Source: Balneolaceae bacterium
GTDB taxonomy: Bacteria; Bacteroidota; Rhodothermia; Balneolales; Balneolaceae
Reading direction: 5' to 3'
Length of the DNA stretch: 64,000 nt
NCBI GenBank assembly: GCA_009711805.1
Contig: VEMX01000034.1
Span: 1 to 64,000, forward strand
Shown here piece after piece: positions 1-64,000 of the stretch. Numbering within the stretch: the stretch's first letter is position 1; every line of letters starts with the position of its first letter. Made by a program: the position numbers and the translations under genes. The notes beneath the pieces were generated by a model. It saw nothing but the letters and a program-made list of their open reading frames with translations. It ran no database searches and was not told the origin of the DNA.

Positions 1-202
1 TTAGACCAATCTTAGAGGTGCCAGGCTGGCTCGATTCCAATAGAATGTGCTGAGGGTAAAGATCATAACGTACGTATGCAATCTTTTTCCAGCTGATAAA
101 TGTTGATACCTTCAACATATGAGACCGGCGATCGGTCAGATCGGGTGCGGGGTAGTCCAAAGCGATTGCTAACTGCCCAATGTGTTTGAAGTGGATCAGG
201 AT
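1..202 (-). pseudogene. possible remnant of an NTF2-like (SnoaL) protein
   Basis: On the minus strand, a frame ending at the TGA at 63-65 reads through a stretch containing 'SYVEGINIYQLEKD', which resembles the C-terminal half of NTF2/SnoaL-like folds. A second minus-strand frame ending at 1-3 continues with 'YVMIFTLSTFYWNRASLAP'. The switch of frame near 65-80 would fit a frameshifted gene tail. No start codon or full domain is visible, and the assignment rests on a short motif, so it is weak. The stretch may simply be non-coding. Confidence 0.2.
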
Positions 203-622
203 TTATTTCCAGGCTCCGAGTATTAGTCCCATCAATGTAAATGTGAGAATCCAGTATCCCCCGTTGATGAGCATATACTTAAATGATTTCTGTTCATATA
301 ATGCATTCACCGATAAGGCTGTAGCCACCCAGCCAAAGCCGGCAAGAAAACCATAAAATGCCCCACTGCCTGCCGTTATCTGCGAAGCAGCCTCAGGATC
401 TCCATAGAAAAACATAGCCAGGCAATAAGCCATGATAAACTGAAGAATCAAGCTGATCCCAAATACTTTTTTCATATTAGCTTTTTTTACCGATTCTTCA
501 TCCATTCCCACCGATTCCATCCACGATTTTCCGAATAGTGGTCCATACCACACAAAACCAATCGCAAAACCAATCAATGTTGCAGCTCCTACAGCCAGCC
601 AATTTATAGCAGAGTAATCCAT
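203..622 (-). CDS. DUF1761 family membrane protein
   Basis: A 139-residue protein with four hydrophobic segments (about residues 6-27, 50-73, 85-110 and 117-136). The N-terminal pattern 'INWLAVGAATLIGFAIGFVWYGPLFGK' spans residues 6-32, with the key WYGPLFG motif at about 25-31. This matches the DUF1761 family, whose function is not known; the length is normal. It is monocistronic and divergent from the aldolase operon, separated from it by 213 bp that must hold both promoters. The stop codon lies at 203-205. Confidence 0.8.
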   Translation of the reverse strand: MDYSAINWLAVGAATLIGFAIGFVWYGPLFGKSWMESVGMDEESVKKANMKKVFGISLILQFIMAYCLAMFFYGDPEAASQITAGSGAFYGFLAGFGWVATALSVNALYEQKSFKYMLINGGYWILTFTLMGLILGAWK

Positions 623-785
623 AATATATCCTGTTAATTAGTGTTCATAGTTATGTTGATTCAAACTACTTCTGTACAACCGAATCATTAAGTAAGAATT
701 AACACAATTATGACTTCCAGCACAACAAATGTCTTATTTTAAGTAATCCTTCTTTTCCCATACCAAGCTTTTGCTATAGTTTTAT

Positions 786-793
786 TACCTTTG
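786..793 (+). promoter_or_regulatory. -7 element candidate upstream of deoC
   Basis: TACCTTTG matches the Bacteroidota sigma-A -7 consensus TAnnTTTG and lies 42 bp before the deoC start codon. The only nearby TTTG (770-773) is too close for the usual 19-21 bp spacing, so the -33 element is weak or absent. The call rests on the -7 box alone. Confidence 0.4.
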
Positions 794-835
794 GTGACAT
801 TGCCATTAGCAAATTTTTAACCTATACCACAACAC

Positions 836-1735
836 ATGAGCATTCCTGATTTTAATCAGACGATACCTATCGACCATGTCGGTGTTGAAGAACGTATATC
901 CCGCTTAAATTCGAGAAGTATAAAACGAGAATCTAAAGTTCAGGCTTTAAAAATGGCGCTGAATATGATGGATCTCACCACCCTTGAAGGAAAGGATTCG
1001 GCCGGTAAAGTGATTCAGCTTTGCCAGAAAGCCAAACGTCCCCATCCCCCCATGCCCGACCTGCCCACTGTGGCTGCCGTTTGTGTATATCCCAGCATGG
1101 TGAGCCTGGTAAAAGAACAGGTAAAAGGAACCGATGTTAAAGTGGCAAGTGTAGCCACTGCTTTCCCCAGTGGACAAGCCCCCCTCTCGGTAAAACTGGA
1201 TGATACCCGCTTTGCCGTTTCGGAAGGTGCAGATGAAATTGATATGGTGATAAGCCGTGGAGCTTTTTTAAGTGGTGAGTATACTAAAGTGTTTGATGAA
1301 ATAGCCGCCATAAAAGAAGCTTGTGGAGATGCTCACTTAAAAGTAATCCTGGAAACCGGGGAACTCCACACCTATGAAAATGTACGCAAAGCCAGCGACC
1401 TGGCCATGCATGCCGGAGCCGATTTCATCAAAACTTCTACGGGCAAGGTGAGCCCAGCTGCTACCCAACCGGTAACCCTGGTGATGCTGGAGGCGATTAG
1501 AGACTACTATCACGAAACTGGTACAATGATAGGTATGAAACCTGCAGGAGGAATCCGAAAAGCCAAACAAGCCATCCAGTACCTGGTGCTGGTTAAAGAA
1601 ACATTAGGGGCAGCCTGGCTGAACAACAAGTATTTCCGGTTCGGAGCCAGTTCCCTCGCCAATGATGTACTTATGCAAATTGTTAAACAACAAACCGGCG
1701 TTTACCAATCACCCAATTATTTTTCTGTTGATTAA
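836..1735 (+). CDS. deoC: deoxyribose-phosphate aldolase
   Basis: Class I aldolase of 299 residues that splits 2-deoxy-D-ribose 5-phosphate into glyceraldehyde 3-phosphate and acetaldehyde, the last step of deoxynucleoside catabolism in the cytoplasm. The Schiff-base lysine is K199 in 'DFIKTSTGK', and the second conserved lysine is K235 in 'GMKPAGGIRK'. 'AAVCVYP' and 'VILETGEL' are also family motifs. It is longer than the E. coli enzyme (259) because of an N-terminal extension of about 50 residues. It heads a compact operon: the aldehyde dehydrogenase start follows 11 nt after its stop, a sensible partner for removing acetaldehyde. Confidence 0.95.
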   Translation: MSIPDFNQTIPIDHVGVEERISRLNSRSIKRESKVQALKMALNMMDLTTLEGKDSAGKVIQLCQKAKRPHPPMPDLPTVAAVCVYPSMVSLVKEQVKGTDVKVASVATAFPSGQAPLSVKLDDTRFAVSEGADEIDMVISRGAFLSGEYTKVFDEIAAIKEACGDAHLKVILETGELHTYENVRKASDLAMHAGADFIKTSTGKVSPAATQPVTLVMLEAIRDYYHETGTMIGMKPAGGIRKAKQAIQYLVLVKETLGAAWLNNKYFRFGASSLANDVLMQIVKQQTGVYQSPNYFSVD

Positions 1736-1746
1736 ACCTTTTATCT

Positions 1747-3249
1747 ATGTCTGAAGCAACCGAAACCAAAGATATTTATAAACCAACATCCCCCAACTCA
1801 AAGCTGGATTTTGCCTCTGTATGGGAGTATGCTTCCGCACCTCAGGACGCTTCCTTCGCAGAAGTTAAGGACCGTTACGAACTCTTCATCAACGGAGAAT
1901 TCATTGAGCCTTCCAAAGGGAGATACTTTAAAAGTCTAAACCCCGCTACCGAAGAAGAAATCGCGGATATAGCCGAAGCTACCCAGGAGGATGTTGACAA
2001 TGCCGTTAAAGCTGCTCGTAAAGCTTTTGAAGGTGAATGGTCGTCCATATCTGGTAAAGAGCGGGCTAAGTATCTCTACCGCATTGCCCGGATGATACAG
2101 GAACGCTCTCGTGAGCTGGCAGTGCTTGAAACTATGGATGGCGGCAAACCCATCCGGGAATCCCGGGATGTAGATATCCCACTGGTAGCCGCTCATTTTT
2201 TCTATTATGCAGGCTGGGCCGATAAACTTGAATATGCTTTTCCCGGAAGAACTCCGGAACCTATAGGAGTATGTGGACAGATAATTCCCTGGAATTTCCC
2301 TCTGTTGATGCTGGCTTGGAAAATAGCTCCTGCCCTGGCCTGTGGTAATACCGTGGTTCTAAAACCAGCTGAAACCACCTCCCTCACTGCTATGAAATTT
2401 GCAGAGATTGTGAGAGATGCCGGCTTGCCTGCCGGAGTCATCAATATTGTAACCGGAGCCGGACAAACAGGTGCGGAGATTGTAAACCACAAGGATATCG
2501 ACAAAATTGCATTTACCGGTTCTACCAACGTTGGTAAGATTATCCGAAAAGCGGTTGCAGGAACTGACAAACGGTACACTCTTGAACTGGGTGGAAAAGG
2601 AGCACTCGTTATTTTTGATGATGCTCCAATAGACCAGGCAGTAGAAGGCATTATTAACGCTATCTACTTCAACCAGGGACATGTATGCTGTGCAGGCTCT
2701 CGCCTGATGGTTCAGGAAGGCGTTGCGGACAAAGTGATCCGTAAGTTAAAAGATCGCCTCGAAACGCTCATTGTGGGAGATCCCCTGGATAAAAATACAG
2801 ATGTTGGAGCCATTAACTCCCAACAACAATATGAAACCGTTAACAAATACCTGGAAGTAGGTGTAGAAGAAGGTGCCGACATCTACCAAAGTAAATGTTC
2901 GATCCCTGAACAGGGATTCTTCATCCGCCCCACTCTGTTCACAAATGTGGCCCAATCGAACCGTATTGTACAGGAAGAAATTTTTGGCCCCGTACTCACC
3001 GTTCAAACTTTCCGAACGGCAGATGAAGCAATCCAGAAAGCAAACAATACTCCTTATGGACTGGCCAGTGGTGTATGGACAGATAAAGGTTCCAAAATTT
3101 TTAAGATGGGAAGCAGCATGCGTTCCGGTGTAGTTTGGGCCAACACTTATAACAAGTTTGACCCCACCTCTCCCTTTGGCGGATACAAAGAAAGTGGCGT
3201 AGGCCGCGAGGGTGGTATGCATGGACTCGCAGCTTACACAAAAATTTAA
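1747..3249 (+). CDS. NAD(P)-dependent aldehyde dehydrogenase
   Basis: A full-length 500-residue ALDH. It has the cofactor-site 'PWNFP' motif, the Rossmann 'FTGSTNVGK' motif, the general-base glutamate in 'LELGGKG', and the catalytic cysteine C314 in 'GHVCCAGSR' (usually GQxCCAGSR). The C-terminal 'EEIFGPVLTVQTF' and 'SPFGGYKESGVGREGG' are standard. Placed between deoC and a second, truncated ALDH, it most likely oxidises the acetaldehyde released by DeoC to acetate. The pairing with an incomplete ALDH resembles the two-domain ALDH16 family, whose first domain is catalytic. Substrate is inferred from context only. Confidence 0.93.
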   Translation: MSEATETKDIYKPTSPNSKLDFASVWEYASAPQDASFAEVKDRYELFINGEFIEPSKGRYFKSLNPATEEEIADIAEATQEDVDNAVKAARKAFEGEWSSISGKERAKYLYRIARMIQERSRELAVLETMDGGKPIRESRDVDIPLVAAHFFYYAGWADKLEYAFPGRTPEPIGVCGQIIPWNFPLLMLAWKIAPALACGNTVVLKPAETTSLTAMKFAEIVRDAGLPAGVINIVTGAGQTGAEIVNHKDIDKIAFTGSTNVGKIIRKAVAGTDKRYTLELGGKGALVIFDDAPIDQAVEGIINAIYFNQGHVCCAGSRLMVQEGVADKVIRKLKDRLETLIVGDPLDKNTDVGAINSQQQYETVNKYLEVGVEEGADIYQSKCSIPEQGFFIRPTLFTNVAQSNRIVQEEIFGPVLTVQTFRTADEAIQKANNTPYGLASGVWTDKGSKIFKMGSSMRSGVVWANTYNKFDPTSPFGGYKESGVGREGGMHGLAAYTKI

Positions 3250-3272
3250 AATCGAGATAAAAGAAGCAGATT

Positions 3273-4139
3273 ATGTCGGAAAGAATTGATGTATTAAAAA
3301 CATATAAAACCTACGTGGGTGGCAAATTTCCCAGAAGTGAATCGGGACGCACCTATAAAGTATATGACGCGGATAAAAACCTGCTTGCTAATGCTTGTCA
3401 GTGTTCCAGAAAAGATTTCAGGGCCGCAGTACGAGTAGCCCGCAGTGCTGTTAAAGGCTGGAGCAGCCGAAGTGCCTATAACAGAGGCCAGATTCTTTAT
3501 CGTATAGCCGAAATGATGGAAGACCGAAGAGAGCAATTTGTGCGGGAGCTTTCACGTGCCGGATCCACCACTCAGCAAGCCGAAGCCGAAGTAAACGCAG
3601 CCATCGACCGTTTGATTTATTACACCGGCTGGACCGACAAATACCAACAGGTGTTTGGATCGGTAAACCCGGTGGCAAGCTCACACTTTAATTTCAGTTT
3701 ACTGGAGCCTACCGGTGTTGTCTCTATTTTTGCTCCCGAAGAAAGTCCGTTGTTAGGACTGGTCTCCGTCATCTCCCCGGTTATAGCAGGTGGAAACACT
3801 TGTGTAGTATTGGCATCAGGAAATCAGCCACTTCCTGCTATCACTTTTGCTGAAGTATTGAACTCCTCTGATGTGCCCGGCGGTGTTGTGAACATACTAA
3901 CCGGATATAGAGAAGAATTAGCGGAACATTTTAGCTCCCATATGGATGTAAATGCATTGTTCTACACCGACACCTTAACAAAGGAAACCGAGAAACTTAT
4001 TGACGAACATGCAGCCCGCAACATTAAAAGGGTTATTAAGCGTCCGATTGATGACTGGTATTCGGAAGAAGCACAACACCCCTATTTATTAACTGATTTT
4101 CAAGAGACCAAAACAACATGGCATCCCGTCGGATATTAA
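3273..4139 (+). CDS. truncated aldehyde dehydrogenase-family protein, no catalytic cysteine
   Basis: A 288-residue protein that aligns with the N-terminal NAD-binding half of ALDHs ('TYKTYVGGKF', 'AVRVARSAVKGWSSRSAYNRGQILYRIAEMM', residues about 60-90, and 'PTGVVSIFAPEESPLLGLV'). The PWNFP asparagine motif is replaced by APEESPL, and the protein ends before the part that would carry the catalytic cysteine. It is therefore unlikely to be a dehydrogenase on its own. It starts 23 nt after the complete ALDH and ends 5 nt before the next gene. The arrangement looks like a split ALDH16, with this protein as the non-catalytic partner, possibly for oligomerisation. That role is inference. Confidence 0.85.
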   Translation: MSERIDVLKTYKTYVGGKFPRSESGRTYKVYDADKNLLANACQCSRKDFRAAVRVARSAVKGWSSRSAYNRGQILYRIAEMMEDRREQFVRELSRAGSTTQQAEAEVNAAIDRLIYYTGWTDKYQQVFGSVNPVASSHFNFSLLEPTGVVSIFAPEESPLLGLVSVISPVIAGGNTCVVLASGNQPLPAITFAEVLNSSDVPGGVVNILTGYREELAEHFSSHMDVNALFYTDTLTKETEKLIDEHAARNIKRVIKRPIDDWYSEEAQHPYLLTDFQETKTTWHPVGY

Positions 4140-4144
4140 TAACA

Positions 4145-4696
4145 ATGCAAAAAACAGGATTCTTGCTCTTCTTCTTTTTTTGCATGCTGATTGTATCGTG
4201 CTCAAGTACAGAATATATACCCGGTACCCAACCAGATGCAGAAGAAAAAGATCATACGGGGGAAGTAAACACCTCCCCATCCAATCTGGATCTTTCGAAT
4301 TTCCGTACACTGCTTTCAGACTTATATACCAGCAGAAAAAATGAAATTCCTGAACACTTCACCCAGCAAAGAACCATAAACGATGAAGTGGAACAGAATA
4401 TTTACGAAGGTTTTCGTATCCAGATTTTCTCTGGTGAAAGTGTTGTCAAAGCTGATACTATTGCCAAACATTTCAGGATTTGGGCCGATTCTACCATTGT
4501 AGGATACAATCCTGAAACCTATGTTTTCTTTAAAACACCTTATTATCGGGTTCATGTAGGCGATTTTCACGACCGTGAGAAAGCTGATGCTTTTTCCGGT
4601 ATAGTGAAAAGATACTTCAGAGATGCATGGGTGGTATACGACCGGGTTAACCCGAACCACGTACCAGCTGATACAACCCGTATTCGAACTAAATAA
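4145..4696 (+). CDS. SPOR-domain lipoprotein
   Basis: A 183-residue protein from the ATG at 4145, chosen over an in-frame ATG at 4118 that would overlap the previous gene. The N-terminus is a lipoprotein signal: a hydrophobic run 'GFLLFFFFCMLIVSC' with the lipobox cysteine in 'IVSC'. A low-complexity acidic linker follows. Residues about 88-172 form a SPOR domain ('YEGFRIQIFSG', 'YYRVHVGDFHDREKADAF'), which in known proteins binds denuded glycan strands of peptidoglycan. It lies at the end of the deoC operon although no link to deoxyribose breakdown is apparent. Confidence 0.85.
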   Translation: MQKTGFLLFFFFCMLIVSCSSTEYIPGTQPDAEEKDHTGEVNTSPSNLDLSNFRTLLSDLYTSRKNEIPEHFTQQRTINDEVEQNIYEGFRIQIFSGESVVKADTIAKHFRIWADSTIVGYNPETYVFFKTPYYRVHVGDFHDREKADAFSGIVKRYFRDAWVVYDRVNPNHVPADTTRIRTK

Positions 4697-4753
4697 CCAT
4701 TCCTGGATAACATCATCGGTTTATACAGGAGCGAATAACTGTGGCCTTGTTGA

Positions 4754-5938
4754 ATGAATACATCAAACATCGATCATTTTTTTGAGCAACTACCGCTCCT
4801 CAATTCTTTCTTCGAAGTTTCAGATATCTCCTACTACCAGCCCTTGCCAGAAGACTGGTATGTTGCCGTCACCGACATTGTGAATTCTACAGAAGCCATT
4901 CAAAATAACCAATACAAATGGGTAAATATCCTGGGAGCTTCTCCACTGGTAGGCTTACTAAATGAGACTCCTGATCAAGAACTCCCCTTTAGTTTTGGCG
5001 GAGATGGCTGCATCATTTGTTTCCCTCCATACTTATTAGACACTGCCAAAAAAGTATTGGCAGCCAGCAAAAAGATCGGCCACGAAGAATTTCAGTTAAC
5101 CCTTCGAACCGCAATATTCCCTGTTTCTGATATTCGAGAACAAGGACACGAAATTAAAGTGGCAAAATTTCACATATCCAATCACTATCAACAAGCTGTT
5201 TTTATGGGAGAAGGACTCTCTTATGCAGAGGATTATATCAAAACTCACGAAAGCAGCCCATACCATCTCCCATTGGATACAGAAGCTGAAGGTGCTGATT
5301 TCTCCGGGCTTGAGTGCCGGTGGCAGGAAGTTGAACCTGAAGGTAAAACGGTCATCACCCTGATGGTTCAAAGTAATCCCCAAAAGGGTGAACCACATCA
5401 AACCTATCAAAAAGTGCTTGGACGAATGAGGGAAATATTTGGGTTTGACAATACCACCAATCCCATTCCTGCCTCTGCTCTTAAAATGAATATGTCGGTT
5501 TCTGAGTTAATGGGAGAAGTAAAATTCCGTACAGCTGGGCAAAGTTGGTTCGAACGTCTGCTCTATATTGTAAAAATTGAGCTTCAAATCCTGCTGGGTA
5601 ACATATTTATGGGGCTGGGCTATCAATCCTCAAAAACGGACTGGAGTATATACAAAGATGATTTCTCCCTGAATAACGACCACCGAAAGTTTGATAACAT
5701 GCTGCGATTGGTGATCTGTGGAACTGAAGAACAACATCAACAATTACAGAATTATCTGGATGAAATGTACCAGGATTCTGTATTAGCCTATGGGCTCGAT
5801 AATTCCCAAAAAGCCATGGTTACCTGCATGGTCTTTGCCTATCACCGCCAGCATATTCATTTTATAGACGGAAGCAATGGCGGATATGTGAAAGCAGCCA
5901 AAGCCTTTAAAAAACGCCTGGCTGCTCTAAATTGCTGA
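4754..5938 (+). CDS. DUF3095 protein, nucleotidyl cyclase-like
   Basis: A 394-residue protein of normal DUF3095 length. Two motifs stand out: 'AVTDIVNSTEAIQ' near residues 35-47 and 'FSFGGDGCIICFPP' near residues 83-96. These resemble the metal-binding 'DIxxST' and 'GDG' segments of class III adenylate/guanylate cyclases. The rest is family-specific and not further assignable by eye. It starts 57 nt after the SPOR gene and is convergent with ychF. A cyclase-like fold is an inference; activity is not established. The family identity is fairly secure. Confidence 0.8.
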   Translation: MNTSNIDHFFEQLPLLNSFFEVSDISYYQPLPEDWYVAVTDIVNSTEAIQNNQYKWVNILGASPLVGLLNETPDQELPFSFGGDGCIICFPPYLLDTAKKVLAASKKIGHEEFQLTLRTAIFPVSDIREQGHEIKVAKFHISNHYQQAVFMGEGLSYAEDYIKTHESSPYHLPLDTEAEGADFSGLECRWQEVEPEGKTVITLMVQSNPQKGEPHQTYQKVLGRMREIFGFDNTTNPIPASALKMNMSVSELMGEVKFRTAGQSWFERLLYIVKIELQILLGNIFMGLGYQSSKTDWSIYKDDFSLNNDHRKFDNMLRLVICGTEEQHQQLQNYLDEMYQDSVLAYGLDNSQKAMVTCMVFAYHRQHIHFIDGSNGGYVKAAKAFKKRLAALNC

Positions 5939-5958
5939 CTTGTACCGTTTACCATTTA

Positions 5959-7053
5959 TTATACATTAAACCTAAACAGCATTACATCGCCATCCTTCAC
6001 TATGTAATCCTTTCCTTCCTGCCTTAATCGTCCGGCATCTCGGACTTCTTTTTCTGATCCATACTCCTCGTAGTCATCATAAGCAATCGTCTCTGCACGA
6101 ATAAAGCCACGTTCAAAATCAGTATGTATAACACCAGCCGCCTGGGGAGCTTTTGTTCCTTCTTTGACGGTCCAGGCCCGGGCTTCCTTTGGGCCTACTG
6201 TGAAATAAGTAATCAATCCCAATTCCTTGTATGCAGCATGTATCAGGCGATCGAGGCCGGCACTATCAACCCCCAACTCATCCAGGAACATTTCCTTCTC
6301 GTCTTCATCCAGTTCGGCTATCTCCGCTTCAATTTTTGCACAAAACATCGCCACTTCATCATCATACTTTGCCGCAATATTTTTTACGGTTTCTACATGC
6401 TTATTCCCGGAGTCCAAATCTTCTTCGCCTACATTGCAAGCATAAAGTACCCGTTTAGCTGATAGTAAGAACAGATCTTTAATCGCTTCTTCCTCACCAT
6501 CAGACAGATCAAAAGTGCGGGCTGCATTTCCATTTTCAAGATGTTCTCTCAGGCGATCGGTAACCCCCAGTTGTGCGATAGTTTTTTTATCCCCGCTTTT
6601 AACCTCTTTTTTGAGCTTCTCAACTCTTTTTTCCACACTTTCCAAATCCTTAAGAATCAGTTCCGCTTCAATAATATCTATATCTCTCTGCGGATCTATG
6701 CTCCCTTCCACATGGATGATGTCATCATCGTCGAAGCAGCGAACTACATGCAAAATAAGATCAACTTCACGGATATGAGACAAAAACGCATTCCCCTTCC
6801 CTTTTCCTTCAGAAGCCCCTTTCACAAGTCCGGCAATATCCACAAACTCAATAGTGGTAGGTATCACCTCTTTTGATTCAGCAAAGCCAGCCAGCTTCTT
6901 TAACCGCTCATCCGGCACAGCGACCATTCCCACATTGGGATCAATAGTACAAAACGGAAAGTTAGCAGATTCTGCACCTGCATTACTTAACGCATTAAAC
7001 AATGTTGATTTACCTACGTTGGGAAGCCCAACAATTCCACATCTTAAGCTCAT
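5959..7053 (-). CDS. ychF: redox-regulated ATPase YchF (OLA1 family)
   Basis: A 364-residue member of the Obg-related P-loop family that prefers ATP to GTP and associates with ribosomes. It has the G1 loop 'GLPNVGKST' (residues 8-16), the G2/G3 region 'CTIDPNVG' and '[16 protein letters not shown]', a coiled central region of about 125-200, and a C-terminal TGS domain ending '[11 protein letters not shown]'. It is the last gene of the nusB-phosphatase-ychF run, 27 nt after the phosphatase. Length and motifs are typical. Confidence 0.97.
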
Positions 7054-7080
7054 GAAATAATTCTGTAATTAAATGTTCTG

Positions 7081-7761
7081 TTAAAAATCTACGCAGTTTT
7101 GAATAATAAAATCCAGTTCGGGTAAAGAGGCAGCACTCAAAATCCCCATTCCACTTTCCTTATATACACAACCGGTATCAAGTCCTATTCTTTTGGTTTC
7201 TATGATGGGGGTTTTAACAGGGGTATGTCCAAAAACCACTGTTTTTTCCCAGTTCACCGAAGAAGCGTTAATATGAGCCCGTTGCCACAAAAACAATTCC
7301 TTTTCTTGCTCACTTTCCAGGTTCTCCTTAATGGTCTTGTCCGGATTTAGCCCTCCGTGAACAAAAAAATATTCGCTGGTATCCCACCACAACTTGGTAT
7401 TGCTAAAAAAATTATAGTGTGCTTTCGGAAGCTTAAAATCACCCGGTTCAGAGTTATAACTTTTCAATGTTGATACTCCTCCATTTGCCAGCCAAATCCT
7501 CCAGTCTCCCTCTTCATAGGCATCCAGCAGCATTTTATCATGGTTGCCGCGAAGAAAAATACACTCATGAGTTTTATTAAACTCAATTAACTGATCAACC
7601 ACCCCTTTCGAATCAGGACCTCTGTCAGTATAATCTCCCAAGAAAACATACACCGGATTTCTACTCCAGGCATTTTCCATTTTGACAATTAGCCGTTCCA
7701 GAGACAAAGCACATCCATGCACATCACCAACTGCTACAAATGTGTTATCACCTAAACTCAC
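7081..7761 (-). CDS. calcineurin-like serine/threonine phosphatase or diadenosine tetraphosphatase-type metallophosphoesterase
   Basis: A 226-residue metallophosphoesterase. The dimetal-site motifs are in order: 'GDVHG' (about 12-16), 'GDYTDRGPDS' (about 43-52), 'RGNHD' (about 75-79), 'FVHGG' and 'FGHTPV'. These fit the PPP-like bacterial phosphatases (PrpA/ApaH group). Protein phosphatase and Ap4A hydrolase activity cannot be told apart by eye. Its start overlaps the nusB stop by 4 nt (ATGA), so the two are translationally coupled. Confidence 0.88.
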   Translation of the reverse strand: MSLGDNTFVAVGDVHGCALSLERLIVKMENAWSRNPVYVFLGDYTDRGPDSKGVVDQLIEFNKTHECIFLRGNHDKMLLDAYEEGDWRIWLANGGVSTLKSYNSEPGDFKLPKAHYNFFSNTKLWWDTSEYFFVHGGLNPDKTIKENLESEQEKELFLWQRAHINASSVNWEKTVVFGHTPVKTPIIETKRIGLDTGCVYKESGMGILSAASLPELDFIIQNCVDF

Positions 7762-8222
7762 TTATTAACTGATTTTTGGATTAGCCCGCGTCCTGTTTTA
7801 TTGATTTCACCTTTTTCGGAGAGATCATCAAGGGCAGCATCCAGAATACCATTTACAAAATTACCAGATTTAGCAGTAGAGTATTTTTTTACGATCTCAA
7901 TTGCTTCGTTTATGGTTACTTTGGTCGGAATTTCCTCAAAATGGAGAAACTCACACAAAGCAATCTTCAATACCAGTCGATCTATCATGGCCAGACGATG
8001 GATATCCCAGTTTTTTATATGGGCTGAAATAATTTCATCCAATGCCTCATTATGTTCGGCAGTTAAAAAGAATAGCCTTTCAGCAAAACGGCGCGATTCT
8101 TTTTTTGATCCCACCGATTTCTTGATAATGGTATCCGTTACATGCTGAATAGAATCATTGCTCTGTAGAAGGGCATATAAAGCTTTTAAAACTGTTTCTC
8201 GTACGTCTCTGCGATTGATCAT
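7758..8222 (-). CDS. nusB: transcription antitermination factor NusB
   Basis: A 154-residue all-helical NusB. It begins with the typical 'RRDVRETVLKALYALLQS' (residues 4-21) and ends with 'AIEIVKKYSTAKSGNFVNGILDA', about 113-135, the conserved C-terminal helix. In known systems it binds the boxA RNA with NusE/S10 in rRNA antitermination. It is the first gene of the three-gene operon and has its own promoter close upstream. Confidence 0.95.
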   Translation of the reverse strand: MINRRDVRETVLKALYALLQSNDSIQHVTDTIIKKSVGSKKESRRFAERLFFLTAEHNEALDEIISAHIKNWDIHRLAMIDRLVLKIALCEFLHFEEIPTKVTINEAIEIVKKYSTAKSGNFVNGILDAALDDLSEKGEINKTGRGLIQKSVNK

Positions 8223-8244
8223 GTCAAATAACTTGGATTAGCCC

Positions 8245-8277
8245 CAAAGATAAAAACTTCGCACTACAATTGTTCAA
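8245..8277 (-). promoter_or_regulatory. Bacteroidota-type promoter for nusB
   Basis: On the minus strand a TTG (plus 8275-8277) is followed after 22 bp by TATCTTTG (plus 8245-8252), an exact TAnnTTTG -7 box. The start codon is at 8222, so the leader would be only about 15 nt. The spacing is one or two bases longer than the usual 19-21. Confidence 0.55.
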
Positions 8278-8423
8278 TTATCAATGAAGAATTATTTAAT
8301 TAATTTAAGCACGATTCGGTCGGCTACGGCTCTGCTCCATCAACCAAAGAACACATGAGTATTTGTGGGGAATAAAGCTTTATCGCCTGCCCCAGATATC
8401 CCCATGAGGAAGGGTATCAAATA

Positions 8424-8491
8424 AACAAAATAGCCGGTATGTGAAAAGTTATCACTGAACACGCATTCCTGATTGAATTATTCGTAATTGA
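8424..8491 (+). repeat. imperfect direct repeat, copy 1 (left of tRNA-Val)
   Basis: Shares the run 'gtgaaaagttatcactgaa' exactly, and most surrounding bases, with 8890-8980. The right copy carries about 21 extra bases containing a partial internal duplication of 'gtgaaaa'. The two copies enclose tRNA-Val(GAC). Confidence 0.65.
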
Positions 8492-8542
8492 ATGATTGTT
8501 TTCCTGATCAAAACTTAGGTATATTTGAAGCCTTCCAAAAAT

Positions 8543-8616
8543 GCGTTCTTAGCTCAGTTGGTTAGAGCGTTGCATTGACATTGCAGAGGTCACTGGTTCG
8601 AATCCAGTAGAACGCA
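8543..8616 (+). tRNA. tRNA-Val(GAC)
   Basis: A full cloverleaf of 74 nt. The acceptor stem is GCGTTCT paired with AGAACGC plus discriminator A. The D stem is GCTC/GAGC, and the anticodon stem TTGCA/TGCAG holds the loop TTGACAT with anticodon GAC. The T arm is ACTGG-TTCGAAT-CCAGT. CCA is not encoded. GAC reads GUC and GUU valine codons. Confidence 0.95.
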
Positions 8617-9025
8617 CATTTAAAGTTCTGCCAATGGCACTCCTTAGAAGGACCTGCCAGAACGCACTCTCTTTTAAACCTGAGAGACCTTTATGCGTTT
8701 AGCTTAATGCATTTAAAGGAGTAAGATCCTTCTGTGGATTTCGCTGTGTAATTATGTTTGTTGCTATTATCACCCCCCTGACTCTACCCCGATTATCGGG
8801 GCTTCCCTATTGTTTCTGGGAAGTACCTTCTTTCTTTGCTGCGAATAAGAAGGGAGACGCAGAACGAAGCTCAATACCAGTTTTAAATGAACAAAATGGC
8901 CAATATGTGAAAAGGCTGAGGGCAAAAGTGAAAAGTTATCACTGAATATGCATTCTTAATTGAATAATTCTTAATTAAACTACCTCTTTTCCTCTCTCCC
9001 TTCAATAACACAATCCCACCCCACA
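8617..9025. other. gene-free stretch with hairpins and a partial tRNA 3'-end duplication
   Basis: No convincing gene. It holds ccagaacgcac at 8657-8667, which resembles the tRNA 3' end ccagtagaacgcac (8604-8617). Two adjacent hairpins follow: CCCCGA-tta-TCGGGG (8787-8801) and CTTCCC...GGGAAG (8802-8823). The right copy of the flanking repeat is at 8890-8980. A 63-codon frame at 8754-8945 runs through these repeats and is not believed. Confidence 0.55.
8890..8980 (+). repeat. imperfect direct repeat, copy 2 (right of tRNA-Val)
   Basis: Matches 8424-8491 with scattered substitutions and an insertion of about 21 bases. Shared anchors are acaaaat, 'gtgaaaagttatcactgaa', gcattc and attgaat. Confidence 0.65.
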
Positions 9026-9055
9026 TAAAAAAGCCCCCGGTCTTAGGGGGGCTTT
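9026..9055 (-). terminator. rho-independent terminator of the giant secreted-protein gene
   Basis: AAGCCCCC (9031-9038) pairs with GGGGGCTT (9047-9054). On the minus strand the stem is followed by a run of T (plus 9026-9032 is taaaaaa). It lies about 40 bp past the stop codon of the 2925-residue gene. Confidence 0.85.
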
Positions 9056-9093
9056 GGTCTTCTATTCGTTATTCGTAGTGGTTGGCTCGGCGG

Positions 9094-12000
9094 CTACTTC
9101 ACCAGGGTCATCCGGGAGGTCTTCACAAAGTCCCCGGCCACCATCCGCAGGATGTAGATGCCGCTGGAGAGCCCATCCGCATCAAAGACCGCCTGGTAGC
9201 GGCCGGCTGACTTGCGGGTATCTACCAGCACCGCCACCCGCTGACCCAGTACGCTAAAGACTTCCAGGCGTACATGCCCCGCCTCGGGGACCGCATAGCC
9301 AATGGTGGTGGTGGGATTAAAGGGGTTCGGATAGTTTTGCTCAAGGCGGTAACGCACCGGCACGCCCCCCTCTCCTTCGGTAGCGGTGGTTTCGGTAAAT
9401 TCAATCTGCAGGGTCGCCTCCGCGGTGGCCCCCTCGGGGTCTTCCACCTCGATGGTGGCTTCCAGGGTCCCGGTAAAGCCGCCGGAGAGCACCCGCAATA
9501 TCTGCTCTTCACGGTTAACCTCGGTGGTCACTTCGGTGTTGGGCGAACTCAGCGAGAGGGAGAGCTCCTCGTCGGGCGACTCGGGATCCCCAATCAGCTC
9601 CCCATAGGCCACCTCAAAGGTATCTTCCTCTACCGAATACAGCGTGTCGGTGACAATGGCGATGAAGGGGGCATCATTGACCGGAGTGATGGTCAGGTGC
9701 AGGGTATCGGCGGCCGTATGGCCGGCCCCGTCACTCGCTATCACCGCAACCGGGGCCTCTCCAAAGGCATTAGGCACCGATTCCACCACCAGGACCGTCC
9801 CTTCCAGGCGGGCCCGGGCGACCGTAGTATCGACACTCACCTGGTAGCTCAGGGTCCCTTCTCCCACCAAGGCAAACACACTGTCGAGGTCAGCCCCGGT
9901 AAAGGAGCCGAAATCTTCCCCGCGTGCAAGGCTGCCCAACGGATTCGTCACATACACTCCTTCTGCCGGCTGAGTAGAGAAATGGAAGACCTCACTCCAG
10001 GGACTCTCCCCTGAGCTATTACTCGCCCGCACTCTCCACCAATAGGTGCGGTCTCCACTCAGATTAACCCCTTTATTGGTGGTATCACTGGTGGTTTTGT
10101 TAAGGACCAGGTCAGAAAAATCGTCCGTCCGGGAGACTTGTACTTCATAGGATGCCGCGCGCGCTGCCCCGCTCCACAGTAAGTCAGCAAGGGTAGATAC
10201 CCCGGTAGTCTCATTGGCTGGGTCGATCAATACCGGGCGGTCCGGTACATCCTCGCGGGTGGTAAAGGTGAATGCCGGGCTCCACTCGGAGTTGGCGCCC
10301 CCTCCTACCCCGCGTACTCTCCACCAATAGCGGCTCGTAAAGTCAAGCCCTCCTACCGCCAGGGTCGTGTCCCCGGTAAATTCATCTTCGGAAACAATTT
10401 GCCCGAACTCCTCATCGGCAGCCAGCTGAATCCAATAACCTGAACTGTTGGCCGACTGCTTCCAGCGCAGCGTCAGGGTGGTGTCGGTGGCCATCGAATC
10501 ATCGGCCGGGGCGATCAACTCCGGGATCCCAGGGGTAGCCGGAATCACCGTAAAGGACCAGGTGGTATCCGAAGCGGCAACCCCGTCGGCGTTGACCAGG
10601 GCTCCTCCCGCCAGGCCAACTTCTACATCCGCCCCGTGGGTAAAGCCGGAGTGGGTCAGCTCCAGGGTTTGACCCGACAGGTTCATGGCCATCCCCGCCA
10701 CGGGGGTTCCTCCGGCATAGCGGAGGGTGATGGCCGAAGAATCGGCGATGCTCACCGTCTGGTCAAGGGTGGCACTCACCACGGCGTGCCTGGCTACATC
10801 TTCATCCCCGTCTTCCGGAGAGGTGCCCGTAATCTGCGGGGTGGCCATCACCGTGGTAAACCCAAAGCTATAGGCCCTGTTGGCGGTACCTTCCCCATTG
10901 ACTACTGTCCCGGAGTCCACCGCTACGCTGTAGGTGGTGGCGTGGGAAAGCCCGGAATGGGCAATCTTCAGGGTATCCCCACTGGTCGTGGCTGTTACCT
11001 CCATGGAGGCGCCTCCGATGGGCTTGAGGGTAATCCCTCCGTTCCCGCTCAGGCTTATCCCATGGTTAAAGACCAGGGCTACCGGGGTATCAAGGGCTAC
11101 CCCGCTTGTATCGTCAGCCGGGATGCTCGCCATCACTTCCAGTCCGCCAAGGGTGGTACTGAAGCTGATACTGAGTGGATCGTTGCCCACCAGCCCGGCA
11201 TTGCGTACCGCATCCGCCGGCACATCAATGGTATAGGTGGCTCCTTCAACCAGTCCGTCATGGCGGAGGGTCATCACCCTCCCCGCAACACTTACCTCGG
11301 CAACCTCCACTGTTCCTTCTCCCCGGCTTAGGCTCACCGAAGAAAGCTTGTTGCCCGTCAACTCCTGATCAAAAACTAGTTCAATACGGGTATCGGTAGC
11401 CACTACATCCGCCCCGTCAGCAGGGGTGGAGCTGCTTAGCTCGGGCCCTTTAATAATGGTTGTAAAACTCCAGGTAAGGGCTCCATTGTCAATTCCATCT
11501 ATATTTTCGACTGCTCCGGCCGGAATGCTTACATCATAGGTGGCAGCATTGACCAGCATGTCGTGGGCAATCCGTAGGGTATCATCCCCGGCCAGGGAAG
11601 CACTGACTCCGCTCACTGCCCCTCCGCCCGACTTGGTAATGGACACCCCGGAGAGGTCCACCACGCTCACCTCGGTATCGAGGACGGCGTACACTTCGGC
11701 GTTCAGGGCTATACCGGTGGCCCCATCGGCTGGGGCAGTCTCTGCCAGGGTTGGGGCTGGCAGTATCACATCTTCTACGCTTATGGTCGAACTCTGAGCG
11801 GGATCCGTTGTATCGTCTCCCCCATTAGTCGTACCACCAGAGTCCACTACTTCGGTTAGGCTCGTCACCCGGTTCGCTTCATCGGGGTTAACCGCCTCGT
11901 TGCGGTAGGTTAATCCATCTATCAAGGTCTGCAGGGCCGCCTCACTCAGGCTTGCACCACTAAAACTGACCGTGGCGGTGGTCCCGCTCACGCTCACGCC

Positions 12001-15000
12001 CACACTCAGGGAGTTGGTAGCTGTAGTCACTGAGTTGCCATCGCTCAGGGCAAGGTCACTCCCGTCAATATTCAGGATCTCATCTGCCCCGTCATTTATA
12101 TTCGTTACCGTCAGGGTCAGCCCCGTTAGGGTTTGCCCGGACTCTATCGTTGAGGCATTAGCTCCGCTAAATACCGACACTGCACTGCCATATTCGCTAA
12201 AGGCAGGATCTTCTCCTGTGGCGCTCAGGGTCGGAGCGTCGTTAACTGCTGTCACACTCACCGTAGAGGTGATGCCCGGGGCAAGGGTGTCATCTCCGCC
12301 ATTAGAGGTTCCGCCATCATCGACAAGTTCGCTAAGAGTGACTACCCGGTCTCCCCCGGTGGGATCGTCAGAGCCGTGACGATAGGTTAATCCATCTATC
12401 AAGGTCTGCAGGGCCGCCTCGCTCAGGGTAGCTCCGCTAAAGCTGACCGTGGCCGTAGTACCACTCACGCTTACGCCCACACTCAGGGAGTTGGTGGCCG
12501 TAGTTACTGAATTCCCATCGGTCAGGGCCAGGTCACTGCCATCAATATTCAGGATTTCAGAAGCATCATCGTTCACATTGGTTACCGTCAATGTAAGACT
12601 GGTCAGGGTTTGCCCGGACTCAACCGTCGAGGCTGATGCACTGCTAAACAGGCCAGTTGCCCCATCATTTTCGGTATATCCCGGATTGGAAGCTGTCGCG
12701 GTTAGGGTTGGTTCGGTATTGGCGACTGTAGTAACGGTAATGGTAGCTCCCCCGCTGGTTAGTCCCCCATCATCTGTTACAGTAACGGTGATATCCCGGC
12801 TGTCCTCGGCCACAGGAGAAGCCTCATTATCATATTGCAGTCCGCGTATCAAATCTTGCACTCTGGAGAGTGTGGCATTGGTATTCAGGTTAATCACCAG
12901 GTCATTGCCTGCTGCTATATTATTTGCAAGGGTTCCAACGACCGTACCTCCCACACTCACATTATTCCCAGCCGAGGTGCCTGCAAGGGTCAGCGTGCCA
13001 GAGGTGTCCAGGGTCAGTATATCTTCGCTCGCCGCTGCATTGGCCGATACAGTAGCTGTTAGGTTGCCCCCATTCAGGTTCGCCGGGGAATCCCCGTCAC
13101 TCAGCGTTGCGGCCGTACCATCATCAAGGCCTACGGCCGGACCGTCCACTAAAAAGTCTACACCATCTCCATCCAGATTGGCAATAACCGGGCGGTTCCC
13201 CACGCTCATCGTGAAGTCAGCTGTAACATCTTCATCCCCGCTGTTCGCTGTCCCGTCTCCATCGTTAATGGTAGCGGTGAACGTCTGGGCTCCGGAACCT
13301 GTGCTGGTTGCCCACCGAAGGTTACGGATCAGTGTTTGAAGATTAGCGGAGGTCGCATCTGCACTGTTAAAAGATATGGTAAGCGTATTTCCACCCTGCC
13401 CGTCATCGGTTGCATCTACCACGCCTACCGAAGTGCCTCCCACAGCTATCGTCTCACCGGCAGCTATGGTAGCATCTCCTCCGGACGTCACATTCGTTCC
13501 ATCCACATTGAAATCTCCATTTGCAGTATTGTTCCCTCCGGTATCGATCACTGTCAGGCTGCCCCCGTTATAGTCATCAGAATCAGCATTGGTCAACGTC
13601 ACATCTCCACCATCATCAATCACGGAGGCGCCCTCACCGGCTACCAATCCGATGCTGTCTCCATCCAGGCCTGCCAGGGCCGGAGCATCGTTGACGGGGG
13701 TAAGGGTTACCGTAGAAGTAATCGCCGGCAGAGAAGTATTATCATTGTCCCCGGTATTGGATCCCGAATCGGTGATACTGGCCAGGGTAACCACCCGGCT
13801 GGAACCGGTGGTCGGATCATCAGATGTGTTCCGGTAGGCCAGACCGTCTATCAACGTTTGAATAGCTGCCTCACTCAGGGTGGCCCCGGAAAAGCTCACC
13901 GTAGCAGTCGTCCCGCTTAGACTGACCCCGGCATTCAGAGCATTCGTTGCGGTCGTTACAGAGGTTCCATCGGTCAGAGACACGTCACTGCCATCAAAAC
14001 GCAGGATCTCCGAAGCTCCGTCACTTACATTGGTCACCGTCAGCACAAGGGCTGCAATGGTTTGTCCGGATTCTACGGTGGATGAGGTAACTCCGCTGTA
14101 AAGATCCACACCCGGGGCTGCATCCCCTTCGGTAAAGGCCGGATCCTCCCCGGTTGCACTCAGGGTGGGTTCGTCATTCACACCGGTAATATCGAGGTTC
14201 ACCGTACCTAAGGAAACATCCCCCGAGCCATTACCATCGTTGGCCTCTACCGTAATGGTAGCAGCATCATCGCCAAACACATCAGAGACTCCAGTGTACT
14301 TTATATTCGTATTGGTGTCCAGGTAAGTATTAATATCACCTGAGGATCCCGCCAGGGTAATCACGGTAGAACTCATCAGTGTCTCCGTCACTCCACTTCC
14401 CACACCCGAGCCGTCAGCCGGGGTGCTGAAGGTGCCCGCCGAAGCGGTTAGCGTTACCGTTAGACTATTGCCTTCAATATCGGCAAATACCGAGGACGAC
14501 AAATCTACATTGCTCTCGGTGTCTTCCGTTACCGTTACATCCGTGGGCAAGCCGGTCAGGGTTGGATCATCATTAACAGCGGTAATATCGAGGTTTACAG
14601 TGCCCAGGGATACATCTCCCGAGCCATTGCCATCGTTGGCTTCCATTGCAATCGTCGCTGCATCATTGCCATTTACATTACTGGCTCCAGTATATTTAAG
14701 GTTTGTAGCCGTATCCAGGTAGGTGTTGATGTCCCCTGCTGATCCCGCCAGGGTAATCACAGTAGAACTTACCAGCGTCTCGGTCACCCCTGAACCTACC
14801 CCTGCCCCATCGGACGGGGTGCTGAAGGTGCCTGCCGAAGCGGTTAGCGTTACCGTCAAATTATCTCCGTCCACATCCCCAAATACCGAGGAGGACAGGT
14901 CTACATTGCTCTCGGTGTCTTCCGTTACCGTAACATCTGTAGGCAGGCCGGTCAGAGTTGGGTTGTCATTGACGGCGGTGATGTCCAGGTTTACGCTCCC

Positions 15001-17871
15001 CAACAAAACATTCCCCGAGCCATTGCCATCGTTGGCTTCCACTGCAATCGTCGCTGCATCATTGCCATTTACATCACTGGCCCCGGTATATTTAAGGTTT
15101 GTAGCCGTATCCAGGTAGGTATTAATATCTCCTGCTGACCCAGCCAGGGTAATCACCGTAGAACTCACCAGCGTCTCCGTTACCCCTGAACCTACCCCTG
15201 CCCCATCGGCCGGGGTACTGAAGGTTCCTGCCAAGGCAGTCAGCTTAACGGTTAGACTATTGTCTTCAATATCGGCAAACACGGAGGACGATAGATCTAC
15301 ATTACTTTCGGTGTCTTCCGTTACCGTTACATCGGAGGGCAGGCCGGTCAGGGTTGGAGCATCATTAACAGCGGTAATATCGAGGTTTACAGTACCCAGG
15401 GATACATCTCCCGAGCCATTGCCGTCATTAGCTTCTACTGTGATGGTAGCAGCATCATTGCCATTAACATTAGATGATCCGGTATATTTAAGATTCGCAG
15501 CCGTATCCAGGTAGGTGTTGATGTCCCCTGCTGAGCCAGCCAGGGTGATCACTGTGGAACTCACCAGCGTCTCGGTAACGCCCGAACCTACCCCCGAACC
15601 ATCGGCCGGGGTGCTGAAGGTACCCGCTGAAGCCGTCAGGGTAACGGTGAGATTATCCCCGTCCACATCCGCAAATACTGAGGATGAGAGATCCACATTA
15701 CTTTCGGTGTCCTCGGTGACTGTTACATCACTGGGTAAGCCGCTAAGGCTTGGATTATCATTGACAGCAGTAATATCAATATTGACTGTACCAAGGCTTA
15801 CATCCCCTGAACCATTGCCGTCATTGGCTTCCACAGCTATAGTGGCTGCATTGTCTCCACTTGCGTTACTGGCTCCGGTATATTTAAGATTCGTAGCCGT
15901 ATCCAGGTAGGTGTTAATATCACCTGCTGACCCAGCCAGGGTGATCACCGTGGAACTCACCAGCGTCTCGGTAACACCTGAACCTACCCCCGAACCATCG
16001 GCCGGAGTGCTGAAGGTGCCCGCTGAAGCCGTCAGCGTTACGGTGAGGTTATTGCCATCCGCATCTGCGAATACCGAGGTAGACAAATCTACATTGCTTT
16101 CGGTATCCTCAGTCACCGTTACATCGCTGGGTAAACCGCTAAGAGTGGGATTGTTATTCACCGTAGCCGTCATCTGGGAACTGTTGGCTGTGGTCAGGCC
16201 TCCAGAGGAGGCTTGCAGGTTGAATGTCTCATTGCTGCTCCCCGAGGCGGTATAGGTAAGTTGTAAATCCGTAAAGGTAGAAGCACCCGAGGATGGGGTA
16301 ATGGTTACCGTAGCTCCATTGCCATCAGAATCACCGGTTCCGGTCATGGTTGCAGAACCGGCTCCATTGACTTCTGTCAGGGTAATTCCGGTACTGTAGC
16401 CGGTATCCACCACATCATTGGCGTCTACGGCCTGAACCACCGGATCTGTCGTAAAATCAGTAGAACTGCCGCTTTCGACCGTAGTGGGAGCAGGCTGCGT
16501 ATCAAAGGCCAGTTTAGTGGCTACTACATCGGAGGTAACCGAATTGGCATCCACCGTGGAAAGGTGACTTCCTACCCCATCCTGGTCATTGGCAGTGAGG
16601 GTAAAGGATTGTTGGTCGGCGGTAGCCGTGTAGGCCACATTGGTAAAAGTCGCAACCCCACTCGACGCAGCTATATCCACATCCCCGGATAAAGAGCCCG
16701 CACTGGATTCGGTCAGGGTGACGGTTTCGGTAAAGTCTACATCGGTGTTTCCGAAAGCATCCCGGGCTGCTACCACGGGTTGGGTTCCCAAGGCTGAACC
16801 AGAGGTAGAACTCGCTGGCTGAGTGGTAAACACAAGCTCAGAGGCGGTAATATCAACAGTGCTTCCGGAGCTGTTGGTAACCGCTGAAGTAGAACCCATA
16901 CTGGTTCCACTGCCCCCGGTGGTTACATCGGTGTCTCCGTCAACAGATAGAATAAAGGTGTGATCCTCGGTCAGACTGCTATTGTCGTTGTAGTAGGCAT
17001 TGATAGTATAAGTCTCACTGCCCCCATCTGCAACAGATATACTCAGGGAAGAAAAGGAAAGTTCGTCGGTAGAGGCATTGTAAGAACCGGTTACATTGGA
17101 GGCGTCATTACCATTAAGCCGCCAGGTCACATCGGCTCGCTCGGCATCGGTGGAAGTTCCTGAGACATGGACGGTAATAGCTGAAACATCCATAGTCAGT
17201 CCGTCCCCTCCACCGCCATCAGAAAGGGTGAAGTCAAATACGTTAACAGCCTCGCCGGAGGTATCCAGTGTACTGGCTATGCCCACAGGTTCGGAGACGC
17301 TACCTGCGGCGGTGAGGTTGCCGTCGGAGTCATCTGAGGATACCGGGGCACTAAAAACAAATTGATCGAGGTTTACTAATAATCCAAAGCTTGTCCCTGT
17401 TGTAATTTGTATTTCATCTACATTATCAAAAGCTGATGATAATGTTTCAGTCCCCGCACTAGCAGGGGAACTGTTAGTTACAGAAGCAACCTCAGTATTA
17501 TTAGAATATCCTTTTACCGTATAATCGTCTAAAAAGCTTGTCCCTGAGTAATAAAAGCTAGTAAAATCAAAATCACCACCATCACTTTTAACAATTGTCA
17601 AAACATCTCCGTCTGCAAAATTTTCATTGTTCGCTACTAAAGCTAAACCAGAATAGGAGCTACCATTGTCTACCTTCATACTAATACTACTCCCTGATTC
17701 TGTTGCAGAAAATGTATATCCGTTAATTGTTACAGAAGTCCCAATAAATTCTTCATCTGACCATCCCTGATCATCAAACGTAACCGTTGTTTGTGAAAAA
17801 GCAAATGGTGTTATTACAATTGAAAAAGCAAAGGTTAAAAGTGTAGCTATTCGTTTCATAGTATCATGCAT
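9094..17871 (-). CDS. giant secreted modular repeat protein with T9SS type A sorting domain
   Basis: A 2925-residue protein. It has a signal peptide ('MKRIATLLTFAFSIVITPFAFSQ' from residue 5; 17859 is an alternative start) and an N-terminal domain to about residue 173 of unknown type. Five near-identical 131-residue cadherin-like blocks lie at about 570-1230 ('VTVTEDTESNVDLSS'). Further blocks at about 1232-2035 begin 'NDxPTLSATGEDPAF' or 'LDGDG'. Four Big_5/SbsA-type Ig domains lie at about 2035-2440 ('SPADGA', 'WSFTT') and two fibronectin III domains at about 2452-2635. A cadherin-like tail precedes the C-terminal sorting domain at about 2837-2925 ('LEQNYPNPFNPTT', 'GIYILRM'), which in known systems directs type IX secretion and surface anchoring. 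It is monocistronic. The role is probably adhesion or surface structure; no enzyme domain is visible. Confidence 0.9.
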   Translation of the reverse strand: MHDTMKRIATLLTFAFSIVITPFAFSQTTVTFDDQGWSDEEFIGTSVTINGYTFSATESGSSISMKVDNGSSYSGLALVANNENFADGDVLTIVKSDGGDFDFTSFYYSGTSFLDDYTVKGYSNNTEVASVTNSSPASAGTETLSSAFDNVDEIQITTGTSFGLLVNLDQFVFSAPVSSDDSDGNLTAAGSVSEPVGIASTLDTSGEAVNVFDFTLSDGGGGDGLTMDVSAITVHVSGTSTDAERADVTWRLNGNDASNVTGSYNASTDELSFSSLSISVADGGSETYTINAYYNDNSSLTEDHTFILSVDGDTDVTTGGSGTSMGSTSAVTNSSGSTVDITASELVFTTQPASSTSGSALGTQPVVAARDAFGNTDVDFTETVTLTESSAGSLSGDVDIAASSGVATFTNVAYTATADQQSFTLTANDQDGVGSHLSTVDANSVTSDVVATKLAFDTQPAPTTVESGSSTDFTTDPVVQAVDANDVVDTGYSTGITLTEVNGAGSATMTGTGDSDGNGATVTITPSSGASTFTDLQLTYTASGSSNETFNLQASSGGLTTANSSQMTATVNNNPTLSGLPSDVTVTEDTESNVDLSTSVFADADGNNLTVTLTASAGTFSTPADGSGVGSGVTETLVSSTVITLAGSAGDINTYLDTATNLKYTGASNASGDNAATIAVEANDGNGSGDVSLGTVNIDITAVNDNPSLSGLPSDVTVTEDTESNVDLSSSVFADVDGDNLTVTLTASAGTFSTPADGSGVGSGVTETLVSSTVITLAGSAGDINTYLDTAANLKYTGSSNVNGNDAATITVEANDGNGSGDVSLGTVNLDITAVNDAPTLTGLPSDVTVTEDTESNVDLSSSVFADIEDNSLTVKLTALAGTFSTPADGAGVGSGVTETLVSSTVITLAGSAGDINTYLDTATNLKYTGASDVNGNDAATIAVEANDGNGSGNVLLGSVNLDITAVNDNPTLTGLPTDVTVTEDTESNVDLSSSVFGDVDGDNLTVTLTASAGTFSTPSDGAGVGSGVTETLVSSTVITLAGSAGDINTYLDTATNLKYTGASNVNGNDAATIAMEANDGNGSGDVSLGTVNLDITAVNDDPTLTGLPTDVTVTEDTESNVDLSSSVFADIEGNSLTVTLTASAGTFSTPADGSGVGSGVTETLMSSTVITLAGSSGDINTYLDTNTNIKYTGVSDVFGDDAATITVEANDGNGSGDVSLGTVNLDITGVNDEPTLSATGEDPAFTEGDAAPGVDLYSGVTSSTVESGQTIAALVLTVTNVSDGASEILRFDGSDVSLTDGTSVTTATNALNAGVSLSGTTATVSFSGATLSEAAIQTLIDGLAYRNTSDDPTTGSSRVVTLASITDSGSNTGDNDNTSLPAITSTVTLTPVNDAPALAGLDGDSIGLVAGEGASVIDDGGDVTLTNADSDDYNGGSLTVIDTGGNNTANGDFNVDGTNVTSGGDATIAAGETIAVGGTSVGVVDATDDGQGGNTLTISFNSADATSANLQTLIRNLRWATSTGSGAQTFTATINDGDGTANSGDEDVTADFTMSVGNRPVIANLDGDGVDFLVDGPAVGLDDGTAATLSDGDSPANLNGGNLTATVSANAAASEDILTLDTSGTLTLAGTSAGNNVSVGGTVVGTLANNIAAGNDLVINLNTNATLSRVQDLIRGLQYDNEASPVAEDSRDITVTVTDDGGLTSGGATITVTTVANTEPTLTATASNPGYTENDGATGLFSSASASTVESGQTLTSLTLTVTNVNDDASEILNIDGSDLALTDGNSVTTATNSLSVGVSVSGTTATVSFSGATLSEAALQTLIDGLTYRHGSDDPTGGDRVVTLSELVDDGGTSNGGDDTLAPGITSTVSVTAVNDAPTLSATGEDPAFSEYGSAVSVFSGANASTIESGQTLTGLTLTVTNINDGADEILNIDGSDLALSDGNSVTTATNSLSVGVSVSGTTATVSFSGASLSEAALQTLIDGLTYRNEAVNPDEANRVTSLTEVVDSGGTTNGGDDTTDPAQSSTISVEDVILPAPTLAETAPADGATGIALNAEVYAVLDTEVSVVDLSGVSITKSGGGAVSGVSASLAGDDTLRIAHDMLVNAATYDVSIPAGAVENIDGIDNGALTWSFTTIIKGPELSSSTPADGADVVATDTRIELVFDQELTGNKLSSVSLSRGEGTVEVAEVSVAGRVMTLRHDGLVEGATYTIDVPADAVRNAGLVGNDPLSISFSTTLGGLEVMASIPADDTSGVALDTPVALVFNHGISLSGNGGITLKPIGGASMEVTATTSGDTLKIAHSGLSHATTYSVAVDSGTVVNGEGTANRAYSFGFTTVMATPQITGTSPEDGDEDVARHAVVSATLDQTVSIADSSAITLRYAGGTPVAGMAMNLSGQTLELTHSGFTHGADVEVGLAGGALVNADGVAASDTTWSFTVIPATPGIPELIAPADDSMATDTTLTLRWKQSANSSGYWIQLAADEEFGQIVSEDEFTGDTTLAVGGLDFTSRYWWRVRGVGGGANSEWSPAFTFTTREDVPDRPVLIDPANETTGVSTLADLLWSGAARAASYEVQVSRTDDFSDLVLNKTTSDTTNKGVNLSGDRTYWWRVRASNSSGESPWSEVFHFSTQPAEGVYVTNPLGSLARGEDFGSFTGADLDSVFALVGEGTLSYQVSVDTTVARARLEGTVLVVESVPNAFGEAPVAVIASDGAGHTAADTLHLTITPVNDAPFIAIVTDTLYSVEEDTFEVAYGELIGDPESPDEELSLSLSSPNTEVTTEVNREEQILRVLSGGFTGTLEATIEVEDPEGATAEATLQIEFTETTATEGEGGVPVRYRLEQNYPNPFNPTTTIGYAVPEAGHVRLEVFSVLGQRVAVLVDTRKSAGRYQAVFDADGLSSGIYILRMVAGDFVKTSRMTLVK
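11765..12720 (-). repeat. two long tandem repeats inside the giant gene (about 480 bp each)
   Basis: The two units encode the 'PTLxATxxxPxxxE...VESGQTL' blocks at residues about 1717-1876 and 1877-2035. They are close to identical in DNA over long stretches; for example, the same 35-base segment occurs at 11908-11943 and at 12387-12422, offset 479. A more diverged third member encodes residues about 1232-1393. Confidence 0.8.
14175..16155 (-). repeat. five tandem 393-bp (131-codon) repeats inside the giant gene
   Basis: Each unit encodes 'PTLxGLPxDVTVTEDTES' through 'DINTYLDT', 'LKYTGxS' and 'NDGNGSG' to 'DITAVND'. Equivalent landmarks fall near 14430, 14822, 15217, 15610 and 16005, a period of about 390-396 bp. 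Differences between units are mostly single bases, so the array is recent or kept uniform by recombination. Confidence 0.9.
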
Positions 17872-18275
17872 GTAGATTAGAAAATGTGCAGAAAGGAGAA
17901 ATTCCCAACCCTGTAATTAGCTTATTATTTTTTAATGTTATTTCGCTGCATACCTTCCAGAGGAAGGCTTTTTATAATATAGCATATCTTTTATCAGTTT
18001 AGGTTAAATTTTTCTTAAGCAGAAAAACTTAATTAACATAAACCAATATAATTTAATTTCTATTTTACAATTAGTATAAAATCTATTTAACGCGTTTACC
18101 GGTTAGAAGTACCATGTTAGAGAACCTACGAGCGTATGCAGGTCCTCGTAGCGTTCGGCTTTCCAGCGAGAATCCCGTAACGCTCGCAGAACCTACCGAC
18201 GCTGCGAGGTTACTCCCATTCAATACTGTTTTAAGCTAATCTCCAACCGGTAAACGCGTTCTATTTAATTATATA
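17872..18275. other. intergenic region containing a MITE-like element
   Basis: AT-rich sequence flanks a compact GC-richer inverted-repeat element (18090-18259). The promoter of the giant gene should lie in the left 200 bp, but no clear TTG/TAnnTTTG pair is seen there on the minus strand. No small gene is apparent. Confidence 0.6.
18082..18267. mobile_element. 170-bp MITE-like element with 15-bp perfect inverted ends and 8-bp target duplication
   Basis: The left end acgcgtttaccggtt (18090-18104) is the exact reverse complement of the right end aaccggtaaacgcgt (18245-18259). The 8-bp direct repeat tctattta lies immediately outside both ends (18082-18089 and 18260-18267), as expected for a transposition target duplication. 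Inside are two further inverted repeats: ctacgag/ctcgtag (18126-18132 and 18145-18151) and ctcgcag/ctgcgag (18183-18189 and 18202-18208). It is too short for a transposase, so movement would need an enzyme supplied elsewhere. Confidence 0.85.
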
Positions 18276-19439
18276 TTACACGCAAAAGAAGGGATTAAAC
18301 CACCCGGAGGGTACTGATTTTCGAATATCATCGAAAATCAGATCATTGTAAGCCAGGCGTTTTCCTTTTGTAATAATGTCTTTTGTAATCGTACCTGAGG
18401 AATGCACTTTGGTAATATTCACCTCAGGCAATACAAAACCTGCATCAGGGTAAAAATTCCGTTCACCTCTCGGACCTCTGATATGTTCTTTTTGCAACAG
18501 CGATTGCACTTTGTCCCAATCTCTCTTTTTCATATAGGGGAATATTTCCCGGAATACCATTCCCGCTTCATATCCCAGCAAGGCAAAAATATTAACCGGT
18601 TGCCCTGTAGCTTGCTGAAATTGCTGTTTGAATAATTTGTTTTGTACTGAACGTTTAGCCGGATCGTACAACGACGAAGAATAGCATTCAAACTCAAGAT
18701 CTTTTATATCATCCAGCCATTCATCATATATCATATGTTCGGCTACAATGAGGGGTATTTCTTTATTTAATCCCTCTTTCACCCATCGTTTAAAAAATTC
18801 ATTGCCCCCTTCTCCCGAAAATATAGCATGGACAAAGGGTGGTACGTTTTTCTTGATGGCTTTAAACACTGCATCCATATCCAGGTGGTGTGGATTTTCT
18901 TCATTGAAAGGAAGCACTGAAAGCAAAAGGTCTCCCCCGCCTCCCATGCTAAATCCTTTTTGGAATGCACTATGCAAATGATAGCCCGATTCCAATAAGG
19001 GCATCACCATAATGCCTCCTTCTCCATATTCTTTGCGGGCCCACTGTCCCAAGGCGTACTCTGATTGCCATAATTGATTGGAAGAAAAAAATGCATTTTG
19101 ACTCAGATAGTCGACATGAGGAATATATTCTCCTGAATCAAAGAAAAATCCCAATTTATTGTGGGATTCCAGCAGAGGGGTAATTTCCGGTAATACGGAA
19201 TAACTTATGAGACCGGATAGCATATCTACCTGGTCAAAGTTTAACAGCTTCCGAACCCCATCCTTTGTTTTTTGAACACTCCCGGTATCGGTGTATTGGG
19301 GAATAAATTTTATTTTGTCCTGCTTTACAGGATCCTCACCCATCCCCAGGAAAAAACCAGCCAGCATATGCTGGGAATAATAAGGGTACAGACTTGAATA
19401 GGGATTTAAAAAACCAATTTTGATAGGCAACTGCATCAT
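18276..19439 (-). CDS. type 1 periplasmic-binding-fold protein without signal peptide
   Basis: A 387-residue protein resembling amino-acid ABC transporter receptors (Peripla_BP_6). 'IKIGFLNPYSSLYPYYSQHMLAGFFLG' covers residues 6-32, and later 'VDMLSGLISYSVLPEITPLLE', 'GYEAGMVFREI' and the C-terminal 'RGPRGERNF' fit that fold. It starts MMQLPIKIG with no signal peptide or lipobox, unlike transport receptors, and no permease or ATPase gene is near. A cytoplasmic ligand sensor, as in AmiC-type proteins, is one possibility. A terminator separates it from the tail-collar gene upstream, so expression may be independent or by read-through. Confidence 0.75.
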   Translation of the reverse strand: MMQLPIKIGFLNPYSSLYPYYSQHMLAGFFLGMGEDPVKQDKIKFIPQYTDTGSVQKTKDGVRKLLNFDQVDMLSGLISYSVLPEITPLLESHNKLGFFFDSGEYIPHVDYLSQNAFFSSNQLWQSEYALGQWARKEYGEGGIMVMPLLESGYHLHSAFQKGFSMGGGGDLLLSVLPFNEENPHHLDMDAVFKAIKKNVPPFVHAIFSGEGGNEFFKRWVKEGLNKEIPLIVAEHMIYDEWLDDIKDLEFECYSSSLYDPAKRSVQNKLFKQQFQQATGQPVNIFALLGYEAGMVFREIFPYMKKRDWDKVQSLLQKEHIRGPRGERNFYPDAGFVLPEVNITKVHSSGTITKDIITKGKRLAYNDLIFDDIRKSVPSGWFNPFFCV

Positions 19440-19473
19440 ACCTAAACTTAGTTGTAGATGTTATTAAAAAGAA

Positions 19474-19504
19474 AAGACCCCGGGGTATAACGCTCCGGGA
19501 TCTG
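19474..19504 (-). terminator. rho-independent terminator after the tail-collar gene
   Basis: On the minus strand GATCCCGGAG pairs with CCCCGGGGTC (one G-T pair and one mismatch) around a short loop. A T-rich run follows (plus 19461-19475 is rich in A). It sits between the tail-collar stop at 19525 and the next gene start at 19439. Confidence 0.75.
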
Positions 19505-19524
19505 TGTTAAATCTAATTCATATT

Positions 19525-20127
19525 TCATTCTCTGGAAGGAAATATTCCCTGCATACAGATAACAAAATTAATAACTGACACAGGCTGTAGAATGGAGAAG
19601 GATTGATTTCCTCCGGTCATCGAATTGTTTATCCTGCCCGACACTGCTCCTGCCAGTATTGTAGTATCCGCATTTGTGGAATCAGTGTAAATATTGGCAT
19701 CCCCTTTAGGAAGAGGGCCATCTGCTGGTGTAATTGCTTTAGCCAATATCTTGTTAGGCCCTGGTACATTGGTATTTCCCTCTACACTTTCGCTTGCCTC
19801 TATAGAAACAGACATTTGTTGAGTGTGAGCTATATGCGTATGGGAAGGTAATTCCAATTGGGTTAGCGTTCTATCCTCAGTTCCCATCCAGGCCCCTATG
19901 CGGTATAAACTGGTTCCCGGGCTTTGTCCGTACCCTATCGGGGCTCTTCCTCTCAAATCAGGCAGGCCAAAAGTAACGCGGCCATCCCCACCATAGATTG
20001 TTCCTATTAAAGAATAAAGAGCTGTAAACTGAGAAATGGAAAGTAACTGCCCACCACACCTGGCCCAGCCTCTTGGTGTCCAGTTTGGTCCCCAGCCAAT
20101 AATTGCTGACATTAAAAAATCTACCAT
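19525..20127 (-). CDS. phage tail collar-domain protein (microcystin-dependent protein-like)
   Basis: A 200-residue protein. The N-terminal tail collar domain is clear: 'GWGPNWTPRGWARCGGQLL', 'FTALYSLIGTIYGGDGRVTFGLPDLRGR' (about 33-60) and 'APIGYG'. It continues with 'LTQLELPSHTHIAH' and ends with the collar-type tail 'QPVSVINFVICMQGIFPSRE'. In phages such proteins form fibre/collar parts; many free-living bacteria carry stand-alone copies of unknown role. No capsid, portal, terminase or other tail gene is nearby. It is 35 nt downstream of the unknown 127-residue gene, so they are probably co-transcribed. Confidence 0.88.
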   Translation of the reverse strand: MVDFLMSAIIGWGPNWTPRGWARCGGQLLSISQFTALYSLIGTIYGGDGRVTFGLPDLRGRAPIGYGQSPGTSLYRIGAWMGTEDRTLTQLELPSHTHIAHTQQMSVSIEASESVEGNTNVPGPNKILAKAITPADGPLPKGDANIYTDSTNADTTILAGAVSGRINNSMTGGNQSFSILQPVSVINFVICMQGIFPSRE

Positions 20128-20162
20128 AATAAGTTTCCTTTAAAAATTAAAATTGATTGTGA

Positions 20163-20546
20163 TTAACCCTTATCTGTCGGAGGCTTTGAATGATCAAGCT
20201 GTAAGCCTGGTAAATTTATATCCAGGGCTTTTCCGTTGACTGGCTTAATTTTTGCGTTTCCGAATTCATCAAATGTAATGTTGAATTCTCCGTCTCCTTC
20301 GTACCGGCCATATATCTCGTTACCCTGGTATTCAAAGAGTATTCCCCAGGTTTCATCCAGTGAAGGGTAACCGGGAATCTTTTTCTCTCCAAGATCTAAA
20401 ATATTGAAGACCGTTATTCCATCACCATCTATGGTATGCTGGCCTGATATCTTATCCGTGGAGTGCGTTCCTCCATTAGCAGATATTTTTGTCGAATCAA
20501 ATTCGATATCTGCTACAAAATTATTTGTAATATTTAGTTTATACAT
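20163..20546 (-). CDS. unrecognised 127-residue protein, first gene of the tail-collar operon
   Basis: I do not recognise this family. The protein is soluble, rich in G, D and N, and beta-strand-like ('FVADIEFDSTKIS', 'GILFEYQGNEIYGRYEGDGEFNITFDEFG', about residues 66-94). It has no signal peptide, transmembrane segment or cysteine. It ends with 'LDHSKPPTDKG'. It lies 35 nt upstream of the collar gene on the same strand. A structural or ligand-binding role beside the collar protein is only a guess. Confidence 0.65.
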   Translation of the reverse strand: MYKLNITNNFVADIEFDSTKISANGGTHSTDKISGQHTIDGDGITVFNILDLGEKKIPGYPSLDETWGILFEYQGNEIYGRYEGDGEFNITFDEFGNAKIKPVNGKALDINLPGLQLDHSKPPTDKG

Positions 20547-20764
20547 GAGCTTTAATGATTAGTTGAACGAAGAATATGACTAAAGAACTTGTGATAATCA
20601 ATTAATGATTAAACACTTAACCAAAAATTCATTCTTTGTTAGTATTGCAATAAAGTTATTATTTAAAAATTCTGCCACAACACATAATTATGTGGTATTT
20701 TGTGCAAGATGAACTCGAGCTGAAAACAGATGCCAAATTGGGGAAGAAAGAAAAAAATAAACAC

Positions 20765-20960
20765 CCCGACCTCACCCATACCCTCTCCTTCCCCCCTGGG
20801 GACGTCTGCGGCGCGCAAGGAGAGGGCTTTTCAACAGATCCTAAAATCTCAAAAATGTGTAACCAATCTATTGGGTAGCCAGGCAAGTCCTCTCCTCCAG
20901 GAGAGGATTTCCCCATAAGGGGTGCCTTCGGCAAGGTGAGGTGAGAGTACACGCAGTCTC
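20765..20960. repeat. palindromic repeat family, copy A
   Basis: Two hairpin-forming parts: ccctctcctt...aaggagaggg around a GC-rich spacer with 'gacgtctgcggcg', then tcctctcctccaggagagga. It ends 'ggtgaggtgagagtacac'. This copy has a 25-base insertion after the second hairpin compared with the other copies. Confidence 0.85.
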
Positions 20961-21179
20961 CTCGTCTATGGCTATGCGTTGATGTAGATACTAACCATAT
21001 TTCGGGAGATCGCCGCGGCGGTGGGGTCGTAGATGAGGACTTCATTACACATACTATTTTACATTCAATTCAACGATCCCAATGAAAAAAACCAACTGAA
21101 TTAGAGCATAAGAAGATCCTTCTGCCGCAGACATCCCCACGGGAGCTCGTTCTGATTACCGTGTATGCCCCAACTTCCA

Positions 21180-21196
21180 CCCCCCCCCCCCCCCCC
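21180..21196. repeat. homopolymer run of 17 C
   Basis: An uninterrupted C tract in a gene-free repeat region, followed by 'gggcagaacggctcaggatg'. Such tracts are prone to slippage and to sequencing error. Confidence 0.9.
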
Positions 21197-21255
21197 GGGC
21201 AGAACGGCTCAGGATGACACCTTGATTTGAGGATAGGAAAGGAAAAAATAATAAA

Positions 21256-21412
21256 TACCCTCATCTCCCGTGGAACGTCTGCGGCGTTCAAGGAGAGGGT
21301 TTTTCAATCGATCTCAAAATCTCAAAAGTGAGTAACCGATCTATCGACTACCCAGCAAGTCCTCTCCTCCAGGAGAGGATTTAGGTGAGGTGAGAGTACA
21401 CGGCAGTTTCTT
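21256..21412. repeat. palindromic repeat family, copy B
   Basis: Shares 'gtctgcggcg', 'aaggagaggg', 'ctcaaaa', 'cagcaagtcctctcctccag' and the ending 'aggtgaggtgagagtacac' with copies A, C and D. The left arm of the first hairpin has decayed ('taccctcatctcccg'). Confidence 0.85.
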
Positions 21413-21546
21413 TGTCTGTGGCAACTAATGTGATCAGCGTTGATTACATCAAACTTCATGCACTTTAGGCCACACATAATGAGCTGCAAATGAGATATAA
21501 TGAATTTCCGTTTTTTACAGAAACTCAAAAATCAAACATCGAAAAG

Positions 21547-22200
21547 CTATTCTATGATTTTTCCAAGAATCGATTCGCCCGCTCTTGTGGTATCCCCCTC
21601 TTTAACTTGTATGTCTACATTAGCTGGTACTACCACATCCATACGGGAACCAAACTTCATAATCCCAAAACGCTCACCTGCCTTAAGTTGATTGCCCTCG
21701 CTGATATTATATACAATGCGACGAGCCAGAAAACCGGTAATTTGCCTGAATAGGAATTTAGTTCCGCTGGGATGAAGCACCCCGAAGTCGGCCCGTTCAT
21801 TTAATTCTGAAGAATGCTCATTCCACGCCATCAGGTATTCTCCAGGATGGTATTTCACGTACTCCAACACCCCAGATACCGGATTACGATTCACATGCAC
21901 ATTTAGCGGGGAGAGAAAAATGCTAATCTGAGTGGCTTTACAGTTCATATAAACCTCCTCTTCAATCTCCTTGATAAGCACCACTTTGCCATCTGCAGGA
22001 GAGATTATCAGGGAAGGATCATCGGGGGGATTACGATCCGGATCCCGAAAGAAAAATATAATAATCCCGGTTAAGGTTGCCAGCACAATCCATATTGGAT
22101 AGATAATCCAGTGATCTAAAAAGTACCAGGCAAAATAACCGATTACCAAAGACACCACAGTAAATAATCCCATGGTGAAGTAGCCTTCTCTTGCAAACAT
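21547..22200 (-). CDS. psd: phosphatidylserine decarboxylase family protein
   Basis: A 217-residue enzyme of the short (PSD-A) type that makes phosphatidylethanolamine from phosphatidylserine at the membrane. Two hydrophobic segments (about 10-30 and 34-50) precede 'FFRDPDRNPP' and 'ISPADGKV'. The C-terminal 'FGSRMDVVVP' holds the self-cleavage site G184-S185, where the pyruvoyl group forms. It is the last gene of the minus-strand run, 2 nt after rseP. Archaetidylserine decarboxylases share this form, but phosphatidylserine is the likely substrate in a bacterium. Confidence 0.93.
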   Translation of the reverse strand: MFAREGYFTMGLFTVVSLVIGYFAWYFLDHWIIYPIWIVLATLTGIIIFFFRDPDRNPPDDPSLIISPADGKVVLIKEIEEEVYMNCKATQISIFLSPLNVHVNRNPVSGVLEYVKYHPGEYLMAWNEHSSELNERADFGVLHPSGTKFLFRQITGFLARRIVYNISEGNQLKAGERFGIMKFGSRMDVVVPANVDIQVKEGDTTRAGESILGKIIE

Positions 22201-22202
22201 AT

Positions 22203-23543
22203 TTAGAATCCGAAATACTTGAATGCATCGTTAAACATCACAAAAATGAACAAAGCAATCATGAGGAAGAAACCAATTTGCTGTGCAGCCATTTTAACTT
22301 TTTCTGAGGGCTCACGGCGGGTAATTCCTTCATATAATAAAAACACAAGGTGTCCACCATCCAATACCGGGATGGGCAGAATATTGAGAATAGCGAGCGT
22401 GATGCTTAATAAAGCAGTAATTTCCCAGAACCCAACCCAGCCTGCAGCATCGGTAGCATCTCTTGTATAGCTGGCAATAGCGATGGGGCCTCCCAGGTTT
22501 TGACGCACAGATATATCTCCGCTTATCATGCGGGAAAACCCTTGCACAATTCCGACTGTTTGTTCAGCTGTTTTGCTGGCCCCAGCTTGTATGGATTCAA
22601 AAAAGCCATAATCAATACGCTCGTACCCAAGCATGGAGGCTGAAGGAGCCGCTATACCGATCGTCTTGGTTTCCTGATCGGGAAGAATAGTAGTAGCAAA
22701 TACAGAATCACCCCTCTGTATTCTAAAGTCAATAGGTTCACCTGCTCCTTTAATGGTTTCTACGAGTTGAACCCAGTATTTGAGCTCTTGTCCATTTGCT
22801 GCAATCAGGCGATCGCCAGGTTTAAGTCCTGCATTTTCGGCAGGTGTTCCCATTTGCACACTCGAAATCATACTTGGAAGCATCAATTCGGGAGATATAA
22901 ATCCCCGGCTCTGTAAACTGTCCAGGTATCCCGGGGCTACATCAATACTCATTTGCTGCCCCTCTCTTTCAATAATATATGACAAGTTGCCTACTGTTAT
23001 TTCGGATGCAGCAATAAGATCATGAAAATAGGAAACTTCTTTACCGTTTACCCCTACCAATTGATCGCCTGTTTTAAATCCTATTTCATGCAGTATGGAT
23101 GTTTCGGGTACATACATCCCTTCTACTTCATCAAGTGGTAATACCTGTTGTCCCAAAGAGAGCGTCATTCCAAAATAAATCACAAAAGCCAGAATCATAT
23201 TAAAGATGACTCCTGCAGTGATCACAATGATGCGTTGCCATACCGGCTTACTCCTAAACTCCCATGGTTCTGGTTCTTCATCCAGGTGTTCGGTATCCAT
23301 GCTTTCATCGATCATACCTGATATTTTCACGTATCCGCCAAGTGGAGTAGCCCCAATGCAGTAGTCGGTATCTCCCTTCTGAAAGCCCCAGATTCTGGGT
23401 GGGAAGCCGATTGAAAAACGTTCAACCCGCATGCCGAATAATTTAGCAGCAAGGAAGTGTCCGAGTTCGTGAATAAAAACGAGGATCATTAAAGCCCCGC
23501 CGAAAATCAAAAGTGTTCTTAATAAATCTAAAATCCAGTCCAT
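22203..23543 (-). CDS. rseP: RIP (site-2) metalloprotease RseP
   Basis: A 446-residue membrane protease. The zinc motif H25-E-L-G-H29 is in the first membrane helix, and the second metal-ligand motif 'LDGGHL' lies near residue 390 in a C-terminal helix. Two PDZ domains lie between ('GFKTGDQLVGVNGKEV' at about 155 and 'AGLKPGDRLIAANGQEL' at about 240). In known systems it cuts anti-sigma factors inside the membrane in the envelope stress response. Sited between dxr and psd, 5 nt and 2 nt apart, in an envelope/lipid operon. Confidence 0.96.
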   Translation of the reverse strand: MDWILDLLRTLLIFGGALMILVFIHELGHFLAAKLFGMRVERFSIGFPPRIWGFQKGDTDYCIGATPLGGYVKISGMIDESMDTEHLDEEPEPWEFRSKPVWQRIIVITAGVIFNMILAFVIYFGMTLSLGQQVLPLDEVEGMYVPETSILHEIGFKTGDQLVGVNGKEVSYFHDLIAASEITVGNLSYIIEREGQQMSIDVAPGYLDSLQSRGFISPELMLPSMISSVQMGTPAENAGLKPGDRLIAANGQELKYWVQLVETIKGAGEPIDFRIQRGDSVFATTILPDQETKTIGIAAPSASMLGYERIDYGFFESIQAGASKTAEQTVGIVQGFSRMISGDISVRQNLGGPIAIASYTRDATDAAGWVGFWEITALLSITLAILNILPIPVLDGGHLVFLLYEGITRREPSEKVKMAAQQIGFFLMIALFIFVMFNDAFKYFGF

Positions 23544-23548
23544 GAATA

Positions 23549-24694
23549 TTATTTAATTGATAGTGCGTATTTGCGCGTCTCTTCGTCTATTTCTTTAAGT
23601 GTATGTACGCTGATTGTCTGATTGGAATCTACGTGTTTGAGACTTAGATCGATAATTTTAGGGATGTCAATATAACTAATTTCTTCATTCAAAAAGCGTT
23701 TTACAGCTACTTCATTTGCGGCATTTAAAACAGCCGGTGCAAATCCCCCCTCAATGATACTATCCATCGCCAGCCGCAGGCAAGGAAACCGGTTATAATC
23801 TACCGGTTCAAAAGTCCATGTATGAGGTTGGGCCCAATCAATTCTGGGAGTTTCAAGGTCTAATCTTTCCGGATATCCCAACGCATAGGTAATAGGCACC
23901 TTCATATCGGGCAGCCCCAACTGAGCTTTGCTGGAACCATCTCTGAACGTCACCATAGAATGTATAATGCTTTGCGGATGTATAACCGGTTCAATCTTTT
24001 CAACAGGAATATTAAACAACCAGTGGGCCTCAATAATTTCCAGTCCTTTGTTCATCATTGTGGATGAATCGATGGTAACTTTAGCACCCATATCCCAGTT
24101 TGGATGATTCAACGCTTGCTCAACAGTAACAGCTTCCATTTGTTTCTTTGTGAATTCACGGAAAGGTCCGCCACTGGCTGTTATTACAATCTTTTCAATA
24201 TCATCCACCGATTCACCAGCCAAGCATTGAAGCATAGCGCTGTGTTCAGAGTCAACAGGCAGAAGCTCTCCTTCTGAATGTTGTAACGCTTTTTGGATAA
24301 GCTCCCCTCCTACCACCAGCGATTCTTTGTTGGCCAAGGCTACTTTCTTATCTGCTTTGATGGCTTCATAGGTAGATTCAAAACCGGCATAGCCTACCAG
24401 GCTGTTAAGTATTATATCAGCTTCATCAAGAGTGGCTACCGAGGTGATTTGATCGAAGCCAGCCAATATATGAGTTTGCCCGGCTGCCGCTTTTAATTGC
24501 TTGTAGCAGCTCTCGTCCCGAATAACCGCATACCGAGGATTAAACTCATCAATCTGTTGGGCTAAAAGTTCCCAGTTTGAGTTTGCGGTAAGTGCTGTAA
24601 TCCCAAATTTATCGCGATGCTGGCGTACGATATCTAAAGTCTGGGTTCCAATGGAGCCCGTTGAGCCAAGAATTACCAGTTTTTGTTTATTCAA
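23549..24694 (-). CDS. dxr: 1-deoxy-D-xylulose 5-phosphate reductoisomerase
   Basis: A 381-residue NADPH enzyme that makes 2-C-methyl-D-erythritol 4-phosphate, the second step of the MEP isoprenoid pathway. The nucleotide-binding loop is 'GSTGSIGTQTLDIV' (about 9-22). 'ALANKESLVVGG', 'PVDSEHSAM', 'ASGGPFRE' and 'HPNWDMGAKVTIDSSTMMNKGLE' (about 195-217) are the catalytic signatures. The isoprenoids it feeds would also supply the carotenoid genes at 36-38 kb. Confidence 0.97.
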   Translation of the reverse strand: MNKQKLVILGSTGSIGTQTLDIVRQHRDKFGITALTANSNWELLAQQIDEFNPRYAVIRDESCYKQLKAAAGQTHILAGFDQITSVATLDEADIILNSLVGYAGFESTYEAIKADKKVALANKESLVVGGELIQKALQHSEGELLPVDSEHSAMLQCLAGESVDDIEKIVITASGGPFREFTKKQMEAVTVEQALNHPNWDMGAKVTIDSSTMMNKGLEIIEAHWLFNIPVEKIEPVIHPQSIIHSMVTFRDGSSKAQLGLPDMKVPITYALGYPERLDLETPRIDWAQPHTWTFEPVDYNRFPCLRLAMDSIIEGGFAPAVLNAANEVAVKRFLNEEISYIDIPKIIDLSLKHVDSNQTISVHTLKEIDEETRKYALSIK

Positions 24695-24737
24695 TCTATG
24701 CTGATTTTATTCGGTTCATAACTTAATAAATGCTCGT

Positions 24738-25637
24738 TCAAAACCCCATCTCTTTTGCAACCTCATACATTAACGCATGGGCTTTTACTGTATCTTTCAC
24801 GGTTGGAGCATATCCTCCTGAGAGCAACAATACCAGCGGAATATTTCTTTGGGTTACATTTTCTATTACAATACGTTCTCGCTCTCTCAATCCTTTTAGT
24901 GAAAGAGAAAGCCGACCAAAATGATCCATTTCCAAAGGATCAATACCTCCCAGGTAGTACACCAGATCCGGATTGAATTCTTCAAAAATACGATCCATTG
25001 CATCAATTAACGTTTTGTGATATGCCTGATCAGTTGTTCCATCAGGAAGGCCGATATCATAGTCGGATGGGGGTTTCTTAAAGGGGTAGTTCTTTTCACC
25101 ATGAATGGAAAATGTGTATACCCGGGGATCATCCCTGAAAATATAAGCCGTACCGTTTCCCTGATGAACATCACAATCGATAACCAGCACCTTATTTACC
25201 CACATTGACTGCTGTAACACTTTTATAGCTACCGCTACATCGTTGTATACACAAAAGCCTTCTCCCATGTCGGGCATGGAATGATGGGTACCCCCAGCCA
25301 GGTTTCCGGCTATTCCATCCTGAAGCGCCATCAAACCAGCATTAATGGTGCCTTGCACGGCCAGCCTCGACCGTATTGCCAATGATCTGGACCAAGGCAA
25401 TCCCATCTTTCGCTCCTCTTTGCGATCCAGTTCTCCAGTCCACACAGCATGTGCGTATCGCTGGGTGTGCGTCGTAAACAAGTTTGCCATATCCACCATC
25501 GAAGGTTCCATAACCTCTTTCTCTTTGATAATTCCCTGCGAAAGGAGATAGTGACATAAACCACTAAATTTCTTCATAGGAAATACATGATGGTCTGGGA
25601 TATCGGCTACATAAGCCGGACTGTAGCTAACTCTCAA
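24738..25637 (-). CDS. histone deacetylase-family (acetylpolyamine amidohydrolase-like) hydrolase
   Basis: A 299-residue zinc hydrolase of the arginase/deacetylase fold. Active-site elements are 'GGTHHSMPDMGEGFCVYND' (about 135-153, the paired histidines), 'VIDCDVHQGNG' (metal ligands D and H) and 'YLGGIDPLEMDHFG' (usually GxDPhxxD). Bacterial members remove acetyl groups from small amines or proteins; the substrate here cannot be told. The start codon is TTG (MRVSYSPAY), 3 nt past the pgeF stop, which fits tight coupling. Confidence 0.88.
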   Translation of the reverse strand: MRVSYSPAYVADIPDHHVFPMKKFSGLCHYLLSQGIIKEKEVMEPSMVDMANLFTTHTQRYAHAVWTGELDRKEERKMGLPWSRSLAIRSRLAVQGTINAGLMALQDGIAGNLAGGTHHSMPDMGEGFCVYNDVAVAIKVLQQSMWVNKVLVIDCDVHQGNGTAYIFRDDPRVYTFSIHGEKNYPFKKPPSDYDIGLPDGTTDQAYHKTLIDAMDRIFEEFNPDLVYYLGGIDPLEMDHFGRLSLSLKGLRERERIVIENVTQRNIPLVLLLSGGYAPTVKDTVKAHALMYEVAKEMGF

Positions 25638-25640
25638 TGT

Positions 25641-26387
25641 TTAACTCAATTTGATTATTCCCATCATGCGACCGCTGCTGTTTTTTTGGCGGCGATAGGA
25701 GTAAAACTGTTCCTCTGAAATAGTACAAGCCGAATCAACTTCAATACGTTCATCCGCAATACCCTGCTGATTGAGCTGATGTTTTATAAAACCCTTCAAG
25801 TCTACATGTGGTTTGGCATAGCTTGTATAATCAACAAATTGAGAGGGAAATTCGGAAGCAACTTCAGTACCCACCTCAAACTTGCTCAGTGAAATACAGG
25901 GGCTTACAAATGCCTTCAATTCGGAAGTTTGCCCACCCAGGGCTTTTATTTTGGAAATTGTTTTAGGTACAATATTTCCCACAGCTCCCCTCCATCCCGC
26001 ATGGACAGCTCCAATCACCCCATTTTTGGAATCTCCCAGCAATACCGCTGCACAATCTGCCACTTGTATAGCCAAAGCTATTCCTGGTGTGGCAGATACC
26101 AGGGCATCGGTATCATCAAACTGTCCTCCTGCCTTCACCCCCTCAACTTGTGTTTTATGAACCTGGGTGGCAAAAGCAAAGTGTTCGGGATCGGTGCCAA
26201 TCAGTTCCAACAGCTGCTTCCTGTTTTGCCTGATTACCGATTTTTTTTCTTCAGTATTAAACCCCAGGTTCAATCCGGCGATGTGGGCTTCTGACCGGTT
26301 AAGTGTCTCATTTCTGAGCGTAAACCAACACTCTAAGCCATCTTTATTTAATAAAGCCGGTCTTATGCAGTTAATTGGGGAACACAT
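25641..26387 (-). CDS. pgeF: peptidoglycan editing factor PgeF (YfiH/laccase-domain)
   Basis: A 248-residue member of the multicopper-polyphenol oxidoreductase-like family. In E. coli PgeF (YfiH) removes wrongly incorporated L-serine from peptidoglycan precursors. Metal ligand motifs are visible: 'TQVHKTQV', 'VADCAAVLLGD', 'GAVHAGWRGAV' and 'VSPCIS'. Its start lies inside the end of aroE (17 bp overlap). Confidence 0.92.
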   Translation of the reverse strand: MCSPINCIRPALLNKDGLECWFTLRNETLNRSEAHIAGLNLGFNTEEKKSVIRQNRKQLLELIGTDPEHFAFATQVHKTQVEGVKAGGQFDDTDALVSATPGIALAIQVADCAAVLLGDSKNGVIGAVHAGWRGAVGNIVPKTISKIKALGGQTSELKAFVSPCISLSKFEVGTEVASEFPSQFVDYTSYAKPHVDLKGFIKHQLNQQGIADERIEVDSACTISEEQFYSYRRQKNSSGRMMGIIKLS

Positions 26388-27225
26388 CCTTTAATCGTTC
26401 TCTTATTTTTTGAACAGGGAAATTTTGTCCCGTCCACATTTTAAATGATTTAGCTCCCTGATGGATCAACATATCTAATCCACCTATGGGTATACCTCCG
26501 TGCTCAATAGCTTGATTCAGAAATTTTGTCTCGGAAGGATTATATACTATATCATAGCATATTTTTCCATCCAGGACTTCGGTTTCCGAATCATCTACAG
26601 GAGAAGCATCTATATTAGGCACCATACCCAATGGAGTTGCATTGACCACTATGACAGTATCCTCGGCATAAGCAGACCAGTTGTCGTAACCGCACATGGA
26701 TATCCCAGAGTGCTTACCCTCGTACCGGCCTGGCCTGCGCGAAACCATTACAATTTCTTCCACTCCGCATTCCAGCAATGCAAAAGTAATCGCCTTGGTA
26801 GCTCCTCCGGTGCCAAATATAAGGGCTCTTTCGCCGGCTAAATCATCTGTATAGTTTTTAATTGGTGTCATGAAACCATAGGCATCAGTGTTCTCGCCAA
26901 TAATTTTACCGTTTCTTTTTACAATGGTATTGATAGCGCCAATTTGTGCCGCTTCCATACTCAGTGTATCCACTGCATCAAAAAGAGTTTCTTTATAAGG
27001 GATGGTAATATTGGCCCCCAAAAAAGTCGGTTGGTTGAAATGAGCTATAAGTGTTTTAATCTCGCTGCCTCTTACCGAAATGGCATGGTAACTTCCACCC
27101 AGTTGATGGTATTCAAGAGCGGTATTATGCATCAATGGCGATACACTATGGCCAATCATGCCTCCAATTAACAGGTAATGAGGTTCGAGCGCTGATTCTG
27201 AATTAAGGAATTGCGTTAAATTCAC
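26371..27225 (-). CDS. aroE: shikimate dehydrogenase
   Basis: A 284-residue NADP enzyme that reduces 3-dehydroshikimate to shikimate in aromatic amino acid synthesis. The substrate-site 'GHSVSPLMHN' (about 25-34), the catalytic-lysine region 'NITIPYKE' and the nucleotide loop 'FGTGGATKAI' are present. 'NATPLGM' and 'GLDMLIHQG' are also typical. A terminator for the SRPBCC gene lies just upstream. Confidence 0.95.
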   Translation of the reverse strand: MNLTQFLNSESALEPHYLLIGGMIGHSVSPLMHNTALEYHQLGGSYHAISVRGSEIKTLIAHFNQPTFLGANITIPYKETLFDAVDTLSMEAAQIGAINTIVKRNGKIIGENTDAYGFMTPIKNYTDDLAGERALIFGTGGATKAITFALLECGVEEIVMVSRRPGRYEGKHSGISMCGYDNWSAYAEDTVIVVNATPLGMVPNIDASPVDDSETEVLDGKICYDIVYNPSETKFLNQAIEHGGIPIGGLDMLIHQGAKSFKMWTGQNFPVQKIRERLKDVFPN

Positions 27226-27245
27226 CGTTTACTCCAACAGGTTGA

Positions 27246-27277
27246 CAAAAAAAATGCGCATCATTTCGATGCGCATT
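27246..27277 (-). terminator. rho-independent terminator after the SRPBCC gene
   Basis: A perfect 10-bp stem AATGCGCATC-atttc-GATGCGCATT (27253-27277) followed on the minus strand by a run of T (plus 27246-27254 is A). It ends the SRPBCC transcript before aroE. Confidence 0.88.
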
Positions 27278-27303
27278 AAATATATTATATGTAAATCGAG
27301 AAA

Positions 27304-27771
27304 TTAAGCAGTTACCTCTTCTTCCTCAGATTCAAGTTTGATTTCTTTAAATGTGCCGTTTTCAGCTATCTCTTTAAATCTCGCGAGATCTTTCTTCAAT
27401 TGAGCGGGGGAATCTTCAATAAATTGTCCCAGCTCTTCGCTTGGCTCACCAAAAAATGTGCGGTAATCCAAAGAAAATTCAACCCGGGTACGTTCTCCAT
27501 TGTCGAGCGGAGTAAAACGAATAGTTCCGGTTTGATTCAGATTACCATTTATAGTGATCCATGCAAAGCGTGTGTTACGAAGATTGTCGATAAGATTTGT
27601 GGTCCACTGAAACTCTTCGCCACCGATATTGGTTTTATACTCGAATGTTTGAGAATTAACTCGTTCTACTTTATCTATGCGTTCCAAGAACTTAGGAAAT
27701 TCAACTGGATTGCTTAGCAGTTCGTATACTTTGGCAAGAGGTAAATCAATTTCGATTCTTTCGTGCGCCAT
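27304..27771 (-). CDS. SRPBCC (START/Bet v1-like) family protein
   Basis: A 155-residue protein of the polyketide cyclase/dehydrase-like SRPBCC fold: 'IDLPLAKVYELLSNPVEFPKFL' (about 7-28), 'RTRVEFSLDYRTFFG' in the middle and a long C-terminal helix ending 'LKKDLARFKEIAE'. Members bind hydrophobic ligands or act as coenzyme Q-binding/cyclase proteins; no particular function can be chosen. It has its own terminator. Confidence 0.8.
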   Translation of the reverse strand: MAHERIEIDLPLAKVYELLSNPVEFPKFLERIDKVERVNSQTFEYKTNIGGEEFQWTTNLIDNLRNTRFAWITINGNLNQTGTIRFTPLDNGERTRVEFSLDYRTFFGEPSEELGQFIEDSPAQLKKDLARFKEIAENGTFKEIKLESEEEEVTA

Positions 27772-27931
27772 AATTTATTGCTTGGTAGTTATGATCGTTA
27801 GAATTGTCTTCTTTTGATGAACTGTATGTCAAGGGAACAGGCAGGATTCATCCATACTGCTTTAAATTTAAGCATAATATGAATAAGCCTCAATCACATT
27901 GGCACATAAAAATTTATTTTTTTCTGAATTC

Positions 27932-29287
27932 ATGAAAATAAAACTAATATCGTCTACATCTTTTCTCTTTTTTGCTTTACTTATTATTCTTTTTCCCAAG
28001 CTTCTGAAAGCGCAGTTATCTCCTTCTGGAAAATTCCGGAACTATAATGCAATTCTCACTTCCGGTAATCAGGAATATCTTACCGGAAGAAACCGTCTTA
28101 CCCTGGATATTGATGCGCCGGTTTCGAGTGGTACTGTTTTTATTTCAAACCAAATACTAAACACTTACACCGATTCCTTAAACTCCCTGAGTTATGAACT
28201 TAAGGAGGCCTATGTAGACTTATACTTCCAATCCATTGATCTCCGGATCGGAAAACAAGTGATTGCCCACGGGCGAGCTGATGGGGTATTCATTACGGAC
28301 ATTTTAACCCCTCTCGACCTTTCGGAATTCCTGACAAAACCGATTGATCTCATGCGCAGCGGAATTACTTCTTTAAAGGCTACACGGTATTTTGGGAGCA
28401 ATTATATAGAGTTGGTTTTAGCCCCTGTTTTCCATTCCAATATCCTTGCAGAAACCAACAGCAGATGGTCTCTTTTCAAGCAATTTAAGGATGACTTTTC
28501 CAGTTTTTATATAGATTCTAATCTTTCGGAAACCAAAAAGCTGTTCCAGGCTTCAACACATTTTGCCTTCCGAAACAACATAAATTGGAATGCCGATTTG
28601 TTTGTGATGTACTGGGCAAACGGAAACCCTGCCTTTGCCAAAGAGCTGGTTGTTTCAGGCTTTATACCCACTCCCGTCATTCAGCTCCATCCCCAATATT
28701 CACGGAGAATGATACTGGCCTACTCGGGAAACTATATTGTATCTGAGAATTTTATCGTAAAATCTGAATCAGCCCTACACTTAAATAAGCCGTTCGATTA
28801 CCTTCCACAAACAATCATCAATACTAATCTTGAAGAATTAACTCCTTTGCAGTTAAACCAGTTGGCGCAGAATTTTCAGCGAAACACAGATGGATTTTTA
28901 AAAAAGAAACCCTGGCTAATTTCTATGTTTGGAGCTCAATATAAGTTACATGGATGGCGGCTAACCGGGCAGATCGTGAATGAACATATCTTCAAATACG
29001 AAAACATCCTCCTCCAAAAACAAAACTTCAGTTACGCTACACTACAGCTTCAACGATCTTTTTTACGAGACAAATTTCAAACTTCGGTATTTAGCCGATA
29101 TAATTTTCCAGGCAACGACCTTTGGATGAATCCCGAGGCATCCTATGAAGTATCCGATGAAATTGAAGCTGGTATGGGCCTGCATTTGTTTGTCGGCAAA
29201 GAACCTGATCGGTTCTATGGTCATTTCTCCTTCCATGATTACAAATCAAACAGTTTTGGGTATGTGAGAATTACAGCTTTCTTTTAG
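27932..29287 (+). CDS. outer-membrane beta-barrel protein, porin/DUF1302-like
   Basis: A 451-residue protein from the ATG at 27932, chosen over 27899 because it begins directly with a signal peptide ('MKIKLISSTSFLFFALLIIL', cleaved after 'LLKAQ'). The mature part has alternating strands and ends in phenylalanine ('VRITAFF'), typical of outer-membrane barrels. 'ELKEAYVDLYFQSIDLRIGKQVIAHGRADGVFITDILTPLDLSEFL' spans about residues 90-135 and recalls DUF1302-like barrels, often found beside MMPL exporters. The MMPL exporter gene follows 157 bp downstream. Confidence 0.7.
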   Translation: MKIKLISSTSFLFFALLIILFPKLLKAQLSPSGKFRNYNAILTSGNQEYLTGRNRLTLDIDAPVSSGTVFISNQILNTYTDSLNSLSYELKEAYVDLYFQSIDLRIGKQVIAHGRADGVFITDILTPLDLSEFLTKPIDLMRSGITSLKATRYFGSNYIELVLAPVFHSNILAETNSRWSLFKQFKDDFSSFYIDSNLSETKKLFQASTHFAFRNNINWNADLFVMYWANGNPAFAKELVVSGFIPTPVIQLHPQYSRRMILAYSGNYIVSENFIVKSESALHLNKPFDYLPQTIINTNLEELTPLQLNQLAQNFQRNTDGFLKKKPWLISMFGAQYKLHGWRLTGQIVNEHIFKYENILLQKQNFSYATLQLQRSFLRDKFQTSVFSRYNFPGNDLWMNPEASYEVSDEIEAGMGLHLFVGKEPDRFYGHFSFHDYKSNSFGYVRITAFF

Positions 29288-29444
29288 GAAGCGGACTCTT
29301 CAGTGAATGAACGATCTCTTTATTGGCTACGGCACATACATCCCTATTTAATTCGGATATTCAGGAATGAGAAAAGCGTTAAATAAGTTAGCCGTCATAA
29401 ACCTCTACGGACAGTTTTAAAATATGGAGTTCTTTTTTACATAA

Positions 29445-31763
29445 ATGAGAACATTCGCAACGTACATTATCAACCATCCCCGGTGGATTATTGCAGGTAT
29501 CATCGGGCTAACCATTCTTGCTGCCTTCCCGGCCTCTCAAATCCGAACAGATTTTAACCTGGAGAATTTCTACCCAAAAGATGATAAAACGGTACAACAG
29601 TATCGCTACCTGGAAGAGGAATTTGGACGGGATGATAATATCATTGTGGTAGGTTTTAAGAGTGACTCCTTACTCACCCCCTCTGTTCTGCGGGAGCTAA
29701 AGGCTATGGTTGATTCCGTCAAAACCATCCCCACGGTAACCGAAGTGAATAGCATTTGGTCGGCCGAAGAAATTATAAATCAAAACCAGTCTCTGCAGTT
29801 TGAACCCTATCTTTCGGAACAATCTTTGGAAGAGGATGTTCAGCAATTAAAAAGTCGAATATCCGGCGATCCTTTTACCGAAGGTTTTTTTATTAGTGAA
29901 GATGCTAAGACCACCGCTTTTTATATAAAAATAGATGCCGATAGTAACACTTATGACAGCCGAAACCAGATTACAACCAGGCTAAAACAAATTCTCAATC
30001 TTTATCCTGCCCGGGATTTTAAGATAAGCGGCATCCCTTATTTCCGGAACCAGTATGTAAACACCCTTAACAGCGAAGTTCTGCTATACCTGTCTATTTC
30101 CTCCGCACTTATCATTATGCTGCTATGGTATTTGTACCGATCTGCCATGGGGGTATTGCTGCCCATGGTTATAGTTTGGCTCACCGTTCTTTTTACCATC
30201 GCTACTGTTTCACTTTCCGGGGGATATCTTGAAATCATGAGCAGTACCATTGCACCCATATTGCTTTGTGTAGGAGTTGCCGATTCTATCCATATGATAT
30301 CTAAGTTTGATGACTTGGTGCAAAGCGGGCTGGAAAGAACCAAAGCCATCATTCAGATGGTGTTAACGCTGGGAAGCGCTACTTTTCTCACCAGTATTAC
30401 CACTGCCATAGGATTTGGAACCCTGCTAAGCAGTACCGTTGTGCCCATGAAAAGGTTTGGTATATATACCGCCATAGGAGTTTTAATTGCATATACCATT
30501 ACCATTCTGCTGTTGCCTTCTATTCTTAAAATCACCAAAATACGAAAGGTTTTTAGCACTAATGGCGGCCGGTTGTATCCACTTCTTGGTATATGGCTAC
30601 TCAAATTGTCTGACTTTAATGCAAAGAACTATAAACGTATTTCCTGGATGTCCCTTGGTGTTACCCTCCTTATAGCTTTGGGGATTTTTCAGCTAAAGGT
30701 AAATGGCCGTGTTTTTGATGATGTAAGCCGGGATTCCCAGTTAATCAAGGACAGTAATTTCTTTGCCAGGGAATTAGCCCCTCCCTTCCCCATGGAATTT
30801 ATTGTTGATACAAAACAAGAAAATGGAATTACAGATCCTAACTTTTTGGAACGGCTGGATCGCTTTCAGAAATACCTGCTCTCCTTCCCGGAAATAAAAA
30901 GAGTGACCTCCTTTTCATCCCTTATTAAGGAAATACACCAGGAGATGGCTCCCGAGAAAGCCAGCCAGCATGCTTTACCGGAAAATCGAAATTTAATTTC
31001 CCAATACTTGCTGCTGCTTGAGATAAATGGCAGTGATGCTCTTACAAATATCACAGATTTCTCATACAGTCAGGTGCGAATTCCGTCCCAGGTTCTTGAT
31101 GTAGGATCGCTCAGAATTAATACCATCAGAGATTCTGTGGAGGCCTATATCAATCACCATTTTAAGGAAGAAGAAGTTATGGTAACAGGTTCAACCATTC
31201 TCAGCGCCGATCTTGTCGGTAAAATGGTATACTCCCTGGCCGCAAGCATTGGATTGGCATTTATTTGTATTTCTATTGTGATGGCCCTGCTCTTTCGAGA
31301 TCTAAAAATGGTGCTCATCTGTCTTATCCCAAATATTATCCCGCTGGTTATTATTGCTGGTTTCATGGGATTTTTTGGGGTAGACATCAAACCCTCAACA
31401 GCCGTTATCTTTACCATTGCCTTTGGTATTGCCGTTGATGATACCATCCATTACCTGGCACGCTTTCGGGTAGAGTTGCAGCGTGGATTCTCGCTTGAAG
31501 AAGCACTCCGGGAAACTACCCAAAAAACAGGACGTGCTATCATCATCACAAGTCTCATCCTAATGGCGGGTTTTGGCACTCTTATTACCAGCGATTTCAC
31601 ATCCACTACCCTTATGGGCATTCTTGTGGGATGTACCATCTTAATAGCCGTTATTGCAGATTTGATACTTCTACCCTCGCTCTTCTACTGGTTAAATCCA
31701 AGCTTAAAGGGAGTGAAAGTCCGAAGTGATAAGGAAACAGCAGAATTGATCCCTCCCCATTGA
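29445..31763 (+). CDS. RND superfamily (MMPL-type) exporter
   Basis: A 772-residue membrane transporter with the RND two-fold plan: a first membrane helix (about 14-30), a large external loop, five helices to about 380, then a second helix, loop and five-helix set. 'GVADSIHMISKFDDL' and 'GIAVDDTIHYLARFR' are the paired GxxxD motifs used in proton coupling. MMPL-like members export lipids or hopanoids. The neighbouring barrel protein suggests an outer-membrane partner. Cargo is unknown. Confidence 0.9.
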   Translation: MRTFATYIINHPRWIIAGIIGLTILAAFPASQIRTDFNLENFYPKDDKTVQQYRYLEEEFGRDDNIIVVGFKSDSLLTPSVLRELKAMVDSVKTIPTVTEVNSIWSAEEIINQNQSLQFEPYLSEQSLEEDVQQLKSRISGDPFTEGFFISEDAKTTAFYIKIDADSNTYDSRNQITTRLKQILNLYPARDFKISGIPYFRNQYVNTLNSEVLLYLSISSALIIMLLWYLYRSAMGVLLPMVIVWLTVLFTIATVSLSGGYLEIMSSTIAPILLCVGVADSIHMISKFDDLVQSGLERTKAIIQMVLTLGSATFLTSITTAIGFGTLLSSTVVPMKRFGIYTAIGVLIAYTITILLLPSILKITKIRKVFSTNGGRLYPLLGIWLLKLSDFNAKNYKRISWMSLGVTLLIALGIFQLKVNGRVFDDVSRDSQLIKDSNFFARELAPPFPMEFIVDTKQENGITDPNFLERLDRFQKYLLSFPEIKRVTSFSSLIKEIHQEMAPEKASQHALPENRNLISQYLLLLEINGSDALTNITDFSYSQVRIPSQVLDVGSLRINTIRDSVEAYINHHFKEEEVMVTGSTILSADLVGKMVYSLAASIGLAFICISIVMALLFRDLKMVLICLIPNIIPLVIIAGFMGFFGVDIKPSTAVIFTIAFGIAVDDTIHYLARFRVELQRGFSLEEALRETTQKTGRAIIITSLILMAGFGTLITSDFTSTTLMGILVGCTILIAVIADLILLPSLFYWLNPSLKGVKVRSDKETAELIPPH

Positions 31764-31794
31764 GAACCACATCTACAGTACAGGTATCCGCTGA

Positions 31795-32400
31795 TCAGGT
31801 TAAAAAATCATCCATTATCTTCATAATATCTGCATGAGTTTGGTGGGGTTCCTGTGCAGAATTAATGGTTTTAAAACGAGGCGTAATTTCAGCGAGCTTT
31901 TCAAAACCGTCAAATACACGCTTAAAAAAAGAATCCCCGGATTGCTCCATTCGGTCTTTGAGTACATGTTTGGTGCGTTCAGCAGCTTCTTCAAGTGTAA
32001 GCCTCAAATAGAACGTTATGTCCGGTTCTAATCCGTGTGAAGCTGTTTTATTAACTTGCGTTATCTGCTCAATCGGCAGGCTTTTTCTTCCATATCCCTG
32101 ATACGCCGTGGTTGAATCATAAAACCGATCCAATATCACCATAACATCCTGGTTTAACAGGGGGAGTACTTTTTCGGCAATCAATTGAGATCGTGCCGAA
32201 GAAAACAGGAGTAATTCCGTAACAGGATCAATATCCACTTCAGGATTCAAGAGCATGGAGCGTATCATTTCTGAAATATCGGTTCCTCCCGGCTCACGAA
32301 ATACCTCTACCCTATACCCCTTCTGTATCAGTTTGTCTTTTAAATAGGAAATCTGTGTCGACTTCCCGCTTCCGTCTATACCTTCAAATGTGATTAACAT
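31795..32400 (-). CDS. tmk: thymidylate kinase
   Basis: A 201-residue kinase that converts dTMP to dTDP. The P-loop is 'FEGIDGSGKST' (residues 4-14). The DR[YF] motif is in 'ILDRFYDSTTAYQG', and 'FREPGGT' is the dTMP-site motif. Length and motifs are normal. It is 38 nt downstream of the flavoenzyme gene. Confidence 0.96.
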   Translation of the reverse strand: MLITFEGIDGSGKSTQISYLKDKLIQKGYRVEVFREPGGTDISEMIRSMLLNPEVDIDPVTELLLFSSARSQLIAEKVLPLLNQDVMVILDRFYDSTTAYQGYGRKSLPIEQITQVNKTASHGLEPDITFYLRLTLEEAAERTKHVLKDRMEQSGDSFFKRVFDGFEKLAEITPRFKTINSAQEPHQTHADIMKIMDDFLT

Positions 32401-32438
32401 GCTGTAAATCTAAAAATAATATTACAGAGGATGGAGTT

Positions 32439-33704
32439 TTATTTAAATCTTTTTGAGGACAGAAATTCAATCGGATAATGTGTTTTTCCATTCAAACTCA
32501 GTTCGGTCAATATCTTTCCTATTACAGGAGCAAATTTAAAGCCGTGCCCGCTGAATCCACAGCCATAGGTCACATAATCTTCATATCCGGTTAAGCGGTC
32601 AATAATGAAATCTCCATCCGGGGAATTGACATACATGCACAGTTTTGCTTTTTGCACCATTGCTAATGCGACGGGCAAATGTTTTCTTACAAAATCCAAC
32701 AACTTTGTCACCTCTTCCTGGGAATCGTATTCCCTCAGCCCGGAAAGATCTATTTCCTCATCTTTTAAATGATGGGCTAACTTTAGTCCTGCAACCCCTG
32801 ATATATCATTCAGGTAGGGGAATCCATAGAACACCCCATCATAGCCCTCCTTCTCAATCACCCAGCAGGGAAAGTTTTCGTCTACCGTAAATGCAGCGGG
32901 ATGCTGTGGATTCACCCACATCATCAACTGGCGGGTTACACTGAGTTTATTGTTTAGTTCAGGAAGCAATTTTCCGGTGTAAGCGCCGGCGGTAATTATG
33001 ATTTTCCGGGCTTCATACGTTTCTTTTTCTGTTTCAACTATAACCCGCCCGTTATCGACTTCCCATTTTAGGACCTGCTCTTTTTCCTTAATATCGGCTC
33101 CATGCTGCAGCGCCTGCTCGGCATAGGTGATTATAGCTTTATCGGCCCAAATGAATCCTGCTTCTTCTTCAACCAAGGCTTTTTTGCGATCCACAGCTGC
33201 AAAGGCGGGAAACTGATCACTTACCTCTTCTGCCTGTAACTCTTTAATCGGGATATTATATGCTCTTGCTGATTGTTGCACTCCCTGTATCAAAGCCCCA
33301 TCCTTATCCCCAAAATAAGCCAAAGCTGTTTGATGGTATAGCTGTCGTCCACTTTCCGCTTCGATAGATTTCCATCCTTGTAAAGAGGCATTAAGCAGGG
33401 GCACATAATCAGGGTGTTCAAAATAAGCTCTCCTGAAAATTCTGCTTTCGCCAGAATGAGAGCCTTTGTCATGTACAATATTAAACTGTTCTATGCCCAG
33501 TACTCTACCCCCTTTTTTGGCCAGTTCATACAAAGTAGCCGCTCCCATGGCGCCTATACCCACAACAATCACATCATACCCCTTATTTCCTGATGTTTCA
33601 GTTTTAAGGTGCTCGTTTGGCTTTTGGTCAGGTTTTTTCTTTTTCCCCTGTTGTTCAGCCTTTGTTAGTAAGATCTGTTTTTCTTCAAAAAACTCATTCT
33701 TCAT
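32439..33704 (-). CDS. solA: FAD-dependent oxidase of the sarcosine/N-methyltryptophan oxidase type
   Basis: A 421-residue flavoenzyme. After a charged N-terminal extension of about 42 residues comes the dinucleotide loop 'VIVVGIGAMGAATLYELAKKG' (about 45-65), then 'HDKGSHSGESRIFRRAYFEHPDYVPL' at about 79-104. The covalent-FAD cysteine is in 'KLCMYVNSPDGDFIID', matching monomeric sarcosine oxidases. It oxidises an N-methyl amino acid and makes H2O2, but the exact substrate is open, so the symbol is approximate. The extension is unusual; a later start near residue 40 is possible. Confidence 0.85.
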   Translation of the reverse strand: MKNEFFEEKQILLTKAEQQGKKKKPDQKPNEHLKTETSGNKGYDVIVVGIGAMGAATLYELAKKGGRVLGIEQFNIVHDKGSHSGESRIFRRAYFEHPDYVPLLNASLQGWKSIEAESGRQLYHQTALAYFGDKDGALIQGVQQSARAYNIPIKELQAEEVSDQFPAFAAVDRKKALVEEEAGFIWADKAIITYAEQALQHGADIKEKEQVLKWEVDNGRVIVETEKETYEARKIIITAGAYTGKLLPELNNKLSVTRQLMMWVNPQHPAAFTVDENFPCWVIEKEGYDGVFYGFPYLNDISGVAGLKLAHHLKDEEIDLSGLREYDSQEEVTKLLDFVRKHLPVALAMVQKAKLCMYVNSPDGDFIIDRLTGYEDYVTYGCGFSGHGFKFAPVIGKILTELSLNGKTHYPIEFLSSKRFK

Positions 33705-33765
33705 CTTCCAAACATTCGGTTGACGTTACAGAAATCAATAATAACCATTTGGTGAATAATCCGGG

Positions 33766-35004
33766 CTAAGCATTCTTTTCTTCAATCCATTTGGCCATAT
33801 ACCGTGTACTGGCTGCTGTATGGTGAAGCAATATCTGTCCTACAAAGTTATTAGCCCGATGGTTGTCTAATGTTTCCACCAGTAAATAAATGCGTTTTAG
33901 CAACATCCCTGGTACTTCCTTTGCGGCAAATCGCCTGTTAATAATCTGAATTCCTTTTTCCTGGGCTTTTTCCCATTCTCTCTTATGGGTATACAACCAA
34001 ACTGCTTTCTCTGCAAAAAGCTCCGGCTTTTCTTCTACAGCTCCCGGCCATTCAAGATCTCCCTGCATAGATTCTGCCCCTATTGAAGTGGTAACACTTG
34101 GAGTACCACACTGCATGGCTTCTGTAAGTTTCCCCTTAATGCCTGCTCCAAACCGCAGAGGTGCTAATAGCAGCCGGGCATTACTAATTACATCTTTGGC
34201 ATCTTCTGCCCGCCCTTTAATCAGGAACCCTTGCTCAGCATTATGAAGTTGCTCCACTTTTTGAGATGAATAGGCCCCATAAATGTGCAATTCTGCTTCG
34301 GGCAACCGTGTTCGGATATGCGGCCATATGTCTTCTTTCAGATACAGTACCGCATTCCAGTTGGGTTTATGAAGAAAATTTCCAATGCTTACAAAATGTG
34401 CTCTTTGCTCGTACACCGGCAATTTATCCAGCATTTCCGGTTCCATGGATTGGAGCATAAAAGGTACATAGTGAAGCAATGATTCCCGGATCCCAAAACA
34501 TTCGTTCAGGATTTCCATTTCGGTTTCAGAGATAATCAGAGAGAGATCGCTTCGATAGATACTGGCAATTTCTCTTTTGGCGATATCTGAAAACAGATCT
34601 GTTGTATGGAATGCCCTGCCTTCTTTCCAGGCCTGTTCCCGGGCGTCTCGCAGGCAATGCAGGTCTTCAGTATCCAGTATTCTGAGAGCTGCAGGATGTT
34701 CTTCGGCTACTCTCCATCCAAACTGTTCCTCAGTCATAAAACGATCGAACAGAACTACGGATGGCTGTACTGATCTTATAAAATCATCGAAGGAGGAATC
34801 ATTGAGTTTTATTTTCTGCTCTTTCCCCCCTAACTGTTCAAGATCGGTCTCAAAACCACTTTTACCGGCTGCACTTGCAAAGGTGATTTCCCATCCCTCA
34901 GATTTAAACAATTGAATAAGCTGCATCATCCGGCTTCCCGCGGCAGATGAACCAGGTTCCGGCCATACTTTCCCAATGATAAGCAAGGAGCAGGGCCGGG
35001 TCAT
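33766..35004 (-). CDS. group 1 (GT4-type) glycosyltransferase
   Basis: A 412-residue GT-B protein. The C-terminal donor domain shows 'NARLLLAPLRFGAGIKGKLTEAMQCGTPSVTTSIGAESM', residues about 282-320, the usual nucleotide-sugar region of group 1 transferases. 'VSIGNFLHKPNWNAVLYL' starts the C-domain at about 215. Acceptor and sugar cannot be told. The start codon overlaps the O-methyltransferase stop by 4 nt (ATGA). Confidence 0.85.
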   Translation of the reverse strand: MTRPCSLLIIGKVWPEPGSSAAGSRMMQLIQLFKSEGWEITFASAAGKSGFETDLEQLGGKEQKIKLNDSSFDDFIRSVQPSVVLFDRFMTEEQFGWRVAEEHPAALRILDTEDLHCLRDAREQAWKEGRAFHTTDLFSDIAKREIASIYRSDLSLIISETEMEILNECFGIRESLLHYVPFMLQSMEPEMLDKLPVYEQRAHFVSIGNFLHKPNWNAVLYLKEDIWPHIRTRLPEAELHIYGAYSSQKVEQLHNAEQGFLIKGRAEDAKDVISNARLLLAPLRFGAGIKGKLTEAMQCGTPSVTTSIGAESMQGDLEWPGAVEEKPELFAEKAVWLYTHKREWEKAQEKGIQIINRRFAAKEVPGMLLKRIYLLVETLDNHRANNFVGQILLHHTAASTRYMAKWIEEKNA

Positions 35005-35660
35005 TTTTTTCGGATTATATTGATTCCATCCCGAACCGGAAGCAGTACCTGTTCAACCCGTTCATCTTCGGCTACTTTGGTATTAAAGGCTGCTATAGCT
35101 TGTGATTTCGAGTCATCCGGACTTAGTACGGTGCCGCCCCAAAGAGCATTATCAGCAATTATGAGACCTCCCTGCTTTAATTTTGGAAGCACTTTATCGT
35201 AATACAAACTGTAGCTGATTTTGTCCGCATCCAGGAAAACCAGATCAAATGTTCCCTCCAGTTTATCTACCAGCTTTCGGGCATCCCCCTTCAGCAACCT
35301 GATTTTCTTCTTAGTATCATATTTTGCAAAATGTGCTTCCGAAAGTTGCTGATGGCGTTCGTTGTACTCTATGGTAATCACTTCTCCGTCATCACCCAGT
35401 GCTTCTGCCATGGTGATGGCCGAATAGCCTGTAAAGGAGCCGATCTCCAGCACCCGGCGGGCATTACTAATTCTAATCAACGTCTTAAGCAACTGTCCCA
35501 CCAGTTTACCACTTAACATATCGATATACTCAAGCTCACGGTCTGATGAATCAACAATATTCTGTATTGCTGAAGATTCAGGGGTGGTCATACCCTCTGC
35601 ATATCTTTCTATTTCGGGATCGGTAATATGAACGATTGGTTTTTGGCTGTGTTTCTTCAT
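35001..35660 (-). CDS. class I SAM-dependent O-methyltransferase (caffeoyl-CoA OMT-like)
   Basis: A 219-residue methyltransferase of the COMT-like family (Methyltransf_3). The SAM loop is 'VLEIGSFTGYSAITMAEAL' (about 69-87). 'VITIEYNERHQQLSEAHF' and 'FDLVFLDADKISYSLYYD' carry the metal-site aspartate. 'GGLIIADNALWGG' is also typical. It is co-transcribed with the glycosyltransferase. Its start codon is 2 bp from the divergent acyltransferase start. Confidence 0.9.
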   Translation of the reverse strand: MKKHSQKPIVHITDPEIERYAEGMTTPESSAIQNIVDSSDRELEYIDMLSGKLVGQLLKTLIRISNARRVLEIGSFTGYSAITMAEALGDDGEVITIEYNERHQQLSEAHFAKYDTKKKIRLLKGDARKLVDKLEGTFDLVFLDADKISYSLYYDKVLPKLKQGGLIIADNALWGGTVLSPDDSKSQAIAAFNTKVAEDERVEQVLLPVRDGINIIRKK

Positions 35661-35662
35661 AA

Positions 35663-36373
35663 TTGAAAGATAAGGCCGTTACCCCTATTATCACCAAAAA
35701 GAATTCATTGAATTTTATACCTGCCAAAGAATCGGGATTTGTTACCTGGTTTTTCGATTTATACACACGTTTTCTGCTTCGCAGGCGATTCCGGCATGTC
35801 TGGATTAGGCAACTGTACACTCCCCCAGCTAATCGGAAAACGGTATATTATTTGAACCACAACTCCTGGTGGGATGGTTTGATCCCTCTGTTTCTGAACC
35901 GAAAGCTGTTCTCACAAAAAGCCCGGGCTATGATGGAAGACAAACAGATGATCAAGTATCCCTTTTTTAGAAAACTCGGAGCGTTCTCTGTCAACCTGGA
36001 AAACAAACGATCGGTCATACGCTCACTAAGATATGCCCTCTCTTCTCTGGAAAAACCCCGGGCGGCCCTCTATATATACCCGGAAGGTACTATTACCCCG
36101 GCCTCTCAACAAAAACCTGACTTTCAACAAGGACTGGCCTGGTTGGCTCAAAAAACGAAACAAACTGATTTCGTCCCTGTTGCTGTTTATATACATACCC
36201 TCCGGCATAGCAAAGCGGAACTATATATCTCAATAGGTAATGAAACTGTTTTTGATAATTCATTAAACCGCAAAGATTTAAATAATATCTTTGAAAATGA
36301 AATTCATGATCTTATAAAAGGAACAAAAGAAGTTGCCGGCTTTGATGACCAGGGATTCAGGCAGATATTCTGA
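35663..36373 (+). CDS. PlsC-type acyltransferase, CruD-like (carotenoid glycoside acyltransferase candidate)
   Basis: A 236-residue glycerolipid-acyltransferase-fold protein. The catalytic NHxxxxD is 'NHNSWWDG' near residues 65-72, and the second motif is 'YPEGTITP'. The start is taken as TTG at 35663, because no in-frame ATG precedes the catalytic motif. Beside a CrtC-like hydratase and a membrane glycosyltransferase, it fits the role of CruD, which acylates the sugar of a carotenoid glycoside. A plain lysophospholipid acyltransferase is the alternative. Confidence 0.72.
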   Translation: MKDKAVTPIITKKNSLNFIPAKESGFVTWFFDLYTRFLLRRRFRHVWIRQLYTPPANRKTVYYLNHNSWWDGLIPLFLNRKLFSQKARAMMEDKQMIKYPFFRKLGAFSVNLENKRSVIRSLRYALSSLEKPRAALYIYPEGTITPASQQKPDFQQGLAWLAQKTKQTDFVPVAVYIHTLRHSKAELYISIGNETVFDNSLNRKDLNNIFENEIHDLIKGTKEVAGFDDQGFRQIF

Positions 36374-36399
36374 AGTCAATGATTACTCAAAACCCAAGT

Positions 36400-37467
36400 C
36401 TACCAGGTCCAGGGGTATAAACGCTTCGATTTTTGCACCCAGTGCGGACTTTCCGCCATATACCTCAACCTCATATGCACCAAAGGCCAAAATTTTTTAC
36501 TATAGATTCTATCGGGGCGTATATACTCTGAAAACCCTTGGGCTGCATATATTAAACCATTTCTTTCAATAACGGCATTACCTATAAAACGCTGATAGAA
36601 AGGGCCATTATCAACTGCTTTGCCGCATTGAATAGCAACCTTCGTTCTCTGAGCCAGAAAGTGAATTTTCCTTGATGAATACAACCCAAAGGCGTTCAAT
36701 TGTTTAGCTGATGTTTTAATTTCATCAAAGGTATCTATTAGCTGTTGATTTGTCCTGTCGATCAACCATGCCTTAAATTGTTTTCCCGAACTGCCATTCA
36801 TCAAATAATAAATAAGGGTACTGTCTTCAAAATGATATCTCCCCCAATACCAATCCTTAAAGCTCTCCTTCATCGGCTCCATACCTGTATTGTGGTCATG
36901 ATATCCGGTCCCTGCAAATACCATGTCTTGCCTGCGGTTGCTGCCGTTAACCGATAAATTCACCTTGATCTTTGCTCTTGGTAGAATCAAATTCCAGCTG
37001 TGATGGGAATCATCATTGTTGCAGATCAGTGATGCATCAGGAGCTGGAGATTTAAAACTGATACTCCCCTCCACCGAATGCCCCGATACCAACTGCTGAG
37101 AAAGACTCAATTCATATTCTACTCTTCCTGAACAGTGAGTAAAATGAAACCCATCCCCCCCGATTCTGAAAATCCCGGCATCTTTTTCCCAGCTAAAATT
37201 GTTATCCCCATATTCCAAAAAACTATAGTAAACCGGTTGTGTATCTTTATAAACGGAAACACTCACAGCTGGCACATGCCCGGCCGTATTACTGTTGTTA
37301 TATAATTCTGTTATCTTTTTGGTAGAAAATGGATTATCTAAATAGAAAATGATCACAAATCCATATTTACCATCTGCACTAAGTCCATCAAAGTACCACC
37401 ACTCGTAGCCGGAGGCGGGCTTATTTAAAGACGGATAAAGGCTTCCCGGGTCTGTAGAAATATTCAT
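36400..37467 (-). CDS. crtC: carotenoid 1,2-hydratase (CrtC/AttH lipocalin-like)
   Basis: A 355-residue protein of the CrtC/AttH family. 'SGYEWWYFDGLSADGKYGFVIIFYLDNPFS' occupies about residues 19-48, and 'FAGTGYHDHNTGMEPMKESFKDWYWGRYHF' about 184-213. Both match the hydroxyneurosporene synthase (CrtC) pattern. It adds water across the 1,2 double bond of an acyclic carotenoid end, giving the hydroxyl to which a sugar is attached. No signal peptide is visible. The cruD-like and cruC-like genes flank it, supporting a carotenoid end-group role. Confidence 0.78.
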   Translation of the reverse strand: MNISTDPGSLYPSLNKPASGYEWWYFDGLSADGKYGFVIIFYLDNPFSTKKITELYNNSNTAGHVPAVSVSVYKDTQPVYYSFLEYGDNNFSWEKDAGIFRIGGDGFHFTHCSGRVEYELSLSQQLVSGHSVEGSISFKSPAPDASLICNNDDSHHSWNLILPRAKIKVNLSVNGSNRRQDMVFAGTGYHDHNTGMEPMKESFKDWYWGRYHFEDSTLIYYLMNGSSGKQFKAWLIDRTNQQLIDTFDEIKTSAKQLNAFGLYSSRKIHFLAQRTKVAIQCGKAVDNGPFYQRFIGNAVIERNGLIYAAQGFSEYIRPDRIYSKKFWPLVHMRLRYMAESPHWVQKSKRLYPWTW

Positions 37468-37523
37468 ATCAAATGTTCATGTTGCTAATGATATGCAACC
37501 ATCTGTTTACTACCTTTCGTTCA

Positions 37524-38678
37524 ATGGAACTTATCATCATTTTTTCAATTATCTGGCTTTTATTCACATCGGTGATTCTGCTTAGAAACCTGGTGGACTT
37601 AAAAAGCATGCACTCCATATCTGCCCATACGGCAGAAACTGCCCCCCTTGTAAGTATATGCATTCCTGCCCGAAATGAAGAAGACGTTATAGAACACTGC
37701 GTAACCCAGGCTCTGAAACAAAATTACCCCAACTTTGAAGTACTGGTACTGGATGATAATTCCACAGACGAAACGACTTCCATTCTTACGGAGCTCTCCA
37801 AAATCATCTCAAACCTCCATCACATAAAGGGAAAAGAAAAACCTCATTACTGGATGGGTAAACCGTGGGCTTGCAATCAATTAGGAGAATCAGCTAAAGG
37901 CAAGTATCTTCTATTTATTGATGCTGATGTGTGGCTTGAAGAGGATGCTCTCCCTAAAATGGTACAAGCACTTACCCAATACGACTGTATCACCGTTTGG
38001 CCTAAACAATATGTGGGTACTTTCTGGGAACAGATGATAGTTCCCATGATATACTACGCCGTGTTCACCCTTCTTCCCGCCCGGTATACTGAGCGCAAAC
38101 CACGATGGATGCCTGTATCTGTCTACCATAAATTTTCTGGCACATTTGCTGCTGCCTGTGGGCAGTTTATTGCATTTAGCCGCGAAGCATATCAAAAAAC
38201 TGGAGGACACCATGCGGTACAACAAGAGGTGGTGGAAGATGTTCAGCTTGCAAAGCATGTCAGGAAACACGGCCTTCGTTTAAAGATGTACCATGGAACA
38301 GGTACGGTAAACTGCCGAATGTATACCTCACATGCCGGCTTATGGGCGGGGCTTCGTAAAAACTTCTTTGCCGGTTTCAATAAAAATATCCTGCTGTTTG
38401 TATGTATGGGCCTGCTGCATCTGTTGGTTTTTGTAGCTCCTTTTGTCATCTTTATCCTTGCCTTGGTTTACCAAAGTTATTCTTTGGCTATCTTTTCCCT
38501 CATACCGCTCCTGCTTATTTTCTTACAACGGCTTCTCCTCGATATACGCTTTGGCTGGAATCCCTCTGTGAGCCTCCTTCACCCTGTTTCTGTACTTTGG
38601 TATCAATTACTGGGGGTTGTTTGCCTGACCGATTATTTACGCGGAAAGAAAGCTTCATGGAAAGGACGGGAAGTCTGA
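37524..38678 (+). CDS. membrane GT2 glycosyltransferase, CruC-like (carotenoid glycosyltransferase candidate)
   Basis: A 384-residue protein from the ATG at 37524, which starts at the first membrane helix ('MELIIIFSIIWLLFTSVILL'). An in-frame ATG at 37473 would leave 5 bp to the divergent crtC start. The GT2 domain has 'PLVSICIPARNEEDVIE', 'LDDNSTDET' and the DxD-type 'LFIDADVWLEEDA'. 'VVEDVQLAKHVRKHG' is the acceptor-site ED motif. Two to four C-terminal helices follow. Its position beside crtC-like and cruD-like genes points to CruC-like transfer of a sugar to a hydroxylated carotenoid. Confidence 0.75.
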   Translation: MELIIIFSIIWLLFTSVILLRNLVDLKSMHSISAHTAETAPLVSICIPARNEEDVIEHCVTQALKQNYPNFEVLVLDDNSTDETTSILTELSKIISNLHHIKGKEKPHYWMGKPWACNQLGESAKGKYLLFIDADVWLEEDALPKMVQALTQYDCITVWPKQYVGTFWEQMIVPMIYYAVFTLLPARYTERKPRWMPVSVYHKFSGTFAAACGQFIAFSREAYQKTGGHHAVQQEVVEDVQLAKHVRKHGLRLKMYHGTGTVNCRMYTSHAGLWAGLRKNFFAGFNKNILLFVCMGLLHLLVFVAPFVIFILALVYQSYSLAIFSLIPLLLIFLQRLLLDIRFGWNPSVSLLHPVSVLWYQLLGVVCLTDYLRGKKASWKGREV

Positions 38679-38700
38679 TTAAATTTCATCTCTTATTCAT

Positions 38701-38708
38701 TAATTTTG
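38701..38708 (+). promoter_or_regulatory. -7 element candidate for xerC
   Basis: TAATTTTG matches TAnnTTTG and lies 38 bp before the start codon at 38747. No TTG is found at the proper -33 distance, so only the -7 half is supported. Confidence 0.35.
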
Positions 38709-38746
38709 TTTTCTTTTTTGATGAGGGATGGACATATTAACAATAG

Positions 38747-39691
38747 ATGAAGATACTAATCGAGAAATATCTGAAGTATTTGAATGTTGAACGCAATGCT
38801 TCAGAACATACAATTATATCTTACCGAACCGACCTTGAGTCTTTTCTCTCATTTATGGCTGCTCTTGAGGAAACAGAGCTTGAATCAATTGATGTGGAAT
38901 CTGTTAGTCGCTTAAATATCAGGCTGTGGCTTGGAGAGCTTTCTGAACAGGATTATGCAAAAAGCACCATCGCTCGTAAAGTTGCAGCTCTGCGCTCTTT
39001 CTTTAAATATTGTTTCAAGCGAGGTCACATTCAGAAAAACCCGGCACATCTGCTGGTTGTCCCGAAAAAGAATAAATCACTCCCTAAAACAGCTACGGTA
39101 GAAGATATAGAGCGTATGATGGAGTGTGTGAACACCCGTTCAATAAAAGGGTTGCAAGACCGCGCCATTCTTGAATTATTTTATGGAACTGGAATACGGT
39201 TAAGTGAGTTAACAGGACTAAACGTCACCGATATAGATTTCAGGCAAAAACAAGTACTTGTACGAGGGAAAGGAAATAAACAACGTATTATCCCACTTGG
39301 AAAAACAGTAATCGGTATACTCAAAACATTCAAAAAGAGAAGGACTGAGTTATATGGGCCACGAACAGATCAAGATGCCAAAAAAGCTCTTTTCCTGGCT
39401 GCATCTGGTCAGCGGATGTACAACCGCGCCGTAAATTACATGGTAGAAAAGTATTTAAAACGCACAAGCGAAGTAACACAAAAAAGCCCCCATGTATTGC
39501 GCCATAGTTTTGCTACCCATATGTTAGACAATGGAGCAGACATACGAATTATAAAAGAGTTTTTAGGACATGCTAATTTAGCTGCCACACAGGTTTATAC
39601 CCACACCAGTGTGGAGCGGTTAAAGAATGTGTATAAACAGGCACATCCAAGAGCAAAAAACAAACAACACACATTAAGGAGAAAAAAATGA
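38747..39691 (+). CDS. site-specific tyrosine recombinase XerC/XerD
   Basis: A 314-residue recombinase. The N-terminal SAM-like core-binding domain ('LIEKYLKYLNVERNASEHTIISYRTDLESF', about 3-32) precedes the catalytic domain. The catalytic set is R in 'GTGIRLSEL', H/R in 'HVLRHSFATHML', H in 'LGHANLAAT' and the nucleophile in 'TQVYTHTSVERL'. The length fits housekeeping Xer proteins that resolve chromosome dimers. It is followed, with a 4-nt overlap, by the ribosome hibernation factor, an arrangement common in this phylum. C versus D cannot be decided by eye. Confidence 0.92.
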   Translation: MKILIEKYLKYLNVERNASEHTIISYRTDLESFLSFMAALEETELESIDVESVSRLNIRLWLGELSEQDYAKSTIARKVAALRSFFKYCFKRGHIQKNPAHLLVVPKKNKSLPKTATVEDIERMMECVNTRSIKGLQDRAILELFYGTGIRLSELTGLNVTDIDFRQKQVLVRGKGNKQRIIPLGKTVIGILKTFKKRRTELYGPRTDQDAKKALFLAASGQRMYNRAVNYMVEKYLKRTSEVTQKSPHVLRHSFATHMLDNGADIRIIKEFLGHANLAATQVYTHTSVERLKNVYKQAHPRAKNKQHTLRRKK

Positions 39692-39987
39692 AAACTACAT
39701 TCACAGCACGACATTTCAATGCAAGCTCCAACCTTCAACAATATTGCAGAGATGCAGTAGAAAAACTTGGGAATTATTATGATCGAATAGTGATGTGTGA
39801 TGTTATCCTGGAACCCACTGCAGACGATGACACTCCGAATCAGGCTGAAATCATCTTAAAGGTTCCGCGAAAAGTATTAACGGCTACTGAAGCTGCTTCC
39901 AGTTATGAGCAGGCTGTCCACGATGCTGTAGAAACACTCAGCAGGCAGCTTAAGAAGTACAAAGATAAAATGCACGCAACAAGCTAA
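39688..39987 (+). CDS. hpf: ribosome hibernation-promoting factor (short HPF/RaiA)
   Basis: A 99-residue protein of the S30AE family. The start 'TFTARHFNASSNLQQYCRDAVEKLG' (4-28) and 'ASSYEQAVHDAVETLSRQLKKYKDK' (71-95) are family-typical. It lacks the C-terminal dimerisation domain of long HPFs, so it is the short type. A strong AAGGAG lies inside the last codons of the recombinase gene, 7-8 bases before the start. Confidence 0.93.
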   Translation: MKTTFTARHFNASSNLQQYCRDAVEKLGNYYDRIVMCDVILEPTADDDTPNQAEIILKVPRKVLTATEAASSYEQAVHDAVETLSRQLKKYKDKMHATS

Positions 39988-39994
39988 TACTCAT

Positions 39995-41026
39995 ATGCCA
40001 TTTTCACCCCAAGCACCTATACCCCGAAAGGAAAAAATCTCGGTGTCTTACCTGGTTGGTAAGCTCCGGGAACGGGTCAATATTAATATTACATCATGTG
40101 CTTCTGAGCATTGCAGCGATGAGCGATTTGTGAATGAAGCTGACCTTCACCGGCCGGGGTTGGCGCTTGCCGGTTATATTAAACTATTTACATACCAGCG
40201 CGTCCAGATTATCGGAAATACGGAAACCCAATTTCTTCAAAACCTACCGAAGGATAAACAAAAGGAAGCTTTTCGAAGAATTACCAAATTCGACATTCCC
40301 GTTATTTTCCTCACCGACAGCAACGAATTACCCGACTACCTGCTTCAAATAACGGAAGAAGCTGGAATTCCTGTTTTTTCCACTCCCCTGGAAACCACCC
40401 GTTTTATGTATCTGTTAAGGGATTTCCTGGAAGATCAGTTCGCCATTCAAACCATGGTTCACGGATCTATGGTGGATGTATATGGCATCGGGATTTTGGT
40501 TGCGGGAAAATCAGGTATTGGGAAAAGCGAAGTTGCTCTTGACCTGGTAGAACGTGGGCACCGCCTGGTAGCCGACGATGTGGTTATGCTTACCAAAAAA
40601 AGCAGTGTACTTATGGCTTCTGCCACCGAAATGAGTAAACATTTTATGGAAATTCGGGGATTGGGCATTGTGGATGTCATGTCGATGTTTGGAATCAGGG
40701 CCATTCGTTACCAAAAACGGCTGGAGGTAGTACTGGAGCTTACCCTGTGGGATGAAACCCGGGAAATTGAACGCACCGGCCTCAACCACGATTCCGTTAA
40801 CGTTCTCGGCCTTGACATTCCTCTTATCCATCTACCCATTACCCCAGGAAAAAATATTACGGTAATAGCAGAGGTTATAGCAATGAATTACCTGCTGAAA
40901 CACTATGGATATGACCCGGCTAAAGCATTTCAAGACCGTATTCAGTCCAGTATCTCAGACAAAACACAGGGTGAGAAAGGTATTCCCAAAAGAGCCATAG
41001 AATACTTTGAAGGTGATATAGAATAA
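39995..41026 (+). CDS. hprK: HPr(Ser) kinase/phosphorylase
   Basis: A 343-residue bifunctional enzyme. The Walker A is 'GKSGIGKSEVALDLVERGH' (about 170-188) and the signature 'MEIRGLGIVDVMSMFG' lies near 214-230. It phosphorylates HPr on a serine in response to metabolites in known systems. The N-terminal domain ('EKISVSYLVGKL', 'RPGLALAGYIKLF') is typical. It follows hpf by 7 nt. No HPr or enzyme I gene is in the window. Confidence 0.93.
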   Translation: MPFSPQAPIPRKEKISVSYLVGKLRERVNINITSCASEHCSDERFVNEADLHRPGLALAGYIKLFTYQRVQIIGNTETQFLQNLPKDKQKEAFRRITKFDIPVIFLTDSNELPDYLLQITEEAGIPVFSTPLETTRFMYLLRDFLEDQFAIQTMVHGSMVDVYGIGILVAGKSGIGKSEVALDLVERGHRLVADDVVMLTKKSSVLMASATEMSKHFMEIRGLGIVDVMSMFGIRAIRYQKRLEVVLELTLWDETREIERTGLNHDSVNVLGLDIPLIHLPITPGKNITVIAEVIAMNYLLKHYGYDPAKAFQDRIQSSISDKTQGEKGIPKRAIEYFEGDIE

Positions 41027-41045
41027 CATTAGAGATTTGCCTAAC

Positions 41046-41078
41046 TTTTTGATTGTGTTAAATAGCTTGGTATCTTAA
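41046..41078 (+). promoter_or_regulatory. weak promoter for the M23 peptidase gene
   Basis: TTTTTG (41046-41051) then 19 bp then TATCTTAA (41071-41078). The spacing is right, but the -7 box matches TAnnTTTG at only four of its six defined positions. It is 26 bp before the start codon. Confidence 0.35.
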
Positions 41079-41104
41079 GTCGATTTGTCAAATCATAATA
41101 GTAG

Positions 41105-42079
41105 ATGTCTTTTAAAAATCATTACTACTACGACGAGCAAAATTGTGATTTTGTTCCCGTACAATACGACCGGACAGAACGGGTTATATATAATCTTTCA
41201 ATATGGATACTTTCGGGGGTTATACTTACCGGTGTCCTGATTATTGCACTCTCTTCCTATATTGGCACGCCGGCTGAACTTGCTCTTAAAGCAGAAAACC
41301 AAGCGTTAAGTGAGCAATTAAATAAAACAAAGGACGCCCTGACAACCCTGGATCAGCAAATTGATAATATAGCTAAACAAGACAATGAATTATACCGCTC
41401 TATGCTCGGCATGGAAGAAATTCCATATGAAGAACGCCAGGCAGGGGTAGGTGGATCAGACCCTTATGCCGAATTTGATGTATATAGTTCCTCCTCTGCT
41501 GAATTGTTAAAATGGACCTCCTCCAAGATTGATAAACTGGAACGCAAGATTGGAATTCAGAAACTTAGCTTTGAAGAGATTAAAGATCATTACAACAAGA
41601 ACAGAGAAAAGCTAAATCATATTCCCGCTATTAAACCTACTCCCGGTATATTATTGAGTGGTTTTGGTATGCGTTTCCATCCTATACTTAAATACAACCG
41701 AATGCATAGCGGTCTTGATTTCAGAGCCGATATTGGAGATCCTATATATACAACCGGGAATGGAACCATTAAATTTACCGGAAGAAAAGGGACACTTGGC
41801 AATATTGTTATTGTAGATCACGGTTATGGTTTTGAGACACTGTATGCACATCTAAGCCATATCCCCAAAAAAATAAGATCCGGAGTAACGGTAGAACGAG
41901 GCCAGCTTATTGGGCGGGCAGGAACCACCGGTTTATCAGAAGGACCGCATCTTCATTATGAAATACATAACAATGGTAAACCGGTAGATCCACTCTTTTA
42001 CCTTTTTGCGGATACCTCTCCTGAAGAGTACGCTATGTTTAAAGAAATTTCGGAAACCAATAATAAATCCCTGGACTGA
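41105..42079 (+). CDS. M23 family membrane-anchored peptidoglycan endopeptidase
   Basis: A 324-residue protein with one N-terminal membrane helix (about 32-55, 'SIWILSGVILTGVLIIALSS'), a coiled coil (about 62-100, then 140-165) and a C-terminal LytM/M23 domain. Zinc ligands are in 'HSGLDFRADIG' and 'LHYEIHNNG'. 'VIVDHGYGFETLYAHLSHI' completes the site. It probably cuts peptide cross-links in the periplasm, or acts as an activator if anchored by its coiled coil. It is 55 nt upstream of the M28 peptidase. Confidence 0.9.
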   Translation: MSFKNHYYYDEQNCDFVPVQYDRTERVIYNLSIWILSGVILTGVLIIALSSYIGTPAELALKAENQALSEQLNKTKDALTTLDQQIDNIAKQDNELYRSMLGMEEIPYEERQAGVGGSDPYAEFDVYSSSSAELLKWTSSKIDKLERKIGIQKLSFEEIKDHYNKNREKLNHIPAIKPTPGILLSGFGMRFHPILKYNRMHSGLDFRADIGDPIYTTGNGTIKFTGRKGTLGNIVIVDHGYGFETLYAHLSHIPKKIRSGVTVERGQLIGRAGTTGLSEGPHLHYEIHNNGKPVDPLFYLFADTSPEEYAMFKEISETNNKSLD

Positions 42080-42134
42080 CAGCTGCTTTTTTTTGTTCAG
42101 GAGTCCAACTATTAAAATCAAGATTACTGCACCT

Positions 42135-43505
42135 ATGAAAGCTTGGTATATCTGCATTATTTTCTTTTTCTTCGCTCCCCTGCTAACGCACGCACAACCC
42201 TCCATAAATGATCAACATAAACGGGACGTTCAGCAGCTCATAGACCGGGCTATGAGCAGTGATGTGGCCTGGAACCGCCTTGTTTATATGGCGGATGAAT
42301 TTGGCCCCCGATTTAGCGGCAGTCAAAACCTGGAACAATCCATCGACTGGATTCTCAAAACCATGGAAGAAGACGGGCTGGATAACATATGGGCACAAAA
42401 CGTAAAAGTGCCACACTGGGTGCGGGGCAACGAATCTGCCACCCTTATTTCGCCACGAAAAATGGATCTCCCTATGCTGGGACTTGGCGGCAGTATAGCT
42501 ACACCCGAAGATGGAATTACAGCTGATGTATTGGTCGTTAAAACCTTTGATGAACTGGAAGCACGTAAAGATGAAGCAGAAGGTAAGATTGTGCTATTTA
42601 ATGCCGCATTTACCAGTTATGGACAAACCGTAAGCTACCGGACGAATGGAGCCGCTGAGGCCGCTAAATATGGAGCTGTAGCCAGTTTAATACGATCGGT
42701 AGGCCCTTACTCTATGCAAACCCCGCATACCGGTGTTATGTACTACCAAGATGACATTAAGAAAATTCCTCATGCTGCTATCACGGTGGAACACGCCATG
42801 ATGATTCAGCGACTGACAGACCGTGGTGAAAAGATTACAATCAACCTAAAGATGGATGCACAAACGCTTCCCGATGCAGATTCAAGAAATGTGATAGCTG
42901 AGATTCAGGGAACTGAATATCCCGAAGAAATTATCGTGCTCGGCGGACATATTGATTCCTGGGATGTCGGACAGGGAGTTATGGACGACGGCGGCGGGTG
43001 TATAGCGGCCTGGGAAGCCATACGGCTGATGAAAGAGTTAGGATTAAAGCCCAAACGCACCATCCGCGTGGTGTTGTGGACCAATGAAGAAAACGGCCTG
43101 GCAGGGGCAAATGAATATCACCGCTGGGTAAAAGAGGAAGAAGGTTCTTTGGAAAATCATGTCTTAGCCATGGAGTCGGACAGTGGTGTATTCGATCCTC
43201 TTGGATTTGGCTTTTCCGGAAGCGATGAGGCTTATTCAATCCTTTCCAGTATTGGGGCTTTATTAAAGCCTATAGAATCTGGTGAGGTAACTAAGGGCGG
43301 AGGCGGTGCCGACATCGGTCCTCTAATGAGAGATGGCGTACCCGGCATGGGCTTGCGTGTAGATGGGTCTAAGTACTTCTGGTATCACCACACCGGTGCT
43401 GATACTATGGATAAACTTGATAAGGAGGACTTCAACGAATGTGTAGCTACCATGGCTGTTTTCGCCTATATGGTTGCTGACATGGATCAAACACTCCCCC
43501 GCTAA
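42135..43505 (+). CDS. secreted M28 family peptidase (carboxypeptidase Q-like)
   Basis: A 456-residue protein from the ATG at 42135, the start of a clear signal peptide ('MKAWYICIIFFFFAPLLTHAQ'); a start at 42006 would overlap the M23 gene. A PA domain insert lies at about 130-240. The two-zinc site of M28 is visible as 'GGHIDSWDVGQGVMDDGGG' (about 303-321), 'WTNEENGLAGA', 'AMESDSG' and 'WYHHTGADTMD'. This fits plasma glutamate carboxypeptidase/carboxypeptidase Q enzymes that release C-terminal residues or cut dipeptides. Confidence 0.9.
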   Translation: MKAWYICIIFFFFAPLLTHAQPSINDQHKRDVQQLIDRAMSSDVAWNRLVYMADEFGPRFSGSQNLEQSIDWILKTMEEDGLDNIWAQNVKVPHWVRGNESATLISPRKMDLPMLGLGGSIATPEDGITADVLVVKTFDELEARKDEAEGKIVLFNAAFTSYGQTVSYRTNGAAEAAKYGAVASLIRSVGPYSMQTPHTGVMYYQDDIKKIPHAAITVEHAMMIQRLTDRGEKITINLKMDAQTLPDADSRNVIAEIQGTEYPEEIIVLGGHIDSWDVGQGVMDDGGGCIAAWEAIRLMKELGLKPKRTIRVVLWTNEENGLAGANEYHRWVKEEEGSLENHVLAMESDSGVFDPLGFGFSGSDEAYSILSSIGALLKPIESGEVTKGGGGADIGPLMRDGVPGMGLRVDGSKYFWYHHTGADTMDKLDKEDFNECVATMAVFAYMVADMDQTLPR

Positions 43506-43519
43506 ACAATATTCCAAAT

Positions 43520-43552
43520 GGATGAGGAGCCTTGCAAAAAGGTTCCTCTCTA
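43520..43552. terminator. bidirectional terminator hairpin between convergent genes
   Basis: GAGGAGCC (43524-43531) pairs with GGTTCCTC (43541-43548), with one G-T pair, in the 52 bp between the M28 gene and trmH. The T-run is poor on both strands, so efficiency is uncertain. Confidence 0.4.
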
Positions 43553-43557
43553 CTATT

Positions 43558-44244
43558 CTACTTTACCAGTTTGTCCAAAAATTTTTGCTCCAGGTGCTCG
43601 CCAGCTTTAATCGATTTCTTAAGCCATTCCAGCTTTAACACCTGCATCTCTTCTTGCGACAACTGCCATTTAATATCTGAGTTTTTCAACCTGCGTGTAG
43701 TGTTATACAGGCAAATAGCTGCGCTCACCGATATATTGAGGCTTTCACTAAATCCAGCCATCGGTATTTTCATAAAGCCATCAGCCATTTCTTTAGCTTT
43801 ATCACTAATCCCGTCAAGCTCAGTTCCAAAAACCAAGGCCGTTTTCTGGTCTATGGGTAACTCATTCAGTTCAAAGTCATTCTCATGGGGAGAAGTGGCA
43901 ATAATACGGTACCCCTTCTGCTTTAAATCACTTAAACAAATCTCGGTATTATCGGCTCCAGGCCGGTTGTATGTATGAAGGTTGAGCCACTGATCTGCCC
44001 CTATGGTCACCTGGCTGGATGCATCAAACTGATTGTCCTTTTCGATGATGTGAACATCCTGCACTCCAAATCCGTCGCAGCTTCTTAGTACAGCACTTGC
44101 ATTGTGTGGCTGATATATATTCTCTACTACAACTGAAATATGGCGGGTACGCTGGGACACAACGGATTCAATTTTTTGCCATCTGGCCCCGGTGGTAAAC
44201 TCTTTTAAGTATTCTATTAGATTACTTCTTGTCTGTTTGTCCAT
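43558..44244 (-). CDS. trmH: tRNA (guanosine-18-2'-O)-methyltransferase TrmH
   Basis: A 228-residue SPOUT enzyme. The three SpoU motifs are 'ENIYQPHNASAVLRSCDGFG' (about 37-56), 'ALVFGTELDGIS' (about 134-145) and 'IPMAGFSESLNISVSAAICLY' (about 155-175, the trefoil knot). The start and end ('YLKEFTTGARWQKIESVVSQRTRHI') match TrmH rather than other SpoU members. It methylates ribose of G18 in tRNA. Confidence 0.9.
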   Translation of the reverse strand: MDKQTRSNLIEYLKEFTTGARWQKIESVVSQRTRHISVVVENIYQPHNASAVLRSCDGFGVQDVHIIEKDNQFDASSQVTIGADQWLNLHTYNRPGADNTEICLSDLKQKGYRIIATSPHENDFELNELPIDQKTALVFGTELDGISDKAKEMADGFMKIPMAGFSESLNISVSAAICLYNTTRRLKNSDIKWQLSQEEMQVLKLEWLKKSIKAGEHLEQKFLDKLVK

Positions 44245-44251
44245 AATAAAA

Positions 44252-44281
44252 AAGCTTCATGCGGATGAGTACATGAAGCTT
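44252..44281 (-). terminator. rho-independent terminator after the OmpR-type regulator
   Basis: A perfect 10-bp inverted repeat AAGCTTCATG...CATGAAGCTT (44252-44281), followed on the minus strand by T (plus 44247-44253 is A). It lies 28 bp after the regulator's stop codon. Confidence 0.85.
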
Positions 44282-44309
44282 ATGATTGTTAGAGTCCTAA
44301 AATGATCTA

Positions 44310-44984
44310 TTACTGATCACATCTGAATGTGAACCCTTTCTTACGAATGGTCTCAATGTAATCCACATCAGAATGTTCTCTTATTTTCTTTCTCAAATAA
44401 CTGATATACACATTAATGTAGTTGGTCTGGGTATCAAAGTGTATATCCCAAACTTTCTCAGCCAGTTCTTCCTGAGTAATAATCCGGTTTTTATTCTTCA
44501 TAAAGTAAACGAGCAAATTAAACTCGTTGTTCGTCAATTGAACTTTGTTGCCGTTAATCGTGAATTCACGCTTTAACAAATCAACCTTCAACTCCCCACA
44601 CGACAGTTGCTGTTCGCTTCCGGACTGTGTTCTTCGTTCGATGGCTTCGAGCCGAGCTAATAACTCTTCCGTATTAAATGGTTTGGTCAAATAATCATCG
44701 GCGCCAACTTTAAGGCATTTTACCTTTACATCGGTTTCCTGCTCGCCTGATAATATCAGAACCGGAGTAATAATATTCTTATCACGAATATTCTTACATA
44801 CCTCATAACCATCTCCATCAGGTAATCCCAAATCAAGGATGATCATTTCATACTCATTTTCAATCGCCATTTCTTCCCCATCCGAGGCGTTGTCTGCAGT
44901 AAAAACAGAATTACCATTATGTTCTAATACAGCTTTTACAAGGGTACGAACTGAAGGGTCATCCTCAATTACGAGTATATTCAT
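44310..44984 (-). CDS. OmpR/PhoB-family response regulator
   Basis: A 224-residue two-domain regulator. The receiver domain has acidic D8/D9, the phosphoacceptor D51 in 'ILDLGLPDG' and K101 in 'YLTKPF'. The winged-helix DNA-binding domain covers about 127-222 ('NGNKVQLTNNEFNLLVYFM', 'NYINVYISYLRKKI'). It has its own terminator, and no histidine kinase gene is adjacent, so its partner lies elsewhere. Confidence 0.93.
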   Translation of the reverse strand: MNILVIEDDPSVRTLVKAVLEHNGNSVFTADNASDGEEMAIENEYEMIILDLGLPDGDGYEVCKNIRDKNIITPVLILSGEQETDVKVKCLKVGADDYLTKPFNTEELLARLEAIERRTQSGSEQQLSCGELKVDLLKREFTINGNKVQLTNNEFNLLVYFMKNKNRIITQEELAEKVWDIHFDTQTNYINVYISYLRKKIREHSDVDYIETIRKKGFTFRCDQ

Positions 44985-45104
44985 ATGTGATACAAAATTT
45001 AAGTATTAAAAAATCGCGGATGCTTTTCGAACTAACAAAGCAGGAATTGGATGAGGAAAACTTAATAAACATTAGAATTAAAAACACGGCTAATGTTAAT
45101 CCAC

Positions 45105-45812
45105 TTAATCCACAAGAAAATACCCATTCTGCAATAACCATTGCCTTGCTTCGCTTACATATTCGGTAGTTAAGCGGTGACCTTCATCAATCACTCTGAA
45201 TTCTGCAGAAAAACCTTCTTTTGCTAACAGTGATATTTCTTTTTTCTGAGGTTCGGCCAATACACTATCATCTTTTTTCCCGTGTAATGCAAGTACATTT
45301 ATATGAGAAGCCCGGGCTCTTTTACCTTCAAACACTTCTGTTTTAATCCTGCCTCCTACTACAATCAGATCCGAAATGTATTTCCATCTCGAAAAAGCAA
45401 AATATCCACCGAGGTATCCTCCCATGGAATATCCGAATATACAATACCGGTTTATCTCAATTGCTCCAGACACCGAATCCAGGGTATCTTGAATAAACTG
45501 AGAAGCCCTTTCCATGGACTTCACAAACTGATCCTGCCTTCCGTCGTACAGATACCACGCCCGTCCCCATTGGGCAACTGTGCGTTCACGGTTCTTATTA
45601 TAAATAGGATATGGAGCCTGAATAAACAAGTGATATGCCCTTACATCTAACATCTCCTCCATCTTCTTTTCGAAGTACACCAGGTTCTGGTTGTACCCAT
45701 GCAGATATACAATGAGTGGCTTTTTCCCTTTTGCACCGGTTTCAACAAGCTTATATGGTACTTCAATCTTAAATGAAGACTTCCCGGAAATAAGTACTTC
45801 TTTTGCTCCCAT
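45105..45812 (-). CDS. alpha/beta hydrolase (esterase/PHB depolymerase-like)
   Basis: A 235-residue hydrolase. The nucleophile elbow is 'GYSMGGYLGG' (GxSxG), the oxyanion region 'VYLHGYNQN' and the catalytic acid/histidine candidates are 'LALHGKKDDSV' and 'VIDEGHRLT'. No signal peptide. It resembles phospholipase/carboxylesterase-type cytoplasmic esterases. Substrate unknown. Confidence 0.82.
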   Translation of the reverse strand: MGAKEVLISGKSSFKIEVPYKLVETGAKGKKPLIVYLHGYNQNLVYFEKKMEEMLDVRAYHLFIQAPYPIYNKNRERTVAQWGRAWYLYDGRQDQFVKSMERASQFIQDTLDSVSGAIEINRYCIFGYSMGGYLGGYFAFSRWKYISDLIVVGGRIKTEVFEGKRARASHINVLALHGKKDDSVLAEPQKKEISLLAKEGFSAEFRVIDEGHRLTTEYVSEARQWLLQNGYFLVD

Positions 45813-45962
45813 ATGATGATCTGTTCTTTGTACTCTTAATTCTTGTGCCTACCCTTCCATCTTATTTCTTCATCCTGATATCAATAATTCTTATATCAGC
45901 AGAGAAACGACAATATAAAGGATCTGCTAAAATGTTTTTGTAGAGAACAGCGTAATAATTCG

Positions 45963-46198
45963 TTAACCCGGATTATTCACCAAGAAATTTAATCGTACGC
46001 AAGGCGAAGTGGAAATGGGAACGGAAGGGTACTGTGGTACCCTGAGTACCCCAATTTTCACTTGAACGCAGCGTACGGGGAAATTTCGCTGCCTAATCCG
46101 TACCTCAAAATTGAGCTATTACATAAAGCAATTCAACGATAATATATTCAAGTATATAGATCGCCATTTTGCATCCATTCGTGAATAATTCGGGTTAA
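45963..46198. mobile_element. MITE-like element with 14-bp inverted ends and TTAA target duplication
   Basis: The left end cccggattattcac (45967-45980) pairs with gtgaataattcggg (46181-46194) with one mismatch. TTAA flanks both (45963-45966 and 46195-46198). Ends beginning CCC and a TTAA duplication are known for IS1380 and the related piggyBac group. Inside is a long imperfect palindrome whose arms gaaattt...gtacgc (45984-46000) and gcgtacg...aaatttc (46071-46087) centre on GGGTAC-tgtg-GTACCC (46027-46042). There is no transposase gene, so it would be non-autonomous. Confidence 0.8.
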
Positions 46199-46261
46199 GG
46201 GTTCCCTTTTCTGTACCATCTAAATTAAAGCAAAAACTTTGGCTCAATTTGTGAATTAAGA

Positions 46262-46292
46262 TTGGAATTACTTTTAATCCCTCTTACTTTTG
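46262..46292 (+). promoter_or_regulatory. near-consensus Bacteroidota promoter for bioB
   Basis: TTG (46262-46264), a 20-bp spacer and TACTTTTG (46285-46292), which matches TAnnTTTG exactly. The start codon is 34 bp downstream. This is the best promoter match I found in the window. No biotin operator is recognised. Confidence 0.7.
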
Positions 46293-46326
46293 CATCATTA
46301 TTATAGAATCTGAAGAAATTATTGAT

Positions 46327-47325
46327 ATGTCTGAAATTCGTACCAACTGGACTGAAGAAGAAGTAACTCAAATATATAACACCCCCCTGATGGAGCTCAT
46401 CTATCAGGCGGCTACGGTGCATCGTGATTATCATGAAACAGGTGAAGTGCAGGTTTGTACGTTATTGTCGATTAAAACCGGTGGATGCTCCGAAGATTGT
46501 GCCTATTGCCCACAGTCAGCACGGTATGAGACTGAGGTTAAAGCTGAAAAGATGATGCCTAAAGAGATGATCCTGGCAGCAGCCGAACGTGCCAAAGAAG
46601 CAGGGAGTACCCGTTTCTGTATGGGAGCCGCCTGGAGAAGTGCCCGCAAAACCAAAGATTTTGACCGGGTCCTCGATGTTGTTTCTGACGTAGCTGATAT
46701 GGGCCTCGAGGTTTGTGCGACACTGGGCATGTTGAATGATGAACAAGCAGCCAAGCTTAAAGATGCCGGCCTGTACGCATACAACCACAACCTGGACAGC
46801 AGCGAAGACTTCTATAAAAAGATTATTACAACCCGTTCTTACGATGATCGCCTGGATACGATCAAAAAAGTACAGGACAACGATATTTCTGTTTGTTCAG
46901 GAGGGATTATTGGTATGGGAGAAACTCATGAAGATCGCATTGGCTTGCTGTATACCCTCTGCACTCTGGACCAGCATCCCGAGTCGGTACCGGTAAATGC
47001 TTTGATTGCTGTTGAGGGAACTCCCATGGAAAACCAGCCTAAGGTACCCAGTTGGGACATGGCTCGTATGATTGCCACCGCCCGCATTCTCATGCCCGAG
47101 TCCATGGTTCGCCTTTCAGCCGGACGTGTTCGCATGGATTTTGAAGAACAGGCGCTATGTTTTATGGCAGGTGCCAATTCCATCTTTACCGGAGAAAAAC
47201 TTCTCACCACCGATAACAATGAACTAAGTGAAGACATGCATATGTTTGAGCTCTTCGGCCTCACCCCTCGTCCTGCTTATAAAAACGCAAAGGAAGAGCA
47301 TCTACCTGAAGTAGTGGCAGAGTAA
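46327..47325 (+). CDS. bioB: biotin synthase
   Basis: A 332-residue radical-SAM enzyme that inserts sulfur into dethiobiotin. The SAM cluster motif is 'CSEDCAYC' (about 54-61, CxxxCxxC). 'FCMGAAWR' and 'YNHNLDSS' are family signatures and 'RLSAGRVRM' holds the arginine of the second cluster. Other bio genes are not adjacent. It has its own near-consensus promoter. Confidence 0.97.
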   Translation: MSEIRTNWTEEEVTQIYNTPLMELIYQAATVHRDYHETGEVQVCTLLSIKTGGCSEDCAYCPQSARYETEVKAEKMMPKEMILAAAERAKEAGSTRFCMGAAWRSARKTKDFDRVLDVVSDVADMGLEVCATLGMLNDEQAAKLKDAGLYAYNHNLDSSEDFYKKIITTRSYDDRLDTIKKVQDNDISVCSGGIIGMGETHEDRIGLLYTLCTLDQHPESVPVNALIAVEGTPMENQPKVPSWDMARMIATARILMPESMVRLSAGRVRMDFEEQALCFMAGANSIFTGEKLLTTDNNELSEDMHMFELFGLTPRPAYKNAKEEHLPEVVAE

Positions 47326-47412
47326 TCACCTCAAAACTATAGACTGCGGTTATTTAGTAATGAGTGAAGGACGATGGACGATAGATTTCGCTTCATATGC
47401 TTTAGAGCAGTA

Positions 47413-47676
47413 ACCTCGCAAGTCTCTGGCTTGCTTTAGGAGGAAGAATTGTTGTACGTACCCTCCAATAAGTTTAGAAGCAGAAAATACCACTCATTCC
47501 CCTTTCCCCCGACCTCACCCATACCCTTTCCTTCCCCGAGGGGACGTCTGCGGCGCTCAAGGAGAGGGCTTTTCAATAAGTCCCAAAACCTCAAAAGTGA
47601 GTAAACAATCCATTGATTACCCAGCAAGTCCTCTCCTCCAGGAGAGGATTTAGGTGAGGTGAAAGTATATGGCAGC
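47413..47676. repeat. palindromic repeat family, copy C (with 5' extension)
   Basis: Contains gcaag-tctctgg-cttgc, then the family core from 47509: ccctttcctt...aaggagaggg and tcctctcctccaggagagga, ending 'aggtgaggtgaaagta'. It is nearly identical to 47815-48075. Confidence 0.9.
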
Positions 47677-47734
47677 CTTAGCCTTCATAGCAACTAACCA
47701 TATCAATACTGATTAAGGTAGTGGACCACCCTAA

Positions 47735-47810
47735 AGCTCTCTTAAGTCTTACAGCGAGTATCGGGGGGCATTACATAGAACCAAGCCCGTCGAACGCTGA
47801 CTTAAGAGCT
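47735..47810. repeat. inverted repeat between repeat copies C and D
   Basis: agctctcttaagtc (47735-47748) and gacttaagagct (47799-47810) are reverse complements apart from two extra bases in the left arm. They enclose about 50 bp. It could be a small element end pair or a transcribed stem. Confidence 0.6.
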
Positions 47811-47814
47811 GGGG

Positions 47815-48075
47815 CCTCGCAAGTCTCTGGCTTGCCTTAGGAGGAAGAATTGTTGTACGTACCCTCCAATAAGTTTAGAAGCAGAAAATACCACTCATTC
47901 CCCTTTCCCCCGACCTCACCCATACCCTCTCCTTCCCCGAGGGGACGTCTGCGGCGCTCAAGGAGAGGGTTTTTCAATAAGTCCCAAAACCTCAAAAGTA
48001 AGTAAACAATCCATTGATTGGCCAGCAAGTCCTCTCCTCCAGGAGAGGATTTAGGTGAGGTGAGAGTACAGCAGT
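47815..48075. repeat. palindromic repeat family, copy D (with 5' extension)
   Basis: A second near-identical copy of 47413-47676, ending 23 bp before the korB stop codon. Its core begins at about 47909. Both palindromes are intact. Confidence 0.9.
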
Positions 48076-48098
48076 CCCCTCACTTTTCACATACTGCA

Positions 48099-49175
48099 CT
48101 ATTTTACGTCCCAAGTCTCTGGGCCGGCAAGCAGGGTATCCAGGTTGGCTTCCCGTTTGCTGATAGCATACTCATTTTGAGCCAATACGCCTTCATCGTA
48201 GGTTGGGCGATCTACTGCATAGAGCACCCCAAATGGCCGGGGGAACTTGAGATGTTCTCCATTCTGAGGATGTTCAAAAAATCTTGAAAGCAGATTTGCT
48301 TTGGTGGTATCTGTTTCGTCATGTATCCAAAGATCATCTTTTGAGTACTCACCATTCAGTTCTACCACTTGAGGTATTAAACCATCCAGGCGCACCCCTT
48401 TATCTTTGTCTTTACCAAATACCAACGGTTCTCCATCTTCCAGATAGATGGTTTCACGGGGTCTGGATTTCTTATCGGTAAACAATTCAAAAGCACCATC
48501 ATTAAAGACAATACAGTTCTGGTAGATCTCAAGCATAGAAGCTCCTTGATGCTCATGAGCCCGGTTCAGCATCTTTTTTAAATGCCTTGGATCCCGATCC
48601 ATAGCACGAGCTACAAACGTACCGTCTGCCCCCAAACTGAGAGAAAGCGGATTAAACGGATGATCAATAGATCCAAAAGGGGTAGATTTTGAGATAGTAC
48701 CTTCTGGCGCGGTAGGTGAATACTGCCCTTTGGTGAGCCCGTAGATCTGATTATTAAAAAGCATCAGGTTTACATTTACATTTCGGCGTAATAGCTGCAC
48801 AAAATGATTAGCTCCAATAGAAAGGGAATCCCCGTCGCCGGTAATAATCCATACACTTAATTCCGGGCGTGATACTTTTAAACCCGTAGCTATGGCGGGA
48901 GCTCTCCCATGGATAGAGTGCATGCCAAAAGTATCCATATAGTAGGGGAAACGGGCGGCACAGCCAATCCCGGAAATAAATACAATGTCTTTCTTGGGAA
49001 CCCCAAGATCCGGCATCACATTTTGAATTTGTTTCAGAATAGTGTAATCCCCACAACCAGGACACCACCGCACATCCTGGTCAGAAGAAAAATCTTTGGA
49101 AGAATAGCTCACTGCTTCTTCTTCCGTGTTTCCGTTTGAGTTTATGAAGTCGTCAATTTTTGTTTCTAAAGGCAT
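48099..49175 (-). CDS. korB: 2-oxoacid:ferredoxin oxidoreductase beta subunit
   Basis: A 358-residue TPP-binding subunit. 'RWCPGCGDYTIL' (about 36-47) carries the cysteines, 'GDGDSLSIGANHFVQLLRRN' (about 113-132) is the TPP/Mg motif and 'NNQIYGLTKGQYSPT' follows. With KorA it interconverts 2-oxoglutarate (or pyruvate) and acyl-CoA using ferredoxin. The two-subunit form lacks a ferredoxin domain, so a separate ferredoxin is needed. It is 6 nt downstream of korA. Confidence 0.93.
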   Translation of the reverse strand: MPLETKIDDFINSNGNTEEEAVSYSSKDFSSDQDVRWCPGCGDYTILKQIQNVMPDLGVPKKDIVFISGIGCAARFPYYMDTFGMHSIHGRAPAIATGLKVSRPELSVWIITGDGDSLSIGANHFVQLLRRNVNVNLMLFNNQIYGLTKGQYSPTAPEGTISKSTPFGSIDHPFNPLSLSLGADGTFVARAMDRDPRHLKKMLNRAHEHQGASMLEIYQNCIVFNDGAFELFTDKKSRPRETIYLEDGEPLVFGKDKDKGVRLDGLIPQVVELNGEYSKDDLWIHDETDTTKANLLSRFFEHPQNGEHLKFPRPFGVLYAVDRPTYDEGVLAQNEYAISKREANLDTLLAGPETWDVK

Positions 49176-49181
49176 ATTAAT

Positions 49182-51062
49182 TCAGCTTGCTTTAGTTCGC
49201 GCAGGTATTTGTTTGTCAGAAATGATATTCAGGATGTCCTCTTTTAGTTCTGCTACCCCAAAAGGCCGTCCTTTTATTTTATTTATTGGTTCTGCAGCAA
49301 TCATGAAGTGATCTCTGATCACACGAACCAACTGCCCGTTATTAATTTCGGGGACAATCACTTTATCAAAACCAGAAAGCAATGCTTCCAGGTTTCGGGG
49401 AAACGGACTCAAGTACCTAAGGTGGGCATGTGAAATATCATGGCCGTCTTTTCGCAGTTCAGCAACAGCCGTACGGATACTTCCATAAGTTGATCCCCAT
49501 CCCAGGATAAGTATATCACCTTGGTCGTTCCCTTGATCAATTTCCTGCCGTGGAATAAAATCAGCTACTTTATCTCGTTTAGCTTCCCGTACCTTCACCA
49601 TTTTTTGGTGATTGTCGGGATCATAAGAAACGTCTCCGGTCTCGTCTTCTTTCTCCAGTCCACCTACCCGATGTTCGATACCTTTGGTGCCGGGTATAGC
49701 CCAGGAGCGGACGTGCCGTTCATCCCGCACATACGGCAAAAATGGTTCCTCACTCCCCTCTCGAGGCGATTCAAAGCCAACTTCAATATTCTTAAGATCT
49801 TTTTCCTGTGGAAACTTCCACGGTTCTGAACCATTAGCAAGATATCCATCGGAGAGATACATCACAGGTATCATATGTTCCAGGGCAATACGGGAGGCTT
49901 CAAAAGCCATCTGAAAACAATCGGCGGGTGTGCTTGGAGCCACAACCACCATGGGACTTTCCCCATTACGGCCATAAAACGCCTGTAGCAGGTCGGCCTG
50001 CTCCGTTTTGGTAGGCATACCCGTAGAAGGTCCTGCTCGCTGAATATTCAATACCACAAGGGGGAGCTCAAGCATTACTGCCAGGCCTATAGCTTCTCCT
50101 TTGAGCGCAATACCCGGCCCGGAAGAACTCGTTACACCAAGGCTTCCGCCAAAAGCAGCACCAATAGCCGACGATACAGCTGCAATTTCGTCCTCAGCCT
50201 GGAAAGTGGTAATCCCAAAATTCTTGTAGCGAGAAAGCCCATGCAATATATCCGAAGCCGGCGTAATAGGATATGAACCAAAAAATAATGGAAGCTTACT
50301 TTTCTTGGTAGCTGCAACCAATCCTAGTACGGTAGACTCGTTTCCGGTTATATTTCTATAAGTACCCGGTTCAAGATCTGCTTCTTCTACTGTATACCGG
50401 GAAGAAAAAATTTCGGCTGTTTCTCCAAAATGATAGCCTGTTTTCAGAACCTTTATATTGGCGGCCGCTACATCAGGTTTCTTCCCAAATTTTTTATTTA
50501 AAAACTGAATAGTAGAATCCATCGGACGGTTATACATCCAGTACAACAGCCCCAAAACAAACATATTCTTACAACGATCCACATCCTTATAAGACAGATC
50601 CATATCAGAAAGTGCCTCTTTGGTCATCTTGCTGATGTCCATCTCATAAACGGTGTAGGAACTGAGCGTGTCATCCTCTAAAGGATTGGCCCCTTCGGGA
50701 TATTTAGCCAATTTCAGGTTTCGTTTGTCGAAGCCAGCCGTATTGGCGATGATGAGTCCCCCTTTCTTAAGCAGAGAGAGATTCGCTTTTAAGGCCGCTG
50801 AATTCATTACAACAAGTACATCACATACATCCCCCGGAGTCATTATTTCCTTACTTCCAAAATGAAGCTGGAAAGATGATACCCCCGGTACAGTTCCGGC
50901 TGGTGCGCGTATTTCAGCTGGAAATTCGGGTAATGTTCTCAAATCGTTACCGAGAAGGGCGGTAGTATTTGTGAAGAGTGATCCTGTTAGCTGCATCCCA
51001 TCCCCGGAATCTCCGGCAAATCGAATGGTCACTTCCTCACAAACCTGGTTTTTGATGTCCAT
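49182..51062 (-). CDS. korA: 2-oxoacid:ferredoxin oxidoreductase alpha subunit (gamma-alpha fusion)
   Basis: A 626-residue protein. The N-terminal 190 residues are the gamma domain ('VTIRFAGDSGDGMQLTG', 'LPEFPAEIRAPAGTVPGVSSFQL', about 42-64). The alpha domain begins near 235 with 'GNESTVLGLVAATKKSKLPLFFGSYPITPASDI', about 236-268. 'GPSTGMPTKTEQADL' is a further signature. It forms the enzyme with korB. Substrate preference between 2-oxoglutarate and branched or pyruvate-type acids cannot be fixed by eye. Confidence 0.93.
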   Translation of the reverse strand: MDIKNQVCEEVTIRFAGDSGDGMQLTGSLFTNTTALLGNDLRTLPEFPAEIRAPAGTVPGVSSFQLHFGSKEIMTPGDVCDVLVVMNSAALKANLSLLKKGGLIIANTAGFDKRNLKLAKYPEGANPLEDDTLSSYTVYEMDISKMTKEALSDMDLSYKDVDRCKNMFVLGLLYWMYNRPMDSTIQFLNKKFGKKPDVAAANIKVLKTGYHFGETAEIFSSRYTVEEADLEPGTYRNITGNESTVLGLVAATKKSKLPLFFGSYPITPASDILHGLSRYKNFGITTFQAEDEIAAVSSAIGAAFGGSLGVTSSSGPGIALKGEAIGLAVMLELPLVVLNIQRAGPSTGMPTKTEQADLLQAFYGRNGESPMVVVAPSTPADCFQMAFEASRIALEHMIPVMYLSDGYLANGSEPWKFPQEKDLKNIEVGFESPREGSEEPFLPYVRDERHVRSWAIPGTKGIEHRVGGLEKEDETGDVSYDPDNHQKMVKVREAKRDKVADFIPRQEIDQGNDQGDILILGWGSTYGSIRTAVAELRKDGHDISHAHLRYLSPFPRNLEALLSGFDKVIVPEINNGQLVRVIRDHFMIAAEPINKIKGRPFGVAELKEDILNIISDKQIPARTKAS

Positions 51063-51175
51063 AAAACTACTATCAAATCATTTAAATTGCGATCGGTGTC
51101 AAAATCTTGCTTTTTAAGTAGAAAAGAAACGTTAATTTGACCTTATTCAATATTCTAATAGTTCCGAAATCCGCT

Positions 51176-52081
51176 ATGAAATCAACCTGTTTCCCTACTT
51201 TTATCCTCATTCTTGCAGCTGCCCTGTATTCCTGTGGCCCAACGCCTGCAAAAGAAAATATTTCCATTAATCCACAATTAATCCAGGACTCCACTAAGAT
51301 TGCTTTTAGCATTGAAAATGGTCTTCAGGGCCCCGAAGCAGTACGTTTTGACCCTAAACATGATGTTTATTTCATCTCTAATTTCAATGGAGGAGGAAAT
51401 ACACTTGATGCTAACGGATTCATTACCAAAGCAGACTCAAATGGCCGGATTATAGAATTAAAATTTATTCAGGAAGACGGAGAATATCCCCTTCATGCTC
51501 CCCGGGGAATGTTTATAACCGAAACAGAGCTGTGGGTAGCCGACGTAATAGGTGTGCATAGTTTTGACCTTAAAAGTGGTAAACAAAACAGCTTTGTTAG
51601 TTTCAAAGATTTTGAGGTAGGTTTTCTCAATGATGTTTCTGCTGATGAACAGGGAAACATCTATATAACCGATACCGGAACTTCCCGGGTTTATATTATT
51701 CAAAATGGAGCCCCCTCGGTATATCTGGATGCTCTGCCGATTGCCCCCAATGGTATCAGCCGGGATATAAATCAAAACAGATTTGTACTGGCTCCCTGGG
51801 GCGGAGATTCTTTGTTCTATTCCTTTGGTCCTGAAAAAAATCTTCAGGAATATGCATCCATGGATGGTGGTTATTTTGATGGAATAGAGTTTATGGATGA
51901 CTATATGCTCACCTCCAGCCAGCAGGATTCCAGCATTCGCATCTATGATGGTAAAGACAACCACATCCTGATACATACGCCCGGGCGAGGCGCTGACATC
52001 GGAATCGATACCGCCAGAAGGAGAATAGCTGTACCTTATATTGCTCTTAACCGGGTCGACATCTGGGAGCTTTCCAACTAA
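51176..52081 (+). CDS. SMP-30/NHL-type beta-propeller lipoprotein
   Basis: A 301-residue protein from the ATG at 51176 (an in-frame upstream ATG-like start at 51137 only adds residues before the signal). The signal ends in the lipobox 'LYSC'. Propeller-like repeats follow: 'GPEAVRFDPKHDVYFISNFNGGG', about 45-67, 'APRGMFITETELWVADV', 'NDVSADEQGNIYITDT' and 'PNGISRDINQNRFVLAPWGG'. It may be a periplasmic lactonase-like or binding propeller; the catalytic residues of SMP-30 are not obvious. Confidence 0.78.
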   Translation: MKSTCFPTFILILAAALYSCGPTPAKENISINPQLIQDSTKIAFSIENGLQGPEAVRFDPKHDVYFISNFNGGGNTLDANGFITKADSNGRIIELKFIQEDGEYPLHAPRGMFITETELWVADVIGVHSFDLKSGKQNSFVSFKDFEVGFLNDVSADEQGNIYITDTGTSRVYIIQNGAPSVYLDALPIAPNGISRDINQNRFVLAPWGGDSLFYSFGPEKNLQEYASMDGGYFDGIEFMDDYMLTSSQQDSSIRIYDGKDNHILIHTPGRGADIGIDTARRRIAVPYIALNRVDIWELSN

Positions 52082-52150
52082 TGCTTTTAACCATTTATAC
52101 CAAACAATTGAGGCTCGATTCCACATCATAATATGCTTATCTTTAGGGCT

Positions 52151-53491
52151 ATGAAGAAAGTAGCGTTCGAAACTTTAGGCTGTAAACTTAATTTCTCAGA
52201 AACCTCCTCAATGCGGAGAGACTTCTCTAACCAGGGATTTGAGATTGGAGCATTTGATGAAGAAGCCGATATATATATCATTAATACCTGTTCGGTAACC
52301 AATAATGCCAACAGCAGCTGCCGGCAAACCGTACGGCAGGCCCTCCGAAGGAATCCCGAGGCCTTTGTAGCCGTAGTTGGCTGTTACGCCCAACTGGAAC
52401 CTGAAGAAATTGCCGAAATTGAAGGCGTAGATGTAGTGCTGGGAGCTAAAGACAAGTTCAAGCTGCTTGACTTGTTTGATGATTTTGTAAAGCAGGAAAA
52501 AACCCTCATTCACAATACCGATGTAAACGAAGCTGTCGACTTTCATAATGCCTTTTCAGGGGAAGACCGCACCCGTGCCTTCCTCAAGATACAGGACGGA
52601 TGTAATTATAAATGCTCGTTCTGTACCATTCCGTTGGCGAGAGGTAAAAGCCGCAGCGCCAAAATAGATACGGTAGTCCGCAATGCCCAACAGTTGGTGG
52701 AGGAAGACTTCAGGGAAATTATTATTACCGGGGTAAATGCCGGAGATTTTGGGTACGATACCGATGAAAACTTCTTCCAGCTTTTACAAGCATTGGATAA
52801 AGTGGATGGCCTTGAACGCATCCGTGTTTCCTCCATAGAGCCCAATTTGCTGCATGAGGATATTATTCGCTTTGCAGCAGAATCAGATAAACTGCAGCCT
52901 CACTTCCATATTCCGTTGCAAAGCGGAAGTGATGAAATGCTTAGGTTAATGCGCCGCCGATATAAATCGGAGCTGTACAAAGGCCGTGTGGAACTCATTC
53001 GCAAGGTAATGCCGGATGCCTGCATAGGAGTAGATGTAATAACAGGTCATCCCGGAGAAACCGATGAGCTTTTCCAGGAGTCCTTCGACTTTATTGACAG
53101 CCTGGACATCTCCTACCTGCATGTATTCACCTATTCGGAACGGCCCAACACGCATGCCCTCACTCTTAAACCTGTGATAGATCACCAGGTACGCAAAGAA
53201 CGAACCCACAAGCTACGCAGGCTTTCTTCCAAAAAACGTTTCGCATTTGATACCCGCTTTATTGGACAAAGCCGGCCGGTGCTATTTGAGGAAGAAAATA
53301 AACATGGCTTTATGCAGGGATGGACAGACAACTACGTTCGGGTAGCCGTTCCTTTTAACCAGCGTTTAACTAATACCATCCAGCAGGTAGAAATTGGGAA
53401 ACGCAGCAAATACGGCCATCATTTCGGGAAACTGCCGGAAGAAGTTATTATCGAAGAAGAAGTAATTCAAAACCTCATTACCGATGAATGA
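52151..53491 (+). CDS. mtaB: tRNA t6A37 methylthiotransferase MtaB
   Basis: A 446-residue radical-SAM enzyme from the ATG at 52151. Its N-terminal domain holds the cysteines of the second cluster ('TLGCKLNFSE', 'NTCSVTNNA', 'VVGCYAQ'). The radical-SAM motif is 'CNYKCSFC', and a TRAM domain closes the protein. It converts t6A37 to ms2t6A37 in ANN-decoding tRNAs. The uracil-DNA glycosylase start overlaps its end by 8 nt. Confidence 0.93.
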   Translation: MKKVAFETLGCKLNFSETSSMRRDFSNQGFEIGAFDEEADIYIINTCSVTNNANSSCRQTVRQALRRNPEAFVAVVGCYAQLEPEEIAEIEGVDVVLGAKDKFKLLDLFDDFVKQEKTLIHNTDVNEAVDFHNAFSGEDRTRAFLKIQDGCNYKCSFCTIPLARGKSRSAKIDTVVRNAQQLVEEDFREIIITGVNAGDFGYDTDENFFQLLQALDKVDGLERIRVSSIEPNLLHEDIIRFAAESDKLQPHFHIPLQSGSDEMLRLMRRRYKSELYKGRVELIRKVMPDACIGVDVITGHPGETDELFQESFDFIDSLDISYLHVFTYSERPNTHALTLKPVIDHQVRKERTHKLRRLSSKKRFAFDTRFIGQSRPVLFEEENKHGFMQGWTDNYVRVAVPFNQRLTNTIQQVEIGKRSKYGHHFGKLPEEVIIEEEVIQNLITDE

Positions 53492-54320
53492 TCCTGAAGA
53501 TCTTATAAACCGCATCTCAAGATTTGTAGAGCAGCAACGCGAAGTTTATGGAGAGTTCGCTTTTAAAAAAACAAAAGCTGATCAGCCTGGGGTTACCAAA
53601 AATGCATCCCTTTCGGAAGAAGATAAAGATACTACATCCACTACTGAAACCTCCCGGGAAGCAACCACCCAGTACAAGGCTGCCCCCTCAGAACCAGTGC
53701 CAGAGGAAGCCAATACAAAAGAAACCGAGCTAAGCCCCGCCGAACGTATTCAAAACTGTAAAACGCTGGATGAATTGAGGCACCTCTGTGAGCAAACTGA
53801 AGTGTTGACAACTGACCTGGAAGGTACTAATCTTGTTTTTGGAGTTGGAAATCCAAATGCTGATTTAATGATTGTTGGTGAGGCTCCCGGATACAATGAA
53901 GATCGCCAGGGAGAGCCTTTTGTTGGAAAAGCAGGTCAACTGCTCGACAAAATTATGGGAGCTATCAATTTCGATCGTTCAGATATTTATATCGCCAATA
54001 TTTTAAAACACCGTCCTCCCAACAACAGAAATCCAAAAGCTGAAGAACGCCAAAAAAGCCTCCCATACCTGCTTAAACAAATAGAATTGGTGGATCCCAA
54101 ATTAATTTTATGTGTTGGTAAAGTTTCGGGTACTACACTTCTCAACCGGGATACCACCCTGGGAAGCCTCCGAAAACAGTTTCACGATTTTCATGGAAGA
54201 GAACTAATGGTTACCTATCACCCTGCAGCCTTACTCAGAAATCAACAATGGAAACGCCCCACCTGGGAAGATGTACAAATGCTCCGAAAACGCTATGATG
54301 AACTCAACGGGCAACCCTGA
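53484..54320 (+). CDS. uracil-DNA glycosylase superfamily (family 4-like), Fe-S cysteines absent
   Basis: A 278-residue protein with a hydrophilic, T/E-rich N-terminal extension of about 85 residues. The domain follows: 'GEAPGYNEDRQGEPFVGKAG' (about 133-152) is motif A of family 4, and 'TYHPAALLRN' is motif B. In canonical family 4, cysteines lie in 'CxxC', 'KCRPPxNR' and before the helix after it; here the middle one is 'KHRPPNNR' and the next is serine, with only unrelated cysteines at the N-side. A 4Fe-4S cluster is therefore doubtful. It removes uracil from DNA if active. Confidence 0.85.
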   Translation: MNDPEDLINRISRFVEQQREVYGEFAFKKTKADQPGVTKNASLSEEDKDTTSTTETSREATTQYKAAPSEPVPEEANTKETELSPAERIQNCKTLDELRHLCEQTEVLTTDLEGTNLVFGVGNPNADLMIVGEAPGYNEDRQGEPFVGKAGQLLDKIMGAINFDRSDIYIANILKHRPPNNRNPKAEERQKSLPYLLKQIELVDPKLILCVGKVSGTTLLNRDTTLGSLRKQFHDFHGRELMVTYHPAALLRNQQWKRPTWEDVQMLRKRYDELNGQP

Positions 54321-54496
54321 TTCGTTTGTGGATAAGGTGTGGAAAACTATTTTAGATAAATTTTTTTATACAGTTTTATATAAGTGGTATATGTGACTTA
54401 ACATAAGCCAGATTAAGCGGGAATTTCAGCTTTAATACCATCCTAACTTATAGCTTCATCATCTATATAAAGCAACTTTGTTTTATTCACTATTGC
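54321..54496. promoter_or_regulatory. intergenic region with two DnaA-box-like sequences
   Basis: TGTGGATAA (54327-54335) is an exact DnaA box (TTATCCACA reversed). TGTGGAAAA (54338-54346) is a one-base variant in the same direction, 11 bp on. An AT-rich run follows (54349-54395). The genes on both sides are convergent, so this is unlikely to be a promoter for them. Confidence 0.45.
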
Positions 54497-57400
54497 TTAC
54501 TCCTCTAAAGTTTGACAGGGCAATTCCACCGTTACTTTTGTCCCCGATCCTGGAACCGAATCATATATAATATCCCCGCCATGATCCTGGATGATGTTAT
54601 AGACGATCGATAACCCCAACCCGGTTCCCTGTCCCGGTTCTTTAGTTGTATAGAAGGGATCAAATATCTTGGTTAACACCTCTTCTTCTATTCCTTTTCC
54701 ATTGTCACTAATTTCTATTATGGCCTTATCTTTGGAAGCCGCTGTTGAAATCTCAATAACACCTTCTTCTTTAATAGCTTGTATAGCATTGCTTAAAATG
54801 TTGGTAAAAACCTGGTATAACTTCCCGGTATTTCCCTTTGCTTCTAAGCCGCCTACTTTATAATTCTTTTTTATTTCTACTCTGTTTTTATACTCGTGGT
54901 GTAGTATCACCAGGCATTCGTCCAGTATCTCATGAATATCGCATTCCGAATTATCCTTTTCATTTGTTCGGCTAAAAGAACTCAGGCTTCGCACAATATC
55001 TACAATTTTTGTAACCCCTATATCAATACTGCCATATACTTCCTTAAAAACCTCTTTCTCCTTAATTACAATTTTATCATCCTCCTCATCTATCATAGTA
55101 TCTATGATATCTGAAGCAGATTTAATATAGTTAACCGGATTATTGATCTCATGAGCTACCCCCGCAGTAAGCACTCCAAGGGCGGCCATCTTTTCTTTTT
55201 GTATTAATTCTACTTGTGCATTTTCCAGCTTTTGCAGGGCTTTATTGAGTGAATCTGTCTGTACTTTAAGCTTTTCGTTTACTTCCTCAAGTGAGTGGTT
55301 CTTCTGTTTAATTTGCTGGTTTTTCTCCCTGATACTTTTTGTCCTCTTCTCAACCATCTCTTCCAGCCGCTTTTGTTTGCTAATCAGGTAGAAGTAACGA
55401 AATCTAAATGTGAGGTAAATAAGTATGGATGAAATGAAAAACATCAGTAAAATGAACCACCACTGCTGATAAATGGGTTTTAAAATTACAAAGGAATAAG
55501 TCTGCGGGGAACTCCATTCGCTCACGTCGTTCCGGGCCTGAATCATAAAGGTGTATTCGTTTGATTCCAGGTTCCGGTAAGTAGCGCTGGTGGCGCTGTA
55601 ATTGTTGGTGTAGTTCCAATCCTTCTCAACTCCCTCCAGTTTATATCTGTATATAATATTGTCGTTGTACAAATATGAAATGGCCAGAAAATCGAAGTGC
55701 ACCGTATTATCATCATATCTAATACCCGGATTATCTTTAGACAACCAGTCCGAAAAAGCATACGTGGAAACGGCCTCCAGTTTTAAATCCGGAGTTTTCT
55801 TTCCCAGTTCTTCATTTTTGTCCAGGATATTAACTCCCAATTCAGTTCCAATCCAAATGTAGCCTTCGCTATCCCGAAAAAATGCATTTCTATTTACTTC
55901 ATTCCCTATTAATCCTTTTTCTTCAGAATAATGACGTAAATCTTCCCCACTCCACTTATATACTCCATTAAAGGTGCCAATCCAGAGATCATTTTCTGAG
56001 TCTACCATCACGGAAAAAACGGCATCGTCGAAGCCTTTAATTCGATACGGTTTAATTTTTTCATCCTTGAGAATTCCTAATCCACCGGAAGTAGCAACTA
56101 TATATTCATTCTGCCATTTTGCAAGCTTATATGAATTATTGAACATCAAATTGTCTGCCCCAAAATGCTGCAGCTTGCCATCATCCCATATGTAAACACC
56201 TTCTACGGCAGTAAGTATTGCAAGCTTTCCATCAATATTTACCATGTTTCGGATGTTGTTAAAGGTATGCTCAATATATGTTCTATAACCGCCATCCGTT
56301 ATTTTATATATATGACTTCCATCCGAAAAAAGAATATCTGACTGATACTTTACTACACTGTTAACAAGCTGATTCTTATTCTTTACAGGGTCAATTGCTG
56401 GTTCTATTCTCCCTTTTTTATATACAAAAAGTCCACCTCTACCTGCCGCTATATAGAGAATGCCCGAAGGATCTTGAACAAGATCCAGGATACGTACCGA
56501 AGTTTCTGGTGCTGTGGAAGGTATTTTATACTGCTTCGTTATTTCACCTTTATACATCACATTTAAGTGCATATTGTTGGCTATATAGAACCGTCCATCA
56601 CTTCCTTCATACAAAGCACTTACTTCATCTCCGGCTAAGCCAGCCTCTTTATTATAATGCCTGATATTGAGAACATTGAATTTGAATAACCCCCGGTTAT
56701 CAACCGACCATATATTATTTTCCCGATCCAGGTAGATCCGGTTTGAGTGCGTATTATTTTTCCGTCCCTGAACGGCTAACTTCTGCTGATCTCCAGTTTT
56801 CAGTTTGTACATCATTACCGGACTTGCACTGCTGTAAAACACCCGGTACCGCTCATCTATCACCAATGAATGACGATTAAACGGAGAGTCCCGTTGTATA
56901 CCGTTGTTGTTTAACAGAATCTCTAAATCTCCATCTACAATCCTTCCCAACCAGCTACGTCCCAGAATATAAGTCTGGTTGTTATGTCGGCTCATTATCA
57001 AGATGTTATCTTTTTGGCCCAGAGCTGCTGTATAATGGCTTTCTTGCAGCTGCCCTTCGTTGTAGATAAACTGCCCGTTGGATGTATTTACATAAATGGT
57101 GGAATCAAGGGATTGAATGGAATGTATTCGTAGCGCCTCGTTTCCCTCTACAGATACACTATCCCAAGCCGTATCCCCTTCCTTATAGGAGAATACCGTT
57201 TTCCGGTGAGATAGCAGAAAGTTAAACTTTCCTGCTCTCTCTGTTATTTCAAATGAAAACGAGAGGCGTTCCTCTGGCCAGCTTTTTGGCATCGGTATCT
57301 GGTTCCAGCTTTCCTGTGCATAGTATTTAATCACAAACCGTTCTTTATTCTTCCCCACTACCCAAATGCGTCCGCTGGCATCCTTTCGTATTTTTGAGTT

Positions 57401-57667
57401 GATATAAGTGGGCAACCCAAGACTGTCAGAAAACACTTGCCATGTATGAGCATTATAGGTACTAACCCCCTTGGAAGTAACAAACCACATGACTCCCCGG
57501 TTATCTTGCGTTGCATCATACACCGCATTAGAAGGGAGACCATCCGATATGGAATAAACCTTTGCCGGATAAAGTTGCCCAAACACCATCTCAGGAATAA
57601 GCAACAGTATGAACAGGTACAAGTATAATTGTAATTGTCCTTCCTTAAAATACTCTCTTACAACCAA
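54497..57667 (-). CDS. two-component regulator propeller sensor histidine kinase
   Basis: A 1056-residue membrane sensor. It has an N-terminal signal/hydrophobic segment (about 10-30), then many 'Reg_prop' repeats building a periplasmic double propeller ('ISDGLPSNAVYDATQDNRGVMWFVTSKGV', about 38-66). A Y_Y_Y domain ('NIIYRYKLEGVEKDWNY', about 650-720) precedes a membrane helix at about 735-757. A coiled coil, then HisKA with the phosphohistidine H839 in 'GVAHEINNP', and HATPase_c ('ISDNGKGI', 'GTGLGLSIVYNI') follow. It ends without a receiver or AraC domain, unlike many hybrid members. The start appears to be TTG at 57667. No regulator is adjacent. Confidence 0.92.
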   Translation of the reverse strand: MVVREYFKEGQLQLYLYLFILLLIPEMVFGQLYPAKVYSISDGLPSNAVYDATQDNRGVMWFVTSKGVSTYNAHTWQVFSDSLGLPTYINSKIRKDASGRIWVVGKNKERFVIKYYAQESWNQIPMPKSWPEERLSFSFEITERAGKFNFLLSHRKTVFSYKEGDTAWDSVSVEGNEALRIHSIQSLDSTIYVNTSNGQFIYNEGQLQESHYTAALGQKDNILIMSRHNNQTYILGRSWLGRIVDGDLEILLNNNGIQRDSPFNRHSLVIDERYRVFYSSASPVMMYKLKTGDQQKLAVQGRKNNTHSNRIYLDRENNIWSVDNRGLFKFNVLNIRHYNKEAGLAGDEVSALYEGSDGRFYIANNMHLNVMYKGEITKQYKIPSTAPETSVRILDLVQDPSGILYIAAGRGGLFVYKKGRIEPAIDPVKNKNQLVNSVVKYQSDILFSDGSHIYKITDGGYRTYIEHTFNNIRNMVNIDGKLAILTAVEGVYIWDDGKLQHFGADNLMFNNSYKLAKWQNEYIVATSGGLGILKDEKIKPYRIKGFDDAVFSVMVDSENDLWIGTFNGVYKWSGEDLRHYSEEKGLIGNEVNRNAFFRDSEGYIWIGTELGVNILDKNEELGKKTPDLKLEAVSTYAFSDWLSKDNPGIRYDDNTVHFDFLAISYLYNDNIIYRYKLEGVEKDWNYTNNYSATSATYRNLESNEYTFMIQARNDVSEWSSPQTYSFVILKPIYQQWWFILLMFFISSILIYLTFRFRYFYLISKQKRLEEMVEKRTKSIREKNQQIKQKNHSLEEVNEKLKVQTDSLNKALQKLENAQVELIQKEKMAALGVLTAGVAHEINNPVNYIKSASDIIDTMIDEEDDKIVIKEKEVFKEVYGSIDIGVTKIVDIVRSLSSFSRTNEKDNSECDIHEILDECLVILHHEYKNRVEIKKNYKVGGLEAKGNTGKLYQVFTNILSNAIQAIKEEGVIEISTAASKDKAIIEISDNGKGIEEEVLTKIFDPFYTTKEPGQGTGLGLSIVYNIIQDHGGDIIYDSVPGSGTKVTVELPCQTLEE

Positions 57668-57912
57668 AATACCTTCAGTTTTGTGGAATAATTTGTTGAA
57701 CTACGTAACTCCTAAACAAAAAATAAAGCAACCTGATATTATTATAATATGTTGATCAATATACTAAATATCCGCCATATTGTTGGGTGGGTATCCCTAA
57801 GTCACAAAATATTTTTACGGGCTATGATTTAACCTTGTAAGAACTCCCTATCTTAACTAACTAAAATAACCTGATAATAAGAAGGCCCTTAGCAATTTTA
57901 CTGTAAATTCCC

Positions 57913-57944
57913 TGTTGATAACTTTGTGGAAAGGTTGTTGAAAA
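57913..57944 (+). promoter_or_regulatory. three helically phased DnaA-box-like motifs upstream of dnaB
   Basis: TGTTGATAA (57913-57921), TGTGGAAAG (57925-57933) and TGTTGAAAA (57936-57944) all face the same way and start 12 and 11 bp apart. Each differs from TGTGGATAA by one or two bases. They end 30 bp before the -7 box of dnaB. Regulation of dnaB by DnaA is an inference. Confidence 0.4.
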
Positions 57945-57973
57945 GAACCCAAAACAGCCGTTCATTTTATACC

Positions 57974-57981
57974 TACTTTTG
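57974..57981 (+). promoter_or_regulatory. -7 element candidate for dnaB
   Basis: TACTTTTG matches TAnnTTTG exactly. No TTG is found 19-21 bp upstream, so the -33 element is not evident. It lies 92 bp before the start codon. Confidence 0.4.
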
Positions 57982-58073
57982 AATACATTACAATCTCACT
58001 TGAACGAATATATGCTCGCATTTTCTGCTCTATTTCTTCAAGATGACTTTTCAGTTTATATCACACATTAAGG

Positions 58074-59606
58074 ATGGCAAAAAAAAACGGATCTTATAAG
58101 AATAATCAGTATAGCGATGACTCCAAAATTCTTGATCAGGAAGGTAGAATACCTCCCCAGGCCGTAGAAGTTGAAGAAGCAGTATTAGGTGCTATGCTCA
58201 TCGAAAAAGGAGCTGCCACCATCGCTATACAAATGTTAAAACCTGATGATTTTTATAAGACAGCCAATCGCCACATCTTTGAAACCCTGGTACATCTGGC
58301 AGAACGTGAAAACCCGCTCGATCTCCTTACGGTAGAAAATGAGCTGCGTGACAACAGTTTGCTTGAAGTCTGCGGGGGCACCTCCTACCTGTCTGACTTA
58401 ACCAGATCGGTAAGTTCGGCCGCGAATATTGAGTACCACTCCCAGATTATTATCGAAAAGGCTATTAAACGGAATTTGATTCTGGGATGTACCGATATTA
58501 TCAAAGATTCTTACGACAGTACATCTGATGCGTATGATGTGCTTGATTATGCAGAGCAGCGAATTTACGACCTTACCAATCAGAAAAGTCAAAGTTCGGC
58601 TGTTCCTGTAGAAAACTTGCTTAAAGATACCCTCTCCTATTTGGAAGACCTCCGGGGAAAGGAATATGGCATCACCGGAGTACCCTCCGGCCTTGCTATA
58701 GATGAAATGACTGCAGGCTGGCAACCAGGCGACCTTATCATTATTGCGGCCCGTCCTTCGATGGGTAAAACCGCTTTTGTACTAACCGCCGCCCGTAATG
58801 CAGCTATGCATCCGGATGAAAACCTGCGAACCTCCATTGCACTGTTTAGTCTTGAGATGTCTAATCAATCCTTAGTGCAACGTTTGCTTACCATGGAAGC
58901 CCGGGTACGTGCTGATGAAGCCCGAAAAGGTAAGCTCAAGGATGAGGACTTTCGTGAACTTATTGATGCTGCCAGCCGCTTATTCAGCGCACAGATTTTC
59001 ATTGATGATACCCCGGGCATCAGCTTGATGGAATTACGGGCAAAATGCCGCCGGTTAAAATCAAAAGAAGATATTGGCCTTATCGTGATTGATTACCTGC
59101 AGCTCATGCAATCAAGTGCGAAAGATATTGGCAGCAGGGAACAAGAAATTGCCTCCATTTCCCGTGGCCTCAAAGGTCTTGCCAAAGAGCTTGATGTGCC
59201 TGTTATTGCACTTTCCCAGCTTAACCGTTCGGTTGAACAGCGAGGTGGTGATAAACGCCCACAGCTATCCGATCTCCGGGAATCTGGTTCTATTGAGCAG
59301 GATGCTGATATAGTATGTTTCCTTTACCGTCCTGAGTATTATGGTATTACCACAACGGCCGAAGGACAGTCTACCGCAGGACTTGCTGAAGTTATTGTAG
59401 GCAAGCAACGTAACGGACCTGTTGGTTCCAAAATGCACTACTTTGTGAAAGATTATGCTCGTTTTGAAAACCTGTCAGCGGCCCAGGGACCCAATCAAAT
59501 TGAAGGCGGAGGTAATGATTTCCACGGTGGAGATAATGGCGGTGACAATTCGGGTACCCCTCCCATGCCCCATAATCCCGCACCCGATGAAAACGCACCT
59601 TTTTAA
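58074..59606 (+). CDS. dnaB: replicative DNA helicase DnaB
   Basis: A 510-residue hexameric helicase. The N-terminal collar domain starts 'RIPPQAVEVEEAVLGAMLIE' (about 24-43). The RecA-like domain has Walker A 'AARPSMGKTAF', Walker B 'IVIDYLQLM' and the arginine finger region 'LSDLRESGSIEQDADIV'. The C-terminal tail is glycine- and asparagine-rich ('GGGNDFHGGDNGGDN'). It unwinds DNA at the fork. No dnaA or dnaC-like loader is in the window. Confidence 0.97.
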   Translation: MAKKNGSYKNNQYSDDSKILDQEGRIPPQAVEVEEAVLGAMLIEKGAATIAIQMLKPDDFYKTANRHIFETLVHLAERENPLDLLTVENELRDNSLLEVCGGTSYLSDLTRSVSSAANIEYHSQIIIEKAIKRNLILGCTDIIKDSYDSTSDAYDVLDYAEQRIYDLTNQKSQSSAVPVENLLKDTLSYLEDLRGKEYGITGVPSGLAIDEMTAGWQPGDLIIIAARPSMGKTAFVLTAARNAAMHPDENLRTSIALFSLEMSNQSLVQRLLTMEARVRADEARKGKLKDEDFRELIDAASRLFSAQIFIDDTPGISLMELRAKCRRLKSKEDIGLIVIDYLQLMQSSAKDIGSREQEIASISRGLKGLAKELDVPVIALSQLNRSVEQRGGDKRPQLSDLRESGSIEQDADIVCFLYRPEYYGITTTAEGQSTAGLAEVIVGKQRNGPVGSKMHYFVKDYARFENLSAAQGPNQIEGGGNDFHGGDNGGDNSGTPPMPHNPAPDENAPF

Positions 59607-59715
59607 TGGACCTTGGAGTGATTTCTCCGGTATAAACTTTCCGTTTACCACATTTTCAAAAAAAGGACGTTAACACAAATGTAGAGAACAAGTACTGAGT
59701 GAGGGTTAATTTTCG

Positions 59716-60825
59716 CTATTCCAGCATCCCTTCAAACAGCTTGTCGAAAGAACGAATACGTTTATTCCAGTCGAGGTGCTTGCATATATTTTGAAGAGAA
59801 GTTTTAGGTAATGGTTTGTTCTTTTTCATCAAAAGATCACGCATAAAATGGAATAGCTCATCTTCATTCTCATACAATACAGGAGCGTGCAAAAGTGGAT
59901 TATGCAGGCTTTCCGGAATCAATTCCGGGTAATGTAAGGCATTGGGTACGAAAGGATGACAGCCACAATAAATAGCTTCCATAATAGCTACGCAGAAAAA
60001 CTCATAGGTAGCCGTTGAAACTACAATGTCGCCTGAATGCAGAAGCTGGCTGTAGTTTTCCTGGTCATCCACATATCCAAAGTGTGTAATTTGCTGTCCA
60101 TATCTTTTCCAGGCTTTTTCAAATTCTTCCGGTTTTTCGTGCTGACTGTCCCCCGCCAGGATGAGATCAAATTTCAGGTCAATATCATTCAACCGGTTCA
60201 ACACCCGGAAAAACATGGCCGGGTTCCGATCAAATTGCCAGCGCTGATTCCATACAATCACGGGGTTTTCATTACTGCTTCGGGTATCAGGCTGTTCATC
60301 AAAACTTGCTAAATCCAATCCGGGATGCATCACAACACTCTTCCTGCGAATTTGATCAACCGTATTGAATTTGCGTCCATCCGGAAAGTTATTTAAAAAT
60401 TCAGGCAGGGCTTGTAATAAATCATCCAGATGAAACTGGGACGAGAACAGCAGCTTATCGGCGGTAAGCATACTTAAGAAGTTTATATAGCAGTAAGTCA
60501 GGTCCCTGCTTTCTCCTTTGGGGATGGGACGCGTAAATTGGTTCTCATGCATATACATAATAACCGATGTGTGAGCAAACCTTGGGTTCGTTAATCCCAT
60601 AAAAGCGGGCAGATTCGTCATGCTGCTTGTCAAAATGAGATCTATATCCTCCTCTACCTGTTTAGCCATTTCCGATAGGGTCACAGAATCACCGTGCATC
60701 CTCCACTTCCATCCTTTCCAGGATAATTTAATGGGGATGATGTTATGCTCTGAGTGCTTTTCCAGACCTTTCAGAAAAGCCTTGTGTGAGCCGCTGTAAA
60801 ATGGTTCAACTGCCAGGATATTCAT
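59716..60825 (-). CDS. DUF3524 glycosyltransferase, tRNA-queuosine mannosyltransferase (QTMAN/GTDC1)-like
   Basis: A 369-residue GT-B transferase. The DUF3524 N-terminal domain is clear: 'MNILAVEPFYSGSHKAFLKGLEKHS' (1-25), 'WKGWKWRMHG' and 'MYMHENQFTRPIPKG' (about 90-104). The C-terminal part is a group 1 donor domain ('NQRWQFDRNPAMFFRVLNRL', 'VVSTATYEFFCVAIMEAIYCG'). Vertebrate GTDC1 with this domain mannosylates queuosine in tRNA-Asp. A bacterial homolog could modify queuosine too, but this is inference. Confidence 0.82.
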   Translation of the reverse strand: MNILAVEPFYSGSHKAFLKGLEKHSEHNIIPIKLSWKGWKWRMHGDSVTLSEMAKQVEEDIDLILTSSMTNLPAFMGLTNPRFAHTSVIMYMHENQFTRPIPKGESRDLTYCYINFLSMLTADKLLFSSQFHLDDLLQALPEFLNNFPDGRKFNTVDQIRRKSVVMHPGLDLASFDEQPDTRSSNENPVIVWNQRWQFDRNPAMFFRVLNRLNDIDLKFDLILAGDSQHEKPEEFEKAWKRYGQQITHFGYVDDQENYSQLLHSGDIVVSTATYEFFCVAIMEAIYCGCHPFVPNALHYPELIPESLHNPLLHAPVLYENEDELFHFMRDLLMKKNKPLPKTSLQNICKHLDWNKRIRSFDKLFEGMLE

Positions 60826-61073
60826 TAAATGAAATTCGATTAATCCGCCTTAAGAAAGCAATAAGTATAAGGAATTTATTGAAGAACAATATGCAGGTGT
60901 ATATAACAAAACAATCCCCTCTGCGAAGTCCAAACATTGAAAAGGTAGTAAAGGTGCCCCTATACATATCACCCTGGAAAGAAAAACATGTGATTGATAG
61001 AAATGAAAAAGAGGAAACAGGAAAATATCAGATGAAGGTATAACCAATTCGGCAAGAAATGTACACCAGGTGT
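60826..61073. other. gene-free stretch between DUF3524 gene and mutL
   Basis: 248 bp with no recognised gene or structure. It must carry the promoter of the DUF3524 gene on the minus strand. Confidence 0.5.
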
Positions 61074-62915
61074 TTACCTGAATCGAGATTCAATTTCGTC
61101 GAGCGGAATGTAAACAATAGTTGGCTTTTTCAGCGGGTCAAGGTATGGCTGTTCGCACGCAAACAACTGGTCCACCAAGGCTTCCATTTCTTCATCCGAA
61201 AGTTTTTTACCACTTGAGATCGCCGCCTTTGAAGCAAAAGCAATGGCAAGTTTATCGCGGGCTTCCAGCTTGATCTTCTGGCCTAATTCCTCATACTGAT
61301 GCAGCATGGAAACCAGCACTTCCTGCTCATTGCCAATTTCAATATCGGCAGGCACGCCATTAATCATAGCTGTATTACCGCTTAACAGCTGTACCGAAAA
61401 TCCCATCCGCTGGATTATAGAATGAAGTTCCTTTAGCAAGCTATAATCCGAAGCAGATAATTCCAGTGTTTGTGCAAATAATAGCTGCTGTGTGCTTGGC
61501 AATGCCTCTTCCGTTGCGTTAATGGCTTTCTCATAAATAATCCGTTTATGAGCCAAGTGCTGGTTTATCACACAAACACCCGTGCGTGTTTGTGATAAGA
61601 TATAGCTGTTATGCAGCTGCCAAAACCCTTTGTCGCCTGCTACTTTTTGTTCTTTTGTTTCCGGTCGGGTGAACGTTTGCTCTTCTTCCGGTTGTGTTTT
61701 GCCATATAACTGTTCCCCAAACTTCATTCCCTGCCCCTTGGCACGGTACTCTGATTTACGATTTATCCGGGAAGGGATCTGAAAACCCGCATCACTTTTG
61801 CGGCTGGTATTGGGCATCTTAAAATTAAAGCCGCTTTTAACATCTTTGGAAGGATCTTCATCACTTAAATAAGAATCTTCATCTTCCGGACGAATCGAAG
61901 GTACCTGGAAGTGCTCGTTCAGGGCTTTATTTACCACCGAGCGGGCCAGCTGTATCACACTGCGTTCATCTTCAAACTTTACCTCCAATTTAGAGGGATG
62001 TACATTTACATCCACTTTGGCTGGATCTATATCAAAGAAAAGCGCATAAAAGGGATATTCATTATTGCGGGTCCAGGCATCATATAAACTCAAAATCACA
62101 TGTGTTAAGTATCGATGCTGAAAAGGACGGCCATTTACAAACAGAAACTGTTCTCCTCTGCTTTTTTTGGCCAGCTTAGGATCTGATGCAAAACCATGGA
62201 TACGTACATAGCTGGTCTCTTCCTGAAATTCAATGAGACTGGCTTTGTAGGATTTTCCAAAAATGCGTGTCACCCTCTCTTTAAGTGATTCAGCCGGGAG
62301 GTTATAGATTTTATCTCCATCGGCTTCCACATCAAAGGCAAAGTCGGTATTGGCCAGAGCCGCATATTGAATAGTCCGCAGAATGTGACGCAACTCGGTG
62401 GCATCGGTTTTCAAAAACTGCCGGCGGGCGGGTACATTAAAAAACAGGTTCCGAACAGCAATTGAAGTACCGTTATCTGTAGCCACCGGCTTTATTTCCC
62501 TTTCTTCGCCTCCCCATACTTCCTGCTCCCAGCCATTATCATCGCCGGCCCTTTTGGTTTTAACCAGGATTTGCGAAACCGAAGCAATTGAAGCCATAGC
62601 TTCTCCCCGGAAACCCAGCGTTCGTATTTTAAAAAGGTCATCTACCGTATTTATTTTTGAAGTAGCATGGCGGGCAAAGCATAGTGGGAGATCATCTTTA
62701 CTCATCCCACAGCCATTGTCTATTACCTGTATCAGTGTTCGCCCGGCATTCTGTATAAGGATCTTTACATGATCTGCACCGGCATCAATGGCATTATCGA
62801 GAAGTTCTTTTACCACAGAAGCCGGACGTTGTATAACCTCACCGGCTGCAATTTTGTTGCTAATTTCTGGGGGAAGCTGATGTATGATGGAATTGCTAAT
62901 CCGGGATTCGCTCAA
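61074..62915 (-). CDS. mutL: DNA mismatch repair protein MutL
   Basis: A 613-residue GHKL ATPase. N-terminal motifs are 'LPPEISNKIAAGEVIQRPASVVKELLDNAIDAGA' (about 14-47), 'IDNGCGMS', 'TLGFRGEAMASIASV' and 'GTSIAVRNLFFNVPAR'. A linker of about 340-430 is charged. The C-terminal dimerisation domain has 'NQHLAHKRIIYEKA' where endonuclease-type MutL has DQHAxxExxxxE, and 'LDPLKKPT' in place of the zinc-site CPHGRP. It may therefore lack nicking activity. MutS is not in the window. Confidence 0.94.
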   Translation of the reverse strand: MSESRISNSIIHQLPPEISNKIAAGEVIQRPASVVKELLDNAIDAGADHVKILIQNAGRTLIQVIDNGCGMSKDDLPLCFARHATSKINTVDDLFKIRTLGFRGEAMASIASVSQILVKTKRAGDDNGWEQEVWGGEEREIKPVATDNGTSIAVRNLFFNVPARRQFLKTDATELRHILRTIQYAALANTDFAFDVEADGDKIYNLPAESLKERVTRIFGKSYKASLIEFQEETSYVRIHGFASDPKLAKKSRGEQFLFVNGRPFQHRYLTHVILSLYDAWTRNNEYPFYALFFDIDPAKVDVNVHPSKLEVKFEDERSVIQLARSVVNKALNEHFQVPSIRPEDEDSYLSDEDPSKDVKSGFNFKMPNTSRKSDAGFQIPSRINRKSEYRAKGQGMKFGEQLYGKTQPEEEQTFTRPETKEQKVAGDKGFWQLHNSYILSQTRTGVCVINQHLAHKRIIYEKAINATEEALPSTQQLLFAQTLELSASDYSLLKELHSIIQRMGFSVQLLSGNTAMINGVPADIEIGNEQEVLVSMLHQYEELGQKIKLEARDKLAIAFASKAAISSGKKLSDEEMEALVDQLFACEQPYLDPLKKPTIVYIPLDEIESRFR

Positions 62916-62943
62916 TGTATACTAAAAAAGTTTGGTGTTAATT

Positions 62944-63147
62944 TTAACTAATCAGGTACACTACCAGTGCCAACAATAAAACAAGAAATATCACTCGTGA
63001 TAACTGTGCGGGCCGGCGACGGGTGTGTGATTCAAATTTAATACGTTCCCGTCTTTTTTTGTCTTCATCTTCTTCGGGATTGTAGTACCTCAAAGGAAGG
63101 TCAAATTTGCGGGGTTTAGGCCTGTGGCCGAACATGGGCTTAATCAT
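62944..63147 (-). CDS. small conserved membrane protein of unknown function
   Basis: A 67-residue protein. The basic N-terminal half 'FGHRPKPRKFDLPLRYYNPEEDEDKKRR' (6-33) is followed by one C-terminal membrane helix ('VIFLVLLLALVVYLI', about 52-66), so it is probably tail-anchored. It lies 28 nt upstream of mutL on the same strand and may be co-transcribed. The pattern is familiar from related genomes, but no function is known to me. Confidence 0.72.
   Translation of the reverse strand: MIKPMFGHRPKPRKFDLPLRYYNPEEDEDKKRRERIKFESHTRRRPAQLSRVIFLVLLLALVVYLIS

Positions 63148-64000
<853 letters not shown>

Follow-up and report, generated by a model that had tools for sequence, protein, structure and literature searches.

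A high-copy MITE with IS1380-like ends in Balneolales carries a conserved hairpin core that may aid its spread

The window analysed here is the whole stretch of 64,000 nucleotides at the start of contig VEMX01000034.1 of a Balneolaceae bacterium. It contains a 228-bp element at 45967-46194 with TTAA on each side (Table 1). The bioB start (46327) follows 132 bp downstream of the element, and a diverging gene (45105-45812) is 154 bp away from it. The ends, CCCGGATTATTCAC and CCCGAATTATTCAC, are identical at 13 of 14 positions, and with the TTAA included the inverted repeat comes to 21 nt at 90% identity. The interior is a large palindrome with hairpin arms of about 50 nt and an apical helix of 7 bp (46026-46032 paired with 46037-46043). 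As single-stranded DNA the element folds at -43.1 kcal/mol vs -22.5 (sd 3.4) for its shuffles, a z-score of -6.1. The initial annotation had described a TTAA-flanked element at 45963-46198 with ends matching at 13 of 14 positions and a large internal palindrome; its coordinates and both parts of this description are correct.

No open reading frame of at least 80 aa in the ORF list lies over the element. A scan of the element region for promoters and terminators detected no terminator and a sole promoter-like match, whose score is lower than the mean of the shuffles, and there is no consistent orientation of the genes next to its copies. Hence, the influence on bioB expression suggested at the outset is unsupported, though an effect on this gene is possible. 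In Rfam 15 the element region has no match near a gathering score, and the scan of the whole window yielded one tRNA only.

Table 1. Features of the element, in positions of the window
Feature	Positions	Strand	Basis
Target-site duplication TTAA, left copy	45963..45966	.	Sequence; identical flanking 4-mers in 50/56 genome copies
Left terminal inverted repeat CCCGGATTATTCAC	45967..45980	+	Motif also ends IS1380 elements of the order
Conserved hairpin core, structure on + strand	45984..46087	+	Covariation in alignment A1; GU vs AC cells
Apical helix AGGGTAC/GTACCCT, conserved GGA and TGAG on its flanks	46026..46043	+	Alignment, covariation
Variable AT-rich right part	46088..46180	+	Little conserved between genomes; holds most shared within-genome variants
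Right terminal inverted repeat CCCGAATTATTCAC	46181..46194	-	Sequence, inverted-repeat search
Target-site duplication TTAA, right copy	46195..46198	.	Sequence; 4-mers of genome copies

Genomic copies and their target sites

The source genome is a 4.08-Mb draft of 99 contigs, the smallest of 2800 bp. With the element as query it gives at least 40 matches, nearly all of them 98-99% identical. A two-ended pattern search recovers 56 full-length copies against none for the reversed pattern used as a control, setting the copy number at no fewer than 56 full-length elements. The genome search for other copies with these ends that was proposed at first is thereby answered, and because 56 copies of the same size have exact ends in one genome, the element lies far beyond chance. 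The same four bases flank both sides of 50 of these 56 copies: 38 are TTAA and 12 are non-palindromic (six CTAA and three TTAG, plus TTAC, GTAA and ATAA). As the non-palindromic duplications exclude chance symmetry, the copies are insertion products at YTAR sites among which TTAA is preferred. The TTAA target of the initial annotation thus holds as the preferred site and not as a strict one. A complete chromosome from another family (G043) has 79 full copies, many with non-palindromic duplications (CTAA 16, TTAG 6). Empty sites were also sought via restored reading frames, and the copy junctions fell outside credible genes.

In ten shorter copies (44-105 bp) the ends are retained and the hairpin is missing, with the duplications intact in nearly all of them. 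The missing part starts at the hairpin's 5' base, AATT repeats occur at most of the junctions, and these junctions look like products of deletion in place. As such copies retain duplications, it may also be that the hairpin is not strictly required.

Further repeats were noted. A lone end, CCCGGATTATTCAC, lies at 33749-33769 of the window on the - strand, flanked by TTAG and with no partner end nearby; it is a relic, or one end of an element since lost. A second dispersed repeat of about 172 bp has a copy at 18089-18260 of the window, occurs at many genomic places with 95-99% identity, and is nested once in a 298-bp element with IS1380-like ends (L008, 625-922). A TTAA-flanked element of 716 bp with the same ends (L287, 1864-2579) has a strongly foldable interior (-205 kcal/mol) and yields neither a clear gene nor a match in Rfam. 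No recognisable transposase was found in either the 716-bp or the 298-bp element. Four contigs of the source assembly (L044, L082, L286 and L291) terminate inside the MITE-like element at its position 123, and therefore the repeat itself breaks the assembly.

Link to IS1380 transposases

The transposase family PF13701 is found over cut-off in 19 of 129 genomes of Balneolales, and several of these genes are flanked, on one side or both, by ends of the element's motif, which at proteins over the NCBIfam IS1380 cut-off have the form YTAR+CCCGGATTATTCAT or YTAR+CCTGCATTTCTCAC. Several instances were inspected: L110, 1710 bp long, has CTAG-CCTGCATTTCTCAC at both sides and CTAG duplications; L111 and L112 have ends CCCGGATTATTCAT at IS1380-type genes; the ends at L113 and L118 are variants of CCTGAATAATTCAT. 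The transposases of L110, L111 and L112 pass the NCBIfam IS1380 cut-off (NF033539). Partner-type ends in the order are flanked by CTAG, TTAA and TTAG, and 13 of 14 end bases are common to the element and to transposase-bearing IS1380 elements of several Balneolales genera. The IS1380-family insertion sequences of the order (NF033539/PF13701; L110, L111, L112) thus have the inverted-repeat motif and the 4-bp YTAR duplication of our element. They differ from it in being about 1.7 kb long, in possessing a transposase gene, in lacking the hairpin core in the instances inspected, and in that none was found in the source genome.

In that draft genome PF13701 has no match over cut-off. Two weak matches (L061, L062) proved to be DUF4372+DDE_Tnp_1 transposases whose ends do not match, and a search of the small contigs for a hidden partner transposase found only ends of the element at contig edges. 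As this draft has no contig under 2800 bp, and four contigs were withheld from the search, it is possible that a partner lies unassembled. A partner in the same genome is usual for a MITE but not strictly required, as partners can be lost. The initial expectation of an IS1380-type transposase with matching ends is accordingly borne out in other Balneolales genomes and not in the source genome.

The element has IS1380-like inverted ends, a 4-bp duplication of the partner's type, no transposase gene in its 228 bp and a copy number of 56; the partner transposase is found in relatives only. With these copies and with matching IS1380 ends in relatives, the early reading of an IS1380-type MITE is upheld, and we classify the element, from its sequence features, as a high-copy non-autonomous member of this type. 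Its movement by an IS1380 transposase is inferred from the matching ends of IS1380 elements in relatives only. It could instead be moved by another transposase family with YTAR targets, its likeness to IS1380 ends being coincidental: no IS1380 transposase was found in the source genome, and the six other IS1380-type genes on the G043 chromosome have no matching ends. We consider this quite improbable, given that ends identical at 13 of 14 bases, with the same class of duplication, flank IS1380 transposases in several Balneolales genera.

Conservation of the hairpin core and proposed selection on spread

The element or parts of it occur in 13 of 59 relatives (the source genome counted), those elsewhere being about 70-80% identical and from more than one family. 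Its length is near constant, at 225-230 bp inside the duplication, with an insert of 26-28 bp in some. Conservation between genomes covers the ends and the first 123 nt (mean column identity 78%) but not the right part. In an alignment of 20 sequences from 13 genomes (A1), 24 of 40 core pairs have changes on both sides with pairing kept, and 94.5% of paired cells can pair, vs 78.7% in shuffles and 34-45% with the partners slid. These pairing figures are somewhat overstated, since the structure comes from these same sequences, which are related to one another, but the slid controls still fall far below. GU cells in the core outnumber AC cells by 62 to 9, with 13 pair columns having GU only and three AC only (sign test 0.02); it is therefore the + strand form that has been preserved. 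The consensus fold is likewise deeper on the + strand (-66 kcal/mol) than on the - strand (-37). The functional form would thus be the single-stranded + strand, as either RNA or ssDNA.

The same conservation might arise if the hairpin had no function of its own and had merely descended from a few recent, horizontally spread sources; mobile elements are able to cross species, and the copies within the source genome are 98-99% identical. Between genomes, however, the core falls to 70-80% identity with pairing kept at the 24 doubly changed pairs, and divergence is far greater in the right part than in the core. Covariation thus largely refutes descent without function, which we regard as very improbable.

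A second line of evidence comes from comparing private and shared variants among the copies within one genome, in the source genome and in G043. Private variants arose mostly after insertion, and shared ones are carried by lineages that multiplied. Private variants per site in the source genome amount to 0.31 in the stem, 0.31 in the core loops and 0.11 in the right part, and in G043 to 0.78, 0.52 and 0.57, respectively, counts that may be inflated by copies at contig edges and by sequencing errors in hairpins. Private pair changes towards AC and GU number 10:6 in the source genome and 10:10 in G043, with no preference. Shared variants per site in the source genome are 0 in the ends, 0.07 in the stems and 0.18 in the right part; in G043 they are about 0.5 in ends and stems vs 1.74 in the right part. 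Nonetheless, one pair-breaking shared variant has spread in the source genome. As private variants do not spare the stems while shared ones avoid stems and ends, selection seems to act on spread rather than on what each copy does for the host: the decay of single copies appears neutral, with the fold being filtered when elements multiply.

These data also bear on an RNA role for the hairpin, by analogy with ERIC or Correia repeats, in which read-through transcripts would fold and then be processed or stabilised, and copies would be kept for tuning their neighbours. The strand-specific pairing with G-U accords with this, as does the gene context in the source genome: the left neighbour reads towards the element in 37 of 54 cases, and convergent arrangements (21) exceed divergent ones (7). 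This skew to the 3' ends of genes is also as would be expected if insertions near promoters were lost. The 79 copies of G043, in contrast, are distributed over the four arrangements as 22/21/19/17, with no orientation bias; stems are not exempt from private mutations in either genome; the element has no terminator and no convincing promoter; and in Rfam the core finds no match over cut-off. From the variant pattern together with the gene context we therefore prefer a role in spreading to one in host gene expression, which is unlikely.

The hairpin module in other elements and comparison with known systems

A covariance model (R1), for which only Balneolales sequences were used, was run against 394 genomes of the phylum. 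Its matches outside the order are to three genomes, all of the genus g74, and, at a weak level, to a fourth. A second, mixed model (R2) finds 15, 3 and 42 copies in the three g74 genomes, with scores that are not independent as it was trained on three g74 copies, and one in a Burkholderiales MAG. By itself R1 recovers 21 of 24 such loci at E from 1e-6 to 0.03, among them those of the Burkholderiales MAG and of a Comamonas plasmid. The hairpin repeats of g74, which is of the same phylum, of the Comamonas plasmid and of the Burkholderiales MAG have the core of the element, CAAGGCG ... GGA-SGTAC..GTACS-TGAG ... CAACGCNGC, in the same order and spacing. Unlike the element, they have other outer arms (e.g. 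GGGCACCTCT...AGAGGTGCCC) and lack IS1380-like ends. At loci L402-L421 (in genomes G187, G259 and G400) the outer arms are complementary within each copy and differ between copies (e.g. GAACGATGTTTTGATC/GATCAGAACATCGTTC at L410), and some copies resemble terminator hairpins whose loop holds the module.

A repeat of E. coli has a similar hairpin tip, with 53 bp at 87% identity to the g74 module, but is without the CAAGGCG/CAACGC base and is matched weakly, by the mixed model only. This repeat (L398, L401) is about 131 bp long, intergenic, present at a median of five places per genome, and unannotated in these records. Stray hits of the collection pattern (Lacticaseibacillus, Microvirga, Acidobacteriaceae, Calditrichia; L210 site) were not confirmed as the module by the models.

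The hairpin is kept across Balneolales and is seen again, next to different ends, in unrelated bacteria, which points to a part of its own in the spread of such elements. The explanation that best joins the evidence, and which we consider probable, is an IS1380-type MITE whose cis-acting hairpin aids multiplication and whose inserted copies appear neutral. Under this explanation the + strand would most likely fold when single-stranded, as ssDNA during replication or as RNA; the fold would raise the chance of a copy being mobilised or tolerated; and the copy, once inserted, would be neutral to the host and then decay. More tentatively, and with a confidence short of even, the core could be a portable, chassis-independent module: a strand-specific fold carried by unrelated MITEs because it raises their spread, via a shared host factor or step. 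Its carriers would be IS1380-type elements in Balneolales, elements that end differently in a further genus of the phylum and in betaproteobacteria, and perhaps elements of gammaproteobacteria.

Our search of the literature for MITEs or repeats in Balneolales found nothing relevant. What seems new is a covarying hairpin core, seemingly selected for spread, that is common to elements with other ends. Bacterial MITEs are usually viewed as little more than their ends, with junk in the interior. In this case it is the interior that is better preserved, with order-wide covariation, apparent selection on spread and recurrence with other ends. This makes testable a long-open question, namely what purpose large hairpins serve in high-copy bacterial repeats and how such repeats multiply.

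Among known systems, the enterobacterial repetitive intergenic consensus (ERIC) resembles the element by eye. Homology was suspected on this ground and finds no support, as both covariance models fail on four ERIC copies of E. coli, with no match by R1 or R2 up to E = 10. ERIC has TA at its ends and short inverted repeats of 7 bp (PMC2229807). Both are intergenic MITEs of comparable length that reach high copy numbers and contain a long hairpin, and short motifs, seen by eye, are common to the two (AAGGCG, GGAGC-TAC...GTA-GTGA and AACGCAG). The element differs from ERIC in its 4-bp TTAA/YTAR duplication, in place of TA as the duplicated target.
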